Positions 1 to 64,000 of a DNA stretch of 64,000 bases are shown piece after piece. The stretch comes from Streptococcus suis (GTDB taxonomy: Bacteria; Bacillota; Bacilli; Lactobacillales; Streptococcaceae). Position 1 is the stretch's first letter, and the number at the start of each line of letters is the position of its first letter. The notes beneath the pieces were generated by a model. The model saw only the letters and a list, made by a program, of their open reading frames with translations, made no database searches and was not told the DNA's origin. Location: assembly GCF_902702775.1 (NCBI RefSeq), contig NZ_LR738724.1:1240001-1304000 (forward strand). The letters run 5' to 3'. The position numbers and the translations under genes are program-made.

Positions 1-183
1 CACAATCCCAAATAGGTCACGAACAATCTGTTCTTGCCACGGCAACAAATCAAATCGCTTTCCTGCCCACTTACCTTTGGTGTGGGAGAGGTTATTGATA
101 AATGTTACTGCCCTGTCAGCCTTTGCCTCATCATAGTGTGAGGTTGGAAGCATGAATGGACTTGGTTCATAATGATAGCTCAT
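1..183 (-). CDS. Phage terminase large subunit, N-terminal part (cut by window edge)
   Basis: Only about the first 60 codons are inside the window. They begin MSYHYEPSPF and include the stretch LPWQEQIVRDLFG, which is the usual lead-in to the ATPase domain of phage TerL proteins. TerL is the motor and nuclease that packages DNA into the prohead. The ATG lies behind a strong GGAGGGATTTT ribosome binding site and overlaps the TerS stop codon by four bases (ATGA), so the two subunits are translationally coupled. The Walker motifs would lie to the left of the window and cannot be checked. Identification rests on the short N-terminus plus position next to TerS. Confidence 0.8.
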   Translation of the reverse strand, partial: MSYHYEPSPFMLPTSHYDEAKADRAVTFINNLSHTKGKWAGKRFDLLPWQEQIVRDLFGIV

Positions 184-653
184 AAAATCCCTCCTAACAA
201 ATCTTCCATTTCATCACCAGTACCAACTGCCGCATCCATAGTCGCTAAACGGTTACGTGCTGATGGTGTTAAACCAAACTGTTCACAGAATTTAAGCATG
301 ATTTTTAAGTTAGTCTGGCTGATAGAGACTTGAGGGACTTGTTGTAGATAGCCATTCGGGGTTTTGATAATGGAGCCGTGCTTGGTAAGAAATTCTTCCG
401 CCTCTTTCCAGCGTGCGTAAGCTTGACAATATCCTGCAAATGCAGTCATGTCCATTTCGGTCAAAATTCCCATCTGTTCGAGAATTTTTCCCATCCGTTT
501 CCACTCCTTCTTTGCATCATCTTCTAGCCACTGTGGGCAACGTGGGGCTTTTTGTTTAGGTTTGACTTCATTCGTAGGAAGTGGTCGCTTACCAGGATTT
601 CCCTCAAGTATTTTCATATTCGTTGGCTTTGGTTTTCGCCCCCTGATTGCCAC
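180..653 (-). CDS. Phage terminase small subunit, P27 family
   Basis: A 157-residue protein beginning VAIRGRKPKPTNMKILEGNPGK, the hallmark N-terminus of P27-type small terminases, which recognise phage DNA and load TerL. The GTG start at 653 is preferred over an upstream ATG because GGAGGTGAGATT precedes it directly and because the upstream extension overlaps the neighbouring gene. The middle part is helical and the C-terminus (residues about 120-140) has the family's SARNRL segment. The gene is followed without a gap by terL in the same leftward operon. Confidence 0.9.
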   Translation of the reverse strand: MAIRGRKPKPTNMKILEGNPGKRPLPTNEVKPKQKAPRCPQWLEDDAKKEWKRMGKILEQMGILTEMDMTAFAGYCQAYARWKEAEEFLTKHGSIIKTPNGYLQQVPQVSISQTNLKIMLKFCEQFGLTPSARNRLATMDAAVGTGDEMEDLLGGIL

Positions 654-702
654 AATCTCACCTCCTTTAGAGTAAAAAAAAGAACTCAATTCAAGTTCCT
701 TC

Positions 703-933
703 CTAAAGTTCATTAAAGTTTTCAAGAACAGCCTGACAAACTGTTCTATCAATGTCGTCCATGTTATCTATTTCGTTTCCATATCTATATCGGTAGATAT
801 ATTCACCATCACGTTTTATTGTCAGAATTCTAATCCAAGCACCGTCTATATTCCTAGGGTCTGTTGTGTCTTCACGGAGAAACTCACAAACGTAATGTCT
901 GTCTCCAACTGTTCGAGTCATAATTTCCCACAT
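703..933 (-). CDS. Small hypothetical phage protein
   Basis: A 76-residue acidic protein with several Tyr and Asp residues and no recognised domain. It sits in the packaging-proximal leftward operon, one base after the stop of the DUF4314 gene and about 50 bases before TerS. The ribosome binding site is weak, and a second ATG four codons in (MTRTVGDRHY) is an alternative start. No signal peptide or membrane segment is seen. Function unknown; it is kept because spacing and strand fit the operon. Confidence 0.65.
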   Translation of the reverse strand: MWEIMTRTVGDRHYVCEFLREDTTDPRNIDGAWIRILTIKRDGEYIYRYRYGNEIDNMDDIDRTVCQAVLENFNEL

Positions 934-934
934 C

Positions 935-1147
935 TCACATTACCTTTTCTACTATATCAATTCCATATAAAACATTCAGGCAACTGCCATTTTCCCACTT
1001 AACTAAGAGTGAACCAATGTCATCCACTCCAATTACCGTTCCAAGAGTTCCTTTGGGAACTGGATGGGGGTCATCCATTTTAACTAATCTAACCTTTGTA
1101 CCAACCGGATAGATTGTCTTTAGGTTATTGAAAATTTTTGCGTCCAT
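935..1147 (-). CDS. DUF4314-like small phage protein
   Basis: A 70-residue protein starting MDAKIFNNLK. The core (PVGTKVRLVKMDDPHPVPKG, then TLGTVIGVDDIGSLLVKWENG) is a small beta-barrel-like fold of the DUF4314 type, found in phages and mobile elements of Firmicutes; its role is unknown. The start is chosen at 1147 because GGAG lies seven bases upstream. A longer frame to 1204 would run into the upstream gene. The stop TGA is close to the start of the next gene, so the operon is tightly packed. Confidence 0.75.
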   Translation of the reverse strand: MDAKIFNNLKTIYPVGTKVRLVKMDDPHPVPKGTLGTVIGVDDIGSLLVKWENGSCLNVLYGIDIVEKVM

Positions 1148-1148
1148 G

Positions 1149-1397
1149 TTATTCTCCAAACATATCGAATGCCCACTTGACAGCGTGACCAAGATCCGTA
1201 ACAATTATTGATTCCTTGTATATGCGGTTAAGTCGGCATTCAAATAGTTCAAATTCTTCAAGGCTATCAACGATTTCGTAAATCTCAACTACTGTTTCTT
1301 TGTTTCCTTTGGATGCAACGATAACCCATTCCTTGTAAGGAATGATGCTTGCAGTTGTTGGGTAGATTTCATAGAGTTTTTCAAGTGTTGTTGTCAT
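1149..1397 (-). CDS. Hypothetical phage protein with shared 5' leader
   Basis: An 82-residue protein starting MTTTLEKLYEIYPTT. No domain is recognised; the composition is that of a soluble alpha/beta protein. A GAGGAGA ribosome binding site sits before the ATG at 1397. The frame stays open to an ATG at 1430 (MYTTKEEENKT), but this extension lies in a 41-base segment repeated exactly upstream of the small gene at 6774-6956, so it is more likely untranslated leader that carries the ribosome binding site. First gene of the leftward terminase-side group. Confidence 0.65.
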   Translation of the reverse strand: MTTTLEKLYEIYPTTASIIPYKEWVIVASKGNKETVVEIYEIVDSLEEFELFECRLNRIYKESIIVTDLGHAVKWAFDMFGE

Positions 1398-1402
1398 GGT
1401 TT

Positions 1403-1443
1403 TGTTCTCCTCTTCTTTTGTTGTGTACATATTAACTCTAAAG
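1403..1443. repeat. 41-base leader repeat, copy 1
   Basis: This segment is identical over 41 bases to 6962-7002. Read leftward it supplies the sequence from just upstream of a reading frame MYTTKEEEN to the GAGGAGA ribosome binding site of the downstream small gene. A further shared word, atatccagt, follows slightly upstream in both copies. Confidence 0.85.
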
Positions 1444-1490
1444 GAGACTTATATCCAGTCATTTATAGATTATTTTGAAGGTATTTTCGA

Positions 1491-2750
1491 CTATTTTTCA
1501 CTTGCTAGAATGGCACATCCAATGGCATAGACAACTGTTACCGTCACACCATTTCCAGCTTGTTTATACAGTTGGGCATCGGAGTTTACTGCTTGGGCTT
1601 TCTCGAATAAATCATCCGAAAAACCTTGTAGTCGAAAACATTCTCTAGGGGTTAAACGTCTAATTTTCACCACTCGATCATTCCAAACCACAGCACCCAT
1701 TTGACCACCGCAGGATAGGTTATGGGCGATTCCTTTCCCAACTCTTGCTCGTCTCGTTGGAGAGTTGGGATAAGATAAATCCACTGAATCACCTACCTCA
1801 GCAACTTGATAACCTTGCTTCGTACCATTTCTGACCTTGATTCCTTCAAGAACACCATGGCGGTCTTGAGAGGTCAATGTGAACATTGGCTCATCCTGTT
1901 TCTTGAGCCTACGTCCATTTTGACGCTTATTGATTCGATTGGGTGTCAGAATAGGTTGAATTTCGAGTACTCCAGAATTCATCGCTGTCCGCTTTGTAGC
2001 TCCAGCAGTATATCGTGCGGTGATACATCGTGCCTCATCTGTCAACTTTGGTTCTGTCAAAGATTGGTCAATAAGATAAAGACCTGTCTTAGCACCCAGT
2101 CCTCCACCCTCACCAACAAGGGTTGTGGCAATTCCACTAGGGTCGTAGACACGATAGCTTTGAATACCACCTACAAGTTGCTTAAGATGGCTACCGCTTT
2201 CTCCGCTGATAGGTAATACTTTTCGTCGACCTCTGCTTCTAAGATGTCCGAGAGTGTAGATGCGTTCTCGATTTTGGGGAACTCCGTAGTCTTTTGAATT
2301 GAACACTTGCCACTCAAGGTCGTACCCTGCTTCATCCAGGATAGTGAGATAGTCGAGATAATCTCGTCCCCCGCCACTTGATAAAAGTCCCTTAACATTT
2401 TCAAGGAGTATCCACTCGGGTTTATCTTCTTCCTCTTGGCTTTGGAGGAGGTCAACAAATGTAAAAAAGAGTCCACTTCGCTCACCGTATAGGCCTGCTC
2501 GCTTTCCTGCGATAGACACATTTTGACAAGGGCTTCCCGCAGTCCATAAATCTGCTTTTGGAAGTTGTGTTGGGTCAATGCTTGTGATGTCGTCATGAAA
2601 CCATTCTCCTTTCGTGTCGTACATTGCTTCATAAGATTTTCTTGCAAATTTATCTTTTTCACAGTAACCGATACATTTGAAACCAGCTAATTCCAAACCA
2701 CGACGAAAACCACCCACTCCTGCAAAGAAATCAAGAAAAGTTAAGGTCAT
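1491..2750 (-). CDS. C5-cytosine DNA methyltransferase (Dcm/M.HhaI type)
   Basis: A full-length 419-residue enzyme that transfers a methyl group from S-adenosylmethionine to C5 of cytosine in a target site. Visible motifs: I (DFFAGVGGF, residues 7-15), IV with catalytic Cys75 (GSPCQ), VI (ENVK, 117-120), VIII (QNRERIY, 159-165), a variable target-recognition region of about 180 residues, then IX (RRLTPRECFRLQGF) and X (QAGNGVTV). No restriction partner is adjacent, so it looks like an orphan phage methyltransferase, probably used to protect phage DNA from host restriction. Its first bases overlap the end of the HNH/AP2 gene by four (ATGA). A SAM synthetase gene lies in the same operon. Confidence 0.95.
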   Translation of the reverse strand: MTLTFLDFFAGVGGFRRGLELAGFKCIGYCEKDKFARKSYEAMYDTKGEWFHDDITSIDPTQLPKADLWTAGSPCQNVSIAGKRAGLYGERSGLFFTFVDLLQSQEEEDKPEWILLENVKGLLSSGGGRDYLDYLTILDEAGYDLEWQVFNSKDYGVPQNRERIYTLGHLRSRGRRKVLPISGESGSHLKQLVGGIQSYRVYDPSGIATTLVGEGGGLGAKTGLYLIDQSLTEPKLTDEARCITARYTAGATKRTAMNSGVLEIQPILTPNRINKRQNGRRLKKQDEPMFTLTSQDRHGVLEGIKVRNGTKQGYQVAEVGDSVDLSYPNSPTRRARVGKGIAHNLSCGGQMGAVVWNDRVVKIRRLTPRECFRLQGFSDDLFEKAQAVNSDAQLYKQAGNGVTVTVVYAIGCAILASEK

Positions 2751-3337
2751 ACCGTCTCCTCCCTATAATTTGTTAAAGCGAATGACTTATAATTCCTACA
2801 TATTTTCTCAACTTTATTACGAATCCAGTTTGGTACTTCAGGAACTTTGTTATAACGACCGTACTCACCAAACAACAATTCAATGCCAACATTCCTAGCT
2901 TGGGTTGCCTCTAGGAATGTATCATAATAACCCAGGTGAATATCACGTTGAGAGATTTTGATTCTGGCACGATATTTTTGTCTTGGTTTATAATAACTAA
3001 CCCCTGTTACTCCAGAAGTATTATTTGATTGTAGACCTTGATTTATTTGGTTTTGTTGATGCGTACAAAAACGAATATTCTCAGAACGATTATCAAAGGT
3101 ATCTAGATTAATGTGGTCGATTTCATATCCATGGCGATGACCAAATAAATAACGATGAAGATATTTGCCTTTCGCACAAATAATGTACGACTTTGCATCT
3201 TCATCGTCATTTTTATTTCGGTAGAAGTTAATATCTTCTATAAGTGAGAATCTGTCTCTATCAAACCTAAATTGAGTGCCATCTTTCAAAGTTCCTATAC
3301 CAATTGAACCAATAAATGAATAGTGAACATTAGACAT
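2747..3337 (-). CDS. HNH endonuclease with AP2-like DNA-binding domain
   Basis: A 196-residue protein. Residues about 60-100 carry an HNH signature (LHRYLFG, then EIDHINLDTFDNRSENIR). Residues about 108-165 (SGVTGVSYYKPRQKYRAR through LGYYDTFLEATQAR) form an AP2/ERF-like DNA-binding domain. This arrangement is typical of free-standing homing endonucleases in phages. It is inserted between two methyltransferase genes with four-base and one-base junctions on either side. It could be a selfish insertion or a recombination or packaging nuclease; the sequence does not decide. Confidence 0.85.
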   Translation of the reverse strand: MSNVHYSFIGSIGIGTLKDGTQFRFDRDRFSLIEDINFYRNKNDDEDAKSYIICAKGKYLHRYLFGHRHGYEIDHINLDTFDNRSENIRFCTHQQNQINQGLQSNNTSGVTGVSYYKPRQKYRARIKISQRDIHLGYYDTFLEATQARNVGIELLFGEYGRYNKVPEVPNWIRNKVEKICRNYKSFALTNYREETV

Positions 3338-4590
3338 TACATCCCCCCTAACTGTTTCACTGCTTCTTCATAACTGATTGATTGACCTTCACGGACTACC
3401 GTCACATCTGTATTGTCCGTTGCTTCCATGTAGCGTTTCACAATGACATCCACAAACTTCTCATCAAGTTCAATCCCATAACAGATACGTCCTGTCTGGT
3501 CTGCCGCAATGAGGGTTGACCCAGACCCAAGGAAAGGATCCAATACCAAAGTCCCTCTCATGGATGAATTTTGAATAGGGTAAGCCATGAGCTGAATCGG
3601 CTTCATGGTTGGATGGTCTTTGCTGGACTTAGGACGGTCGTATTCCCAAATGGTCGTCTGTTTACGGTCACTGAACCATTGGTGTTTGCCTTTTTGACGC
3701 CACCCGTATAAGACTGGCTCATGTCGCCATTGATAAGGACTACGTCCAAGCACTAATGAGTTCTTCTTCCAAATACAACATCCACTGAGATAAAAACCAG
3801 CATCCTTAAATGCCTTACGGAAGTTCAATCCTTCCGTATCCGCATGAAATACGTAGATTGAGGCGTCAGCTTCCATGTGGTTCTCAACTTGAGTAAACAT
3901 AGCTAAAAGAAACTGATAAAATTCAGAATCACCCATATTGTCATTTTGAATTTTACCTGCCGTCTTTTCAACATCGCAATTATACGGCGGATCTGTCACA
4001 ACAAGATTGACTTTCTTATCACCTAAAAGTTGGTCGTAGGTTTCTGCCTTAGTGGAGTCACCACAAATCACTCGGTGTTTACCAAGTTGCCAGATGTCCC
4101 CACGTCTTGCTACTGTCAGTTTCTTCAACTCCTCGTCCACATCAAAGTCATCTTCAGATAACTCCTTGTCATGAATGTTGGAGAGAATGTCATCAATTTC
4201 TGGTGGTTCAAAACCAGTCAGGTCGAGATTGAAATCCGACTCCTGTAAATCCAAAAGCAAATCCGCCAAAAGCTGGTCGTCCCATTGACCGGTGATTTTG
4301 TTAAGGGCAATGTTTAGGGCCTTTTCATCTTCCTTAGATAAATCGACAATGACACATTTGGCGATTTCATAGTCTAAGTCCTTCAATACAGTCAATCGTT
4401 GATGCCCACCAATTACCGTCAGGTCTTTATTGACAATGATGGGGTCAACGTAACCAAACTTTAGTAGACTTTGCTTAATCTTTTCATACTCTTTGTCACC
4501 CTTTTTGAGTTTTTTCCGAGGATTGTAAGAGGCTGGGTGTAGTTCAGATAATCGAATCTCTCTAATTTCCATTGTTGGTTGACTTGTCAT
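3337..4590 (-). CDS. ParB-like domain fused to DNA (adenine/N4-cytosine) methyltransferase
   Basis: A 417-residue two-domain protein. The N-terminal third is a ParB/Srx-like domain with the GGHQR nucleotide-binding motif near residue 62. The C-terminal part is an amino-methyltransferase with DPPYN near residue 200 and the SAM-binding FLGSGST near residue 350, in the beta-class order. It methylates DNA, probably on adenine. The ATG at 4590 follows GGAGAAACCA; a longer frame to 4683 lies inside the upstream gene. Such fusions are common in Firmicute prophages near the terminase genes. No cognate nuclease is seen, so it is probably an orphan methyltransferase. Confidence 0.9.
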   Translation of the reverse strand: MTSQPTMEIREIRLSELHPASYNPRKKLKKGDKEYEKIKQSLLKFGYVDPIIVNKDLTVIGGHQRLTVLKDLDYEIAKCVIVDLSKEDEKALNIALNKITGQWDDQLLADLLLDLQESDFNLDLTGFEPPEIDDILSNIHDKELSEDDFDVDEELKKLTVARRGDIWQLGKHRVICGDSTKAETYDQLLGDKKVNLVVTDPPYNCDVEKTAGKIQNDNMGDSEFYQFLLAMFTQVENHMEADASIYVFHADTEGLNFRKAFKDAGFYLSGCCIWKKNSLVLGRSPYQWRHEPVLYGWRQKGKHQWFSDRKQTTIWEYDRPKSSKDHPTMKPIQLMAYPIQNSSMRGTLVLDPFLGSGSTLIAADQTGRICYGIELDEKFVDVIVKRYMEATDNTDVTVVREGQSISYEEAVKQLGGM

Positions 4591-5023
4591 TGGTTTCTCC
4601 TTTATAAAAGCGTGATTGAATGTAACACGAATGGCTACAATATTTTCTATTCGGATTGGCATAAGATAAAAATGACCTGCCACAATATTGGCAAGTCAAA
4701 TCTTCATATGCGGTTTTTGATTTATTGTGTTCGTCAGAATGAGTTGTCCACCAAACCTTACGACATTTATCCGAACAGAACTTCTTTGGTCTACCTATTT
4801 TATGAATTTTAAGTGCTTGATAACACTGTGGGCATCGAAGTCCATCATTCTGGTCGGCTTTTGCCATCTGCTTTGTAGCAGCACCATGTCCAAGCAATGC
4901 TGGATTTCGTTTACAGTATTTCTTAACGGAATCTCTAGATAAACCTGTAGCCTTTCCGATGAATCCATAACCAAGACCTTCTGCTCGCATTTTCCAGATT
5001 TGTTTGCGTTGACTTTCGTCCAT
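4562..5023 (-). CDS. Helix-turn-helix / zinc-ribbon phage protein
   Basis: A 153-residue protein starting MDESQRKQIWKMR. The first 45 residues resemble a resolvase-type helix-turn-helix (GLGYGFIGKATGLSRDSVKKY). Two cysteine clusters follow: CPQC with CSDKC, and CQYC with CSHSC, each with spacing of a zinc finger. It is therefore a probable sequence-specific DNA-binding protein, perhaps a late regulator; the target is unknown. The start has an AAAGGA site five bases upstream. The 3' end overlaps the ParB-methyltransferase start by 29 bases, consistent with coupled translation. Confidence 0.75.
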   Translation of the reverse strand: MDESQRKQIWKMRAEGLGYGFIGKATGLSRDSVKKYCKRNPALLGHGAATKQMAKADQNDGLRCPQCYQALKIHKIGRPKKFCSDKCRKVWWTTHSDEHNKSKTAYEDLTCQYCGRSFLSYANPNRKYCSHSCYIQSRFYKGETNDKSTNNGN

Positions 5024-5059
5024 TTGTTTTCCTTTCCAGCAAAAAAGGACTAAAAACAA

Positions 5060-5321
5060 CTATTATCTACATTGTTTCTAGCCTTTTTCACTATTTTATT
5101 ACCAAAATTACATACTAGGGAACGCTACATCCCCACATTAGAAACGTGATAACGGTGGGAAGGAACGTCAAAATTGAGCAATTTTAATGTACCCGCTTGC
5201 GAATTTTGCGAAATTGCACGTTTGAGGGGGCGTCGGTCTTAGTCTCCCAAGGGTTTAGAGATTTCATCCCCCCTCCCCCAATGAGTGAAAAATGAGATAC
5301 TTTTGTAACGAAACTCCAAGA
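5060..5321. other. Noncoding gap in the phage operon, G-rich tract, possible cos-type region
   Basis: This 260-base gap is the only sizeable interruption in the leftward packaging-side operon and lies directly downstream of an HNH gene, a position that holds the cohesive-end site in many phages. Read leftward it has a run of G (about 5268-5280, GGGGGAGGGGGG). A 27-codon frame (5184-5267, minus) starts directly after that tract. No hairpin of terminator strength was found. The cos assignment is inference only. Confidence 0.35.
5184..5267 (-). CDS. Possible 27-codon small ORF
   Basis: The ATG at 5267 lies directly behind the purine-rich tract GGGGGAGGGGGG, and the frame reads MKSLNPWETKTD to a TAA at 5184. 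It is basic at its C-terminus. There is no homology call. The extreme ribosome-binding-site-like tract and the position between two phage genes are the only support; the tract may instead serve the packaging site. Confidence 0.25.
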   Translation of the reverse strand: MKSLNPWETKTDAPSNVQFRKIRKRVH

Positions 5322-5687
5322 TTAAAATCGATACGTATACTCCACATATCGGTCAGTCGTCTTGGTCTTCCTATCATGACAAGACTTACAAAGTGCTTGC
5401 CAGTTAGATTGATTCCAAAAGAGTTCTTGGTCACCTCTGTGGGGTGTAATATGGTCAACCACTATTGCCTTGGTCAATCGACCTTTGACTTTACATTGAA
5501 CACAGAGTGGATGAACTTTTAAGTAACGAAGTCGTGCTTTATTCCACTGGGCATTGTATCCTTTGGCTTTGGTTGACTTGTTATCCAGTTGGTAGTTTGC
5601 TTTATGGTTCTCACAATACTTCTGCCCATAAGGTACTAGGTTAGGACAACCATTTTGTTTACAAGGTGTGCTTGGTCTTCTTGGCAT
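5322..5687 (-). CDS. Phage HNH endonuclease
   Basis: A 121-residue protein starting MPRRPSTPCKQNGCPNL. It has an N-terminal CxxxxC/CxxH zinc site, then the HNH core (HPLCVQCKVKGRLTKAIVVD with HITPHRGD, then LCKSCHDRKT). Small HNH proteins of this type sit beside terminases and help DNA cleavage during packaging in cos phages. The ATG at 5687 has GGGAGAAGTAAG upstream and overlaps the region of the metK stop, so it is coupled to metK. A longer frame to 5729 lies wholly in metK and is rejected. Confidence 0.9.
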   Translation of the reverse strand: MPRRPSTPCKQNGCPNLVPYGQKYCENHKANYQLDNKSTKAKGYNAQWNKARLRYLKVHPLCVQCKVKGRLTKAIVVDHITPHRGDQELFWNQSNWQALCKSCHDRKTKTTDRYVEYTYRF

Positions 5688-5688
5688 C

Positions 5689-6726
5689 TTACTTCTCCCA
5701 AGGAAGATAGGCTTTTGTGAAATGTCCAAAGCAAGTTGTCTCGGTGTAGTCTACATCCAAGAGATGAAGTTTCTTAATGATACCTCCTGGTGTTAAATCA
5801 TACCGCTCACGAATCATTCCTTCCAGTTGTTGTGTGGTGTAGCGGCTGGTTCCAAAGGTTTCTACATGCACCGACACAGGTTCTGCAACTCCAATGGCGT
5901 AGGCTAATTGTACTTCACATCGTTTCGCATAGCCTTCACGAACAATGTCCTTTGCAATCTTTCGTGCCATGTATGCGGCTGAGCGGTCAACCTTGCTTGG
6001 GTCTTTTCCAGAGAAAGCACCGCCACCATGATGTGCGAAACCACCATAGGTATCTGCCACAATTTTTCGACCAGTAACTCCTGCATCCGCAAAAGAACCA
6101 CCAAGTACAAAGCGACCTGTTGGATTGACTAGAACTTTGAAATCTAGATTCTGACGGTAACGAAGAGCTACTGCCATCATAGCTTCAGTCACAATTCGTT
6201 TCACTTTAGCAAGGTCGGCCGTTTCAGTATGTTGGATGGAAACTAAAAAGGTATCAATTCGTTTCTTCTTGTAGTCGTAGGACACCTGAGCTTTTGCATC
6301 CTTTCCAAGTAAGGGGTGACCAAGCGACATCAGTTTCTCAAGGACTCGGGTTGCTAGAACATAAGGAAGTGGCAGGTACTCAGGTGTTTCGTCTGTCGCA
6401 TAACCAAACATCATTCCTTGATCACCAGCACCTCCATTATCTACTCCTTGTGCAATATCTGCGCTTTGGAGTCCAAGTAGGTTAGTTACCCGAACATTCT
6501 TCATACCAAGTGGCTCGACAACCTGACGAACAATGTTCTCGAGATTAAAGTAATGTCTAGTTGAAATTTCACCAGCTACCACAACTTGGTTATCCTTGAT
6601 TAAAGTCTCAACTGCCACACGACTTGATTTGTCATACTTTAGACACTCCGTCAAAATGGCATCTGAAATCTGATCACAGATTTTATCTGGGTGTCCAACT
6701 GAAACTTGTTCACTAGAAATAATCAT
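5689..6726 (-). CDS. metK: Prophage S-adenosylmethionine synthetase
   Basis: A 345-residue methionine adenosyltransferase, which makes SAM from methionine and ATP. Hallmarks are present: GHPDKICDQISDAIL near the N-terminus, GAGDQGMMFGYA in the middle, and the phosphate-binding GGGAFSGKDPSKVDRSAAYMAR towards the C-terminus. It is about 50 residues shorter than typical bacterial MetK (around 395). The start at 6726 is set by GGAGGAATT. It lies in the same operon as two SAM-dependent DNA methyltransferases, so the likely role is to supply methyl donor during infection. The host should carry its own metK elsewhere. Confidence 0.93.
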   Translation of the reverse strand: MIISSEQVSVGHPDKICDQISDAILTECLKYDKSSRVAVETLIKDNQVVVAGEISTRHYFNLENIVRQVVEPLGMKNVRVTNLLGLQSADIAQGVDNGGAGDQGMMFGYATDETPEYLPLPYVLATRVLEKLMSLGHPLLGKDAKAQVSYDYKKKRIDTFLVSIQHTETADLAKVKRIVTEAMMAVALRYRQNLDFKVLVNPTGRFVLGGSFADAGVTGRKIVADTYGGFAHHGGGAFSGKDPSKVDRSAAYMARKIAKDIVREGYAKRCEVQLAYAIGVAEPVSVHVETFGTSRYTTQQLEGMIRERYDLTPGGIIKKLHLLDVDYTETTCFGHFTKAYLPWEK

Positions 6727-6773
6727 AATTCCTCCACGCAAAAAGCCCAACCTTTATGAGGCTAGGCTTTACT

Positions 6774-6956
6774 TTATTTTACTGATTTTTGGCCTGCTTC
6801 GTAGGCTCTCTCCAATGCTCTTTTGATACCCCATACCGAAACATCGTAGAAGTCCAGATTGTCGCTCCAACGTTTTTCCAAAGTTTCAACTTGAAGTTCT
6901 TCTTTAGCAATCTCTGTTAAAAGGGCATTGAGTTTTTCTTGTTGGCGTTTTGTCAT
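6774..6956 (-). CDS. Small phage protein, DUF6900-like
   Basis: A 60-residue protein starting MTKRQQEKLN. The pattern ELQVETLEKRWSDNLDFYDV then SVWGIKRALERAYEAGQ matches my recollection of the DUF6900 small phage proteins, function unknown. GAGGAGA precedes the ATG. The 41-base repeat shared with the gene at 1149-1397 lies upstream. It starts the metK-HNH operon, about 50 bases ahead of metK. Confidence 0.7.
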   Translation of the reverse strand: MTKRQQEKLNALLTEIAKEELQVETLEKRWSDNLDFYDVSVWGIKRALERAYEAGQKSVK

Positions 6957-6961
6957 TGTAT

Positions 6962-7002
6962 TGTTCTCCTCTTCTTTTGTTGTGTACATATTAACTCTAA
7001 AG
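6962..7002. repeat. 41-base leader repeat, copy 2
   Basis: Identical to 1403-1443 over 41 bases. It includes the GAGGAGA ribosome binding site and an upstream ATG. Just upstream on this copy is a short inverted repeat, ccagttattactgg (7014-7027), not conserved in copy 1. Confidence 0.85.
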
Positions 7003-7144
7003 TGGAGATATATCCAGTTATTACTGGGTATTTTTTTATCTTTTTTGACATCTTAAGTATATCACAGGTCTAGGTTGAAAATCAGTACTAAACCAGTACA
7101 AATTTAGTGCTAATTTAGTACCAATTTAGTGCACTCAACCATCA

Positions 7145-7648
7145 CTAGATAGGGATGTGATAATCTTCCACCTTAAGTTCAAGACTTTTTGAAGTCCAAC
7201 GATAACACTTGCGTAATTGTTTTAGAATCTTACGCCTACGATAAGCAAGTGTTGAATGACTGATTTCATAAATCTCTTCTAGTTCAGTCCAACTCTTGCC
7301 TAAGTAAATTAAATCCTTGGCTAATGGCTTCAAATCCTCAGGTATTAGCTCCATAACGAACTCAAAGTAGTAAAGATCCATTTTTAAGCAGTAGTAGGTA
7401 TTAAGCAAACTACTGAGGTACTCTTGATTTTCTTGTTCTTGTTTTTCTCTAAAACTAAGAGAAATCAGCTCACTACGACCATGGTTTTTACTTTTCTTGA
7501 CCTTTTCATGCTCTGACTTCTCAAATACCAGTGACTGAATCACACTATTCTCTGAGATAGGTCGATAGTTGAGCAATTTCTCCTGAACTAAATGTAACTT
7601 CATTTTCATGTCACGATAGTTTTTAGCTATATATTCCACCTTATCCAT
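7145..7648 (-). CDS. ArpU/RinA-like late transcription regulator
   Basis: A 167-residue protein with sigma-70 region 4-like organisation. The C-terminal 55 residues (AKDLIYLGKSWTELEEIYEI then SHSTLAYRRRKILKQLRKC) form a helix-turn-helix. Proteins of this ArpU/DUF1492-like group sit just upstream of phage packaging genes and switch on late transcription. It overlaps the SNF2 helicase gene by eight bases; a GGAGGGGCAG ribosome binding site lies inside the helicase 3' end. The gap after it (6990-7144) has several near repeats of the word agtac/tttagtac, which may be its operators. Confidence 0.75.
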   Translation of the reverse strand: MDKVEYIAKNYRDMKMKLHLVQEKLLNYRPISENSVIQSLVFEKSEHEKVKKSKNHGRSELISLSFREKQEQENQEYLSSLLNTYYCLKMDLYYFEFVMELIPEDLKPLAKDLIYLGKSWTELEEIYEISHSTLAYRRRKILKQLRKCYRWTSKSLELKVEDYHIPI

Positions 7649-9017
7649 CTGCCCCTCCTACTTGTGCCTTAACAGCTTCAATCAGCCGTTCTTGTTGTGC
7701 ATCTTTGTTTTCTAGTGCCTTGAGGATTTCCTCATCAATCGTTCCTTCAGTTACAATGTGTTGGATAACAACAGTCTCAGACTCTTGTCCCTGTCGCCAA
7801 AGCCGTGCATTGGTTTGTTGGTATAGTTCCAAAGACCATGTTAAACCAAACCAGACCAAGTGGTGACCGCCTTTTTGGAGATTCAAACCATGACCTGCTC
7901 CAGCTGGATGAAGTAAGCCAACTGGAACATTCCCCTTATTCCATTCACGAATATCTTCTTCTGTTTTCAACACCCGACTCTTTACCTTGAGTTTTTCTAA
8001 ACGACCCATAATCCTAGCCAAGTCATGTTTGAACCAATAGGCAACTAAGACAGGTTCTCCATTCGCGGATTCGAGGATATCCTCAAGGGCATCTAGTTTC
8101 TGTTCATGTAATGCCACAACCGAATGATCATCAGAATATACGGCTCCATTGGACAACTGAACTAACTTGCTCGTAAGGCTTGCAGCATTTGCGGCAGTTA
8201 CTTCTAGTCCGTCTAACTCTGACAAGATATACTCTTTCTTAAACTGAATGTATTTTTCTTTTTCCTTTTCTGTCATACGCACCAGTTTCTTGGTTGAAAT
8301 TAATTCGGGCATATCCAGATAGTCTAAGGCTTTCATAGAAATGGTAATATCACTAATCTTGTCTTGAATTTGACACTCCGCATAGTCCATGGGGATGTAC
8401 TCATAGACAATATTGCCATTGCGACGACCTTCTTCAAAGTAGCGACTACGAAACTCACCGATGAATCGACCAAGTCGTTCTCCCCCGTCAATGACCTTGA
8501 ACTCTGCGAACAAGTCCATCAGTCCATTAGAACTCGGTGTTCCTGTTAGTCCAACCACTCGCTTCATGTAAGGTCGCATAGCCATGAAAGCTTTGAAACG
8601 CTTGGACTGCCATGACTTGAAAGAACTCAATTCATCAATTACTACCATATCCCACTTGAAATAGGGACTACATTGTTCCACCAACCAAGGGAGATTTTCA
8701 CGATTGACGATATAGACATCCGCATCTTTCTGAAGAGCTACTTTTCGTTGCTTTGGTGTTCCCACAATTTTCGAATACCGTAAGTGACGCAACTCCGCCC
8801 ATTGCTCAATCTCATCACTCCATACTGTATTTGCGACTCGAAGTGGGGCAATAACCAAAACCTTTGTAACCTCAAATCGGTCAAACATCAATTCATTCAC
8901 AGCGGATAAAGTCGTAGCCGTCTTTCCCATCCCCATGTCTAAGATGACTGCTGCATAAGGGTGACCTATGATGAAGTCCTTGGCGACTACTTGATAGTTA
9001 TGTAATGTCAATTTCAT
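7641..9017 (-). CDS. SNF2-family DEAD/DEAH helicase
   Basis: A 458-residue superfamily 2 ATPase that probably remodels or unwinds DNA in phage replication. Walker A is in DMGMGKTATT near residue 28, the Walker B/DEAH-equivalent is VIDELSSFK near residue 128, motif III is GLTGTPSSN, and motif VI is QQTNARLWRQGQ near residue 415. The gene begins within the last 20 bases of the VRR-NUC gene, and this pair (VRR-NUC nuclease then helicase) recurs in many streptococcal prophages. Confidence 0.93.
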   Translation of the reverse strand: MKLTLHNYQVVAKDFIIGHPYAAVILDMGMGKTATTLSAVNELMFDRFEVTKVLVIAPLRVANTVWSDEIEQWAELRHLRYSKIVGTPKQRKVALQKDADVYIVNRENLPWLVEQCSPYFKWDMVVIDELSSFKSWQSKRFKAFMAMRPYMKRVVGLTGTPSSNGLMDLFAEFKVIDGGERLGRFIGEFRSRYFEEGRRNGNIVYEYIPMDYAECQIQDKISDITISMKALDYLDMPELISTKKLVRMTEKEKEKYIQFKKEYILSELDGLEVTAANAASLTSKLVQLSNGAVYSDDHSVVALHEQKLDALEDILESANGEPVLVAYWFKHDLARIMGRLEKLKVKSRVLKTEEDIREWNKGNVPVGLLHPAGAGHGLNLQKGGHHLVWFGLTWSLELYQQTNARLWRQGQESETVVIQHIVTEGTIDEEILKALENKDAQQERLIEAVKAQVGGADG

Positions 9018-9279
9018 CTAGCACCTCTCCAATCATCTCAATTCGGTCAATCACATAAACCGTAAAGCCTAACCGCTCGAACAGTTTATGTCTTGACACT
9101 TGTAACATCCTTGGCTTTTGGTCAGGAGCTTTTACTTCCACCAAGCCAAACTTGCCATTGGGTAAAAACACCAAGCGATCTGGCACACCAGAAAAAGATG
9201 GTGATACCCATTTAGGACAAATGCCTCCTCGAGCCTTTACAGACTTCACCAAAGCTTGCTCAACGTACTTTTCTCTCAT
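8998..9279 (-). CDS. VRR-NUC domain nuclease
   Basis: A 93-residue single-domain nuclease of the VRR-NUC/PD-(D/E)XK class. The core runs VSPSFSGVPDRLVFLPNGKFG then LVEVKAPDQKP, giving the acidic D and ExK catalytic residues. These proteins act on branched DNA and are often paired with an SNF2 helicase, as here. The ATG at 9279 is chosen with GAGAGGA upstream; a TTG seven codons earlier is the alternative. Confidence 0.9.
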   Translation of the reverse strand: MREKYVEQALVKSVKARGGICPKWVSPSFSGVPDRLVFLPNGKFGLVEVKAPDQKPRMLQVSRHKLFERLGFTVYVIDRIEMIGEVLDEIDIT

Positions 9280-9562
9280 CGTTCTAAATCCTCTCGTCAA
9301 ATTGAAGTGTGTAGGTCTAGTGCAGTCATTTCCAAAACTCCCCTTATAGGCTTTTTTATAGTAATTTTTGCTTATAGGATAGTTTTAGAAAAGACCATAA
9401 TAGACCTACACAAAATCAAAAAATGTTATTCATGCTGGTCGTTTTAAACATCTTTCTGAAACATCATTCAAAATAAGTTCCAACCATTCATTCAACGACC
9501 TACACACCTAAATTAGTCCAGCACCAGTCTTGTGGAGGTAAGTTGGCTAAAAATGTCGGTCA
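9280..9562. repeat. Intergenic region with three copies of GTGTAGGTC
   Basis: This 283-base gap between the primase and VRR-NUC genes holds the word gtgtaggtc at 9309-9317 and its complement at 9403-9411 and 9497-9505. The spacing is close to 94 bases each time, and the first copy is in the opposite orientation. The sequence is AT-rich with direct words ctTATAGG. It may be an iteron-like or regulator binding region next to the replication genes; no gene is seen in it. Confidence 0.5.
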
Positions 9563-11848
9563 TTAATCTAAGAAATCATATCCATCATCAACCAATTTCA
9601 AACCAAGAATGAGGTTACCTTTACTTGTCCGTTTTCGTTTAAAACCTGCCTGATCAAGAGCAGAATAAAAATCGGTCGTACTGCGTGTGTACTCCATGTT
9701 TTTGGCACAATAGGCACGATACTGACTGTAAAGTTCTCCTGATTTTTCTGACAACTGATCACCAACTTGACAACAGTCACTAAGGAAGTGTCCTAACCAA
9801 TCATTTGCTTCTCGGTAGGCTTTGACGGATGCTGATACGGCAGTTGGTACTTTTGTTTTGAAGTTCGCTTTGATGGCTTTTTCTGCACCTTCTATAATCC
9901 AAGACATGATGGCTGGTGCTGCATTGTCGTACAGATAATCCGCAAAGTTTTTGATATCAGAGCGACCAGTTATTTTGGCATTAAAGGGGATAACAACCAA
10001 ACGTCGCCAAGTTCCATCATCGTTCGCCCCTACTTTAGGCAGATGGTTAGTGTAAAGAACTAGCGTGTGTGATGGCACAAAGTGAAAAGGATCCTTGTAC
10101 TTTTTCTCAGCTTGGATTTCATCAGTTGAGGTAATCTGCTTAACAACGGCTGTATTGAGTCTCATACCCTCAGCCATCTCAGAAGCAATGACCAGTCGTT
10201 TTCCTTTAAGCTCAGCAAGCTCTGGACTGACATTTCGCTTGTTTGACATGGTTAAAGCATCCGCAGATAATTTCCCTGAGTAGCTACCTAGCACTCGAGC
10301 AATGGTATTCCAAAAAGTAGACTTGCCGTTCGCTCCGCCTCCATAGGCAATAATCATGTGTTCCTGATAGACCTTACCGATTGCCGCCATACCAATAATT
10401 TCTTGAACATAATCAATTAATTCTTGGTCATTACAGAAAAAGGTAGCTAAAGTTTCCTGCCATAAGCCCATTCCCTGATCACTAGGAGAGACTGCTGTCA
10501 TTTTAGTTATATAATCTTCAGGATTGTGTTCTTGTGACCCATTTATTCCTTTTCGTAAATCATAGGTAGCCTCTGGGGTATTGAGTAATAAGTCATCACT
10601 ATCTAATTCTGACAATTCTACTGAAAGCATTGGCTTAGCTGTATTATAGACAGCCATCAAATTCTTATAGTCACGATGTTTCATAACAAATTTATGAAAC
10701 TCTTTAGCAGCTAGATAGGCTTTTAAATATTTCAACTGAAGTGGAGTTTCAACTGCATTTTCTAATCGCTTTCCTCCAGCCTTAATGGTCAATTCATCAA
10801 TACCTGAAGACTGAAGTTGCTTATCTGCAGATTCCAAGAGTGCATTCGCTTCAGCAAGTTGTTCATCGGTAAAGTGTACAACTGCACCTAATGCTAACTG
10901 CTTATTTTCACGCCAGTGAGTTCCGTCATAGTAAAGATAGTCTGTTGCGTTGGTATAAGCGAGCCTGTTCGCATACTCTCTTGCAAGAACTCCTGCTTCC
11001 CCAACATCAGAGTAATCATCTGGTTTTAATGTTTCTCTATTGAAAGCATCTGGAGCCACGTAGCCTTTGGATGTTTTTATAGTTCTATTGTAGAATCGCA
11101 CAGCACTACCCCAGATGGAATCTAACTCTGCTTTATCAAGTGGTGGTACACATTTCTGTGCCTGCTCATCAAAACCATACCTAGCTTCTTGGGTCACGCC
11201 TAACCGTTTGAGAATTTTCGCAGCAAATACAGACATCGTTGAATTACGACTCCCTTGCTGGATCGGTCCACTTGGAGGAGTATAGAAGTCTGCATCGAAA
11301 TCTTCCTCGTCTTCAATAGAAACAACTTGAAACAAATCTTCATCAATAGTTAGCCATGAATCATGCCATATAACCTGCGCATTTGGATTTCCAAAGAAGA
11401 ACCTTGCCGCATCCTTGGCATGATCATCAAAAAACTTGTATTGATTACAGAGTTCTTCCTTCATTGCTACATAGATGTCTTTATCTGTTACCTCATTAAT
11501 TTGGAAGTAGATATGAAACTTGGGTCTAGGTGCTTTGCCACCTTTAGCCTTCAAATGACTTCTACTGGTTACCAAGGCAAAATTGTAATCCGCAAAGATT
11601 TCTTTTAATCGTTCTACAGTTATCCATTCTTCTGGATTTTCAGAATGGTCATTATCAATATCCATGACCAAAACGTTCGACTGGATGAAATTGGTATTTG
11701 AGCGTGTATTGTTTAAAAACAGCCCTGCCACATGGTCGAATTGCACAACAGTTTGTAGCGATATTTCATCAGTAATAGTTACTTGATTGGGATAAACCGT
11801 GGTTGTCTGAACCCCAGTCTGTCCAGAATGAGATAAGGTAAATTGCAT
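9563..11848 (-). CDS. Phage primase/helicase (primase N-terminus, SF3 helicase C-terminus)
   Basis: A 761-residue replication initiator. The N-terminal part carries VMDIDNDHSENP (acidic residues 63 and 65) and, near residues 93-115, TSRSH...PRPKFHIYF, as in archaeo-eukaryotic primase-like domains. The C-terminal part is a D5/P4-type superfamily 3 helicase with Walker A GGGANGKST (503-511), followed by the acidic and sensor segments (LVIASEMAEG, SHTLVLYTNHLPKV). It should open the origin and prime phage DNA. GGAGGGTATATA precedes the ATG. It is the first leftward gene from the divergent region at 11849-12158. Confidence 0.93.
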   Translation of the reverse strand: MQFTLSHSGQTGVQTTTVYPNQVTITDEISLQTVVQFDHVAGLFLNNTRSNTNFIQSNVLVMDIDNDHSENPEEWITVERLKEIFADYNFALVTSRSHLKAKGGKAPRPKFHIYFQINEVTDKDIYVAMKEELCNQYKFFDDHAKDAARFFFGNPNAQVIWHDSWLTIDEDLFQVVSIEDEEDFDADFYTPPSGPIQQGSRNSTMSVFAAKILKRLGVTQEARYGFDEQAQKCVPPLDKAELDSIWGSAVRFYNRTIKTSKGYVAPDAFNRETLKPDDYSDVGEAGVLAREYANRLAYTNATDYLYYDGTHWRENKQLALGAVVHFTDEQLAEANALLESADKQLQSSGIDELTIKAGGKRLENAVETPLQLKYLKAYLAAKEFHKFVMKHRDYKNLMAVYNTAKPMLSVELSELDSDDLLLNTPEATYDLRKGINGSQEHNPEDYITKMTAVSPSDQGMGLWQETLATFFCNDQELIDYVQEIIGMAAIGKVYQEHMIIAYGGGANGKSTFWNTIARVLGSYSGKLSADALTMSNKRNVSPELAELKGKRLVIASEMAEGMRLNTAVVKQITSTDEIQAEKKYKDPFHFVPSHTLVLYTNHLPKVGANDDGTWRRLVVIPFNAKITGRSDIKNFADYLYDNAAPAIMSWIIEGAEKAIKANFKTKVPTAVSASVKAYREANDWLGHFLSDCCQVGDQLSEKSGELYSQYRAYCAKNMEYTRSTTDFYSALDQAGFKRKRTSKGNLILGLKLVDDGYDFLD

Positions 11849-12158
11849 TATATACCCTCCAAATGTAATTAATGATGTGTGGAGATTTTTCCCTCCTACC
11901 TTATTAGGTAGAACTACGGCTGATTTTTCCGCCCCTTAATAAAACTTTTTTCAAAAAAAAATAATCTTCCTTTATATAGCCAGAGGGAGATTATTTTTAT
12001 GTATAACAAATTAAAAAAATATTTATAAAAAAGCGGAAAATTACATCCCAGTATTACCTATATATGTGTAAGGGATGAAAAACATCGATTCAAAAAATTT
12101 TTCATAAAAACCGGAATTTCTGTTCACATCTCTACCTAATAAGATAGGAGGTCACAAA
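11849..12158. promoter_or_regulatory. Divergent control region, candidate replication origin
   Basis: This 310-base AT-rich gap separates the leftward primase gene from the rightward small-gene/polymerase operon. A 20-base inverted repeat (19 of 20 matching) brackets it: 11892-11911 and 12132-12151, each containing the AGGAGG-like word and ACCTTATTAGGTA/ACCTAATAAGATA. In the middle, 11957-11970 pairs with 11985-11998 (14-base stem with one G-T pair). A further CATCCC/GGGATG pair lies near 12045-12078. The symmetric arrangement suggests joint regulation of both operons, or an origin used by the adjacent primase. Confidence 0.55.
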
Positions 12159-12293
12159 ATGACTCAAGAAATAACTGTGAATCATAATGATGAACTGGTC
12201 GATACACTCACCGCCATCAGCGTCATCTCAAAGCAACTCGCTCGTAAGATAAAGGAGGAAGAAAGCAATGAGCAAAATGAAAGAACTGAATAG
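12159..12293 (+). CDS. 44-residue phage protein
   Basis: A short gene reading MTQEITVNHNDELVDTLTAI and ending in EQNERTE. It has an excellent ribosome binding site (AGGAGGTCACAAA-ATG) that lies inside one arm of the inverted repeat bracketing the control region. It overlaps the next gene by 26 bases, indicating coupling. Mostly helical and acidic; no domain recognised. First gene of the rightward replication operon. Confidence 0.7.
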   Translation: MTQEITVNHNDELVDTLTAISVISKQLARKIKEEESNEQNERTE

Positions 12294-12591
12294 ACTAATT
12301 CATGAAATGGAGGAAACCGCAAAATACTACCTTCGCTTGGTAGATGAATTCAAGAAACTCCTCTCTTCTGAGGAAGAAACAGTAACAAAACCTGATCAAT
12401 CTAAACCAGAACCACAAAAGGAAATTCAATTAGAGGATATCCGTGCTGTACTTGCCTCGAAAGCAAAAGATGGCTATAAGGAAGATGTCCGTGCTCTTCT
12501 AAACGCTTACGGTGCTTCTTCTCTATCAGCACTTGATCCAAAACACTTTGCGGCAGTACTTGAAGAAGCAGGAGGGATTGGTAATGACTAA
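12268..12591 (+). CDS. Hypothetical phage protein with helical N-terminus
   Basis: A 107-residue protein starting MSKMKELNRLIHEMEETAKY, a probable short coiled coil. A charged Pro-rich linker follows (residues 38-53). The C-terminal domain (EDIRAVLASKAKDGYKEDVR then ALLNAYGASSLSALDPKHF) resembles the small helical domain found in many phage replication-operon proteins; its function is not known to me. AAAGGAGG precedes the ATG by nine bases. The end overlaps the DUF2800 gene start by eight bases. Confidence 0.8.
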   Translation: MSKMKELNRLIHEMEETAKYYLRLVDEFKKLLSSEEETVTKPDQSKPEPQKEIQLEDIRAVLASKAKDGYKEDVRALLNAYGASSLSALDPKHFAAVLEEAGGIGND

Positions 12592-13705
12592 CCACGCCAT
12601 TCTATCCGCATCTGCATCACATCGTTGGTTGAACTGCCCACCATCTGTTCGCCTAACAGAGGAACTACCAGGCACAACATCTGAGTTTGCTCTTGAAGGT
12701 ACTGATGCTCACGAGTTGTGTGCTTATCTAGTCGAGAAAGCTTTAGGGAGGAATGCGCGTGATCCAACTGAGGATTTAGCATTTTACAACGATGAAATGC
12801 AGAATTGCGCAGAAGAATACCGCAACTATGTCATGGAACAAGTTGAGAAAGCCAAAGGCTACTCTCGTGACCCCACAGTTCTTATCGAACAACGACTTGA
12901 CTTTTCCAAATGGGTGCCTGATGGCTTTGGAACTGGGGATTGCCTCATCGTAGCAGACGGACTTCTTCAGGTAATTGACTACAAGCACGGGCTTGGTGTT
13001 CTAGTTGATGCAGTCCATAACCCACAAATGATGTGTTATGCACTTGGAGCACTTGAGATGTTTGATGGACTTTATGATTTCGATAAAGTTACCATGACAA
13101 TCTTTCAACCACGAAAACATAACATTTCTACCTTTGAGATGGAAAAAGCTGAGTTGCTTGAATGGGCTGAAAACGTACTCGCTCCAAAAGCTGAACTTGC
13201 ATTCAAAGGTGAGGGGGAGATACAATCTGGTAAACACTGCCAATTCTGTAAACTCAAGAATGTCTGTCGAAAGCGTGCTGAGGATAATTTGGCACTAGCC
13301 AAGATGGAGTTTGCGGATCCAGCTTCCCTTGATAACGAGGATATCGCTGATATTTTGCCTAAACTAGATTTGTTGATTTCATGGGCAAACGACATCAAAG
13401 CTTATGCTTTAAATCAAGCAACAGATGGACATCCTATCCCAGGATACAAACTGGTTGAAGGTCGCTCTGTTCGTAAATTCTCAAATGAGTCAGCCGTTAG
13501 CCAAGCAGTGATTGAAGCAGGCTATGACCCTTATGAGAAGAAACTGCTCACTATCACTGCCATGACTAAGTTACTTGGCAAGAAAACTTTTAACGACCTA
13601 CTTGGTGGTCTCGTAATAAAACCAAGTGGTAAACCAACACTCGTTCCAATTGACGATGGCCGTCAAGAGATGAACCTTGCAAAAAATGAATTTAAAGAGG
13701 ATTAA
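12584..13705 (+). CDS. DUF2800 protein, Cas4/RecB-like nuclease fold
   Basis: A 373-residue protein starting MTNHAILSASASHRWLNCPP, the standard N-terminus of DUF2800 phage proteins. It contains a PD-(D/E)XK-type core (LEGTDAHELCAYLVEKA; VIDYKHGLG, giving the D-x-K motif) and a C-terminal cysteine cluster HCQFCKLKNVC with an upstream cysteine, as in Cas4/AddB iron-sulphur nucleases. It is probably a 5'-3' exonuclease in phage recombination together with the DUF2815 protein. The ATG at 12584 is set by GGAGGGATTGGTA; the longer frame to 12512 is inside the previous gene. Confidence 0.9.
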   Translation: MTNHAILSASASHRWLNCPPSVRLTEELPGTTSEFALEGTDAHELCAYLVEKALGRNARDPTEDLAFYNDEMQNCAEEYRNYVMEQVEKAKGYSRDPTVLIEQRLDFSKWVPDGFGTGDCLIVADGLLQVIDYKHGLGVLVDAVHNPQMMCYALGALEMFDGLYDFDKVTMTIFQPRKHNISTFEMEKAELLEWAENVLAPKAELAFKGEGEIQSGKHCQFCKLKNVCRKRAEDNLALAKMEFADPASLDNEDIADILPKLDLLISWANDIKAYALNQATDGHPIPGYKLVEGRSVRKFSNESAVSQAVIEAGYDPYEKKLLTITAMTKLLGKKTFNDLLGGLVIKPSGKPTLVPIDDGRQEMNLAKNEFKED

Positions 13706-13709
13706 CTAT

Positions 13710-14258
13710 ATGACAACTAAAGTAATAACAGGACCAAACACTCGCTTCAGCTACTTAAATGCCAACGAACCAAAATCTATCAATGGTAGCACTCCCAAGT
13801 ATAGTGCCTCTCTCATCATCCCAAAAGAGGATACCGTCACCATTAACAAAATCAAGGCTGCTATTGAACAAGCCTATAAAGAAGGTGAGTCAAAGTTAAA
13901 GGGCAACGGTAAATCTGTACCTGCTCTATCTACTCTGAAAACTCCCCTACGTGACGGTGACCTTGAACGCCCTGATGATGAAGCATACAAAAATGCATAC
14001 TTTGTAAATGCCAACTCACCTCACAAACCTGGTGTAGTTGATGGTAATCGTCAAGAAATCATTGATACCTCAGAATTGTACTCTGGTATCTATGGTCGTG
14101 CTTCAATCACCTTCTACGCATTTAATTCCAATGGTAATAAAGGTATTGCTTGCGGTTTGAATAACTTGCAAAAATTGCGTGATGGCGAGCCACTCGGTGG
14201 TCGTACTCGTGCTGAGGATGATTTTGCGACTGAAGATGATGATGACTTTTTGAACTAG
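13710..14258 (+). CDS. DUF2815 phage single-strand DNA-binding-like protein
   Basis: A 182-residue protein starting MTTKVITGPNTRFSYLNANE, ending in an acidic tail (EDDFATEDDDDFLN) like those of SSB proteins. DUF2815 proteins are T7 gp2.5-like single-strand binding or annealing proteins found beside DUF2800 and polymerase genes. The ATG follows AAAGAGGATTAACTAT. It lies between the DUF2800 nuclease and the DNA polymerase gene, which fits a replication and recombination role. Confidence 0.9.
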   Translation: MTTKVITGPNTRFSYLNANEPKSINGSTPKYSASLIIPKEDTVTINKIKAAIEQAYKEGESKLKGNGKSVPALSTLKTPLRDGDLERPDDEAYKNAYFVNANSPHKPGVVDGNRQEIIDTSELYSGIYGRASITFYAFNSNGNKGIACGLNNLQKLRDGEPLGGRTRAEDDFATEDDDDFLN

Positions 14259-14285
14259 AACTAGAAATGGAGAATGAGATTGATT

Positions 14286-14450
14286 ATGTATACTATTTTA
14301 ACTTGTACAATTATGGGACTCTGGGTGCTAATCGGACTATACTTCGGGTATATGACCATAAGAGATGACATTCGAAATGAAATTGAACGTAGGGCAAAGC
14401 AAAATAAAGAAAAACTTAGCCAAACGCCACTCAGTCGGAAAAATAAATAA
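14286..14450 (+). CDS. 54-residue single-pass membrane protein
   Basis: A small frame beginning MYTILTCTIMGLWVLIGLYF, giving one membrane helix (residues about 3-23) and a charged cytoplasmic tail ending SQTPLSRKNK. A GGAG lies somewhat far upstream (about 14 bases), with GAGATTGATT nearer. It fills the gap between DUF2815 and DNA polymerase. Function unknown; small holin-like or regulatory peptides are possible, but nothing in the sequence decides. Confidence 0.55.
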   Translation: MYTILTCTIMGLWVLIGLYFGYMTIRDDIRNEIERRAKQNKEKLSQTPLSRKNK

Positions 14451-14498
14451 AACTTTAGGTGGCAGTACTTCTGTCACTTTTTTCAGAAAGGACAAACT

Positions 14499-16454
14499 AT
14501 GCCGATTAAAGAACTCAGCATTGACATCGAAACCTATTGTGAAATTGACTTACGAAAATCTGGTGTATATCGCTATGCGGAAGATGACAGTTTTGAACTC
14601 CTTTTAATTGCGGTTTCTGTCGATAATGGACCAGTGACTGTATATGACTTAACGAAAGAGAATTTTCCACAAGATATCCTTGAGGCCTTGGTGAATGATA
14701 GTGTCATTAAATGGGCATTCAACGCTTCATTTGAGCGAATTTGCCTATCCAACTGGCTCAAGAAATATCATCCTGAATTCTTATCAGATGGATTTCTCTC
14801 GCCCAATTCATGGCGGTGTAGCATGATTTGGTCCGCATATTTAGGACTCCCACTTTCATTAGAAGGGGTTGGAACAGTTCTCAAACTCAAAGACAAAAAG
14901 ATGAGAGAGGGGGCTGACCTCATTCGCTACTTCTGCGTGCCTTGTAAGCCAACAAAAGTCAATGGGGGACGAATTCGTAACTTTCCTCATCACGCACCTA
15001 ACAAGTGGTCTACATTTATCAATTACAACAGACGTGATGTTGAGGTCGAATTGGCCATTAAGGAACGGGTGAAAAACTTCCCAGTACCTAGCTTCGTTTG
15101 GAATGAGTACCACCAGGATCAGATTATCAATGACCGTGGTATTGGCATAGATATTGATTTTGTCAAAGCTGCTATCAAAATAGACGGAGAGAGCAAAGCT
15201 AAAATCCAAGAAGAACTAAAAGCCTTAACAGGTCTTGAAAATCCTAACTCAGTCCTGCAGATGATTGGCTGGTTACGTGATCACGGAGTAACTACAGATT
15301 CACTCGACAAAAAAACTGTGAAAGAACTTCTCAAAACGGTTGATGAAACAACTGCTCAAGTTCTCAAACTTCGTCAGCAAGCTGCCAAATCAAGTGTCTC
15401 CAAATACCAGGCCATGATGAACTGTGTTTGTAAAGACGGTCGAGCAAGAGGAATGTTTCAATTCTATGGAGCTAACCGTACAGGGCGTTGGGCTGGACGC
15501 TTAGTGCAACTTCAGAACTTACCACAGAACCATCTTCCTGACCTTGGGGAAGCTAGAAAACTTTTCAAAACCGGTGACTTAGAAGCTACTGAGCTAATCT
15601 ACGACACACAAGATACCTTATCTCAACTTATCCGAACAGCCTTTATCCCTAGTAAAGGAAAGAAATTCATTGTTTGCGACTTTTCAGCAATCGAAGCTCG
15701 TGTACTCTCCCACTTAGCTGGAGAGAGATGGCGCAGTAAAGTATTTGAACAAGGGAAAGACATCTACTGTATGTCCGCTTCTCAGATGTTTGGAGTACCA
15801 GTTGAAAAGCATGGACAAAATTCCAAACTCAGACAAAAAGGGAAAATTGCGGAGCTTGCATGTGGCTATGGTGGTTCAGTCGGGGCACTCAAAGCCATGG
15901 GTGCCATTGACATGGGACTATCTGAGGAAGAACTCCAACCACTTGTAAGTTCATGGCGGCAAGCCAATCCGAATATCGTTCTCTTCTGGTGGGATGTAGA
16001 CAGGGCGGTTAAAACTGCTGTTAAAAAGCTAAATCCAACATCAACTCACGGTATTCAATTTGAAGTTAAAAGTGGCATTTTATTCATCACCCTACCATCT
16101 GGTCATCAACTCGCCTACGTCAAACCTAAAATTGGTGAGAACCAATTCGGAGGGGAATCTGTCACCTACGAAGGGACTGGAACTGCCAAACGTTGGGAGA
16201 GACTAGAAAGTTACGGTCCAAAGTTTGTGGAGAACATTGTCCAAGCTATCAGTAGAGACATTCTTACTTACTCCTTGATGCAACTGAAAGAGTTTGAAAT
16301 TGTTGGCCATGTCCATGATGAAGTAATAATCGAATGTCCTATGGAACAAAAACTTGATGAGATTGCATCATTAATGGGAATTGCACCAGACTGGATGTCC
16401 GACATTAATCTACGCGCCGACGGATACGAATGCTTATTCTATCAGAAAGATTAG
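14499..16454 (+). CDS. Phage DNA polymerase, family A
   Basis: A 651-residue replicative polymerase. The N-terminus has a DEDD 3'-5' exonuclease (SIDIETYCEIDL, Asp9/Glu11; FNASFERICL near residue 75). The polymerase palm motif A is FIVCDFSAIEARVLSHLAGE near residue 394, the O-helix region follows (KLRQKGKIAELACGYGG), and motif C is HVHDEVIIECP near residue 605. A 5'-3' exonuclease domain is absent, as usual for phage enzymes. AAAGGACAAACT precedes the ATG. It is the last gene before the terminator at 16456-16490. Confidence 0.95.
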   Translation: MPIKELSIDIETYCEIDLRKSGVYRYAEDDSFELLLIAVSVDNGPVTVYDLTKENFPQDILEALVNDSVIKWAFNASFERICLSNWLKKYHPEFLSDGFLSPNSWRCSMIWSAYLGLPLSLEGVGTVLKLKDKKMREGADLIRYFCVPCKPTKVNGGRIRNFPHHAPNKWSTFINYNRRDVEVELAIKERVKNFPVPSFVWNEYHQDQIINDRGIGIDIDFVKAAIKIDGESKAKIQEELKALTGLENPNSVLQMIGWLRDHGVTTDSLDKKTVKELLKTVDETTAQVLKLRQQAAKSSVSKYQAMMNCVCKDGRARGMFQFYGANRTGRWAGRLVQLQNLPQNHLPDLGEARKLFKTGDLEATELIYDTQDTLSQLIRTAFIPSKGKKFIVCDFSAIEARVLSHLAGERWRSKVFEQGKDIYCMSASQMFGVPVEKHGQNSKLRQKGKIAELACGYGGSVGALKAMGAIDMGLSEEELQPLVSSWRQANPNIVLFWWDVDRAVKTAVKKLNPTSTHGIQFEVKSGILFITLPSGHQLAYVKPKIGENQFGGESVTYEGTGTAKRWERLESYGPKFVENIVQAISRDILTYSLMQLKEFEIVGHVHDEVIIECPMEQKLDEIASLMGIAPDWMSDINLRADGYECLFYQKD

Positions 16455-16455
16455 C

Positions 16456-16490
16456 AAAAAATCGCCACCTCAATACGAGATGGCGATTTT
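16456..16490. terminator. Bidirectional terminator between polymerase and sigma-like gene
   Basis: AAAATCGCCA (16457-16466) pairs with TGGCGATTTT (16481-16490) around a 14-base loop. T runs on both strands suit two convergent genes that end on either side. Confidence 0.8.
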
Positions 16491-16493
16491 CAA

Positions 16494-17099
16494 TTATTGA
16501 TTTAGTTCTTTATATACCTCCTTTGCGAGTGCATGTGCTTTCTTGATTGCAGCATAGCCTTGAGTCTTTTTCATCCCCATTTTGGCGATGATTTCTTGCT
16601 TGGTAATCTCATAATTACCATATATCAGTTTTAAAATTTTGCCATGCTTAGGACTACGTTGATATACTTCTTCAATCAACTCCTTCAAAGTTTCATTCAG
16701 CATAAGTGTTTCTTCATAGGATGAAATAGCTGAAGGATCATAGCCATACGACCTCATATCATCCTTGCTTTCCATCATTTCTTCAAGTGATGTTGTATCA
16801 AGTTTACTCCTAGAATGGCGACTTAGATACTCATGAACATCAGCATTGAATATTTTCATAGTGATATCAAACTCTTCTAGAGTAACTGGTACAAAACCAA
16901 CTAATACTGATTTACCTCCAAATTTAAAGGTTCTTAAATTATTACGATTGATTTTCAGCACACTTAGCATCACTTTATCCTTAATCACAAATGGTGCTAG
17001 CACTTCTCCCGACAGACAAGGACGACCATCATATGATTTCTGGGATTCATAACGGTAGGGATTATTGTTAGATTGACTATGGTTTACTTGGTTTGCCAT
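16494..17099 (-). CDS. Phage sigma-70 region 4-like DNA-binding protein
   Basis: A 201-residue protein starting MANQVNHSQSNNN. Residues 30-85 are beta-rich; the C-terminal 60 residues (SPKHGKILKLIYGNYEITKQ then EIIAKMGMKKTQGYAAIKKA) form a region 4-like helix-turn-helix. It is probably a transcription regulator or alternative sigma-like factor of the element. It is transcribed against the polymerase operon. The start is uncertain: 17099 has a weak GAAAGCGAG site, and two further in-frame starts exist up to 17153. Confidence 0.7.
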   Translation of the reverse strand: MANQVNHSQSNNNPYRYESQKSYDGRPCLSGEVLAPFVIKDKVMLSVLKINRNNLRTFKFGGKSVLVGFVPVTLEEFDITMKIFNADVHEYLSRHSRSKLDTTSLEEMMESKDDMRSYGYDPSAISSYEETLMLNETLKELIEEVYQRSPKHGKILKLIYGNYEITKQEIIAKMGMKKTQGYAAIKKAHALAKEVYKELNQ

Positions 17100-17462
17100 A
17101 TTTTGTCTCGCTTTCATCGCATAGCAAAGAAAATGAGACAATAGACTCAACAAAAATATTTAATTCTGATTGCATAAGCACTTCCTTTGCTTAATATACA
17201 ATCAGTAGACTTGAAATACTGATATTTGAATTTTGATACCTACACCTCAAGTCGTGCTAGCAAACGAATATAGGTTTCATGCAAATGTAAGCCATTACAA
17301 AGAAATTTCACAAGTTATGAAAGTTTCGTGATATAATAAGAGAAAACTAGAAATCTCGAGTAACTTACTTACATTGCTATTGTAAGATAATGAAATCAAA
17401 AAGTATTTGTCCTCTTTTTGACCAATTTTTGACCAATTTTTTCATTGAAAGGAGAATATTAT
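17100..17462. promoter_or_regulatory. Control region upstream of the ABC-3C operon
   Basis: There is no gene here. A good -10 box TATAAT lies at 17332-17337 reading rightward with a weak -35 (TTCACA, 17307-17312, 19-base spacer). Closer to the first defence gene is a tandem direct repeat of tttttgaccaa (17415-17436), of unknown function, then the AAAGGAG ribosome binding site. Confidence 0.5.
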
Positions 17463-18644
17463 TTGCAAGAATTTAATTTTTCCTCATATTTAAAACTTCT
17501 GTTACCTGGGATGACAACTTTAAAGCAGGGGCCGCTCGGTATAACACTACTTGAGCCGTTATCTAATTTAAACGGTATTACAACATCAATAGATGATCGA
17601 AAAATTACTCGCCTCGTACAAAGAAAAATTGAAGTTGATAGTGCTTTTATCCAAGCTTCAAACGATTACAACATTATCCAAGCAACGCTAAAAAATTTTG
17701 AAAAGAATATCTGTTCTGACTTACGCATACATAATAAGCAAGATATTTTCGACAACATATTAAAGTGCATCAACAGTGATTCAGAAGCATCTCCGAAAAA
17801 GTATGATGAACTAGCAAGATACTTAGAAAATGGGCAAGAAGTTGAGTTTTTAACTTATTCTTTTCTATATGCCCTTAACAAGACGAATAAGATGACTGAT
17901 TCTGCACCTAGAATTGAGGATATTGAGCTTTTACAACAGGTTCGTAATAAATGTCCTCTCTGTCAGAAACCATTAACACGTCAAAAAAAAGACACTACAA
18001 TCCGAGCATACAAAATAGTAGAGATATTCTCTTCCAATCTTGACAAGGATACTGCAGATAAATTTAAGAATTTCATGCCCCCGCCAGCTAAATTAGATTC
18101 ATACGATAATAAAATCCCTTTATGTATTCAAGACGCTAACGAGTATGAAAACTATGCTGATATTGACGAATATGAAAAGTTACTGTCCATTAAACAAGAA
18201 ATTCAGAAGTTAACTGAGATTCAAGAAGTTATGAATCACGGAAATCTTGAAACACAAATCACCGAAGTCATAGATGCACTAAACGATTATACTGGAAGCT
18301 CAAGCTCAACAACCCTGAATATGACCGCCCTTAAACTCAATCAGAAAATCTTACCTGAGCACAGTGTTTTAAGGGGAACAGTTCAATATCACGTACTTAC
18401 TTATTTCTCATACATAAAAGACTTGTTTGCTGAAAATAGTAATTTCATAATGATTCAATGTGATATAAAAAAAGTTTTTACTCAATTAGCTAATACCAAT
18501 CTCTCACAACCAGAGATCGTAGAAAATCTTGCCAATTGGCTCTTAAATCAATCAAAACTGAGCAATGGACATTTAGACGCATGTAAAATTATCGTATCTT
18601 ACTTTATCCAAAATTGTGAGGTGTTCAATGAAATTACCGAATAA
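17463..18644 (+). CDS. ABC-three-component system, first component (treble-clef CTD protein)
   Basis: A 393-residue protein starting at a TTG (MQEFNFSSYLKLLLPGMTTL), chosen because AAAGGAG lies eight bases upstream. It has a zinc-binding pair NKCPLCQKPL near residue 170 and a second element IPLCIQDANEYEN near residue 220, like a degenerate HNH/treble clef. A helical C-terminal region follows. In ABC-3C systems this gene pairs with a small middle component and an SMC-like ATPase, exactly the two genes that follow with 17-base overlaps. The family is proposed, from comparative genomics, to act in conflict with invading DNA. The assignment rests mostly on operon structure and the ATPase. Confidence 0.75.
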   Translation: MQEFNFSSYLKLLLPGMTTLKQGPLGITLLEPLSNLNGITTSIDDRKITRLVQRKIEVDSAFIQASNDYNIIQATLKNFEKNICSDLRIHNKQDIFDNILKCINSDSEASPKKYDELARYLENGQEVEFLTYSFLYALNKTNKMTDSAPRIEDIELLQQVRNKCPLCQKPLTRQKKDTTIRAYKIVEIFSSNLDKDTADKFKNFMPPPAKLDSYDNKIPLCIQDANEYENYADIDEYEKLLSIKQEIQKLTEIQEVMNHGNLETQITEVIDALNDYTGSSSSTTLNMTALKLNQKILPEHSVLRGTVQYHVLTYFSYIKDLFAENSNFIMIQCDIKKVFTQLANTNLSQPEIVENLANWLLNQSKLSNGHLDACKIIVSYFIQNCEVFNEITE

Positions 18645-18858
18645 AGCAGTTTCTTATAAGAAAAGCATATTGCCTCTCTTTCCCATCATCTTAGAAGCAC
18701 TACGAAATAATGATTATTCTCCAAGAGAACTCTATATAAAACTCTATAAAAAAATAGACAGTATCACGCTATTTACTGATGCAGTGACCTGTCTATATGC
18801 TCTTAAGAAAATCGATATGAATGAAAACGGGATGCTGTATTATGTTAAAACAAATTAG
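18628..18858 (+). CDS. ABC-three-component system middle component
   Basis: A 76-residue protein starting MKLPNKAVSYKKSILPLFPI. The pattern (short basic start, ILEALRNNDYSPRELYIKL, LYALKKIDMNENG near the end) resembles a small winged-helix, as described for ABC-3C middle components (class 6 or 7; I cannot decide which). GAGGTGTTCA precedes the ATG. It overlaps the first component by 17 bases and the ATPase by 17 bases, so the three products are probably made in fixed ratio. Confidence 0.75.
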   Translation: MKLPNKAVSYKKSILPLFPIILEALRNNDYSPRELYIKLYKKIDSITLFTDAVTCLYALKKIDMNENGMLYYVKTN

Positions 18859-20485
18859 TTGTGATAAATTTTTAGAAAAAGGAAAAATTAGAGAGCCAAT
18901 CGTATTTCATCCTGGATTAAATACAGTCATGGGTAGCGAAAATGCTGCTAACTCTATTGGTAAGTCTACTTTCCTTCTAATAGTTGATTTTATTTTTGGA
19001 GGAAGTGACTATGTCGAAGAAGCCTACGATATTGTTGAAAACGTAGGCCATCATACAATTAAATATGAATTCGTTTTTGATAACCAGTCATACTACTTCT
19101 CTCGTTCAACTGATAATTCTACTACCTTCAATAAATGTGACAGTAACTATACGGTTATTAAACGTTTAGATAAGGAAGCATACTGTCACTTTCTAAAGCA
19201 AAAATATAAAATGAACTATCCGTTCATTCAGTTTAGAGCCTCCATAAGTCCCTTTATACGTGCTTGGGGCAGAGAAACTATCGATAATAAGAAACCACTA
19301 AAAGCTGCAAAAGACTCCCCAGATAAACAGGGTATCGATACACTATTACGTTTGTTCAATAGATATAGTGAAATAGAGCAGCAGAAAAAATATATCGAAG
19401 ATGCTGAAGATAGAAAGAAAGTCTTTGTGGCTGCTCAAAAATATAAGTTCATTGCTACAGTCCAGAATAAAACTGAATATAAGGACAACGAAAAAAGAAT
19501 ACAAGAACTAGAACAGGAAATAAATCAACTTACCAGAGAAAGTGATAGCGGTTTGGTTGATTTAGACTCTATTCAGGCACAACAATTATCAGAACTTAGA
19601 CATCAATTATCTGATGCAAAACGCCAGCGCTCTAGCTTATTGTCTCAAAAACGAAGCTTTGAAGCAGAACGCAATCCTAAAAGGCAGCAATTTCAAAAAG
19701 ATTTTGAATCGCTACAACAATTCTTTCCTAATGTAGACATCAAAACGATTTCTGAAATTGAGTCCTTCCATCAGCAACTTACATCCGTTTTAAGTGCAGA
19801 ATACAGAGAATCGGCTAAAACATTACAAAACCTTATTAATCTAACTAATTCTCAAGTGAATCAATTAGAGGATAAAATATCCCAAATTAGTAACGTATCA
19901 AACGTCTCTCAGTCAATATTGGAACAGTATGCTTATTTACAACGAGAAATCACTCAACTTAGAGATTCCAATGAAAGTTTTAAACAAAAAGAAAAGCTGT
20001 CGGATGAAATCCGCGCTTTAAATAATGCCTATAATCAACTAATGAGAGCCATCCTGGATGATATTGAAGAAAGACTCAATTCAAGAATGTCTACCATAAA
20101 TGATAAAATCTATAATGGTACTAAAACCAGTCCTAAAATATCATTAAAATCAGCAAAATCCTATGAGTTTTACACTCCACAAGATAGGGGAACTGGTTCT
20201 GAGTATAAAGGACTTATTCTTTTTGATATAGCTATGCTACAACTTACTAACCTTCCGATTATTGGTCATGACTCATTCTTTCTAAAACAAATTCAAGATG
20301 AAGGACTGGAAGGCATCTTACAATGCTATCTTGAACAAAAAAAGCAAGTGTTCATCACTTTTGATAAAGAAAAATCATATTCAAAAAAATGCCAAGAAAT
20401 TCTAAAACAAACCGAGGTACTTAGGTTATATCCAAATGGAGGAGAGTTATTTGGTAGTGCTTGGAATAATAAAATATCAGAATAG
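18842..20485 (+). CDS. ABC-three-component system ATPase, DUF2326/SMC-like
   Basis: A 547-residue SMC/Rad50-like ATPase. Walker A is GSENAANSIGKSTFLL near residue 30. A long coiled coil runs from about 190 to 430, broken by a hinge-like stretch near 280-310. The C-terminal lobe (DRGTGSEYKGLILFDIAMLQ and LPIIGHDSFF) is the DUF2326 domain, including the probable Walker B-equivalent. ATP-driven clamping on nucleoprotein is the likely action. The ATG at 18842 lies within the end of the middle component gene. A terminator at 20490-20531 closes the three-gene operon. Confidence 0.88.
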   Translation: MLKQISCDKFLEKGKIREPIVFHPGLNTVMGSENAANSIGKSTFLLIVDFIFGGSDYVEEAYDIVENVGHHTIKYEFVFDNQSYYFSRSTDNSTTFNKCDSNYTVIKRLDKEAYCHFLKQKYKMNYPFIQFRASISPFIRAWGRETIDNKKPLKAAKDSPDKQGIDTLLRLFNRYSEIEQQKKYIEDAEDRKKVFVAAQKYKFIATVQNKTEYKDNEKRIQELEQEINQLTRESDSGLVDLDSIQAQQLSELRHQLSDAKRQRSSLLSQKRSFEAERNPKRQQFQKDFESLQQFFPNVDIKTISEIESFHQQLTSVLSAEYRESAKTLQNLINLTNSQVNQLEDKISQISNVSNVSQSILEQYAYLQREITQLRDSNESFKQKEKLSDEIRALNNAYNQLMRAILDDIEERLNSRMSTINDKIYNGTKTSPKISLKSAKSYEFYTPQDRGTGSEYKGLILFDIAMLQLTNLPIIGHDSFFLKQIQDEGLEGILQCYLEQKKQVFITFDKEKSYSKKCQEILKQTEVLRLYPNGGELFGSAWNNKISE

Positions 20486-20489
20486 CTAT

Positions 20490-20531
20490 GAAAAAAGGCT
20501 GGGAACTCTCGATGGAGTCCCAACCTTTTTT
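20490..20531 (+). terminator. Terminator after the ABC-3C operon
   Basis: AAAAAAGGCTGGGA pairs with TCCCAACCTTTTTTT across a GACT/AGTC-type stem; strong T tract on the rightward strand and A run on the other, so it may serve the restriction-modification remnant as well. Confidence 0.85.
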
Positions 20532-21128
20532 TATCTCAATTTAGCATATAGTCTATCAAAGAGCTCATCAAGCTCCCTCTGATTGTCCTCATGATTATCT
20601 ACAATACCTAATACAAGTTTGTTAAGTTGTTATCTCTCAATTTCGTTTATTTTTGGTATAGGAATACGTTTTAGATAATTCGCTGAATTATTCACTGTTG
20701 GATTAATAGAATGAATAATTTCATTGACTATAGCAGAATTAAGCAATGCTAAAATAAATAGTAAATCTGATGATATTTTTGGAAAAATACCTACAATACT
20801 TTGATCAAATACACTGTCTTCCATTAGACAAGCACGAACTTTTTTACTTTTAAGCATTGGAGTTGCAATGCCATATTTGAAATAATAGCTACTATTCTGA
20901 AATCGTGCTTTTTTAAAAACATGATAATCATTAATCTCACTCTTATCCCATCTAATATACCAATCTACTTCAGGCTTATGATATGGAGTTTTCAAACTCC
21001 CTTTTACTAATGGAATGTAGCTATTTGGAACATCGGTTCCATTGATATTCGCACATTCAGTAAAAATATCACTATCAACAACAATATCATAGCTACAACT
21101 ACAGTTTAGGTAATCAGGAACGATTACT
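20531..21128 (-). pseudogene. Degraded C-terminal half of a second TaqI/Eco57I-like DNA methyltransferase
   Basis: Leftward, an open frame from about 21128 reads TVIVPDYLNCSCSYDIVVD, then WYIRWDKSEINDYHVFKKAR, then FDQSIVGIFPKISSDLLFIL. This is the specificity half typical of N6-adenine methyltransferases of restriction systems. An in-frame TAA at 20630-20632 interrupts it; after that stop the same frame continues QLNKLVLGIVDNHEDNQ to a natural end at 20531. The catalytic N-terminal half (SAM and NPPY motifs) is missing: the frame runs straight into the end of the intact methyltransferase. It is therefore both truncated and nonsense-mutated. Confidence 0.85.
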
Positions 21129-22839
21129 GTGCTGTTCTTCCTCGTGAAAGTCTACGATTTTGTAATTTTTTCCAAGCTTTTCTGAGTTCTATCACAGAGT
21201 TAATCTCTAAACCAATCTTTTCAACTAATATTTTATTATCTAACTCATTTATTAGCACTTCGATATTATCACTCCCGTTTTGACGAATAAATTCGTCAAT
21301 TTTATTAAATAGTATATCAATCTCAGCATCTGTTACTTTCTTAGCATCAAAAATATTCGGAAGCATTATCTTTGAGACCTCACTAGGTAATATTTCAAGT
21401 ACACCTCCACCATAACTTCTCCCCTCAAGCTCTGAAAATAACAAACCAACAGTTGTATAGTAGGCAACAATTAATCTTTTCCCATCAGCATGATTTTTCA
21501 ACCTAACTCTGTGCATTGTATCTGTGCTTACCGCAGATACTTCTTCTGTATTCAACATAACTTTAGGGAATTGGTAATTTCTCCTCAAAAAGAAAATATC
21601 TGGACTCCACACCGAAGGGACTTTGTACCACTCATCACGAATTCTCGTTTTATAAGAAGTATTGTGGCTATTTTCTTCTCCCCATTTTATGTAATTATTC
21701 ACACCATCTTTAAATTCACTTTTTTCATATGGACTGAGATCCAATAAGTATGTTCTAGCCCCTGACTCAATATTTTCTTCCCAATCTTCTTTTTGAAATT
21801 GGACTCCCTTAATATTTACGCTTCTAGCTATTAATGGTTTACAATACTTTCTTAAGTCATATTTTTCCACAATTTCTTCATTGATACAGAAGTATGCATT
21901 ATTACCTGTTGTAATTCCAACTTCACACTTAGCAACATCTGAAAATTCAACAAATTCATTACTTTGCTTAATGGTATTAATTAAGTGAATTTGTTCGTTA
22001 TTTAGAAAATATCTTGTCCACTTATTAGATTCTTTATCAACATTCATAAACTCAAACTCATTTAATGAATGTTCCTGTAAATCATCTGCATTTTTAAAAG
22101 GTACAACTTTTATAGAATGTTCTTTGTCACCTTTTATTTTTTCACCAAGAAGAAGAACCACTTCTTGCTCTATATCATCAAACACTAAATCATCAAATGT
22201 AACTATGGTACATCTATTAAGTTCTGTTAGTAAAAATTTCCTCAAATCCTCTGAATACTTTACTTGTAATAATTCCGCAGGAATGACTAACCCAATTCGA
22301 CTCGAACTATCCATACAACTAATACATGCTACTGTAAATGAAACCCAGGCATTGATTAATTTATTGGGCTTCATTTTGTTTTTAGTTAAAATCTCACTTT
22401 GTTCTTCTCTCTGTTCTTCAGTTAAGTATTGATATCTAATATAAGGAGGATTTCCCAAGATTCCTTGAAATCTCATCTTATCTAATCCATTCTTGTAAGC
22501 ATGATAGAAATCATCATTGACCACGACATTTAATGAGTCCCCATCAACCTCTGTTTGATTTTTCTGATGCCAACCAGAAATATGATGAAACCTACTTAAC
22601 TGAGCTGCTATATGAGAAGTTTCCTCATCTATTTCAATTGCAAGAATACTAGAAGATTTATCTACATTTTCAGATTTAAGACTCCTTAAAAATACTCCGT
22701 CACCTACGCTCGGTTCTAAGATCTTTTTGATATTAGTTTCTTGATTCAAAACCCACTTTGTAACAAAATCTGCTATTAATTGTGGGGTAAAATACCGTCC
22801 ACTTAACTTCTCAATTGATGCATTTTCTTTTAATAACAC
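21124..22839 (-). CDS. N6-adenine DNA methyltransferase of a restriction-modification system (TaqI/Eco57I-like)
   Basis: A 571-residue enzyme starting at a GTG with GGAGCGAAGAAA upstream. The SAM motif is ILEPSVGDGVFLRSL near residue 40; the catalytic motif is GNPPYIRY near residue 135 (N-P-P-Y, adenine). The rest is a target-recognition domain (SVWSPDIFFLRRNYQFPKVM region). It protects the host or element DNA against the adjacent PLD-type nuclease, with which it is co-oriented and separated by about 100 bases. A remnant of a second methyltransferase lies downstream, so the original system probably needed two enzymes for an asymmetric site. Confidence 0.92.
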   Translation of the reverse strand: MLLKENASIEKLSGRYFTPQLIADFVTKWVLNQETNIKKILEPSVGDGVFLRSLKSENVDKSSSILAIEIDEETSHIAAQLSRFHHISGWHQKNQTEVDGDSLNVVVNDDFYHAYKNGLDKMRFQGILGNPPYIRYQYLTEEQREEQSEILTKNKMKPNKLINAWVSFTVACISCMDSSSRIGLVIPAELLQVKYSEDLRKFLLTELNRCTIVTFDDLVFDDIEQEVVLLLGEKIKGDKEHSIKVVPFKNADDLQEHSLNEFEFMNVDKESNKWTRYFLNNEQIHLINTIKQSNEFVEFSDVAKCEVGITTGNNAYFCINEEIVEKYDLRKYCKPLIARSVNIKGVQFQKEDWEENIESGARTYLLDLSPYEKSEFKDGVNNYIKWGEENSHNTSYKTRIRDEWYKVPSVWSPDIFFLRRNYQFPKVMLNTEEVSAVSTDTMHRVRLKNHADGKRLIVAYYTTVGLLFSELEGRSYGGGVLEILPSEVSKIMLPNIFDAKKVTDAEIDILFNKIDEFIRQNGSDNIEVLINELDNKILVEKIGLEINSVIELRKAWKKLQNRRLSRGRTAQ

Positions 22840-22943
22840 TTTCTTCGCTCCTTTTCAAAAATCCATATATTTCACAATTTCTATTGTGTGACGATATTAG
22901 CATAGGCTTGGATTTATATCAACACATAAGAAAATTAGTAAAC

Positions 22944-24143
22944 TTATTCACCAGTAATTTCAATTAAGAACTCATCCGTTGTTCCATCAACTTTATAAAG
23001 AGTCATTATTTTTCCTAACAGATTACGATTTTTTATAATATCTCTTGCTTCACCCCAAGATAAACTTACATTCGGTTGTTTCTGCTGATAACTCTTCGTA
23101 TCGGTTCTCTCATCATATTTCAATGTTAATGTATATGGTCCATACTCAATTCCTTCTATAATGAAGTGAAATTTAGCTTCTGTAAAATAATTATATGTCG
23201 GTTTACCTTCACGATTCGACCAAATAAGTTGGTTAAACACTTCATTGTAGAAATAGCTCTGCTGATCAATATCATACGCTCCTTTTTTCATTAGCATAGA
23301 ACCTGTCGAGTTAGTTCTACTATTAGAAGGAATTGTTAAATCTCTTTCTTTCAGCTCTTTGGATTTCCATACTTCACTTACTGTTCCTGATAATGTAGAT
23401 GTTAAAACAGGACTTGTTTTATTAACCTTAATACCTCCATCATTATTTTTTGAATTCTTAGTTAAATTTTGCTTTTTCTTAATAGGAGTAAGTTTCATTT
23501 GTTTGACAGTCTTACTACGAATAGAAGATTTACCTAAACTAATTTTTACCCTATTAATTGTTTCGTCAATTACTCGTCCATCTGAAAGCAAGTCATCCAC
23601 AAGATTATTATTATCTACTTTTAAAACGTTACTTGTGTTTACCCCATCTTCATTTTCAGCATCTACAAAAGACAACAATTGTTGATATCCTTTAAGAAAA
23701 TCATCATAAAATTTTTTATCAGAATCATCGGTTAAGTCTAACTCTAAACTTACGTTATTCTCAATATTCCTATGAAAACCACCTACGGTAAAGTTAGAAC
23801 TACCAATTACTGCATAAGCCCTCTCGTTTTCTTCATCAATTAATAACAATGATTTCGCATGAAAAATAGTTGTTTGCGAACCCGTATCAACGACAAAAAC
23901 ACTTACGCCAGTATCAACTAACGCTCTTAATCCCTGGGATGAAGTTGAACCATTTCTAATACCAATAACAGCAGTAAAATCAGTCTCCTCTTCAAGTAAC
24001 TCCCGTATTTCTAACACACTGTCCTCTCTTAGAAACGCAGAATAATAAATTGCTTTGTTATGTTTCTTACACAGTGTTTCCTTAACAATATCTGCAAAAC
24101 TTATATCATCTAAACGTTGAATTGAATAATCTACTTTTGCCAT
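22944..24143 (-). CDS. PLD-family restriction endonuclease (BfiI/NgoFVII-like)
   Basis: A 399-residue protein. The N-terminal half is a phospholipase D-type nuclease: the HxK motif FHAKSLLLIDEENE near residue 100, then YAVIGSSNFTVGG with the conserved Ser/Asn. BfiI-type enzymes cut DNA without metal ions as dimers. The C-terminal 120 residues (from SMLMKKGAYDIDQQSYFYNE) look like the B3-like DNA-binding domain of the family. The ATG follows GGAGAAATT. The promoter (24177-24206) is overlapped by an inverted CTACAGATT repeat, so expression is probably repressed. Confidence 0.88.
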   Translation of the reverse strand: MAKVDYSIQRLDDISFADIVKETLCKKHNKAIYYSAFLREDSVLEIRELLEEETDFTAVIGIRNGSTSSQGLRALVDTGVSVFVVDTGSQTTIFHAKSLLLIDEENERAYAVIGSSNFTVGGFHRNIENNVSLELDLTDDSDKKFYDDFLKGYQQLLSFVDAENEDGVNTSNVLKVDNNNLVDDLLSDGRVIDETINRVKISLGKSSIRSKTVKQMKLTPIKKKQNLTKNSKNNDGGIKVNKTSPVLTSTLSGTVSEVWKSKELKERDLTIPSNSRTNSTGSMLMKKGAYDIDQQSYFYNEVFNQLIWSNREGKPTYNYFTEAKFHFIIEGIEYGPYTLTLKYDERTDTKSYQQKQPNVSLSWGEARDIIKNRNLLGKIMTLYKVDGTTDEFLIEITGE

Positions 24144-24176
24144 AATTTCTCCTCGACACAAAATATATTTTTAAAA

Positions 24177-24223
24177 ATTATATCAAAAATCTGTAGCATT
24201 GTACAACAAAAAGCTACAGATTT
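24177..24223 (-). promoter_or_regulatory. Promoter of the restriction gene with overlapping inverted-repeat operator
   Basis: Reading leftward: -35 TTGTAC (24201-24206), 18-base spacer, -10 TATAAT (24177-24182). An 11-base perfect inverted repeat, aaatctgtagc (24187-24197) and gctacagattt (24213-24223), covers the spacer and the region just upstream of the -35. A bound repressor would block this promoter. Confidence 0.75.
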
Positions 24224-24290
24224 ATTTTAAAGAAAACAAACCAAACTCGAATATTATAACTTTAAAGGTGTTTTATATCCCGGAAAATAC

Positions 24291-24315
24291 TACAGATTTT
24301 TATTTTAATCTGTAG
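24291..24315. promoter_or_regulatory. Second CTACAGATT inverted repeat
   Basis: ctacagatt (24291-24299) and aatctgtag (24307-24315) form a nine-base inverted repeat with a seven-base centre. It carries the same word as the pair at 24187-24223 and lies between the restriction gene and the repressor gene, about 36 bases upstream of the repressor promoter. Confidence 0.7.
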
Positions 24316-24350
24316 AAATTCGCAATCTAAAGTCAAAATAAAAAAAATCC

Positions 24351-24398
24351 TTGAAGTTCAACTCTTTTTCAGGTATAATTGTTGCATAATAAAGCAAC
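24351..24398 (+). promoter_or_regulatory. Promoter and operator of the LexA/HdiR-like gene
   Basis: -35 TTGAAG (24351-24356), 17-base spacer, -10 TATAAT (24374-24379). Directly after the -10, gttgc-ataataaa-gcaac (24381-24398) is a short inverted repeat across the likely start point, suited to autorepression by the product. Confidence 0.75.
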
Positions 24399-24412
24399 AG
24401 AGGTGATACATC

Positions 24413-25102
24413 ATGTTTTCAGGGATTCGTCTAAAAGAAAGAAGAAACGAGAAAAAATACTCTCAATCAGAGCTTGCAAATCTTTTAGATATTAATCGAG
24501 CTTCATACAATAAGTGGGAATCAGGAAAATCTGTACCTAACCAAAAAAACCTTACTGCTCTTGCTACTATTCTTGATGTCCCCGTCACCTATTTCGAATC
24601 TGAATACAATATCGTCAATAACTATCTTCAGTTATCTCCCGAAAATCAGGTAAAAGCAGAGGAATATGTTGAGGAGATTCTTCTCTCACAACAAACCTCA
24701 AACGTCACTCCACTCTTCTCAGTACAAGTACTATCAGATATCCAACTCTCAGCTGGTCTAGGAGAAGGATTCTTTGACGAATTTGAAACTGAAACAGTCT
24801 ACTCCGATGAGGAACAATACGGTTACGACATTGCTGCTTGGATTGAGGGAGACTCTATGGAGCCAATCTATAAGAGTGGTGAAGTCGCACTAATTCGTTC
24901 AAACGGATTCGACTATGATGGAGCAGTCTATGCATTATCATGGAATGACTCAGTTTATATCAAAAAACTCTACCGCGAAGAATATGGGTTCAGAATGGTT
25001 TCCCTGAATAAGGACTATCCTGAAAAGTTCATCCCTTATGAGGATGAACCAAAAATTGTTGGTCTAGTTGTAGGCCACTTCATGCCTGTAGAGGGAGTAT
25101 AG
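24413..25102 (+). CDS. XRE-S24 repressor, HdiR/LexA-like
   Basis: A 229-residue two-domain repressor. Residues 5-60 form an XRE helix-turn-helix (YSQSELANLLDINRASYNKW). The C-terminal S24 domain has an Ala114-Gly115 cleavage site (SAGLGEG), catalytic Ser148 (EGDSMEP) and Lys184/185 (VYIKKLY), so DNA damage and RecA filaments should trigger self-cleavage. The Y-family polymerase operon downstream fits an SOS-type circuit, as for HdiR of lactococci. It sits divergently from the restriction gene and could also control it. AGAGGTGATACATC precedes the ATG. Confidence 0.92.
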   Translation: MFSGIRLKERRNEKKYSQSELANLLDINRASYNKWESGKSVPNQKNLTALATILDVPVTYFESEYNIVNNYLQLSPENQVKAEEYVEEILLSQQTSNVTPLFSVQVLSDIQLSAGLGEGFFDEFETETVYSDEEQYGYDIAAWIEGDSMEPIYKSGEVALIRSNGFDYDGAVYALSWNDSVYIKKLYREEYGFRMVSLNKDYPEKFIPYEDEPKIVGLVVGHFMPVEGV

Positions 25103-25104
25103 TC

Positions 25105-25332
25105 ATGAAGCTAAAGGATATTTTAGAACTTGGGACGTATGGTTTCAATCCGGACTGTAAAGTCGAAATTTTCAATATGGACAACTTTGAAGAGCGACTA
25201 GAGAATGAAGGATTCGATGAAATTCTTATTCCTCAAAATGAGAATGCTAAAATCTATCCTTACGCATTTTTGATAGAAGATTCTATTTTGATTGCTATGA
25301 CCGAGGAGGATGAGAATTCCAATGAATGTTAA
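25105..25332 (+). CDS. Hypothetical protein in the SOS-like operon
   Basis: A 75-residue acidic protein starting MKLKDILELGTYGFNPDCKV. No domain recognised. It starts two bases after the repressor gene with GAGGGAGTATAGTC as ribosome binding site and overlaps the next small gene by 11 bases, so it belongs to the repressor-polymerase operon. Confidence 0.75.
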   Translation: MKLKDILELGTYGFNPDCKVEIFNMDNFEERLENEGFDEILIPQNENAKIYPYAFLIEDSILIAMTEEDENSNEC

Positions 25333-25450
25333 AGAAATGATTTACATAAAGGACGAACGCATTATCTTTACTCCCGATAAGTTCGAATACGACATCACAG
25401 ACTACATTAGTGAGCTTATTGAAGAGTTAGAGAAACTCAAAAGGAGATAA
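25322..25450 (+). CDS. 42-residue protein in the SOS-like operon
   Basis: Reads MNVKEMIYIKDERIIFTPDK to ELEKLKRR. GAGGAGGATGAGAATTCCA precedes the ATG, and the end lies four bases before the polymerase gene start. Function unknown. The continuous coupling and good ribosome binding site make it likely to be translated. Confidence 0.65.
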   Translation: MNVKEMIYIKDERIIFTPDKFEYDITDYISELIEELEKLKRR

Positions 25451-25454
25451 CCCT

Positions 25455-26870
25455 ATGGGCTATATCGACTACTCTATAGAGCCTCAAAGTGACATAGCCT
25501 TTCTCGATATGAAGTCCTTTTACGCTTCGGTAGAGTGTGTGGATAGAGGATTGCATCCGCTCTACACATCATTATGCGTCATGAGCCGAGCAGATAATGC
25601 AGCAGGATTAATATTGGCTTCTTCTCCTATGTTTAAGAAAGTTTTCGGAAAAGCAAACGTAGGGCGTTCTTACGACTTACCGTTTGACATAAACACTCGT
25701 AAATTCAGCTACCAGAATGCGTGGAAACAGGGGATTGACGTAACACCAAAGTATAAATCTTTCATCGAACACTGGGCAAAGCGTACACTTATTGTTCCTC
25801 CACGCATGGACAGATATATTGAGAAGAATTTAGAGATTCAGCATATCTTTCAAGACTATGCCGCTCCAGATGATATTCTCCCCTATTCAATCGATGAAGG
25901 CTTTATTGACCTTACTAGCTCACTTTCTTACTTTATTTCTGATAAGTCAATGTCAAGGAAAGGTAAGTTAGATAATGTTTCGGCTATGATTCAGAGAGAT
26001 ATTTACCGTAAAACAGGTATTATCTCAACTGTGGGAATGAGTAATTCCAACCCTCTCCTAGCTAAACTAGCTCTTGATAATGAAGCTAAGAAAACCGCTA
26101 CAATGAGGGCTAACTGGTCATACCAAGATGTAGAAACTAAGGTATGGTCCATTCCGAAATTAACCGACTTTTGGGGAATTGGTAGTAAAACCGAGATTCA
26201 TTTACAAAAACTTGGTATTCATTCAATCAAAGAACTGGCCAATTTCAATCCTGATATTCTCAAAAAAGAATTCGGTAAAGTCGGTGTTCAGCTATGGTTT
26301 CATGCTAATGGTGTTGATGAGAGCAACGTCCATGAACCCTATAAACCAAAATCACGAGGATTGGGTAATTCTCAAGTACTTCCTAGAGATTACAGAACCC
26401 AAAGAGAAATTGAAATCGTATTAGCTGAAATGGCTGACCAAGTTGCTAACCGTCTTCGCTCGGCACATAAAAAAGCTACTGTCGTTTCTATTCATATTGG
26501 CTATTCTAGAACTGAGATGAAAAAATCAATTAATGCTCAGAAAAAAATTGACCCAGCAAATCTTCCAAAAACAATGGTTGGTCATGTACTTGAATTATTC
26601 CGAAAGAAATACACCTCTGGTGCAGTGAGGCAAATCGGTGTGTCTTATGGTGGCTTTGTAGATGAAAACTTTACTCTACTGTCACTTTTTGATGATGTAG
26701 AACAAATTGAAAAAGAAAATAGACTTCAGACAGCAATTGATGTTGTCAGAGAACAGTTTGGCTTTTTAGCTATTCAAAAAGGAACCGTCCTAACCGAAGG
26801 TTCCAGAAATATTGAACGCAGTAAACTTATCGGCGGTCATTCCGCTGGTGGATTGGAGGGATTAAAATGA
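25455..26870 (+). CDS. Y-family DNA polymerase, UvrX/UmuC-like
   Basis: A 471-residue translesion polymerase of the mobile-element UvrX type. The first catalytic block is AFLDMKSFYASVE (Asp18), the second YSIDEGFIDLT near residue 145; a helix-hairpin-helix follows (WGIGSKTEIHLQKLGIHSIK), then the little-finger domain. It copies damaged DNA and gives mutagenic tolerance to UV and similar damage. AAAGGAGATAACCCT precedes the ATG. It is transcribed with the HdiR-like repressor and overlaps the next gene by four bases. Confidence 0.93.
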   Translation: MGYIDYSIEPQSDIAFLDMKSFYASVECVDRGLHPLYTSLCVMSRADNAAGLILASSPMFKKVFGKANVGRSYDLPFDINTRKFSYQNAWKQGIDVTPKYKSFIEHWAKRTLIVPPRMDRYIEKNLEIQHIFQDYAAPDDILPYSIDEGFIDLTSSLSYFISDKSMSRKGKLDNVSAMIQRDIYRKTGIISTVGMSNSNPLLAKLALDNEAKKTATMRANWSYQDVETKVWSIPKLTDFWGIGSKTEIHLQKLGIHSIKELANFNPDILKKEFGKVGVQLWFHANGVDESNVHEPYKPKSRGLGNSQVLPRDYRTQREIEIVLAEMADQVANRLRSAHKKATVVSIHIGYSRTEMKKSINAQKKIDPANLPKTMVGHVLELFRKKYTSGAVRQIGVSYGGFVDENFTLLSLFDDVEQIEKENRLQTAIDVVREQFGFLAIQKGTVLTEGSRNIERSKLIGGHSAGGLEGLK

Positions 26871-27235
26871 TTGATCGTTCATACTTGCCATTTCAGTCAG
26901 CAAGAGAGTACCAGGATACAAAGATGCAAAAATGGATGGGCTTTTTCCTATCTGAGCATACATCAGCACTCTCAGATGATACAAACAAAGTAACGTACAT
27001 GTCAGATTTGTCACTAGAGAAGAAATTATTACTCCTCAGCCAAGTATACGCTGGACAGCTACACACGCGCATTTATGTGATTGAGAAAAACAAGCATGTT
27101 TCCTATACTGGGACTATACCAAGTCTGACCAAAGATTTCATTTTGATAAAAACTACAACAGGTCACATCAATTTGAAATTGAAAGATATTATGAGTATTG
27201 AACTTGTTGAGGAGGTGCATTATGAATCAGCTTGA
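26867..27235 (+). CDS. YolD-like protein
   Basis: A 122-residue protein with the motif DRSYLPFQSAREYQDTKMQK then WMGFFLSEHTSALS, found in proteins that follow UvrX-type polymerases in phages and mobile elements of Firmicutes (YolD-like group). It may be a functional analogue of UmuD-type accessory subunits, but this is not proven. ATGA overlap with the polymerase gene; 14-base overlap with the next gene. Confidence 0.8.
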   Translation: MIDRSYLPFQSAREYQDTKMQKWMGFFLSEHTSALSDDTNKVTYMSDLSLEKKLLLLSQVYAGQLHTRIYVIEKNKHVSYTGTIPSLTKDFILIKTTTGHINLKLKDIMSIELVEEVHYESA

Positions 27236-27521
27236 GTTTCAGCGTAATCACCTGCAAATGGACTATTACAGCGAGAGCTACCAAGATTTTGAACGTGACT
27301 TCTACCGCTACTCCAACATGAATATTCCATTAACCTTCCTGACCGATGATATCCTCAAAACAATGGCGACTTCACGTAAGAATTACTTTGTCCTGAATAA
27401 AGAGAAGTCTAAAGATAACCGCGATCACTTCTTCCTATTTGAGATAAGTACCATAGATGAGAATCCGCTAATCTACCGCTATTCTTACAAGAATACAACA
27501 ACTTACTTAGCACAAAAATAG
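27222..27521 (+). CDS. DUF5960-like protein
   Basis: A 99-residue protein starting MNQLEFQRNHLQMDYYSESY, rich in Tyr and Phe. Matches my recollection of the DUF5960 family, common at this place in streptococcal mobile elements; function unknown. GAGGAGGTGCATT precedes the ATG. Last gene of the repressor-UvrX operon. Confidence 0.75.
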   Translation: MNQLEFQRNHLQMDYYSESYQDFERDFYRYSNMNIPLTFLTDDILKTMATSRKNYFVLNKEKSKDNRDHFFLFEISTIDENPLIYRYSYKNTTTYLAQK

Positions 27522-27551
27522 GAGCAGTTCGATTTACTGTTCCCATTTTTT
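27521..27551 (+). terminator. Terminator of the UvrX operon
   Basis: GGAGCAGT pairs with ACTGTTCC (one G-T pair) around a seven-base loop, followed by CATTTTTTATG. Confidence 0.75.
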
Positions 27552-27572
27552 ATGATATAAAAATTTGATTAA

Positions 27573-27895
27573 TCAATAACTGTCGACCCAAGTCTCCCCA
27601 GGTCCTAGATCAAAACCATTTTCTTTTGCTGTTGCAATCTTCTCAGGGGAAGGTTTCCATCCAATAGGTAGTTTCCTGATATGTTTTCTTTTAAATTTTT
27701 ATGACCTACCTGAACAATACCTTTTTGCTCCCCAACAGGTTTTGAAAAAGAAAATGCTCCCCTAGTTTTTGCCCGACAAACTTGTATACCCATTACCTTT
27801 GTATCCTTATTAAAAGCAACAAGTACATGTGCAGGGTATTCTAAAGCTTGGACAATTCCTTTACTAAATGTAACAAAGTTCTTGTTCACCGTCAT
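27573..27895 (-). pseudogene. Frameshifted small protein of a mobile-element family
   Basis: The frame starts MTVNKNFVTFSKGIVQALEY and reads normally to VQVGHKNLK. From about 27690 the sensible reading continues in another frame as RKLPIGWKPSPEKIATAKEN, then GFDLGPGETWVDSY, ending at a TGA at 27573-27575. In the first frame the C-terminus becomes NYLLDGNLPLRRLQQQKKMV and stops at 27605. One missing T in the AATTTAAA run near 27694-27697 would restore a single frame. The protein resembles small conserved proteins of streptococcal mobile elements; function unknown. Confidence 0.6.
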
Positions 27896-27925
27896 GCTAT
27901 AATCTGATGAGTAACGTATTACGAA

Positions 27926-28450
27926 TTATTTCTTCAAATCTGTAATCAACATTCCAAATACGAAGCTATCTGTCCATTCACCCTTATTCCAATAATCCTT
28001 TATGAAATGTGCTTCCTGTCTCATCCCAAGGTTTTGACATAATTTTTTAGAGGCTATGTTTCTAGCATCTAAATTTGCTTGAATTCTATGAATATTATAT
28101 TCAGCAAATAATTTTTTTATTACGGCTTCAACCGATTCATTTGCATAACCTTTCCCAGAAAATTTTGGGTTAAATACAAATCCAATCTCTACAGTTTGTT
28201 TCATGCCTGTATACCAAACGGATATATCACCAATAACCTTTTTATCCAATACTACAGCAAGATTTAAGCTCGAGTTCTCCTCTAATTTGTTATTTTTAAT
28301 TTTCTTTTCGAACTCTTCTTTATCTTCAGTATTCCATTCATCTTCTAAAAGGTATCTACATACATCTGCATCAGTATAAATTTCAAAAGTATCTTCGATA
28401 TCATCTGATCTAAACGGTCGTATATTTAATCGCTTTGTGTTCAATATCAT
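27926..28450 (-). CDS. GNAT-family acetyltransferase (RimJ/RimL-like)
   Basis: A 174-residue acetyl-CoA-dependent acetyltransferase. The start MILNTKRLNIRPFRSDDIED is typical of RimL-type GNATs. The acetyl-CoA loop is NPKFSGKGYANESVEAVIKK near residue 95, and the motif NIASKKLCQNLGMRQEA ends the fold. The substrate is not predictable: a protein N-terminus or a small molecule. AGGAGAAGATAA precedes the ATG. It stands alone between the mobile-element genes and rlmD, and may be cargo. Confidence 0.88.
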   Translation of the reverse strand: MILNTKRLNIRPFRSDDIEDTFEIYTDADVCRYLLEDEWNTEDKEEFEKKIKNNKLEENSSLNLAVVLDKKVIGDISVWYTGMKQTVEIGFVFNPKFSGKGYANESVEAVIKKLFAEYNIHRIQANLDARNIASKKLCQNLGMRQEAHFIKDYWNKGEWTDSFVFGMLITDLKK

Positions 28451-28537
28451 TTATCTTCTCCTGCTGTTTTCCCATTAATTTTCTACATCTTAATTATACT
28501 AAAATTCTGCGCTATTATATCATACCCTCAAAGTCTT

Positions 28538-28630
28538 TTACCAATCACAAAAAGCCATATCAAATCTTTCAAAAGTACTTTGTTTTCCGCAATTAGTGCA
28601 GTTTGTTTTTGTTAAAAAAATTGTTGTCAT
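28538..28630 (-). CDS. Possible 30-residue CxxC peptide or gene remnant
   Basis: ATG at 28630 with GAGGAAAAGTAGA upstream; the frame has NCTNCGKQSTFERFDMAF and ends CDW. One zinc-knuckle-like CxxC. It could be a real small protein or the 5' end of a lost gene. Confidence 0.3.
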   Translation of the reverse strand: MTTIFLTKTNCTNCGKQSTFERFDMAFCDW

Positions 28631-28939
28631 TCTACTTTTCCTCTTCATCATTAATAAGTAAGCAACTTGCTCTCACTTATTATATTCGCAAGTCAAAATA
28701 AATTTTCGAATTTTTTTCAAAAAAAGTTAAGTTGTATTGTATCAATTTCAGAACTCACACTTCATTCGCCCATTCAGGCGATATTAGAGGTGGGTACGTT
28801 TTCTATTCCCACAAACTCCTTGTCAATGGAAACAAACACGTCCCCACAGGGTAAATGGAAATAGAAACTGAAAATTTCTAGCTATCACTTCTACACACTC
28901 CAAAAAATTCCTCACTCTGATACTTCCCCACCTCAATAC

Positions 28940-28964
28940 AAAAAGCCTTGTCTCCAAGGCTTTT
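28940..28964. terminator. Hairpin with T tract
   Basis: AAAAGCCTTG (28941-28950) pairs with CAAGGCTTTT (28954-28963 region) around a tct loop; A and T runs on both sides allow function in either direction. Confidence 0.7.
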
Positions 28965-28989
28965 CATTATCCCTTTCGTTCAAAGGTTT

Positions 28990-29037
28990 CTAAGCTTTTA
29001 CGAGCAGTCCAACACACTCTATATGATGCGTATTTGG
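28990..29037 (-). pseudogene. Remnant of an RlmD-type methyltransferase C-terminus
   Basis: Leftward, the bases read LPNTHHIECVGLLVKA and stop, parallel to the true rlmD end [17 protein letters not shown]. The 20 bases 29018-29037 match 29134-29153 inside rlmD at 19 of 20 positions. It is probably an attachment-site remnant or the tail of a lost paralogue. Confidence 0.7.
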
Positions 29038-29102
29038 GAGTTCCAAGGTCCTGTGGACCTTGGAAGCAGCTTGCCCAAAAACGAGAGAGCAAGCTGGACA
29101 AT

Positions 29103-30527
<1,425 letters not shown>

Positions 30528-31850
30528 TTAACGCAAGCCTAACTCAGCCAAGCGCTGCTGGTATTTTTCAAAATCAACACGAAGAGCCATACCACCATAC
30601 ATATCATAGTCGTCAATCCAGTCTCCATTTTCTGGGATTGTAACACGTTCGATACCATTTGCCGCATCCAATAGAAGGCCTGGTCCCTGTAGCCACATAA
30701 AGCTTTGTGGCACTGTTGTCGGAGTCATCGCCACAACCTTACCTATAGCTTCGGAGCCAGAGAATAGTTTCATTGGATTTTTAGCCTGTGTCATAACAGC
30801 AGATAACACTTCCTGTTGACGTCTCGTACGACCAAAATCACCTTCATCATCCGAACGATAGCGCGCGTAGTTAAGCAAGGTCTTACCATCCATCTGCTGT
30901 ACACCGACCTGAATCGTTTGATAAGCAGGAGCATTTTCTTCCAGCTGTAAATCATTCGGCACTTCTACTGAGCTAACGACTTCACCATTAATAGTTGAAA
31001 ACTGTGCATCAATCGTTACACCCTCAGGGAAAAGTGTATCAATCGTTGTCGCAAAGGTTGCAAAATCCACCATCGCATAGTACTTGACATCGATGTCAAA
31101 ATTATTCTTCAACGCCTTCCGAACTTCTTCAGCCCCTTGCTGATTATCCTGTTCTCCCAAAGTATAGGCAGTATTGAGTTTATATTCATATCCCTCAATA
31201 TCCACCAAGGTATCCCGCATAAAGCTAACAAGTTTGATTTTGTTATCCGTGTTATTCACATTTAGAACCATGATGGTATCCGTTCGAGTTTCACCTGAGC
31301 TTTCGCCAACACGACCGTCTGTTCCCAAAATTAAAATATTTGTCCCATTCGATGTATCTACGCCGTTGAAGACCTCAGCTACTGGCTTCTCACTCACGCT
31401 ATTCATACCTTTGAAAAAACTATAGCCCATCGCTACAATCACTAGCGCTATAGCAAGCAATACGAAACCAATAAGGCGCTTGAAACCACCCTTTTTACGA
31501 GCTTTTTTAGGTTTAGGTACTTTCGCTTTGGGCTCGATACGAGGAGACTGAAACCGTTGAGGTTTGGTTTGTCTTGCTTTTCTGGATCTACGTTCAGGAT
31601 AGCGAGGCAACAGTTCCTCTTGCTCATCATCCTCTTCAAAATAATCTTCCTCGAAGTCATCTTCGTAAGCCGTTGGTGTGAAGCTACGTAGAGATTGCCT
31701 TGGACTTCCATGCCGTTCTCTCAGCTCTTTTTTATATAATAGATAATCCAACTCACGACTTTCTTTGTCATTTAAGTAGTGGATATTTTTTTGCAAATAA
31801 TCTAACCTCAATTGTTCATGATGGGTTAGGATATTATTGTTTTTATTCAT
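30528..31850 (-). CDS. LytR-CpsA-Psr (LCP) family cell-wall glycopolymer ligase
   Basis: A 440-residue membrane protein. A long charged cytoplasmic N-terminus (about 145 residues, with acidic and basic clusters) is followed by one membrane helix (LIGFVLLAIALVIVAMGYSF) and an extracellular LCP domain: ILGTDGR, TRTDTIMVLNVN, MRDTLVDIEGYEYKLNTAY, later LNYARYRSDDEGDFGRTRRQ. LCP enzymes attach anionic or rhamnose polymers to peptidoglycan. It lies at the end of the aroA-aroK-pheA operon, the same place as psr in pneumococci. AGGATGAAGACAG precedes the ATG. Confidence 0.93.
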   Translation of the reverse strand: MNKNNNILTHHEQLRLDYLQKNIHYLNDKESRELDYLLYKKELRERHGSPRQSLRSFTPTAYEDDFEEDYFEEDDEQEELLPRYPERRSRKARQTKPQRFQSPRIEPKAKVPKPKKARKKGGFKRLIGFVLLAIALVIVAMGYSFFKGMNSVSEKPVAEVFNGVDTSNGTNILILGTDGRVGESSGETRTDTIMVLNVNNTDNKIKLVSFMRDTLVDIEGYEYKLNTAYTLGEQDNQQGAEEVRKALKNNFDIDVKYYAMVDFATFATTIDTLFPEGVTIDAQFSTINGEVVSSVEVPNDLQLEENAPAYQTIQVGVQQMDGKTLLNYARYRSDDEGDFGRTRRQQEVLSAVMTQAKNPMKLFSGSEAIGKVVAMTPTTVPQSFMWLQGPGLLLDAANGIERVTIPENGDWIDDYDMYGGMALRVDFEKYQQRLAELGLR

Positions 31851-31861
31851 CTGTCTTCATC

Positions 31862-32689
31862 CTAGCTGGTCATATAGACCAGGTAATTCCCTAGTACTTT
31901 ATAGGTTATGTCTAAACTAGTCAATTCTTTTTGAGAATAGGCTAATAATTCCTCAGACTGATTATCAAGATCCAGTATGAAAAAATACTCACCCAAAGCC
32001 GTTTTCAGGGGTCGGCTTTCTATTTTTGTTAAGCTGATTCCTCTCCATGAGAAAACAGACATGGCCTTATACAAGGCTCCTGGCAGGTTATCTGGCAATG
32101 TCAGTGCAAGACTGACTTTTTTAGCTACTTGTTCCAGTGCAATAGACGGAGCCTTATCCCCCAAAATCCAAAAGCGTGTAAAATTCTCGCTAATTTCCTG
32201 GATGTCTTGCGCAATTACCTCCAGTCCATATTCAACTGCTGCCGCTTGCGGAGCAATTGCCGCGAATGGTTGTTCAGGGTGTTCTGCCACAAAGCGAGCA
32301 GCATAGGCTGTACTAGCTGTTATTTCAATACGAGCCTGAGGAAAATGTTCCTGAATATATTTCTTCCCCTGAGCAATTGCCTGCGGATGAGAATAGATAA
32401 CCTCTACAGCTTTATCGGCACTCGTGGCTAACAGTTGTTGGGCAATCGGTTGAACAATCTCTGCAACCGCATGAATCTCCGCCTGATGAAAGAGATAGTC
32501 AATCGTTTCATGAACACTACCTTCAATCGAGTTCTCTACTGGAATAACGGAATAGGTAACTTCCCCCGTTTCGTAGGCCTTGATAACCTCTGTAATCGTT
32601 TCAAAAGCCTGCAAATCCGCAGTCGGAAAGGCCTGCTGGGCCACTTGATGTGTAAAAGAACCACGAGGTCCTAGATAGGCTACTTGCAT
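31862..32689 (-). CDS. pheA: Prephenate dehydratase
   Basis: A 275-residue monofunctional enzyme converting prephenate to phenylpyruvate for phenylalanine synthesis. The catalytic domain starts VAYLGPRGSFTHQVA, with SVIPVENSIEGSV near 50 and the catalytic NFTRFWILG near 168. An ACT domain (NLPGALYKAMSVFSWRGISL then TKIESRP) follows for feedback inhibition by Phe. Its ATG overlaps the end of aroK by ten bases. No chorismate mutase domain is fused. Confidence 0.95.
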   Translation of the reverse strand: MQVAYLGPRGSFTHQVAQQAFPTADLQAFETITEVIKAYETGEVTYSVIPVENSIEGSVHETIDYLFHQAEIHAVAEIVQPIAQQLLATSADKAVEVIYSHPQAIAQGKKYIQEHFPQARIEITASTAYAARFVAEHPEQPFAAIAPQAAAVEYGLEVIAQDIQEISENFTRFWILGDKAPSIALEQVAKKVSLALTLPDNLPGALYKAMSVFSWRGISLTKIESRPLKTALGEYFFILDLDNQSEELLAYSQKELTSLDITYKVLGNYLVYMTS

Positions 32690-33171
32690 AAAATTTTCCT
32701 TACTACTTGTTCTGGATTCAGTTTATCTGTATCGATTACAGTATCGGCTAAACCTTGATAAAGTGCCATTCGTTCACGATAAAGGGCTTCAAACTCTTCC
32801 TTACTACACTGTAAAAAGAGAGGTCTTTGCGACTGTCTATCCTTACGAATTCTCTGATAGGAAACTTCAAAGGAGGCAGTAAGAAGTACATTGTCCTCCC
32901 TATTTGCCAACAGCAATTTCCTGTTTACTTCAGATTTAATCACACCACCACCAGTTGACACGATACAATTACTAGGTAAGTCCAGCAATTCTTTCAACAC
33001 CTCTGTCTCCAGTTGTCTAAACGAAGCCTCTCCTTCAAGACTGAAATAGTCAGCAATAGGCATACCAATCCGTTCTTCAATGATATGGTCCATATCGTAA
33101 ACGGGGAGATTTAACAAATGTGCTGTTGTTGTTTTTCCAACTCCCATAAATCCAAGTAAAACGATTGGCAT
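32680..33171 (-). CDS. aroK: Shikimate kinase
   Basis: A 163-residue P-loop kinase that phosphorylates shikimate at the 3-hydroxyl. Walker A is GFMGVGKTT (residues 7-15), the shikimate-binding YDMDHIIE and GEASFRQLE follow, then STGGGVI, and the lid arginines are in RQSQRPLF. It follows aroA by eight bases with AGGAGA as ribosome binding site, in the leftward aroA-aroK-pheA operon. Confidence 0.95.
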   Translation of the reverse strand: MPIVLLGFMGVGKTTTAHLLNLPVYDMDHIIEERIGMPIADYFSLEGEASFRQLETEVLKELLDLPSNCIVSTGGGVIKSEVNRKLLLANREDNVLLTASFEVSYQRIRKDRQSQRPLFLQCSKEEFEALYRERMALYQGLADTVIDTDKLNPEQVVRKILCK

Positions 33172-33179
33172 ACATTCTC

Positions 33180-34646
<1,467 letters not shown>

Positions 34647-34701
34647 TTACTGTAAATTTCACACAAAATCATGAATATTGGTTTTAAATTCTTAAAAATA
34701 A

Positions 34702-34710
34702 TGGTATAAT
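34702..34710 (+). promoter_or_regulatory. Extended -10 promoter of the DAHP synthase genes
   Basis: TGGTATAAT carries a TG-extended -10; no good -35 is found at 17 bases. The predicted start lies about 10 bases before the ATG at 34725. Confidence 0.6.
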
Positions 34711-34742
34711 TGAGAAATCTATAAATGAAAGAGGAAGACCTA

Positions 34743-35762
34743 TTGTTTACACCAATCAGCGAAAAAATTGACATCAATCAAGTACGAGAACATTCAAAAC
34801 TTTCTCCAGAAACACTTGCTAAAAAACAAGCTCGTGACCGTGAACTTGAAGCTATCTTAAAAGGTGAAGATGATCGTCTTCTCCTAGTAATTGGGCCATG
34901 TTCTTCTGACAATGAAGAGGCTGTCTTAGATTATGCTCACCGCTTGGCCAAGCTCCAAGAAGAGGTCAAAGATAAAATTTTCATGGTCATGCGCGTCTAT
35001 ACTGCCAAGCCACGTACCAATGGTGATGGTTATAAAGGACTCATGCACCAACCAGATACAGATGCTGCACCAAGCCTCATCAACGGAATCAAAGCAGTTC
35101 GTAACCTCCACTATCGTGTCATTACGGAAACAGGTTTAACTACTGCTGACGAGATGCTCTATCCTGAAAACCTGCCTTTGGTTGATGACTTGGTTTCCTA
35201 CATCGCTATCGGAGCTCGTTCGGTTGAAAATCAGCAGCACCGCTTTGTAGCGTCAGGCATCGATGTTCCAACAGGCTTGAAAAATCCAACATCTGGTAAC
35301 CTCAAAGTCATGTTCAACGGTCTTTTTGCTGCTCAGAAGAAGCAATCCTTCCTCTTCAACAATACTGAAGTTGAAACATCTGGCAATCCACTTGCTCACG
35401 TTATCCTTCGTGGCGCAGTCAATGAAAATGGTAAATACCTACCAAACTATTACTATGATAATCTTCTAGAAACCATTGAGCTCTATGACCAATTTGGCTT
35501 GAAAAATCCATTTATTATTATCGATACCAACCATGACAATTCTGGGAAAAATTATTTGGAACAAATCCGTATCGTCCGTCAAACCTTAATCAACCGTGAC
35601 TGGAACGAATCCATTCGTAACTACGTTCGCGGCTTCATGATTGAATCCTACATTGAAGACGGTCGCCAAGACAATCCAGATGTCTATGGAAAATCCATCA
35701 CAGACCCTTGCTTAGGCTGGGAAAAAACACAAGAACTCATCCGAGAAATTTACAACAGATAG
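34743..35762 (+). CDS. DAHP synthase, copy 1
   Basis: A 339-residue class I (AroFGH-type) 3-deoxy-D-arabino-heptulosonate-7-phosphate synthase, first step of the shikimate pathway. Motifs: LLVIGPCSSDN near residue 45, MRVYTAKPRTN, GARSVENQQHRFVASG, and IIDTNHDNSGKNY (metal and phosphate ligands). The TTG at 34743 is preferred because GAGGAAGACCTA lies just upstream; an in-frame ATG six codons earlier (34725) would have no ribosome binding site. It is a tandem paralogue of the next gene. Confidence 0.92.
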   Translation: MFTPISEKIDINQVREHSKLSPETLAKKQARDRELEAILKGEDDRLLLVIGPCSSDNEEAVLDYAHRLAKLQEEVKDKIFMVMRVYTAKPRTNGDGYKGLMHQPDTDAAPSLINGIKAVRNLHYRVITETGLTTADEMLYPENLPLVDDLVSYIAIGARSVENQQHRFVASGIDVPTGLKNPTSGNLKVMFNGLFAAQKKQSFLFNNTEVETSGNPLAHVILRGAVNENGKYLPNYYYDNLLETIELYDQFGLKNPFIIIDTNHDNSGKNYLEQIRIVRQTLINRDWNESIRNYVRGFMIESYIEDGRQDNPDVYGKSITDPCLGWEKTQELIREIYNR

Positions 35763-35771
35763 GAAAATACT

Positions 35772-36797
35772 ATGGGAATCCACAAACGTAGCACCAGTTT
35801 AGACATTGATAAAGTAAAGGAACTTTCCAAGTTAGAAGGAGAATTTCTAGCTGCAAAAAATCAGCGCGATGAAGAACTGAAAAGAATTATCCGAGGTGAA
35901 GATGACCGTCTGCTCTTGGTTATCGGCCCTTGCTCATCAGATAATGAAGAGGCCGTTCTAGAATATGCACGTCGTCTCTCTAAGCTTCAAGAGGAAGTCA
36001 AAGATAAAATCTTCATGGTCATGCGGGTTTACACAGCTAAACCACGTACCAATGGGGAAGGCTATAAAGGACTGGTTCATCAGCCAGATACTTCTAAATT
36101 ACCAGACCTCATTAACGGAATTGCAGCCGTTCGTAATTTGCATTACCGTGTCATTACTGAGACCGGACTCACAACTGCTGATGAAATGCTCTACTCTGCC
36201 AACTACCCTCTTGTGGAAGACTTGGTGTCCTACCATGCTATCGGAGCACGTTCGGTTGAAGACCAAGAACACAGATTTGTTGCATCAGGTGTCGATATGC
36301 CAACTGGTATGAAAAACCCAACTTCTGGTAATTTGACCGTTATGTTCAATGCTATCTACGCCGCACAAAACAAACAGAACTTTATTTACCGCGATGCAGA
36401 AGTTGATACAGATGGCAACCCTCTAGCTCATGCTATCCTTCGTGGTGCCAATACTGAAAAGGGCGGTTATGAGCCAAACTACTACTATGATATTCTCTTG
36501 AAAACCATCAAACAGTATGAACAATTTGGTCTTAAAAATCCATTTATCGTAATTGATACCAACCACGACAATTCTGGTAAAAACTACCTGGAACAAATCC
36601 GTATCGTCCGTCAGACCCTCATCAACCGTGATTGGAATGAATCCATTCGCAAATATGTCCGTGGTTTCATGATTGAATCCTACTTAGAAGACGGCCGTCA
36701 AGATAGCCCTGAGGTATTCGGCAAATCCATTACCGATCCTTGCTTAGGTTGGGAAAAAACGGAAGCTCTGATTCGTGAAATTCATCAAACTGTCTAA
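35772..36797 (+). CDS. DAHP synthase, copy 2
   Basis: A 341-residue paralogue of the preceding gene with the same active-site motifs and very long shared stretches (for example from KNPF to RIVRQTLINRDWNESIR). The N-terminal 30 residues differ most, which is where feedback specificity often differs. Tandem pairs of this type occur in other streptococci and may respond to different aromatic amino acids. AGGAAAATACT precedes the ATG. aroE and aroB follow. Confidence 0.92.
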   Translation: MGIHKRSTSLDIDKVKELSKLEGEFLAAKNQRDEELKRIIRGEDDRLLLVIGPCSSDNEEAVLEYARRLSKLQEEVKDKIFMVMRVYTAKPRTNGEGYKGLVHQPDTSKLPDLINGIAAVRNLHYRVITETGLTTADEMLYSANYPLVEDLVSYHAIGARSVEDQEHRFVASGVDMPTGMKNPTSGNLTVMFNAIYAAQNKQNFIYRDAEVDTDGNPLAHAILRGANTEKGGYEPNYYYDILLKTIKQYEQFGLKNPFIVIDTNHDNSGKNYLEQIRIVRQTLINRDWNESIRKYVRGFMIESYLEDGRQDSPEVFGKSITDPCLGWEKTEALIREIHQTV

Positions 36798-36842
36798 TTC
36801 TTTCCTTAATTTTTTATAGGATAAATAATTTGGAGGTAAGCT

Positions 36843-37712
36843 ATGAACATTGATGGTTACACTCGTCTTGCTGCCGTTGTTGCAAAGCCAATCAAACACT
36901 CCATTTCCCCCTTCATTCATAATCTGGCTTTTAAGGAAACAGGGGTAAACGGTGTCTATGTCGCTTTGGAAATTCCAGAAGAGGATTTGGCTGCTACTCT
37001 TGAAAATATCAAACGCTACGATATGTTTGGCATCAATCTTTCCATGCCCTATAAACAAGCTGTCATTCCTTATCTAGATGATTTAACAGCCTCTGCACGC
37101 CTGATTGGCGCTGTCAATACTGTCATTCATCAGAACGGCTTACTAATCGGTCACAATACCGATGGCATTGGATTCTTCAAAAGTTTAGAAAAACTAAGAA
37201 GATTCCAAGTACGCAACAAGCGACTGACCATTCTAGGTGGTGGTGGTGCTTCTACTGCTATCATAGCTCAGGCTACATTGGATGGTGCAAAGGAAATTAC
37301 TATTTTCTGCCGCCAACAAAGCTTGGAAAGAACACAGGCGAGTCTTACACCTATTGCTCAAGCAACTGGAGTTCCTATGCAGGTCCTAGCGCTCGAAGAT
37401 AGCCAATTACTACAGGAACATATTACCAACTCCGACTTACTAGTCAACGGAACCAGTGTAGGCATGGATGGGTATTCTCAACCTGTTCCTTCTACCATTC
37501 GCTTTCCTGAAAATCTTTTGGTTGCGGATGTGATCTATCAACCATTCGAAACACCTTTATTAAAACTAGCCCAATCTCAAGGCAATCCAACTATCAATGG
37601 TTTGGGCATGCTCCTTTTCCAAGCGGCTGAAGCATTCCAAACCTGGACTGGTAAGGAAATGCCGACTGACTTGATTTGGGACCAATTAGTCCAGAAATAC
37701 GACATCAAATAG
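36843..37712 (+). CDS. aroE: Shikimate dehydrogenase
   Basis: A 289-residue NADPH-dependent enzyme reducing 3-dehydroshikimate. Substrate motifs [10 protein letters not shown] and [10 protein letters not shown] (catalytic Lys) and GAVNTV are followed by HNTDGIGF, then the nucleotide-binding [10 protein letters not shown]. It has a GGAGGTAAGCT ribosome binding site. Third gene of the rightward DAHP synthase-aroE-aroB operon. Confidence 0.95.
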
Positions 37713-37724
37713 AGAGGAAATCTG

Positions 37725-38792
37725 ATGAAACTGACCGTCAATCTTCCCAACACTCCCTACGACATCCTTATCCAAAGAGGAAGTTTAGCACAGACAGGTG
37801 CATGGGTCAAAGAACTTTGGAAACCTCAGAAAATCGCCATTATTACAGATGACCACGTTGGCTCACTCTACCGTGAAACAGTCCAGTCAAGCTTAGAACA
37901 AGCTGGTTTTGAAACCATTGCTTTTGAATTTCCAGAAGGTGAAGCCTCAAAAAATCTTGATACCGTCAACCAGGCCTACGAATTTCTCGTAAAAAATGGT
38001 ATGACACGAAGTGATGGAATCATTGCTCTCGGCGGAGGAGTCGTTGGCGATTTGGCAGGTTTTGTCGCTTCTACCTATATGCGTGGTATCCATTTCCTAC
38101 AAATCCCAACCAGCCTAACTGCCCAAGTCGATTCTTCTATCGGGGGAAAAACTGGCGTGAACACCCCATTTGCCAAAAATATGGTGGGGACCTTCTGCCA
38201 ACCAGACGGCGTTCTCATCGACCCTGATACCCTCAAAACACTCGGCAAACGAGAATTGATTGAAGGAATGGGCGAGGTTGTCAAATATGGCTTAATAGAT
38301 GATGTGGAGCTCTGGGAAACCCTAGACCAATTAGACGGCTCTGTCGAGAGCATTCTGGAGCATGCTGACTATATCGTCTACCACTCCTGTGAAGTCAAAC
38401 GCAAGGTTGTTGTCGAAGATGAATTAGACAACGGTGTCAGACTCTACCTCAACTTCGGTCACACGATTGGACATGCTATTGAAGCGACCGCTGGCTACGG
38501 CCAGGTCATGCACGGTGAAGCTGTTGCTATCGGTATGGTACAAATCTCACGCGCAGCTGAGAAAAAAGGACTGATGCCAGCTGGTATGACAGAAAAGATT
38601 ATCGCCATGTGTGAAAAATTCGGCTTGCCGACTACACACCAACCTTGGAATGTAGATGAATTATACGCCGCCCTAACTCACGATAAAAAAGCACGTGGCA
38701 AGACCATCAAACTCGTCATCGTCCCTCAATCGGGACAGGCTGCCATCCATCAAATTCCAATGGAAGAAATGCTAGAATTTCTACAAGTATAG
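37725..38792 (+). CDS. aroB: 3-dehydroquinate synthase
   Basis: A 355-residue NAD- and zinc-dependent enzyme cyclising DAHP to 3-dehydroquinate. Motifs: [29 protein letters not shown], the [20 protein letters not shown] segment, metal ligands in GEVVKYGLI and [10 protein letters not shown], and the later [21 protein letters not shown] precedes the ATG. Last gene of the rightward block; a BOX-like repeat and a terminator follow. Confidence 0.95.
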
Positions 38793-39145
38793 TCTTTTAG
38801 TTCACATCAAAAGCCGCAGGTATAACTCAATGCTTTCTTGTTTCTAGGCGACCAGCTGATGTACTTCGCTTTTTTGTTCTCAGGCTCAGGTACGAATAGT
38901 CCACTGGACTATTCGTATCCCCCAGATTGCTTGCACAGTTAATGGACTGTGCAAGGTGGGAGATAAAAGAGCGAAGCAAGTCGCTTTTGCAAAATCAGGC
39001 AAGGCGAGTTCAAACAATCCAGTAGAGTGTTTGAAGTTGGAAATAAGGAAATGGAGTTTCCTCTTACGTCGAAGTAATAAAAGTCAACTAAATGACGAGA
39101 TAAGAAAAATGACTACTGATTCAAAATCATCAGTAGTCTTATTTT
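38793..39145. repeat. BOX-like intergenic repeat plus terminator
   Basis: From about 38808 to 39040 is a repeat-like mosaic: agccgcaggtataactcaat, then a perfect 11-base palindrome with three-base loop (38892-38916), then TTGCACAGT/ACTGTGCAA (38931-38954), then gcaaggtgggagataaaagag and gcaaaatcaggcaaggcgag. Much of it recurs at 43298-43448. The end holds a bidirectional hairpin GACTACTGAT/ATCAGTAGTC (39111-39138) with T tracts on both strands, which ends aroB rightward and the ABC operon leftward. Confidence 0.7.
39111..39145. terminator. Bidirectional terminator between aroB and the ABC transporter
   Basis: Ten-base stem GACTACTGAT (39111-39120) with ATCAGTAGTC (39129-39138); followed by TTATTTTTT rightward and ATTTTTC leftward. 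Confidence 0.85.
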
Positions 39146-39946
39146 TTATAAAATCATCTCATCGTCAGTTAGCTTTTCACCACTGTTTTTGTAGAAAAGG
39201 TCCATCAAGTTTTGAACGGTCAAGTTCTTCTTCTCTTCTCCTTCTACATCGACAACAATCTGACCACGGTGCAACATGACCAAACGATTACCATATTCAA
39301 TGGCGTTTTCCATATTATGCGTAATCATCAGAGCTGTCAACTGGTGACTCTCGACAATCTTCTTGGTCAATTCCATGACCATATCGCTAGTTTTGGGATC
39401 AAGGGCTGCAGTGTGTTCGTCCAAGAGTAGAACCTTTGGTTTAACCAGCGAAGCCATCATCAATGTCAAGGCCTGACGTTGACCACCTGAAAGAAATTGC
39501 GTGTCAACCTTCATACGGTTTTCTAGTCCCAGACCAAGCTCTTTCAAGGCTTCCTTAAAAATAGCACGTTCACTATCCTTAACACCCCAGCCAAGACCAC
39601 GTGACAATCCACGACGATAGGCAATAGCCATGTTTTCTTCAATGGTCAAGCGGGAAGCTGTTCCCATCTTAGGATCTTGGAAGACACGGCTGATGTCCTT
39701 AGAACGTTTGGCTGCTGAGACATGCTTAATGGATTTACCTTCAAGCAAAATATCGCCCGAATCAACCGTCAAGGCACCTGCAAGTGAGTTCATGAAAGTT
39801 GATTTACCAGCACCATTACCACCGATAATGGAGATAAAATCACCCTCTTTTACATCTAAGTTCAACCCACGAAGGACATGGTTCTCATTAACTGTTCCAG
39901 CTTCGAAGGTTTTATGAATATTTTGAATTGATAAAATTGTAGACAT
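39146..39946 (-). CDS. ABC transporter ATP-binding protein (TrpZ-like, COG1101 type)
   Basis: A 266-residue ATPase. Walker A GGNGAGKSTF near residue 42, ABC signature LSGGQRQALTLMMAS near 149, Walker B VLLLDEHTAALDP. It powers uptake through the adjacent permease. Together with the permease and the ABC substrate-binding proteins it forms the TrpXYZ-type system, linked in other Firmicutes to aromatic amino acid (tryptophan) regulation. Last gene of the leftward operon. Confidence 0.9.
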   Translation of the reverse strand: MSTILSIQNIHKTFEAGTVNENHVLRGLNLDVKEGDFISIIGGNGAGKSTFMNSLAGALTVDSGDILLEGKSIKHVSAAKRSKDISRVFQDPKMGTASRLTIEENMAIAYRRGLSRGLGWGVKDSERAIFKEALKELGLGLENRMKVDTQFLSGGQRQALTLMMASLVKPKVLLLDEHTAALDPKTSDMVMELTKKIVESHQLTALMITHNMENAIEYGNRLVMLHRGQIVVDVEGEEKKNLTVQNLMDLFYKNSGEKLTDDEMIL

Positions 39947-39958
39947 GACTTCCTCCTC

Positions 39959-40852
39959 CTAAGCATTTCCATTCAATTTTGGACGACGAATATTCAATTT
40001 CTTCTGCAATTCTGGCACATAGAGAACGGTTGCCAGAAGGATAGCTGAGAAGAGTTTAACAAGGTCTGCATCCATACCTGGAATTTCCAAAATCGCTAAG
40101 ATAATCAAACGGTAAACAACTGCACCGAGAACAACCGATAGGAGTCTCCAACCCAGGCGTAAGTTACGCAAGATAACTTCTGCAATAATGACAGATGCTA
40201 GACCGATAACAATGGTACCAGTACCTGAATTGAGATCTGCATAGCCATTATTCTGAGTAAGAAGAGCTCCACAAAGGGCAATTAGACCATTCGACAACAT
40301 ATAGCCGTAGATTTTCATATTATCTACATTGATACCGTTGGCCTCACTCATTGGAATGTTATCCCCTGTTGAACGAATGGCTAGACCAATTTGTGTATTG
40401 AGCAAGAGCGTCAATAGGCCCACAACTGCTAGTACAAAGACCAGACCAATGACCAAAACAGCATTGGTTTTTGTCAAACCGAAATCCTGCAATTGGGTCA
40501 CCAGTGTTTCTTGTTTGAGCAGGGCTACGTTGGCCTTATCCAAAATTTTCAAGTTGATGGAGTAGAGTCCCGTCAAGGTTACAATACCGGTCAAAAGGGC
40601 TGGAATTTTTAGTTTTGTATGAAGTAAACCAGAAATCAATCCTGCACCCATACCAGCTACCATAGCCATAAAGGTTGCCAGCAAGGGATTCACTCCGTTC
40701 ACAATCCCTGTCGCACAAACAGCAGCTCCAAGCGGATAAGACCCCTCAGCTGTCATATCAGCAATATCTAAAATACGAAACGTCAAGTAAACACCAATCG
40801 CCATAACTGACCAAAGCAAGCCTTGCGAGATACTTGATAAAATAATATCCAC
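39959..40852 (-). CDS. ABC transporter permease (TrpY-like, COG4120 type)
   Basis: A 297-residue membrane protein with about eight hydrophobic segments, starting MDIILSSISQGLLWSVMAIG, related to branched-chain amino acid-type permeases (motif DIADMTAEGSYPLGAAV). It forms the channel of the importer. Twelve bases separate it from the ATPase gene; 55 from the preceding binding-protein gene. Confidence 0.9.
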   Translation of the reverse strand: MDIILSSISQGLLWSVMAIGVYLTFRILDIADMTAEGSYPLGAAVCATGIVNGVNPLLATFMAMVAGMGAGLISGLLHTKLKIPALLTGIVTLTGLYSINLKILDKANVALLKQETLVTQLQDFGLTKTNAVLVIGLVFVLAVVGLLTLLLNTQIGLAIRSTGDNIPMSEANGINVDNMKIYGYMLSNGLIALCGALLTQNNGYADLNSGTGTIVIGLASVIIAEVILRNLRLGWRLLSVVLGAVVYRLIILAILEIPGMDADLVKLFSAILLATVLYVPELQKKLNIRRPKLNGNA

Positions 40853-40907
40853 GATTTTCTCCTTTTTCTAAATTCGTAGTCAATACTAGGTTCTATACTT
40901 ACCGATC

Positions 40908-41882
40908 TTATTCAGATACAGCAAGCTTAGAAGTATCGATACCTAATTTCTGAGCCATTTCTTCATTAACGTGAAGACTGACGGTCTCTGGGTATTCTAC
41001 CGCTGTTTCTGACACATTGGCTCCTTCGATAATCTTAATAGCCATTTTTGCAGTTTGACGACCTAAAGCTTCATAGTTGGTACCGTAAGTCAAAAGACCT
41101 CCTTCATCCACCATGTCCGTTGAACCACCGATTACTGGAACCTTATGCTCCACAGATAATTCACCGATCATGGTCATGGTTGAAGCGACAGTATTGTCTG
41201 TTGGAATAAAGAGAGCATCTACATCCTTCATCAAACTTGTTGTAGCATCTTGTACTTCATTAGTCGAAGTGATTCCTTTTACCACTACCTTATAATCTGC
41301 TTTTTCTAGCAATTTCTTAGCTTGCTCTACCTGGACTTCTGAATTACGTTCGCTAGTAGTGTACAAAATACCAACTGTCTTAGCATCAGGAACAGCTTGT
41401 CCTAGCAATTCAACCTGTTTGTCAATTGGAGCTTGATCAGAAGTACCTGTCAACAGTCCACCTGGTTTTTCAATGGATTCTACCAAGTCAGCTGACAAGG
41501 GATCTGTAACCGCAGTAAAGACAATCGGCGTTTCAGTAGACACAGTCGCTAAACTCTGGGCAGACGGCGTAGCGATTGCCAAGACAATATCATTTCCATC
41601 GATTAATTGTTCTGAAATGGTTTGAAGGTTAGCTTGATCACCTTGGGCATTTTGATAATCCAAAACCAATTTTTCACCCTCTTTATAGCCATTTGCTTCT
41701 AATTCCGCCACAAAACCCTCACGGGCAGCTGTCAATGATTCATGCTCCATATATTGGAGAACTCCAACTTTGACCACATCTGAGGAAGCTTGTTCTGATG
41801 ATGAGGAACAAGCTGCAAGTGTTAGCAAACACATACTTGCTACTGAAATAGTTGCCAATTTTTTTACTAGCTTATAATACAT
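40908..41882 (-). CDS. ABC substrate-binding lipoprotein 2 (TrpX-like)
   Basis: A 324-residue secreted lipoprotein. The signal peptide ends in the lipobox LTLAAC (Cys25). The mature protein has the ABC_sub_bind fold of COG2984 (VKVGVLQYMEHESLTAAREG, PIVFTAVTDPLSADLVES, LFIPTDNTVASTM, PVIGGSTDMVDEGGLLTYGT). It is homologous to the next gene upstream along its whole length; two binding proteins for one permease suggests different ligands or affinities. Probable cargo: an aromatic amino acid or derivative (inference from operon family and leader). Confidence 0.9.
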   Translation of the reverse strand: MYYKLVKKLATISVASMCLLTLAACSSSSEQASSDVVKVGVLQYMEHESLTAAREGFVAELEANGYKEGEKLVLDYQNAQGDQANLQTISEQLIDGNDIVLAIATPSAQSLATVSTETPIVFTAVTDPLSADLVESIEKPGGLLTGTSDQAPIDKQVELLGQAVPDAKTVGILYTTSERNSEVQVEQAKKLLEKADYKVVVKGITSTNEVQDATTSLMKDVDALFIPTDNTVASTMTMIGELSVEHKVPVIGGSTDMVDEGGLLTYGTNYEALGRQTAKMAIKIIEGANVSETAVEYPETVSLHVNEEMAQKLGIDTSKLAVSE

Positions 41883-41905
41883 AAACGTTTCTTCTCCTAA
41901 ATATT

Positions 41906-42865
41906 TTACTCTTCTAATGCTTTTATAGTCGCTGCATCAATACCAACAGCTTTAGCCATTTCTTCATTGACGGTAATAGCCGCTGTATTTGGTTTTTCAA
42001 CTGCTAAGTCAGCTGGCTTTTCACCCTTCAAAATCTTCACGGCCAATTCACCAGCTTGAACACCGATAGCATGGTAGTCGACACCGTAGGTAAATAGAGC
42101 TGCGTCAATAACTGCTGCGTCACTTCCCATAGCTGGAACTTTTGCTTCTTTTAAAATATCACCGATTGTTGAAGCTGTAGAGGCAACTGTGTTATCAGTT
42201 GGAAGATAGATAGCATCGACTTTTCCTGCAAGTGAAGTAATAGCTTGCTGAACATCGTTTGTCGTCGTGACAGTTGTCACTTCTACCTTTACACCTTTTG
42301 CTTCGAGTGCTTTTTTAGCCTGCTCAGCTTGAACCTCTGAGTTTACCTCGCTAGAATTGTAGAAAATACCGACAGTCTTCGCAGTTGGTACAACTTTGAG
42401 CAACATCTCGATTTGACCTTCCACATCAGTTGCATCAGTAGATCCTGTCATGGTCCCACCTGGTTTTTCCAATGATTCAACCAAACCTGCTTCAACTGGA
42501 TCTGTGACAGCTGTAAATACACTTGATGTTTCACTATCTGCATTAAGCATGGCTTGGGCTGCCGGTGTTGCGATGGCAAAGTTAAGATCATTTTTCCCTG
42601 CCAATTTCTCAACCATTGTCTGTAAGTTTGCTTGATCACCTTGGGCATTTTGCAAATCAATCGTCAGATTTTCACCTTCCTTGTAGCCTGCTTCTTCGAG
42701 TGCCTCTACAAAGCCTTCACGAGCTGAGGTCAATGCTTCATGTTCAGCATATTGAATAATACCAACATTGACTGAACTTGAATCTGACGAATTGGAACTG
42801 CATGCAGCAAGCGTTACTGCTGACAAAAGTGCCACTGAACTAAGTATAATTTTTTTAAATCCCAT
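41906..42865 (-). CDS. ABC substrate-binding lipoprotein 1 (TrpX-like)
   Basis: A 319-residue paralogue of the preceding entry. The lipobox is VTLAAC (Cys22) after a typical signal peptide. The same ligand-binding segments are seen (VNVGIIQYAEHEALTSAREG, SVFTAVTDPVEAGLVES, IYLPTDNTVASTAST, FTYGVDYHAIG). AAAGGAGAATAATC precedes the ATG. It is the first structural gene after a 340-base leader containing a candidate leader peptide and terminator. Confidence 0.9.
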   Translation of the reverse strand: MGFKKIILSSVALLSAVTLAACSSNSSDSSSVNVGIIQYAEHEALTSAREGFVEALEEAGYKEGENLTIDLQNAQGDQANLQTMVEKLAGKNDLNFAIATPAAQAMLNADSETSSVFTAVTDPVEAGLVESLEKPGGTMTGSTDATDVEGQIEMLLKVVPTAKTVGIFYNSSEVNSEVQAEQAKKALEAKGVKVEVTTVTTTNDVQQAITSLAGKVDAIYLPTDNTVASTASTIGDILKEAKVPAMGSDAAVIDAALFTYGVDYHAIGVQAGELAVKILKGEKPADLAVEKPNTAAITVNEEMAKAVGIDAATIKALEE

Positions 42866-42902
42866 GATTATTCTCCTTTTATAAATATAATTGCAAACAA
42901 GA

Positions 42903-42937
42903 AAGGACCGCTTAGACTACACTCTAAACGGTCCTTA
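42903..42937 (-). terminator. Attenuator terminator ahead of the TrpXYZ-like genes
   Basis: AAGGACCGTTTAGA pairs with TCTAAGCGGTCCTT (14-base stem with one G-T pair), leftward followed by TCTTGTTTG; it lies between the leader peptide and the structural genes. Confidence 0.8.
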
Positions 42938-43082
42938 TATTTCATCTGTATAGGAAAACAGAATGAATTATCCGTGCCATCTAGATGTATCATCTATGGG
43001 CACATGTCAAAATAGCTACAGCCACATAGATACAAACTTTACGTTCCCGTGTTTGCATCCATGTTTACCATGTCTACAAACA

Positions 43083-43145
43083 CTATCTAAAATAGCCGTA
43101 GAAATAAGTATGATTAGCTGAATGATTTTGACACATTTGTAACAT
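43083..43145 (-). CDS. Candidate leader peptide rich in Tyr and Phe
   Basis: Twenty codons from ATG at 43145: MLQMCQNHSANHT followed by YFYGYFR and a stop at 43083. Five of the last seven residues are aromatic (three Tyr, two Phe). AAAGGG lies eight bases upstream. The stop codon abuts the first leader hairpin. The design matches classical amino acid leader peptides such as pheL, where stalling on scarce aminoacyl-tRNAs prevents termination. Confidence 0.6.
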   Translation of the reverse strand: MLQMCQNHSANHTYFYGYFR

Positions 43146-43297
43146 CTCTGTTTCCCTTTCTCATTTATTTGTAACTATCATAACTGTTTTCAAATTATTT
43201 GTCAATAGGAAATTGCGTAAATTTTCAGATTTTTCAAGTTTTTTTGAATTTTTCTAAAAATAACCCCCTATATTATTAGCTATAAAACGATCTGTCA

Positions 43298-43448
43298 ACA
43301 GCCGCAGCTATAACTCAATTTCTAGCATTGACTTGAATCAGTCTCCTAGATTGCTTGCAAAGTAAATGAACTGTTCAAGGTGGGAGATATAAGAGCGGAG
43401 TGCAAAATCAGGTCAACGACGACTAATCTTGATTTTCGAAGGGTATAA
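43298..43448. repeat. BOX-like intergenic repeat, second copy
   Basis: It shares with 38808-39040 the words agccgcag-tataactcaat, cctagattgcttgca, tgttcaaggtgggagatataagagcg and gcaaaatcaggtcaacgac, and ends in cttgattttcgaagggtat, the end word of pneumococcal BOX elements. No gene is seen. Confidence 0.65.
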
Positions 43449-43465
43449 ATGACTATATTTGATGT

Positions 43466-43495
43466 CACAAAAAGGTCTGAACCTAAGCCCAGACC
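43466..43495 (-). terminator. Terminator of lacD
   Basis: Leftward GGTCTG/CAGACC stem (43474-43479 with 43490-43495) followed by TTTTTGTG. Confidence 0.75.
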
Positions 43496-43507
43496 CTACT
43501 AAAACAA

Positions 43508-44509
43508 TTATTTTACTTCAACTTTTTCAGTCCAAGGACGCGCTGTAGTTGCTAGAACCTCGTTGAGTTCTTCTACGTTGCGGCGGCCTTGATCTGCCAA
43601 CCAAGCTTTGGCTGCTTCTTCACCCTCGCTTGCAAAGATGGCTACTGCATCCTTCCAAGTCGCCCGACCACAAAGGACACCATTAAAGCTTGAACCGGCT
43701 TCTTTGGCAAAGACAAGTGTCTCTTGGAAGAGTTTAGCAGACACACCTGCACTCAAATAAATGAAGGGCAAGTGAGTACTGTCTGTTTGTTCCTTGAAGA
43801 AGGCCTTAGCTTCTTCAACTGTGTAGACTGGGTCTTCATCTGTGTAGCCTTCTACAAAGTTCATATTGACAGGCACTTCAACCTTGAGCACGTCGGCATT
43901 ATAACGTGACTTGCTAAATTCACGCATGGCTCCATTGACCTTGTGTGGTTTGAGGGCTGCGTATTCACGAGAAGTCACATCCATATCGCTGGCATCGTAA
44001 GTCAAGATTTCGACGAAGTAAGGAATATCTTCTGCGATACACTCACTACCAATGCGTTCTACCCAGGCATGCTTAATGTCGTTGATTTCTGGCTTGTCAT
44101 CCACATCATAGTAAAGCAAGATTTTTACGGCATCCGCTCCCAATTCTTTGATGCGTTTTGCAGACCAGTTTGGCAAAAGGTCTGGCAAACGACCTGGTGT
44201 GGACGCATCGTAACCTGTTTTTTCATAAGCAGCAATGAAGCCACAATCTGCATGACGTAATTCTGAAGCTGGAACACCATACTCAGCATCCAAGAGGATA
44301 GAGCTTGCATAAGGGGTCAAATCGCTTGAAATGACTTTCTTGAAATCAATCAAAATGTCATCTCCAAATTCGCCACCACCTGCTGCAGCAGCAAGCAAGC
44401 GTTTCAAAGCCCCCCGTTGGTCAATCGCCAAGGCCGCAATCACCTGTTCGCTGTTTGACAAGCGGGTCATGTGATTGAATTTAGCCTGAGAAAGTTGTAA
44501 TTTTGTCAT
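43508..44509 (-). CDS. lacD: Tagatose 1,6-diphosphate aldolase
   Basis: A 333-residue class I aldolase cleaving tagatose-1,6-bisphosphate to glyceraldehyde-3-phosphate and dihydroxyacetone phosphate. Motifs: AALAIDQRGALK near residue 25, LLDAEYG, DAVKILLYYD near 125 and FVEILTYD; the Schiff-base lysine is expected in the mid region (near VLKVEVPVN). Usual length is about 326. It stands alone rather than in a lac operon, directly downstream of nagA in the same direction, so it may serve amino sugar or general hexose metabolism here. TTAGGAGGAAACTA precedes the ATG. Confidence 0.92.
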   Translation of the reverse strand: MTKLQLSQAKFNHMTRLSNSEQVIAALAIDQRGALKRLLAAAAGGGEFGDDILIDFKKVISSDLTPYASSILLDAEYGVPASELRHADCGFIAAYEKTGYDASTPGRLPDLLPNWSAKRIKELGADAVKILLYYDVDDKPEINDIKHAWVERIGSECIAEDIPYFVEILTYDASDMDVTSREYAALKPHKVNGAMREFSKSRYNADVLKVEVPVNMNFVEGYTDEDPVYTVEEAKAFFKEQTDSTHLPFIYLSAGVSAKLFQETLVFAKEAGSSFNGVLCGRATWKDAVAIFASEGEEAAKAWLADQGRRNVEELNEVLATTARPWTEKVEVK

Positions 44510-44532
44510 TAGTTTCCTCCTAAGGAATTTTA

Positions 44533-45678
44533 TTAACCAAATCGTTTCACGCCATCTAGATAGGTCGCTTGTAAGCGTCCTGCATCATCTACGACGATAA
44601 AGTCTGCAGCTCGGCCTTCTGCAATCCGACCACAAATATGGTCAATATTGACAGAGCGAGCTGGTGCCAGAGAGGCCATACGAAGGGCATCAGGTAGGGA
44701 CACCAAGCCCCATTTCACAACGTTCTGCACTGCTTCGATCAATTCTAAGATAGAACCTGCCAAACTACCACTTTCTTTTAAACGAGCAGTTCCATCTTTT
44801 ACAACAACTTCAAATTCACCGAGGCGGGACTCCCCTTCACCCATACCGCCAGCTCGCATACAGTCCGTAATCAAAACAGTTTCCTCTGCTCCACGTGCTT
44901 TGACCACGATTTCTGCCGCAGCTGGATGAACATGGTGTCCATCACAAATCATTTCCGCATAGACATTTTTTAAATTCAAAGCAGCCCCGACCATACCTGG
45001 TTCACGGTGATGAAGCCCACTCATCCCATTGTAAACATGGACGAAGATATTGGCACCAGCTTCTACTGCCGCTTCCGCTTGCGCATAGGTCGCATCGCTG
45101 TGAGCCAAGGCAGTATGAATTGCCTTGCTGTTAGCAAACTCGATGAATTCTTTGACACCTTCACGTTCTGGAGCAATAGCAATTTTATTGACTAAACCTT
45201 TCGATAAGCTGTGCCAGTTGTCCAACTTTTCAATGGATGGATCGCTCATGTACTTAGGATTTTGTGCTCCCTTGTATTTTTCCGTAAAGAAGGGACCTTC
45301 TAAGAAAATACCTTGAATCTTGGCGCCTGTTTCCTGCCCTGCATAAGTCCCAATCGTTTCACAAACTGCATCTAAATTTTCAGTCGTATCTGTTAAGGTC
45401 GTTGGAAGCCAAGAGGTTACCCCACAAGACAAGAGGCCTTCTGAAATTACCTTGATCCCTTCAAAATCATTGTCCATAACATCGTGAGAAGCGTAGCCGT
45501 GGATATGTGTATCAACTAGCCCTGGTGCTAAATGAAAGTCAGAATAATCAACAATCTCCCCTTCAGGCTTTTCAGTCACAATCCGTCCAAACTGACCATT
45601 GTCAGTAATTTCCAAATAGGCTGATTTGACCTCACTCTCTGGTAAAATAATAGATTTTGCTTTTATAAATACTGTCAT
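44533..45678 (-). CDS. nagA: N-acetylglucosamine-6-phosphate deacetylase
   Basis: A 381-residue amidohydrolase removing acetate from GlcNAc-6-P. Metal and active-site motifs: GLVDTHIHGY near residue 55, FLEGPFF near 125, LAHSDATYAQ, HVYNGMSGLHHREPG, ICDGHHVHPAA and LITDCMRAGG. The start at 45678 is set by AAAGGAGATAGT; a frame to 45726 has no ribosome binding site and crosses the operator. Promoter and operator lie at 45714-45766. Confidence 0.94.
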   Translation of the reverse strand: MTVFIKAKSIILPESEVKSAYLEITDNGQFGRIVTEKPEGEIVDYSDFHLAPGLVDTHIHGYASHDVMDNDFEGIKVISEGLLSCGVTSWLPTTLTDTTENLDAVCETIGTYAGQETGAKIQGIFLEGPFFTEKYKGAQNPKYMSDPSIEKLDNWHSLSKGLVNKIAIAPEREGVKEFIEFANSKAIHTALAHSDATYAQAEAAVEAGANIFVHVYNGMSGLHHREPGMVGAALNLKNVYAEMICDGHHVHPAAAEIVVKARGAEETVLITDCMRAGGMGEGESRLGEFEVVVKDGTARLKESGSLAGSILELIEAVQNVVKWGLVSLPDALRMASLAPARSVNIDHICGRIAEGRAADFIVVDDAGRLQATYLDGVKRFG

Positions 45679-45713
45679 ACTATCTCCTTTATTGATATAT
45701 ATACTTATCAAAC

Positions 45714-45766
45714 TGGTTATAACCATATACTAAATATATTGTAGAACTTCTATTAGAAAATGTCAA
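45714..45766 (-). promoter_or_regulatory. nagA promoter with palindromic operator
   Basis: Leftward: TTGACA (45761-45766), 17-base spacer, TACAAT (45738-45743). TGGTTATAACCA (45714-45725), a perfect 12-base palindrome just past the start point, resembles GntR-type NagR (dre) sites described in streptococci. Confidence 0.75.
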
Positions 45767-45810
45767 GTAATTACCATAACTTTATAAGAAATGGATGCTG
45801 TGAGAAGGTA

Positions 45811-45873
45811 GAAAAAAGAGTTCTTACTCCCCAAAGTACCGTTTCTGAATCTGTACTTGGAGATAAGAACTCT
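45811..45873 (-). terminator. Terminator of the aroD-aroC-tyrA-ylbF transcript
   Basis: AGAGTTCTTA (45817-45826) pairs with TAAGAACTCT (45864-45873), with further pairing CTCC/GGAG and AGTAC/GTACT inside; leftward the stem is followed by TTTTTTC. Confidence 0.8.
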
Positions 45874-45940
45874 ACGTAAGCAGTGTATACTAGGCGTCAA
45901 TCCATGACCTAACACCCTGCTCCTATCAAATATAAATATA

Positions 45941-46279
45941 TTACAACAATTCGTTGAGAGGCTTGAAGATGATACGTTCCAAATCAGCTACATAAGTTCC
46001 CAACTGTTGTTGCTTGCTGAAATATTCCGTCAAAAGTGGATTTCCCTGAACTTTCTTGTTGAAATCCAACATTTTCTTTTGGTCAGCTTCAGTAGGAATT
46101 TCACCAGCCTGCAATTTAGATTGGATTTCTTTTTGGAAAGAAATATAACTTTCCAATATTTCTTTGGCTTCTGAATCCCCCTCAACTGAGACCTTAACGG
46201 CTTCCACCGCCTTATATTCAGGCAGGTTACGGATTGCACGTTCCAATTCATTTGCTATATCATAGATATTTGTTGACAT
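45941..46279 (-). CDS. YlbF/YmcA family protein (UPF0342)
   Basis: A 112-residue helical protein starting MSTNIYDIANELERAIRNLP, with the family pattern ANELERAIR, EGDSEAKEI and ISFQKEIQSKLQAGEIP. Related B. subtilis proteins YlbF and YmcA form a complex that tunes RNase Y-dependent RNA processing. In streptococci it usually sits beside tyrA, as here. It is last in the leftward operon and is followed by the terminator at 45811-45873. Confidence 0.88.
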   Translation of the reverse strand: MSTNIYDIANELERAIRNLPEYKAVEAVKVSVEGDSEAKEILESYISFQKEIQSKLQAGEIPTEADQKKMLDFNKKVQGNPLLTEYFSKQQQLGTYVADLERIIFKPLNELL

Positions 46280-46288
46280 AATTTTCTC

Positions 46289-47392
46289 CTAATCTAAATG
46301 AATTTTGTAAGTCGTCTGCTCTCTTAAACGTTTCGCAGCGTCTTCCAAATTTCCCTTGTTTTTAAACGTAATTTGTAAAATACCGTGTATATCTTCACGG
46401 TTCTCTTCATTGATACGAATATTGACAATGGAAATACCCCGTAAGACTTCCAAAACCTTCAAAATCGTATCTTCCTCATCAGGAACACTAAGGAATAAAT
46501 CGTAGAAAGAATCAACACCTGCACGCTTGTGAATTTCCATGGCTTTACGAGTTTGACGTCCCTTATCAAAAAAGTCCCAAATTGCTTCTTGATTGCCAGA
46601 TCTGAGCACATCTTAAATTTCTGAAAGACGTTCTTGAAATTCCTCGATTCGATTTAGAATAGAATCTGCATTGGTCAGCAAAATGCTAGTCCACATGCTC
46701 GGCTCACTTTCCGCAATCCGTGTCATGTCTCTAAATCCTCCAGCTGCAAAATTATTCGTAAAGGGATGTTCTTGCGCAAACTCTCCAGCTTGATGCATCA
46801 AACTAGAAGCCAATACGTGTGGAAAATGTGAAATTTGACTGGTCACACGGTCATGTTCTGCTGCATCAATCTGAACAAAACGTGCCCCCGTTCCAGATAA
46901 TAAATCTGTCAATCGGGGAACCGCATCCTGCTTGGTAGCCTGACACGGTGTCATAATGTAGTAAGCATTCTCAAATAGATAGAGATCTGCTGCACTGGCA
47001 CCAGATTTATGACTACCTGCCATAGGGTGGCCACCGATAAAATTAATTTGTCTTGGCGCCAAATGTTCCTCTGCAGCAGCCACAATTGCAGACTTCGTTG
47101 AACCTGCATCTGTAATCAAGACCGTATCCTTCAATTCAAGGGTACTAAATTCTTCAATTAAACGCAAAGAAACTTGAATTGGAACACAAAGAAGAATCAC
47201 ATCAGCCTGCTTTGCCACACCCTCCAATTCCGTTGACACCTCATCAACCATCCCCTTGCCCAAGGCAATTTGGCATGATTGTTCGTTAGGATCAAAGCCA
47301 ATGAGGTGATAGTCAGGATGGTCTTTGCGAATACAGAGCGCAAGTGAACTTCCAATCAACCCTAGACCTACAATTAAAATCGTTTTTTTCAT
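46289..47392 (-). pseudogene. tyrA: Prephenate dehydrogenase, split by an in-frame stop
   Basis: The dehydrogenase converts prephenate to 4-hydroxyphenylpyruvate for tyrosine. Residues 1-259 (47392 down to 46616) hold the whole catalytic part: GLGLIGSSLAL, AGSTKS, IGGHPMAGSHKSG, TSQISHFPH. A TAA at 46613-46615 then interrupts. The same frame continues DVLRSGNQEAIWDFFDKGRQ and includes a complete ACT domain (SVPDEEDTILKVLEVLRGIS to IHLD). Total length with one codon for the stop is 367, the usual length in streptococci. A GTG at 46609 could restart the ACT part but has no ribosome binding site. Either the enzyme is shortened and unregulated, or there is readthrough, or a sequencing error. Confidence 0.85.
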
Positions 47393-47399
47393 TAATTAC

Positions 47400-48566
47400 C
47401 TAGAAATTTTTGACATAGTCACGATGACTGGCTACTGCAGCTTTCAATTCCTCCATATTATCGGAAGAGAACTTCTCTAGGATTTCTGTCGCTAGAGTTG
47501 TAGCTACGACTGATTCCATGACAACACCAGCTGCTGGGAGAGCCGTTGGATCTGAACGCTCCACAGTAGCTTTATAAGGCTCATGGGTATCAATGTCAAC
47601 CGACATCAATGGCTTATAGAGGGTCGGAATTGGTTTCATAACACCACGAATAATCAGAGCCTCGCCATTGGTCATACCACCTTCGAAACCACCTAGATTA
47701 TTGGTTCGGCGTGTATATCCTTTTTCTTGGGACCAGAGAATTTCGTCCATAACTTGGCTCCCTTTGAGATAGCCAGCTTGGAAGCCTACTCCAAATTCTA
47801 CTCCCTTAAAAGCATTGATTGAAACAACAGCCTGCGCTAATTTTGCATCTAACTTTTTATCCCATTGCACATATGACCCCAAGCCAGCTGGAACTCCTCC
47901 AACAACAGTCTCAATCACTCCACCAATAGTATCTCCATCTCGCTTGATTTGATCAATATAGGCTTTGATTTCTTCTTCACGCTCTTGGTTGACAATGGAT
48001 ACTTCTGACTGAGCGGCACGCTCTTTGATTTCTGCTACGCTTAAACCATCTGGGACATCAATTTCCTTCCCTCCGAAAACGACTACATGGTTAGCAATTT
48101 CAATATCCAACTCAGCCAAAATCCGTTTGGCAACCGCACCAACAGCTACACGCATAGTTGTCTCACGCGCACTAGAACGCTCCAAGGAATTACGCAAATC
48201 ATCAAAGCGATATTTCATACCACCAACTAGGTCAGCATGTCCTGGTCGTGGATGTTTGATACGACGCTTACTTTTGAGCTTCTCTTCGATGTCCTCAACT
48301 GCCATAATATCCAACCATTTTTGATGGTCTTTATTGGTCACATTCAATGTGATCGGGGCACCGGTTGTCTTACCGTGACGAACACCAGCCGTAATCTCTA
48401 CGCGGTCTGTTTCAATCTGCATCCGACTACCACGACCGTATCCCCCCTGGCGACGTTTTAAATCTTCATTAATATCCTCAGCTGTTAAAGGAAGACCAGC
48501 TGGAACTCCCTCAATAATGGCTGTTAGACGTGGTCCATGAGACTCACCAGCTGTTAAATAACGCAT
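47400..48566 (-). CDS. aroC: Chorismate synthase
   Basis: A 388-residue FMN-dependent enzyme making chorismate from EPSP. Signatures: [20 protein letters not shown] at the N-terminus, [12 protein letters not shown] near residue 37, [13 protein letters not shown] and [18 protein letters not shown] near 130, and [16 protein letters not shown] near 290. It starts two bases after aroD ends and is followed by tyrA at seven bases, one transcript. Confidence 0.95.
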
Positions 48567-48568
48567 AC

Positions 48569-49243
48569 TTAATTCTCCAAAATTTCCAAAAACTTACGAG
48601 TATTGCCTAAAGACATCTGTCCAGGTGCAGATGTTTCATCTAAGCTGGCAAAAGTCCAGCAGGATCCTGTAATCACACCTGCAATACGCGTTAACTTCCC
48701 TAGTTCACCCATAGCGATTGTCGCAAATGTCTGCTCGGTGTTCAGCGATTTAAAACCACGAGTATAATTCATAACATCTAGGACATCCTGCTCTGTCTTA
48801 GCCATTACAGCCATTTTAACAACAGCTGGTGACAGGCTAGTCAGTTCAGACATGATTTCCATATAATTAGACGGTGTTTCCTCAAAATTATGATAACTCA
48901 ACACAAGATTAGGAAACTCCAACATCTGCTCAAAAACCGACGTATAAGAATAATATTCAAAATCAATATAATCTGGCTGATAAAGCGCTGCAACTTCTTT
49001 GATTAAATTGACATATTCTTGATCGTCCAAATCCAAGTGGCCACCTTCACGTGTTGTCCGAATGGTGAAAACCACTTCCTTACCATTACATTTTTCAAAT
49101 ATAGCAGGTGCTACTCTTAAAATATCATCTTTCGGAAGATAGTCTGCTCGCCATTCAACAATATCTGCCTCTGCTAGACGTTCTACATCAATGGCCTCTA
49201 CCTCTTCCAGATTTCTAGGCATAATAGGAACTACTATTTTCAT
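48569..49243 (-). CDS. aroD: 3-dehydroquinate dehydratase, type I
   Basis: A 224-residue class I enzyme forming a Schiff base with 3-dehydroquinate. Visible are EWRADYL near residue 31, the catalytic His in [10 protein letters not shown] near 118, and the lysine in [11 protein letters not shown] near 146. It starts with a four-base overlap (ATGA) with the rlmI-like gene and precedes aroC by two bases. Confidence 0.95.
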
Positions 49244-50403
49244 TTATCTACCTGTATCGTAAAGACCTTTAGGTAATTACTACTTTCATCATTTTTATTG
49301 ATTACAAAATCGGCTGGCAAACGATAACTTGCCTCATAACGATGTTTTCTAACACCAAAACCTTTTTCAATCTGCCGCTTAAATTTTTCAACAGAAACAT
49401 TTGCAGCGTTGGTCGAAGCGATAATAGTTCCACCTGTATTTAGTATTTCCAAAGATTGAGAAATCAACTTGTGGTAATCTTTGGCTACTGAAAAGGTTTG
49501 TTTCTTATTTCGTGCAAAGCTTGGTGGATCCAAGACAATCACATCATAAGTCAAGCCTTTACGTTTGGCATATTTGAAATATTCAAATACATCCATTACT
49601 ACAAAGTGATGATTATCTAAGTCTAAACTATTAACCTTAAAGTGAGCTTTAGAAAGTTCTCGCGAGCGTTTGGCTAAGTCGACAGAAGTCGTTTCCCCTG
49701 CTCCGCCCATGGCAGCAGCAATAGAAAATGCTGCCGTGTACGAAAACATGTTCAAAAGTGACTTGCCTGCCGCCAGGCCATCCACCAAGGAACCACGTAC
49801 CTCATGCTGATCCAAAAAGATTCCCGTCATCAGTCCATCATTCATAAAGACCTGATAGTGAACTCCATTTTCCAACACAGTGAAATACTCAGGGGCTTCT
49901 TCTCCATAAAGATGAGCAGACTCAAAGGCCAAACCTTTAAAACGAATCTTCTCATAAGCTCCTCTTACTTCGGGAAATACCTGTTGAAAGGCAGCAACAA
50001 TCATCTCTTTGACAGAATAAATAAAGGTATTATACCATGAAAAAACTGCGTATTCATCATACAAGTCAACCGTCATTCCACCAAAATTATCTCCATCTTG
50101 ATTAAATAAACGAAAAGCATTCGTCATCTCAGATTGATAAAAATGTTGACGTTTCTGTTTAGCATCCACGAATAATTTAACAAAAAAATCCATCGTCCAG
50201 TCTTGGTTGCTTCTACTAAACAGCCAGCCTATTCCCTTATTCTGCTTAGACAAATAAGCCTGACCTAAATAGCTTCCAGATTCTGAATACAAAACAGCCA
50301 GCCTGTCTTCATCAAACGAAAAACCTGAAAAATCAGCGCTATCCAAGAGTTGAATCCCTCTGTTTATTTTCTGTTCTGCAATACGGTTTACCTTTATTTT
50401 CAT
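49240..50403 (-). CDS. RlmI/RlmK-like SAM-dependent rRNA methyltransferase
   Basis: A 387-residue class I methyltransferase. The N-terminal 70 residues form a PUA-type RNA-binding domain; the SAM-binding motif is [20 protein letters not shown] near residue 215; the catalytic motif is [13 protein letters not shown] near 295. Members methylate cytosine-5 in large-subunit rRNA; the exact target cannot be fixed here. First gene of the leftward transcript that continues into aroD-aroC-tyrA-ylbF. Confidence 0.9.
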
Positions 50404-50452
50404 AGAATTATTATAACATGTTTCTTCATATATGCCAAAAAAACTCTAAACT

Positions 50453-50482
50453 TTGAGGCTTATTTTAAAATTATGGTATAAT
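50453..50482 (+). promoter_or_regulatory. Promoter of the LtaS-family gene
   Basis: TTGAGG (50453-50458), 18-base spacer, extended -10 TGGTATAAT ending at 50482. GAGG lies just upstream of the GTG start. Confidence 0.75.
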
Positions 50483-50518
50483 GAACTAAGCTTTTAGAAA
50501 GGACCATGAGGTTTTATT

Positions 50519-52699
50519 GTGAAAAAACTAATTGACTACGTCAAGAAGAGCGGACAAACTCGACTTGGCTTCGTCTTGATTTTGCTAATCATTTACTGGC
50601 TCAAAACACTCTGGGCCTACTATGTTGATTTTAATTTAGATACCCAAGGATTTTTCCAAAATTTTATCGCTATTATAAATCCTCTACCAGTAGGGATTTT
50701 ATTGCTTGGTCTCTCGCTTTATATAAAGAATACGAAAGCATTCTATAGTGTAGCGATGACCATTTATATTGTTCTTTTCGCCTGGCTCTTTTCAAATGCA
50801 GTCTATTATAGAGAATTTTCCGATTATATCTCCATTTCTACCATGATGGCTACCTCTAGCGTATCTGCTGGACTAGGAGAAGCAGCTCTTAAGTTATTTA
50901 GGCTATGGGATATTGTCTATTTTCTTGATTTTATAGCTTTTGGTTTCTTAGTCTACCGTAAGGCATTTCACTGGGACAAAACTCCATTTCATAAAAAATC
51001 TAGCTTTGCCATCACAGCCTTTTCAGTATTATTGTTCTCTATCAATCTCTTTTTAGCAGAAATTGATAGACCTGAGCTACTTACAAGAGGATTTTCTAAT
51101 ACTTATATCGTCAGAGCCCTTGGGTTACCAGCTTTCCTTGGCTACAATGCTAATCAAACCTACAATGCCCATAGGGATCGCTCTGGGGCCACTGCCTCAG
51201 ACCTGGAGCCTGTAAAACAATATATTACAGAACATTATGCTCAACCGAATGACAACTACTTCGGTATTGCCAAAGGACGAAATGTTATCTATCTCCACCT
51301 AGAAAGCTTACAACAATTTGTTATTGACTATAAGTTGAACGTCAACGGTGTCGAATACGAAGTCACACCTTTCCTCAATTCTCTGTATCATTCTAGCTCT
51401 ACTCTCGCCTTTTCTAATTTCTTTAACCAAGTGAAGGCAGGTAAAACCTCTGATGCCGAAACCATGATTGAAACCTCACTTTTTGGACTCAATCAAGGCT
51501 CTTTCATGGTCCAATATGGTGGAAGCAATACCCAGCAAGCTGCACCATATATTCTCTCTCAAAATGGCGGCTATACATCTGCTGTATTCCACGGTAACGC
51601 AGCCAGTTTCTGGAATAGGAACAACACCTATAAACAGTGGGGTTACAATTACTTCTTTGATCAATCCTACTTCTCTGAAGCCACTGCTGAAAATTCATTC
51701 CAATACGGTCTGAATGATAAAATCATGTTTGCCGACTCTATCCAATACCTTGAACATTTACAGCAACCCTTCTATACCAAATTTATCACGGTTTCCAACC
51801 ACTACCCCTATACAACCAGCTTGATTGGGGATGAAATCGGCTTTCCATTAGCCAATACAGATGATGAAACCATTAATGGCTATTTTGCTACTGCCAACTA
51901 TCTCGATGCGTCCATAAAGGCATTTTTCGATTACTTAAAAGCGACTGGCTTGTACGAAAACTCCGTCATCGTTCTCTATGGTGATCACTATGGGATTTCT
52001 AATTCACGCAATCCTGACTTGGCACCGTTGATTGGAAAAGATTCACAGACTTGGTCAGATTTTGACAATGCCATGATGCAACGTGTTCCATATATGATTG
52101 TTGTACCTGGAATGACCAACGGTGGGATTTTTGATACCTATGGTGGTGAGATTGATGCACTTCCTACTCTCGAACATCTTTTAGGAATCAAATCCGATAA
52201 CTATCTCCAAGTTGGTCAAGACCTACTTTCCAGCCAACACAGCCAAATTGTGGCTCTTCGAACCGCTGGCAGTTTCATCACACCAAAATACACTAGCTAC
52301 GAAGGTAAAATCTACTATACAGAAACTGGTCTTGAAATTACAAATCCAGATGAGACAACTCAAAAAGAAATTGATGCAATTAAAGAAGCTACTGCAGCAC
52401 AACTAGCGACTAGCGATGCCATTCAAACTGGTGATCTTATCCGATTCTTCGACAATGGATTGCCAGCCTTGGATTCAAGCCAATATAACTACATTGACTC
52501 ATTGGCTGCCGAGATTTCACTGGAGAATAAACTTGGTACACAATCGACAAGTTTGTATAGTAAAAACGGCAATAAATCAACAATTGAACTATTTAAAGCA
52601 CCAAGCTACCTAGAACTTCACGTTAGTACAACTGCTACTAGCACACCAAATACTGGTACAAGCACTAGCTCAACAAGTACCAGTTCAAATTCGCAGTAA
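50519..52699 (+). CDS. LTA synthase-family sulfatase (phosphoglycerol transferase)
   Basis: A 726-residue membrane enzyme. Five or so membrane helices fill residues 15-180; the extracellular part (from about 210) is an alkaline phosphatase-like domain with metal ligand Glu262 (YLHLESLQQF), probable nucleophile Thr310 (AGKTSDAETM) and a later metal motif (YGDHYGI). Such enzymes polymerise or add glycerol phosphate from phosphatidylglycerol to teichoic acid or sugar polymers. The C-terminal 25 residues are a Ser/Thr-rich tail (TTATSTPNTGTSTSS). It starts with GTG. Whether it is the main LtaS or a modifying paralogue is not decided. Confidence 0.88.
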   Translation: MKKLIDYVKKSGQTRLGFVLILLIIYWLKTLWAYYVDFNLDTQGFFQNFIAIINPLPVGILLLGLSLYIKNTKAFYSVAMTIYIVLFAWLFSNAVYYREFSDYISISTMMATSSVSAGLGEAALKLFRLWDIVYFLDFIAFGFLVYRKAFHWDKTPFHKKSSFAITAFSVLLFSINLFLAEIDRPELLTRGFSNTYIVRALGLPAFLGYNANQTYNAHRDRSGATASDLEPVKQYITEHYAQPNDNYFGIAKGRNVIYLHLESLQQFVIDYKLNVNGVEYEVTPFLNSLYHSSSTLAFSNFFNQVKAGKTSDAETMIETSLFGLNQGSFMVQYGGSNTQQAAPYILSQNGGYTSAVFHGNAASFWNRNNTYKQWGYNYFFDQSYFSEATAENSFQYGLNDKIMFADSIQYLEHLQQPFYTKFITVSNHYPYTTSLIGDEIGFPLANTDDETINGYFATANYLDASIKAFFDYLKATGLYENSVIVLYGDHYGISNSRNPDLAPLIGKDSQTWSDFDNAMMQRVPYMIVVPGMTNGGIFDTYGGEIDALPTLEHLLGIKSDNYLQVGQDLLSSQHSQIVALRTAGSFITPKYTSYEGKIYYTETGLEITNPDETTQKEIDAIKEATAAQLATSDAIQTGDLIRFFDNGLPALDSSQYNYIDSLAAEISLENKLGTQSTSLYSKNGNKSTIELFKAPSYLELHVSTTATSTPNTGTSTSSTSTSSNSQ

Positions 52700-52705
52700 T
52701 ACACT

Positions 52706-52753
52706 AAAAGGCTTAGAATCATGTCAGTTACTACATTGATTCTAAGCCTTTTT
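52706..52753. terminator. Terminator of the LtaS-family gene
   Basis: AAAAGGCTTAGAATCA (52706-52721) pairs fully with TGATTCTAAGCCTTTT (52737-52752); a 16-base stem followed by TTATA. Confidence 0.9.
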
Positions 52754-52860
52754 ATACTCAATGAAAATCAAAAACAGGCTAGGCGACGCAGATGCAGATA
52801 GAACTGAAGTTCATCAAATCAAGTCAACAACGTCTGATTTTGATTTTCGAAGAGTATTAG
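52754..52860. repeat. BOX-like element (boxA/boxC ends without boxB)
   Basis: It begins tatactcaatgaaaatcaaa and ends ttttgattttcgaagagtat, the inverted end words of pneumococcal BOX elements, with ggctaggcgacgcagatgca inside. Length is about 107 bases. Confidence 0.75.
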
Positions 52861-52892
52861 ACCACTATTTCAAATCGCTCATATCTATTGCA

Positions 52893-55388
52893 TCAAGGAA
52901 ATATAGAATCCTCACTAGGCTCTTCCCATGCTGATGGATTCTTAGGGACATCTATGGGTGCAACAGTACTACTTTCAGTTGCTTTTGTATCTTCTGTTGT
53001 AGTTTCAATGTCTGTTACAGTTTCTACTTCTGGGCTAGGTGTCAACAAATCATCTAACCAGCTATCTGCGTTCTCTTCTCCATTAGAGACATCTGGAGTA
53101 TTCGGCAGTGGATTTCCAGGCAACCAAGTGTTCCCTTTCTCAACTGTCCCATCTTTGCTATCACTTTCAACTTTATCGAAATGAATATCGTGGACAGTAT
53201 CTTTCAAAATAGGTGTGTCCCATGCTACATTTGGAATAATCGGTTTTGTATAATCTCGTTTATAACCGGTATCACTCTTCAAAGATGGCGGAAAAATTCC
53301 AGCTTGGTTCAATGTTAACCCTTTTCTGACAAGGTAAACAACTGTTTTACTAGTTCCCAAATGGGTCTGAAGTTGACCGCCTTCACCTGCTCGAAATGCG
53401 AGGGCTACATAATTCTTTGGATCATGCCAATAGTAATTTGGATGTCTACTTGGATCATTGATGTCCGTTGGATTATCCGTATTTTCGGCAATATATGGCC
53501 CTATACGAGGAGCTGTTGTCCCAAATGCTGCCAAGCTCGTTGTGGCACTAACATAATCTGTATCTTTTTCTCCACCGGTAATAACTGTCCTAAACTCGAT
53601 AAATTCATAATCTTTACTTGGAACTGGTTCTGGTACAACAAGCCCCTGCTCCTTAGCTTGTTTCCAAGTTAAGTCAGATTTCACAAAGTATATGAACCCT
53701 GCTCGAATCTCACCATTTAATTTTAAACGCCCATTGGCTATCGCACTATATTTAACAGGTACATAGTCTGATAAATCAATATTTGAAACATCATCACTTG
53801 GAGTGTAAATATTTTTTGTCGGCTTACGATAAACAGTATCAAAATCAGCATAAAAACTTTGATGTTCTCTTGCCATCTTGCCAGACTTTGGCAAAGTAGC
53901 ATTCCAACCGTTAAAGACGCGTCCCTTTTGTTGAAGGATCTGCGGATAGGTGATATTCAAATCTTCCCAGTTTAAATCTTTACGAACCAAATAATAAACT
54001 CTCTTCGTTTTTTTACCATTAACGACAAAATCACCAAAAACACTATTTGTACTGAATGTTACCAGAATGAAATTTTTAATATCCTGAAGCCCTTCTGGAT
54101 GATACTTTTGATGGACACCATTACGTGTTAAATTTTCTGTTGAACCTTCTGTATAAAAAGGCCCATATACCGATTGTTTCTCAATAGCAAGATTTACCGT
54201 TTCGGTCTTAACATCACGCTCAGGATCATCTGGCAAACTAGGATCAATTTTATAAACGTGCGCATGGTCCCCATGGCGTACACTCATATAGTTCCCATCA
54301 ATTGTAATGTCCTCACGTTTTACTTTAAAACGCTCCATGTACTGCTTAATGAGACGTTCTTTTCTCTGTTCAAGAGTTTCTCCATCCTTTTGCTTAAGAA
54401 TACGATCCTCCGGACTTTCAAACGGCTTCCTTGTATCAATTTCCTTTAATAAAACAATATGTGTGTGATCTCCATGCGGATACTCTAATCCAATTTGACC
54501 GTCAACGATGACTTTCTTAAGACGTGACGGCTCTAAATTCAGTTCTTTTGCTAAATAGTCCAATTTGGTTTGATACTCAATATTTTCTACCTCAGGTTGT
54601 AACTTCTTATCCGATTCAACATTTGGTTTATACTGATTTACAAGATAAGACCATTTACTCTTTTTCAATGTTTCAAAATGAATAAGATGCAAATGTTTCC
54701 CATGCCTTACTAGAATCCCATTTTCCGTTACACCGCTGATATTTTGCCCATCAAACAAGAAACCATCACTCGTTTGAAAATCAATCCCCGGAATCCCTTC
54801 CTGTTGGTGAACGATAGGAAGAGTTGGTGATTGACGACTATCAGAGGTCAATTGCCTGTGTGTCGTGCCACCTAAGCTTGATTTTAAAATATAGTGATAA
54901 TGATCCCCATGCCGAACAGTATAGCCATTGGCATCCTCTGCGACAATATCTTTAGGATCAAAAACGTATTCATCTTCGGTCTGTTTCGATCCTGACAATA
55001 ATTGACTTCTATTAGGTTGTGAAGAATGTGTTTTTTCTTGATAGTTTTCAGGAATTAAATAAGCCCATTTTGTATTCTTTAAATCTGAATAAAAGAAAAA
55101 GTGCTTATGATCGCCATGATTGACAATAATTCCTAAATCAGTTTTTTCCTCAATTTGTGACTCATCAGTGAGTAAAAATCCATCATCTGTCGCTTTATCA
55201 ATCCCTGGAACTTCCTTTTTCGAATCTGAAGGAATCTCTTTTGATTGCTTTGATTGCGATGTTTCTATGCTTGTTATTTTTTGATGGCTCGATTGCTCTT
55301 TATAATTAGACACTTGATAGGTTACCAATACTACAGCACAAATAAGCGATACTCCTGCTACATAAAGCAAAGTCTTACCTTGTTTCAT
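52893..55388 (-). CDS. Streptococcal histidine triad protein (Pht family)
   Basis: An 831-residue surface or secreted zinc-binding protein. A hydrophobic N-terminal segment (LLYVAGVSLICAVVLVTYQV) acts as signal or anchor. Five HxxHxH triads are seen: residues 91, 160, 229, 305 and 372 (HGDHKH, HGDHYH, HGKHLH, HGDHTH, HGDHAH), usually after a VPGID or ILVRHG-type context. Pht proteins scavenge zinc with AdcA/Lmb-type importers and affect complement evasion. The C-terminal half is a repetitive non-triad domain and an acidic Thr/Ser tail; no LPXTG anchor. It is under a probable AdcR zinc operator (55510-55521). Confidence 0.92.
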   Translation of the reverse strand: MKQGKTLLYVAGVSLICAVVLVTYQVSNYKEQSSHQKITSIETSQSKQSKEIPSDSKKEVPGIDKATDDGFLLTDESQIEEKTDLGIIVNHGDHKHFFFYSDLKNTKWAYLIPENYQEKTHSSQPNRSQLLSGSKQTEDEYVFDPKDIVAEDANGYTVRHGDHYHYILKSSLGGTTHRQLTSDSRQSPTLPIVHQQEGIPGIDFQTSDGFLFDGQNISGVTENGILVRHGKHLHLIHFETLKKSKWSYLVNQYKPNVESDKKLQPEVENIEYQTKLDYLAKELNLEPSRLKKVIVDGQIGLEYPHGDHTHIVLLKEIDTRKPFESPEDRILKQKDGETLEQRKERLIKQYMERFKVKREDITIDGNYMSVRHGDHAHVYKIDPSLPDDPERDVKTETVNLAIEKQSVYGPFYTEGSTENLTRNGVHQKYHPEGLQDIKNFILVTFSTNSVFGDFVVNGKKTKRVYYLVRKDLNWEDLNITYPQILQQKGRVFNGWNATLPKSGKMAREHQSFYADFDTVYRKPTKNIYTPSDDVSNIDLSDYVPVKYSAIANGRLKLNGEIRAGFIYFVKSDLTWKQAKEQGLVVPEPVPSKDYEFIEFRTVITGGEKDTDYVSATTSLAAFGTTAPRIGPYIAENTDNPTDINDPSRHPNYYWHDPKNYVALAFRAGEGGQLQTHLGTSKTVVYLVRKGLTLNQAGIFPPSLKSDTGYKRDYTKPIIPNVAWDTPILKDTVHDIHFDKVESDSKDGTVEKGNTWLPGNPLPNTPDVSNGEENADSWLDDLLTPSPEVETVTDIETTTEDTKATESSTVAPIDVPKNPSAWEEPSEDSIFP

Positions 55389-55434
55389 ATCACTGTTTCT
55401 CTCCTTACTATTATATTTATATTATTGACATGAT

Positions 55435-55477
55435 AAATGGATTCTACCATTGTAGAATGGCATCGCCATATCCATTT
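55435..55477 (-). promoter_or_regulatory. Three-way-junction-like hairpin in the pht 5' leader
   Basis: The outer stem AAATGGAT (55435-55442) pairs with ATCCATTT (55470-55477); inside, ATTCTAC-cat-GTAGAAT and ATGGC-atc-GCCAT form two further hairpins. It lies in the untranslated leader between promoter and ribosome binding site. Confidence 0.6.
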
Positions 55478-55509
55478 ACTTCATAAAATAAAATTTGTCG
55501 CCTTTTTAA

Positions 55510-55549
55510 TTTACCAGTTAAGTATATCATTCAAATTGAAATTTAGCAA
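55510..55549 (-). promoter_or_regulatory. Promoter and probable AdcR box of the pht gene
   Basis: Leftward: TTGCTA (55544-55549), 17-base spacer, TATACT (55521-55526). TTAACTGGTAAA (55510-55521) overlaps the -10 end and start point and matches the AdcR consensus TTAACNNGTTAA at all but one position. Confidence 0.75.
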
Positions 55550-55568
55550 GCTATGAGCGAATTAAAAC

Positions 55569-55609
55569 AAAATAAAGAGCTTGGTACACAGACCAAACTC
55601 TTTATTTTA
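55569..55609. terminator. Terminator after rplT
   Basis: AAAATAAAGAG pairs with CTCTTTATTTT, with inner TGGT/ACCA pairing; A/T-rich ends allow function in both directions. Confidence 0.8.
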
Positions 55610-55614
55610 TATAC

Positions 55615-55974
55615 TTATTTAGCAAGCTTTGCTTTAGCAGCATCTGCAAGAGCTGTGAAAGCTGCTGCGTCGTTTACTGCCAAATCAGCAAGCATTTTGC
55701 GGTTTACTTCGATTTCTGCCAATTTCAAACCGTGCATCAATTGTGAGTATGACAAACCGTTCATGCGAGCAGCCGCGTTGATACGAGTGATCCACAATTT
55801 ACGGAAATCACGTTTTTTCTGACGGCGGTCACGGTATGCATAGTAGTAAGAGTTCATTACTTGTTCTTTCGCAGTGCGGAACAAGAGATGTTTAGCTCCG
55901 TAATAACCTTTAGCTAATTTTAAAATACGTTTACGGCGTTTACGAGAAACAACGCCACCTTTAACACGTGCCAT
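55615..55974 (-). CDS. rplT: 50S ribosomal protein L20
   Basis: A 119-residue basic protein starting [20 protein letters not shown], universal L20 signature, with [20 protein letters not shown]. It binds 23S rRNA early in assembly and, in Firmicutes, its own operon leader. Last gene of infC-rpmI-rplT. Confidence 0.98.
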
Positions 55975-56013
55975 TTAATTTTCCTCCAAATAATCTAAAT
56001 TCTAGTAGTCGGC

Positions 56014-56214
56014 TTATTTCAAACCTGTAAGCATTGATTTGATACGCTTGAAGTCACCAGCATGTACCATACCTGCTTTACGAAGGTGACGACGTTGTTT
56101 TTTAGTTTTACCGTGGAAACGGTGTGAAGTATAAGCGCGGAAGCGTTTCAATCCACCAGAACCTGTACGTTTGAAACGTTTAGCTGATGCGCGGTGAGTT
56201 TTTTGTTTTGGCAT
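56014..56214 (-). CDS. rpmI: 50S ribosomal protein L35
   Basis: A 66-residue protein, [20 protein letters not shown], standard L35. It lies between infC and rplT in the usual order with short gaps. Confidence 0.98.
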
Positions 56215-56240
56215 GTTAATTCTCCTTTTGCTTAAAAAGC

Positions 56241-56762
56241 TTATTTTTTATCTGAAGCTGGGGCCAATTGCATAAACATTTGACGTCCGTCCATCTTAGC
56301 GCGTTGTTCGATAATGGCAATATCTTGGGTTGCTTCAGCGAACTCAGCTAATACTTTCGCTCCAACTTCTTTGTGGGTAATCATACGACCCTTGAAACGG
56401 ATCGAAACCTTAACCTTATTTCCTTTTTCAAGGAATTTACGGGCATGACGAAGTTTTGTCTCGAAGTCCCCTTTATCAATAACTGGACTTAGACGCACTT
56501 CTTTTACAGTGACAACACTTTGTTTTTTGCGTTGTTCTTTCTGTTTCTTCTGATATTCAAATTTGAACTTACCGTAGTCCATAATTTTCGCTACTGGTGG
56601 TTTAGCTTGTGGTTGAATCAATACTAAATCCACGTTGGCGCTATCAGCAATGGCCTGAGCCTCATTGAGCGGTTTGATTCCCAACTGTTCACCCTCAAGA
56701 CCGATAAGACGAACTTCACGCACTCGAATTTCATCATTGATGAACAAATCTTGCTTTGCTAT
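56241..56762 (-). CDS. infC: Translation initiation factor IF-3, AUA start
   Basis: A 173-residue factor that keeps 30S subunits apart from 50S and checks start codons. The N-terminal domain reads [20 protein letters not shown], the linker is [17 protein letters not shown], and the C-terminal domain is [15 protein letters not shown]. No in-frame ATG, GTG or TTG fits the ribosome binding site: GAGGTG lies seven bases before an ATA at 56762, and an in-frame TGA lies three codons upstream of that ATA. A TTG at 56747 is the only alternative and has no ribosome binding site. Rare start codons on infC are known for autoregulation by IF-3. Confidence 0.92.
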
Positions 56763-56790
56763 GGCTTTTCACCTCATTTTATATTTTTCG

Positions 56791-56918
56791 AGAAAAACGA
56801 AACGGACTTGCTAAACAAGTCCGCACTACACCATTATTCTTTCCGAAGAAATCTTAATCCGTAGAGCCAGACAACGTTAGTCGCAAGGCGAGAAGCTCTC
56901 ACTTCTGCTTTTCTCAAT
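56791..56918 (-). ncRNA. L20-type leader of infC-rpmI-rplT
   Basis: Leftward the leader carries AGTGAGAGCTTCTCGCCTTG, then ACTAACGTTGTCTGGCTCTA, then a terminator stem CGGACTTG/CAAGTCCG (56803-56823) with GTTTCGTTTTTCTC after it. This is the arrangement of the ribosomal L20 leader, in which L20 mimics its rRNA site on the mRNA and causes premature termination. Confidence 0.7.
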
Positions 56919-56924
56919 ACGACT

Positions 56925-56953
56925 ATTCTAACATGTCTAAAACTACTTGTCAA
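56925..56953 (-). promoter_or_regulatory. Promoter of the infC operon
   Basis: TTGACA (56948-56953), 17-base spacer, TAGAAT (56925-56930), reading leftward; the -35 lies at the very end of cmk. Confidence 0.8.
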
Positions 56954-57620
56954 GAATTTCTTTCGCTTTTTCGGAAATAAATTTCACTACACCTTCGATG
57001 GATACTCCTGTTGTATCAAAGGTAATGGCATCATCTGCCGCCTTTAAAGGAGAAACTTCTCGATGAGAATCTTTATAGTCACGAGCCGCAATTTCCTGCT
57101 TTAGAGATTCCAAGTCGGTCTCAATGCCACGTTCCGTATTTTCCTTAAATCGACGAAGGGCCCGCTCTTCAACAGAGGCAATAAGGAATATTTTGAGTTC
57201 TGCCTGTGGTAAAACAACTGTTCCAATATCGCGACCATCCATGACAATACCACCAGCCTGGGCAATTTCCTGTTGCAGGCGTACCAATTCTTCCCGTACT
57301 AAAGGAAGTGCTGCTACTGCCGACACATTATTTGTTACTTGGTTATCACGAATTGGCAAAGTAACATCTTCATCCCCCACAAAAACTAATTGTTGGCCAT
57401 TTTCATCACGCCCAAATCGAATAGGATACTGAGCAAGCAAGGCCACGATTCTATTTTGATCTGTGACCTCTATGCCGTTTGTCAAGGCTAGATAGGTAGC
57501 CGAGCGATACATAGCGCCTGTATCTAAGTAAGTATATCCAAAATTTTTAGCAATAATTTTAGCAACCGTTGACTTCCCACTTGAAGCTGGACCGTCAATT
57601 GCAATTTGAATTGATTTCAT
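56943..57620 (-). CDS. cmk: Cytidylate kinase
   Basis: A 225-residue NMP kinase phosphorylating CMP and dCMP. P-loop [16 protein letters not shown] (residues 6-21), [28 protein letters not shown], and the lid [19 protein letters not shown]. It lies nine bases after the LysM gene. Order LysM-cmk-infC is common in streptococci. Confidence 0.96.
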
Positions 57621-57629
57621 AACTCCTCT

Positions 57630-58112
57630 TTATCTAATACGAACTACATCACCTGGGTGTGCAAGCCAAGACCCTGTTGTCATTTTCTCTGGATTTAATC
57701 GCTCTAGCTCAGCAATTGAAATCCCGCCACGTGCGGCTAATTGTCCAACACCTTCACCTGCTTGAACAGTAAGGGTAGAGCCATCCGTAGCTTCTGCTAG
57801 ACTGGAACTTGTTTCCGTTGTTTCTGTTTCTGTCACATCAGTAGAAGTAGACTCCTGTGTTTCTGCAACTGAAGTTGAACTTTCTGCTACAACTGCTGCG
57901 GAGCTTGGATTATAGAATTCTTTAGTTGAATCTGTTTTACTTCCTCCAACCGACAAATAGATGGCAGTGATACCAATAATCAGTACGATAACAAAGAAAA
58001 TAATTGCCAAGACTGTAAATACTGTTGTACTTGCTACTCCCTTGTTTAAACGTTCTTTTCGACTAACTGTTTCTGTTTGATAAACTTCTTCATTCCATGG
58101 CTCTTGTGACAT
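57630..58112 (-). CDS. LysM-domain membrane protein (SAG1386/EF1546 family)
   Basis: A 160-residue protein: cytoplasmic N-terminus, one membrane helix (TVFTVLAIIFFVIVLIIGIT, about 30-52), a Ser/Thr/Glu-rich spacer (68-115), and a C-terminal LysM (LTVQAGEGVGQLAARGGISI to HPGDVVRIR) that binds peptidoglycan. The family recurs next to cmk in streptococci and enterococci; role unknown. Divergent from the ferredoxin gene. Confidence 0.88.
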   Translation of the reverse strand: MSQEPWNEEVYQTETVSRKERLNKGVASTTVFTVLAIIFFVIVLIIGITAIYLSVGGSKTDSTKEFYNPSSAAVVAESSTSVAETQESTSTDVTETETTETSSSLAEATDGSTLTVQAGEGVGQLAARGGISIAELERLNPEKMTTGSWLAHPGDVVRIR

Positions 58113-58127
58113 TATCGAGAAAACTCC

Positions 58128-58156
58128 TTGTATTTTTATTAAAATATGATTACAAT
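58128..58156 (+). promoter_or_regulatory. Promoter of the ferredoxin gene
   Basis: TTGTAT (58128-58133), 17-base spacer, TACAAT (58151-58156). The predicted start point falls on the initiator ATG (58163), so the transcript may be leaderless. Confidence 0.7.
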
Positions 58157-58162
58157 ACTAAT

Positions 58163-58357
58163 ATGAAAATAAAACTTATTCCTGAACGGTGCATTGCCTG
58201 CGGGCTCTGCCAAACCTATTCATCTATATTCGATTATGATGACGACGGTATCGTTGTTTTTTCAGACGACTCACAATTTGAGAAAACGATTGAACCCAAT
58301 CCAGATATTCTCAAAGCCATCAAATCATGTCCTACAAAAGCCATTTCAACGGATTGA
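58163..58357 (+). CDS. 4Fe-4S ferredoxin
   Basis: A 64-residue electron carrier, MKIKLIPERCIACGLCQ. Three cysteines lie in CIACGLC and a fourth in KSCPTKAI near the end, giving one cluster. No ribosome binding site lies before the ATG; the upstream bases are AT-only and contain the -10 box. A frame to 58097 would overlap the divergent LysM gene and is rejected. The 3' end overlaps ebsA on the other strand by 12 bases. Confidence 0.92.
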   Translation: MKIKLIPERCIACGLCQTYSSIFDYDDDGIVVFSDDSQFEKTIEPNPDILKAIKSCPTKAISTD

Positions 58358-58834
58358 TTTGGCTTTTTTTGTATAATACTCTTCAAAATAATCCTGTTTT
58401 ATTAAATGGTCTATTAATTCAATCTCACCCTTGAAGCAATTATGAATAGCTAAATGGTTAATAAAGTATTTTTTCGGCCATTTGCGCATGTGATACACCT
58501 GCCCATTGGGAAATTCTTGTGAAAATATGCGAATAGCTAGATAAGAAACTTCAATTTTTTCTATGGTAGCAATTTCAATTTTCTGTACTGCAAAAGGATT
58601 AGCCGAAGCAATCCGTAAATGCTTTTCTTTTATCTCGAAATAGCGATGTAAGCCAAGCACTACTAATACAGCAAAGAGAGAGAGAAGTAAGATAAATAAT
58701 CTTGACACTCTCAACTTTTCCAATAAAAGTGTCATGCCAATGAAAATAGGCGTGAAGGTAAGTGACCAGTAAATAATGGCCCATGATAAATCCGGTTGCC
58801 AATGGTAACGAATTTTACCAAAAATTTTGATCAT
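58346..58834 (-). CDS. ebsA: EbsA-like membrane protein
   Basis: A 162-residue protein with two membrane helices (WAIIYWSLTFTPIFIGMTLL and LFILLLSLFAVLVVLGL) and a soluble C-terminus. The order ferredoxin-EbsA is typical of streptococci, where this family is named from the enterococcal ebsA; function is not well defined. Convergent and overlapping with the ferredoxin gene. Confidence 0.75.
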   Translation of the reverse strand: MIKIFGKIRYHWQPDLSWAIIYWSLTFTPIFIGMTLLLEKLRVSRLFILLLSLFAVLVVLGLHRYFEIKEKHLRIASANPFAVQKIEIATIEKIEVSYLAIRIFSQEFPNGQVYHMRKWPKKYFINHLAIHNCFKGEIELIDHLIKQDYFEEYYTKKAKSIR

Positions 58835-58863
58835 ATCGGACCTCCATCTATTATTCTAGCACA

Positions 58864-58898
58864 AAAAAAGAGATTTTCCTATGAAAACCTCTATCTTT
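58864..58898 (-). terminator. Terminator of the glycosyltransferase operon
   Basis: Leftward AGAGGTTTTC-atag-GAAAATCTCT followed by TTTTTTTG, with one mismatch. Confidence 0.65.
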
Positions 58899-59016
58899 TG
58901 AAATTTTTTATTACATTTACATGACAATATTAGTTGGTTTGTAAAACTTCTGAAACGATTTTGAAATATTTTGAGTAGGAATTGGTGGGAACACAATGAT
59001 TAACAACCAAAATATT

Positions 59017-59787
59017 TTAGCCGTTCGTCTCTTGACTCTTAACATAGTAACTCAGGAGAAACTTGGCAATAAACTTTGGCCAGAACAACAAATACATTTC
59101 ATAGTCTTCTTTTGTACGAATATTGTTTTCAATGCTATTTGTCGTCTCAGATTCTTCATGAATGCGATGATACATCAAACTCTCATCTACAAAGGTAAAG
59201 CTACCATTTTTTTGTGCAATCTGATACCAAGCAAACCAATCAAGAGAAACTTTCATTGCTTCATTAAACTTGAAATCATTCAGTTTCTTCAAATTATAGG
59301 TCACAGCTGGACAAGAAATTGGATTACCAAAAGCTAAAACCCTATTCCGCCAAAACTTCCATTTGGGAAACATGGCCATTGTCCGTAACATGAGTTGCTT
59401 GATTTTCAAGTTTGAAGTTAAGGGAATAGCCACACCTTCCTTAACTTCCTGGTAATCTGAATAAGCAATCAACGTTTCCTCTGTCATCTGAGACATTATT
59501 TTTTCACAATAGTCTGGTAAATAAATATCATCTTGATGAGCAATTGTAGCATAAGGGGTTGTTACAAAAGAGAGTGCTAAATTCCAATCTTTTCCAATAC
59601 CACCTCCTTGCGCGGTATGCATTACGATTGCATTCTTTTGGCAAATTTGTTCTATATATTCACTCGGAGTACTAGTGTATAGGATGAGTTGTGATTGAAG
59701 TGTTTGCTGCTTTAACGAATGGATGCATTCTTCTAGATACTTACTATCTCCATAAGCACAGATAACAAATGTATGGTTATTCTGCAT
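59017..59787 (-). CDS. Glycosyltransferase family 2
   Basis: A 256-residue GT-A enzyme: start NNHTFVICAYGDSKYLEECI, nucleotide-sugar DxD-type motif IAHQDDIYLPDYC near residue 88, and conserved DWFAWYQIAQ near 185. It transfers a sugar in surface polysaccharide synthesis; donor and acceptor unknown. Last gene of the leftward polysaccharide operon; overlaps the DUF2304 gene by 11 bases. Confidence 0.88.
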   Translation of the reverse strand: MQNNHTFVICAYGDSKYLEECIHSLKQQTLQSQLILYTSTPSEYIEQICQKNAIVMHTAQGGGIGKDWNLALSFVTTPYATIAHQDDIYLPDYCEKIMSQMTEETLIAYSDYQEVKEGVAIPLTSNLKIKQLMLRTMAMFPKWKFWRNRVLAFGNPISCPAVTYNLKKLNDFKFNEAMKVSLDWFAWYQIAQKNGSFTFVDESLMYHRIHEESETTNSIENNIRTKEDYEMYLLFWPKFIAKFLLSYYVKSQETNG

Positions 59788-60133
59788 GATGCTCCTCCAA
59801 CTCAGAGATTCTTTTTTTAGCCATTGATACTTCTTGAATTAAATTTTTAATCTGCTGCTTTTGTTGAGATAAAGCCATACTATGCAAAAATCCAATCACC
59901 AAGAGAACAAAAATTGCCACAGATAACAAGAAATTGGAAGTCAGACCAAACCCGAATAAATAAGCCAATTTAATAGGAATAACATCAAAGAGTGCAAAAA
60001 CAATCAGTCCGAAGCCAATAACAATCCACATAAAGGCATGTTCGAATAAAATCTTATTTTTATTAATATTCCTAAAAATAAAATACAAAAAACCTAGTGA
60101 GGCAAGAAACATAGCTAATGCTTGCATAGTCAT
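59777..60133 (-). CDS. DUF2304 membrane protein
   Basis: A 118-residue protein with three membrane helices (ALAMFLASLGFLYFIF, HAFMWIVIGFGLIVFALF, NFLLSVAIFVLLVIGFLH) and a C-terminal coiled coil. Such proteins accompany DPM-type glycosyltransferases and may hold the glycan-lipid complex at the membrane. GGAGGGGGAATA precedes the ATG at 60133, which touches the end of the previous gene. Confidence 0.88.
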   Translation of the reverse strand: MTMQALAMFLASLGFLYFIFRNINKNKILFEHAFMWIVIGFGLIVFALFDVIPIKLAYLFGFGLTSNFLLSVAIFVLLVIGFLHSMALSQQKQQIKNLIQEVSMAKKRISELEEHHAE

Positions 60134-60849
60134 TATTCCCCCTCCTTCATAAGCGAAGCAATCAAAATAGATGAGCAAACTTCTACCATGTAGCGGATGG
60201 ACTTAAATGGAGTAATCGAAGAAACCCCTCCTGCTCTCTCAAACATATTAGCAGGTGCTTCTACTACTTGGAAATTTTGCTTTAGTAAATGAACAGTTGA
60301 TTCTGGTTCCGGATATTTCGTAGGGTATCGTCTGGCGAATTGAGCAATTACTTTTCTATTTCCCAAACGATAACCAGATGTTGTATCCCAAATGCGTTTT
60401 CCAGTTGTTATTTTTATCATATTTGAAATAACACCTATTCCAAATCTTCTCATAAAACTGGTTTGAAATTCTGACAAGGTTTCACCAACAAAGCGTGAGC
60501 CAATCACCATATCAGCTTGACCAACTAAGATTGGCTGAATTAAGCTATTTAATGAACGAATGTCATGCTGACCATCACCATCAAATTGAACTGCTACGTC
60601 ATAGTCATTGTCCAAGGCATATTTATATCCCGTCTGAACAGCTCCACCAATACCTAAATTTTGTACTAGGTGAACAGAATTTAATTTATTTTGTATCAAA
60701 ATTTGTTTAGTGCTATCCGTTGAGCCATCATTAATGACAACATAATCCAATTGGAAATTCACACTATTTCTATAATCTATAATTCCCTGAACAGTTTGAA
60801 GGATACTTTCTTCTTCATTGTAGGCAGGGATAATCATTAATACTTTCAT
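60133..60849 (-). CDS. Polyprenyl-phosphate glycosyltransferase, GT2 (DPM1-like)
   Basis: A 238-residue GT2 enzyme: IIPAYNEEESI at the N-terminus, VVINDGSTDST near 38, QFDGDGQHD near 88 and GSRF near 117. It probably loads a sugar on undecaprenyl phosphate for later transfer outside. It lies in the pattern glycosyltransferase-DUF2304-glycosyltransferase, seen in rhamnose-polysaccharide side-chain clusters of streptococci. Confidence 0.9.
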   Translation of the reverse strand: MKVLMIIPAYNEEESILQTVQGIIDYRNSVNFQLDYVVINDGSTDSTKQILIQNKLNSVHLVQNLGIGGAVQTGYKYALDNDYDVAVQFDGDGQHDIRSLNSLIQPILVGQADMVIGSRFVGETLSEFQTSFMRRFGIGVISNMIKITTGKRIWDTTSGYRLGNRKVIAQFARRYPTKYPEPESTVHLLKQNFQVVEAPANMFERAGGVSSITPFKSIRYMVEVCSSILIASLMKEGE

Positions 60850-60951
60850 TTTTTCTCTCTAAAACTAGAATTCTATATAATTTTTCAGATTCTACTATTC
60901 ATTTGAAGAAACTGTAATATAAATATTTTAGCATAGCTATCCTATTATTCA
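60850..60951. other. 100-base gap inside the polysaccharide cluster
   Basis: AT-rich, with TATATAGAATTC reading leftward as a possible -10, but no clear -35. It may hold an internal promoter for the three downstream genes. Confidence 0.35.
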
Positions 60952-62205
60952 TTAAAGTCGAAGTTTATGTCTGATTTTTATCGCGATATTGCTGATCAAT
61001 CTTGCATAACGCTCCAATCTTGTTGGATGCATATTTAAAGTCAGTAACTCTTTTATGTGACTTAAATTTGTATTTTGGTGTCCAGTATATTCTAAGTGAT
61101 TGATGCCGTTCAGTATTTCTTTATAGGCAACCTCCGGTGTATATAGAGTACGTAAACGTTCCACATCAAGCCGAGCCCTATCTGAAAAATCCCTAAAGGA
61201 TTCAAGCACTTGCTCTAACTTAGTCACCAACTCTTCTATATCGCCCAATTTATAAATTTGACCTGCTGAGAATATTTCAAATGCCGTCAAATGTCCTAAA
61301 TTATCTGATAGAATTACTGGAAGCCCTCTTAAGATTGCTTCAACATAGACTAAGCCAAAAGTTTCCATAGATGAGGGGAAAACACAGATATCTCTATCAG
61401 TTACTTCTTCCCAAGGATTATCTAAGTTACCTAAAAATCTAACATTTTTCTGTAATTTATTTTCATGGATATATTCATCACAAATAGCTTTGTATTTACT
61501 ATCCCATCCTCCAATAAAAACCAATTCAATATCTAATCTATTTAGTGTCTTATATGCTTTTATAAGTTCTAATTGATTTTTTCCTTCTGTTAATCGACCA
61601 ACAGAAACAATTCTAACTTGGTTGCCTTTTTTTAAATCTTTTGTTTCTTGCTCAGTATAAGAAATAAACGGATGGACTCTCTTATTAAATAGTGGTGTTA
61701 AAAAATTATTTAACTCTCCAGTCACACTAAATAATTCTGAAGAATACTCTTCTATGAAGTCAATTTTATCAGCATAATAAGCAAACTCATTTTTAGGGAA
61801 TTCATGAATTAGCCAAAAATGGGGAACCTTTTGACATGAGGCAGCAATTGCTCCCTGAAAAACATTAACAGTATTTGAAATAACCAAGTCTATCTCATTT
61901 TGCTCAATAATTTCAGCTATGTCTTGAACATTCTGGCGATAGTAGCTTGTAGCCTCTTCTCTATTAAGGATTTCTCCACCTGGTGCATCCGGCCACCACC
62001 ACTTGACAGTTGGTAAATAGTAATTCTTAACCCCTATCATTTTATAAAGTTGCTCATGCTTATCTTGTGGTTCCCCTCCTATTGCATGAGTAACATTTAT
62101 AACTGTGTGTCCCAGTTGAATAAGGTACTTCATTAGATAATAAACAGACTTCTCCGCACCATTATCCATACTAGTAGTAGGAGAAATAAACAAAATACGT
62201 TTCAT
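60952..62205 (-). CDS. Glycosyltransferase family 4
   Basis: A 417-residue GT-B enzyme: N-terminal FISPTTSMDNGAEKSVYYLM, VRIVSVGRLTEGKNQLELIK near 205 (donor-binding Rossmann start), CVFPSSMETFGLVYVEAILR near 290 with the E-x7-E pattern. It probably extends surface polysaccharide. Its ATG overlaps the end of the RgpF-like gene by one base. Confidence 0.92.
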   Translation of the reverse strand: MKRILFISPTTSMDNGAEKSVYYLMKYLIQLGHTVINVTHAIGGEPQDKHEQLYKMIGVKNYYLPTVKWWWPDAPGGEILNREEATSYYRQNVQDIAEIIEQNEIDLVISNTVNVFQGAIAASCQKVPHFWLIHEFPKNEFAYYADKIDFIEEYSSELFSVTGELNNFLTPLFNKRVHPFISYTEQETKDLKKGNQVRIVSVGRLTEGKNQLELIKAYKTLNRLDIELVFIGGWDSKYKAICDEYIHENKLQKNVRFLGNLDNPWEEVTDRDICVFPSSMETFGLVYVEAILRGLPVILSDNLGHLTAFEIFSAGQIYKLGDIEELVTKLEQVLESFRDFSDRARLDVERLRTLYTPEVAYKEILNGINHLEYTGHQNTNLSHIKELLTLNMHPTRLERYARLISNIAIKIRHKLRL

Positions 62206-64000
62206 TAGACTAACTCTTCTTTCAAAAAATCATTAATTCTATTTGCTGTAGTGCAATGATTCATTACAAATTCAAAAGCATTTTCTGCTATTTGTTCTCT
62301 CAAGTCTTGTTCAAGAATCAATCTCTCCAATTTACTTTCCCATTCGTTATCATCTGCTAGAACTCCAGTCACTCCATCTTGAATCATTTCTTCAAATGCT
62401 CCGAGATTACTTGCAACGGTCACAACTTTAACTGCTGCCGCTTCTATCCATTTAATTTCCGACTTTGCTTCATTAAAAGTTGTGGTTACAAGCGGCGCCA
62501 AGTTAATATCAACTTGTGAAATTAAATTTGGAAGCTTTCTCCAATCAACATACTCATGACTCACAATCTGTTTTTTGAATTTTTGGAATGGTTTAGGAAT
62601 GTCTAAATATCCTACTATATGTAATTCCACTTGCGGGTACTTTTGAAGCAGATGTAGCAATGCTTGACTAATTAAATCAAAATTTTCGTTGTGTGTAATT
62701 GACCCTGAGAAATATCCTATTTTGACTTTATTGTCGTTCGAATTTTTCTTAACTTGTAAACTACGCTCAACTAATTCTTTAGACATGACGTTGCGATTCA
62801 AGATAACCTTGTTTTTATATTGTTCAAGCTCGTCTTTCAATTTCGAAGTTGATGTGATAGCATAGTCGCAGAGAGAAAGCATTTTTTTGTAAGCTAAGAC
62901 ACTTGTATCATAGCCTTTTTTCTCTCTCTTGCTCAAACCTTGGGTAAATTCAAGTTCATCTGTAAATTTTGTATCAAAAACCAAATCATCAATATCAAAA
63001 TAAACAGGTCTGTTCTTTATGTGTGCCGCCCTACAAATTTCTTTCAGCATATCATTGAATGGAGCTCTATAAATAATAATATGACTAGCAAACTGTGCAT
63101 CCTGAAGTTGTACAAGAGAATTATTTATCACTCGAACTGTATAACCAAGTTCTCGCAATTGCTCAGCCTTATTTAACACACGATAACGTGTACATTGTGG
63201 AATAATATTTTCGACACCATCAATAATCAAAATATAAGATTGATTTTCTCTAGTTTTAAAATCTTCTAATATAGAAGACACCACTTCAATCGGATAATCT
63301 GTTTCCTTAGCAATATACTCCATCAAATCCGGAATCTCAGATTCTCTTTCTAAACCATGCCAAAAATATTGTTCTCTGTCATAATTTCTAAAGGCCGAAT
63401 ACTTAACTAATGGACAACCTTGCTTTAATAATTTAAGCGGATGAATATACAATGCACTATCTTTCGTGTCTTTAATCAATGCATCATACTTAAAGCCTCG
63501 ATCATAAAAATATTTTGCAAACACAGTTTCATGTTTTCCAATTGCCTTATTACGAGAATCCGTATCAGAGAGCTTTTCCCAATAATCATAAAATCCTTCA
63601 TACCTAAGCAAGCTATTTTCAACAACAACAAAATATGATTGTAAGTGCTTAGGAATTTTACCATAAGGGTTATAACCAGTAAAGTCTAGCTGCTCCTCAC
63701 CCATCGAAATTCCCCAAAAGTCTAGCTGATCGGAATTAAACTCAGAGAAAACCTCTTCCAAATCTCTAAAAGGACCAATATTCGTATCATTAACCAAGAT
63801 GAGCTGATTATATTGTTGTAACGTCTCTTTTCCAGTATGTATTATCCCATGTCGGAAAGCCGCAACATCATACCCCTCATTTTCTCTTTCCACAACCTTA
63901 CCATATTGTGCTAAACGATTTATATCAGCCTGTGGAAGTTTACCATTTACAACAATTAAAACATCTCGAGAAATTTTAGCCAATGCCTCTAAAAAAATTA
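62205..64000 (-). CDS. Rhamnan synthesis protein F-like / GT4 fusion (5' end outside window)
   Basis: At least 598 residues, open at the right edge. The N-terminal part (DVLIVVNGKLPQADINRLAQ, ERENEGYDVAAFRHGI, LVNDTNIGPFRDLEEVF) is the RgpF family domain of rhamnan glycosylation. The C-terminal half from about residue 250 is a GT-B domain (DGVENIIPQCTRYRVLNKAE, IGYFSGSITHNENFDLI, EAKSEIKWIEAAAVKVVTVA). Large multi-domain rhamnosyltransferases of this kind build streptococcal rhamnose polysaccharides. The apparent TTG start at 63983 is only where a reading frame could begin; the frame continues upstream in phase (FLEALAKISRD), so the true start is outside. Confidence 0.85.
   Translation of the reverse strand, partial: IFLEALAKISRDVLIVVNGKLPQADINRLAQYGKVVERENEGYDVAAFRHGIIHTGKETLQQYNQLILVNDTNIGPFRDLEEVFSEFNSDQLDFWGISMGEEQLDFTGYNPYGKIPKHLQSYFVVVENSLLRYEGFYDYWEKLSDTDSRNKAIGKHETVFAKYFYDRGFKYDALIKDTKDSALYIHPLKLLKQGCPLVKYSAFRNYDREQYFWHGLERESEIPDLMEYIAKETDYPIEVVSSILEDFKTRENQSYILIIDGVENIIPQCTRYRVLNKAEQLRELGYTVRVINNSLVQLQDAQFASHIIIYRAPFNDMLKEICRAAHIKNRPVYFDIDDLVFDTKFTDELEFTQGLSKREKKGYDTSVLAYKKMLSLCDYAITSTSKLKDELEQYKNKVILNRNVMSKELVERSLQVKKNSNDNKVKIGYFSGSITHNENFDLISQALLHLLQKYPQVELHIVGYLDIPKPFQKFKKQIVSHEYVDWRKLPNLISQVDINLAPLVTTTFNEAKSEIKWIEAAAVKVVTVASNLGAFEEMIQDGVTGVLADDNEWESKLERLILEQDLREQIAENAFEFVMNHCTTANRINDFLKEELV

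Follow-up and report, generated by a model that had tools for sequence, protein, structure and literature searches.

The trp, pheA and his attenuators of enterobacteria combine a leader ORF enriched in codons for the regulated amino acid, competing hairpins and an intrinsic terminator ahead of the structural genes, and they are off unless the cell is starved. In Lactobacillales, amino-acid control is often described through T-boxes. Leader peptides have also been proposed in Gram-positive bacteria and their relatives: two reports propose them for His genes in Firmicutes (PMC2965389, PMC9413887), and a third describes uORFC-13-1, a Phe upstream ORF before aroF in Acholeplasma, from 24 Acholeplasma and environmental sequences (PMC8632094). 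Here we analyse a leader in Streptococcus suis, within a stretch of 64,000 nucleotides that we call the window, and its relatives in other genomes.

Leader ORF and competing helices upstream of the importer operon

The preliminary description of this locus reported a promoter, a 20-codon frame with its own ribosome binding site, a hairpin starting at the leader stop (A:B in our nomenclature), two mutually exclusive hairpins sharing CCATAGAT (C:D and D:E) and a 14-base terminator before the first structural gene, all preceding an ABC importer operon. Each of these elements was recovered (Table 1). The frame ends in YFYGYFR-stop and is followed by 180 bases of hairpins, the last of which is the terminator, and the first importer gene starts 37 bases past it. 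The fold of positions 42866-43175 has z = -7.48, with none of 100 shuffled sequences as stable. The leader of a named S. suis record is 99.0% identical to that of the window, and the gene table of this record, which describes itself as incomplete, has no entry over the leader. The statement that aromatic biosynthesis genes flank the locus holds in part: in the named record lacD and nagA adjoin the locus upstream, prephenate dehydrogenase and aroC lie beyond them, and aroB lies downstream on the other strand. In the window, an in-frame stop interrupts the prephenate dehydrogenase (tyrA) frame (46289-47392, minus strand), leaving parts of 259 and 106 residues; a longer, unsplit gene is annotated in the named record. 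The locus, together with aroC, prephenate dehydrogenase and aroB, lies at 31362-40667 of NZ_CP135066.1, an S. suis record of 51 kb that is listed as a plasmid but may be a chromosomal fragment.

Table 1. Positions of the leader elements and importer genes in the window
Feature	Position	Strand	Remarks
Promoter TTGACA-17-TATGAT	43177..43205	-	11/12 consensus matches; TTGACA 43205-43200, 17-base spacer, TATGAT 43182-43177
AAAGGG, Shine-Dalgarno-like	43154-43159	-	8 bases 5' of the leader ATG
Leader ORF, 20 codons	43083..43145	-	MLQMCQNHSANHTYFYGYFR-stop; ATG 43145 to TAG 43083; from sequence; conserved in relatives
Segment 0 (3' end of leader ORF)	43084..43100	-	partner C; 15 pairs with 43032-43017; covariation
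Segment A	43069..43082	-	partner B; hairpin A:B begins at the leader stop
Segment B	43050..43063	-	partners A or C
Segment C	43017..43037	-	partners 0, B or D
Segment D	42992..43003	-	partners C or E
Segment E	42974..42986	-	partner D, or F (antiterminator)
Terminator hairpin	42903..42936	-	14 pairs, T-rich tail; F 42934-42923, G 42916-42905
Importer binding protein 1 (PF04392)	41906..42865	-	domain match
Importer binding protein 2 (PF04392)	40908..41882	-	domain match
Importer permease (PF02653)	39959..40852	-	domain match
Importer ATPase (PF00005)	39146..39946	-	domain match

We assembled a set of 224 distinct loci, excluding 16 duplicates and fetched repeats of loci already entered. Each leader was selected solely on its start codon, its match to a Shine-Dalgarno sequence and the position of its stop, irrespective of its residues, and was then classified by its last ten residues. 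An earlier rule that counted hydrophobic residues chose wrong frames (L169, L190) and was replaced. The rule gave no leader in six of the 224 loci, and the ORFs of L269 and L270 were entered by inspection. In L209, L210 and L277 the frame was located by the motif FSFF and runs past the usual stop, hence their class 'other'; these three leaders precede a gene of about 180 amino acids, possibly an unknown aromatic-pathway gene, whose product in L209 matches no Pfam or NCBIfam family. A Shine-Dalgarno match of at least 4 bases is present in 207 of the 223 leaders. Among the 128 non-redundant loci, 85 have a Phe/Tyr or mixed leader with the usual stop position, and in these codons -7, -6, -5, -3 and -2 specify Phe or Tyr in 77, 83, 84, 80 and 84 cases, respectively. 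The coding frame holds 4.85 aromatic residues out of 6 against 0.52 and 0.85 in the other two frames, and the aromatic share upstream of the last nine residues is 2.6%. Judging from this conservation, the leader is read as protein, with a ribosome binding site and a run of codons for the regulated amino acids as expected of an attenuator, which supports the attenuator reading first put forward from the letters of the window.

The leader RNA can be divided into eight segments (0 and A to G) that form a domino-like chain of competing helices, the outcome of which is either the terminator F:G (off) or the antiterminator E:F (on). The link between hairpins and terminator, missing from the preliminary description, is provided by segment E, whose alternative partners are D and F, the 5' arm of the terminator hairpin. 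In an alignment of 66 non-redundant leaders (<85% identity), built from sequence alone, both sides have changed in 9 of 12 pairs of A:B, 4 of 11 of C:D, 6 of 12 of B:C, 6 of 9 of D:E, and 6 of 7 and 3 of 6 for 0:C, so that the paired bases indeed covary. For each of three structures, none of 500 shuffles, which ignore relatedness, reached any of five measures; 89-91% of cells pair as against 24-47% with the partner slid, although slid controls favour a structure derived from the consensus. The E:F duplex has a mean energy of -11.8 kcal/mol with the F of the same locus, compared with -7.4 for shuffled F and -8.1 for the F of other loci; E pairs more strongly with its own F than with the F arms of other loci in 108 of the 128 loci, and than with shuffled F in 115 of them. 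These energies indicate that E and F coevolve. A terminator was detected downstream of the leader in 217 of 223 loci, and the leader is thus predicted to have mutually exclusive folds that decide on an intrinsic terminator.

We then computed how the fold depends on the position of a ribosome, using equilibrium folding of a transcript that ends just past F, with a masked ribosome of assumed footprint. The first readout, in which F could pair with anything upstream, gave a weak peak (mean 0.57 at codon -7 versus 0.51 at the stop, 128 loci); the explicit E:F readout used below was adopted after this result was known. With the A-site at codons -14 to -9 of the window leader, 0:C, A:B and D:E form and the E:F probability is 0.00-0.07. 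It rises to 0.39 at Thr -8, then to 0.57 at Tyr -7, 0.62 at Phe -6 and 0.74 at Tyr -5, the three codons at which A:B and C:D form, and falls to 0.18-0.19 from Gly -4 to the stop, where B:C and D:E form, so that the RNA does not switch with the A-site on Tyr -3 or Phe -2. The ribosome-free RNA prefers B:C (0.97) and D:E, not 0:C, and is still off (E:F 0.18). Across 109 loci (the 128 minus 19 with a weak E:F duplex), mean E:F starts from 0.20 in the ribosome-free RNA, reaches 0.32-0.35 over codons -7 to -3 and is back at 0.21 with the ribosome at the stop; comparing stall with stop, E:F is higher by >0.02 in 47 loci, lower in 13 and changed by <=0.02 in 49. With footprints of +9 and +15 instead of +12, the plateau is equally high and lies about one codon to one side or the other. 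The peak is present in the 92 Phe/Tyr loci as a group, hardly visible in three Trp loci and absent from three mixed loci, and ten Ile/Leu/Val loci have at most a small one, at -9/-8. Hence, the position of a stalled ribosome switches the computed fold in the window and in the Phe/Tyr loci as a group.

From the sequence, its conservation, the covariation and the computed switching, we infer stalling, termination and a response to amino acids, and the leader is very probably a ribosome-mediated attenuator of transcription, with charged tRNA-Tyr and tRNA-Phe as its signal. While the ribosome is still early in the leader, segment 0 would pair with C around A:B, D:E and the terminator F:G would form, and the operon would be off. 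With Tyr and Phe plentiful, the ribosome would reach the stop codon and cover 0 and A, leaving B:C, D:E and again the terminator. When Tyr or Phe is scarce, it would stall on the Tyr-Phe-Tyr codons, covering 0 and leaving A free; A:B would then form, C would take D, E would take F, and the importer would be transcribed for want of a terminator.

The nascent peptide of TnaC arrests the ribosome near the stop codon, and the leader peptide could likewise arrest it there and sense the free amino acid, in place of codon-wise stalling. We consider this unlikely: an Arg residue directly precedes the stop in 177 of 223 leaders, across all three main classes, as such a mechanism might lead one to expect, but the Arg codon and stop (AGATAG) lie within segment 0 and pair with C, which is enough to explain their conservation, and the computed switching peaks over the aromatic codons rather than at the stop.

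Distribution of the leader and its relation to RF02863

By motif search, the leader is present in 35 of 40 related loci from named genomes. The other five (L024, L032, L034, L039 and L040) were left out, the contig of L034 beginning 138 bases upstream. In L040, from Oenococcus kitaharae, a small ORF ending in AWWWLG, with a sequence unlike the attenuator family, lies upstream of a PF04392 relative and is perhaps an independent Trp attenuator. In Enterococcus gallinarum, the named record has the ORF MKLLLSPQLNIAYFSYFR followed by a binding protein, a permease and an ATPase.

A permissive scan of positions 42800-43500 with Rfam models gave a match to RF02863 ('Enterococcus sRNA 2410') over 43099-42885, with 34.6 bits and an E-value of 6.7e-4, below the gathering cut-off of 61 bits; two further hits in the same scan had E-values of 0.31 and 1.9. 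At E <= 1e-3, RF02863 matches 158 of 295 sampled Lactobacillales genomes, 71 of them above the cut-off, and none of 14 control genomes. Our own model, R1, built from the 66 leaders under 85% identity, matches 181 of the 295 genomes at E <= 1e-5, many of which supplied model sequences; in the wider class it matches 35 of 398 genomes, five of these outside Lactobacillales. Among 46 sampled Streptococcus genomes, 12 have no R1 match. On the basis of the common leader, the helices and the joint model, the kinship of the window leader with RF02863 is clear.

RF02863 derives from a 195-nt E. faecium RNA, sRNA_2410, for which two transcripts are reported from RNA-seq and Northern blot (PMC5593968). 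Taken at its Rfam name, the window leader would thus be a trans-acting small RNA. The transcripts and the match fit such a role; however, a terminated leader would likewise appear as a short RNA and would explain sRNA_2410, and a trans-acting RNA would not need a leader ORF before nearly all examined loci, with codons that track the downstream gene on the same strand. We therefore regard a trans-acting role as very improbable. In L083, L112 and L206, a T-run follows hairpin D:E, which may thus be a terminator preceding F:G, a possible connection with the two sRNA_2410 transcripts. We found no prior description of the attenuator family in the open-access literature, most subscription papers lying outside that coverage, and term searches of a pneumococcal transcript map (PMC6296669) returned none either.

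Leader codons, downstream genes and the T-box

We grouped the downstream proteins by BLAST and compared 20 representatives with NCBIfam for gene names; the names pheA, LivJ-like, aminotransferase, DASS, BcaP-like, chorismate mutase domain and most of those given as TrpX-like fall below the curated cut-offs with tiny E-values. Leaders are of the Phe/Tyr class in all 37 aroE loci, all five pheA loci (two with Phe only, NTFFFSDFR), the three DAHP synthase loci that have a leader, one aroC locus (1/1) and one locus of a chorismate-mutase-domain protein (1/1). The fourth DAHP synthase locus, L151, retains the RNA helices and has no usable leader start codon; it is possibly a decayed attenuator. All 13 branched-chain loci (LivJ-like binding protein, 6; ilvA, 3; ilvE, 2; ilvB, 2) have Ile/Leu/Val leaders, L190 being ambiguous, as it is open both in an Ile frame with a GTG start and in a Tyr-rich one. 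Phe, Tyr and Trp codons occur together before one transketolase and three of four aminotransferases, and a POT-type symporter also has a mixed leader. The PF04392 importer group (n=146; L154 starts with the permease) comprises 134 Phe/Tyr leaders, nine Trp leaders (e.g., WQSWRR-stop), one mixed leader and two unclassed ones with a Trp. Five SBP3 proteins and two DASS carriers of unassigned substrate have Phe/Tyr leaders, as does a permease nearest to the branched-chain carrier BcaP (L204), a possible exception to the otherwise consistent match between leader codons and the amino acid of the downstream gene. The same scaffold recurs across Lactobacillales with Trp or Ile/Leu/Val codons before genes for those amino acids.

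A strong fold with conserved helices could also belong to a riboswitch whose conserved aptamer binds a ligand. This is highly improbable, as the same helices accompany leaders of the Phe/Tyr, Trp and Ile/Leu/Val classes and the conserved feature that varies with the downstream gene is the set of codons, a ligand core having been sought through Rfam only.

A quick tree was built from 87 binding proteins, after reduction at 78% identity with Trp rows retained first and with L205, L269 and L273 scored as Trp. It groups nine Trp rows with the T-box TrpX in a single clade (SH-aLRT 99.7) and shows one change of the leader-type label. Binding protein 1 of the window falls outside this clade; its best solved relative is 6hni/6hnj/6hnk (250.9 bits, with 194.5 bits for 3lft).

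That the leader is itself a T-box riboswitch binding uncharged tRNA, like that of S. suis trpX, for which a T-box and induction at low Trp are reported (PMC9382623), is scarcely credible and is refuted as far as Rfam's model can see. At E <= 1e-3 there are ten matches to the T-box model in the S. suis genome, one of them above the Rfam cut-off; the leader has none, either at gathering or at E up to 5, and the classical leader-peptide reading thus survives the T-box check proposed for it. At gathering, Rfam finds in the window only a ribosomal protein L20 leader (56788-56916, minus strand, 70.6 bits, above the cut-off). Roughly 240 bases upstream of the ATG of a third PF04392 gene in the genome, there is a weak T-box match (710402-710547; 31.1 bits). 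Since this T-box precedes another PF04392 paralogue, the published element fits that paralogue, and the third gene fits the published T-box trpX, when set against the description of trpX rather than the SSU1307 sequence. Near 710700, the stretch separating the weak T-box match from the trpX-like gene contains a conserved Trp-rich ORF with a Shine-Dalgarno sequence (L050, L282-L284), which reads MMKRWRWWNRVLKT, or MMKRWRWWDNILMT in two related genomes; it may encode a second Trp leader peptide. In L289, a trpB-like gene is preceded by a shorter version, MKRWRSN.

Returning to the attenuator, we think it probable that these leaders form an unrecognised, mainly Lactobacillales family in which one scaffold has its codons rewritten for each gene (Phe/Tyr, Trp, Ile/Leu/Val or mixed aromatics), that it is a second general amino-acid sensor beside the T-box, and that 'sRNA 2410' is its terminated leader. 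Its matches in 181 of 295 genomes suggest a testable control for aroE, DAHP synthase, pheA, ilv, liv and several importers and offer a cis-regulatory reading for an RNA family filed as a trans-acting sRNA. They would also be natural cases of one RNA switch moved between amino acids, which opens the rules of such change to direct testing.

Comparison with described systems

The closest entry is RF02863, whose best loci have a leader ORF ending in FSYFR-stop before a PF04392 importer and thus appear to be the same RNA as here; however, it is filed as a trans-acting sRNA gene, and the Rfam model begins within the ORF. The Firmicutes His leaders (PMC2965389, PMC9413887) are likewise predicted Gram-positive attenuators, but for another amino acid, and uORFC-13-1 (PMC8632094) is likewise a predicted leader-peptide attenuator from Gram-positive kin, but with another motif and in another group; we set both apart by their descriptions. 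Like the proposed attenuator, the T-box controls amino-acid genes of these bacteria by antitermination under starvation. However, it senses by direct tRNA binding, whereas the window leader, which has no T-box match, is predicted to sense through its translated leader. With the enterobacterial trp, pheA and his attenuators, to which we liken it by architecture, the window leader shares the sequence-level features and the working principle, but its chain is longer (0, A-G), the end of its ORF takes part in the pairing (0:C), and leaders for different amino acids have one scaffold in common.
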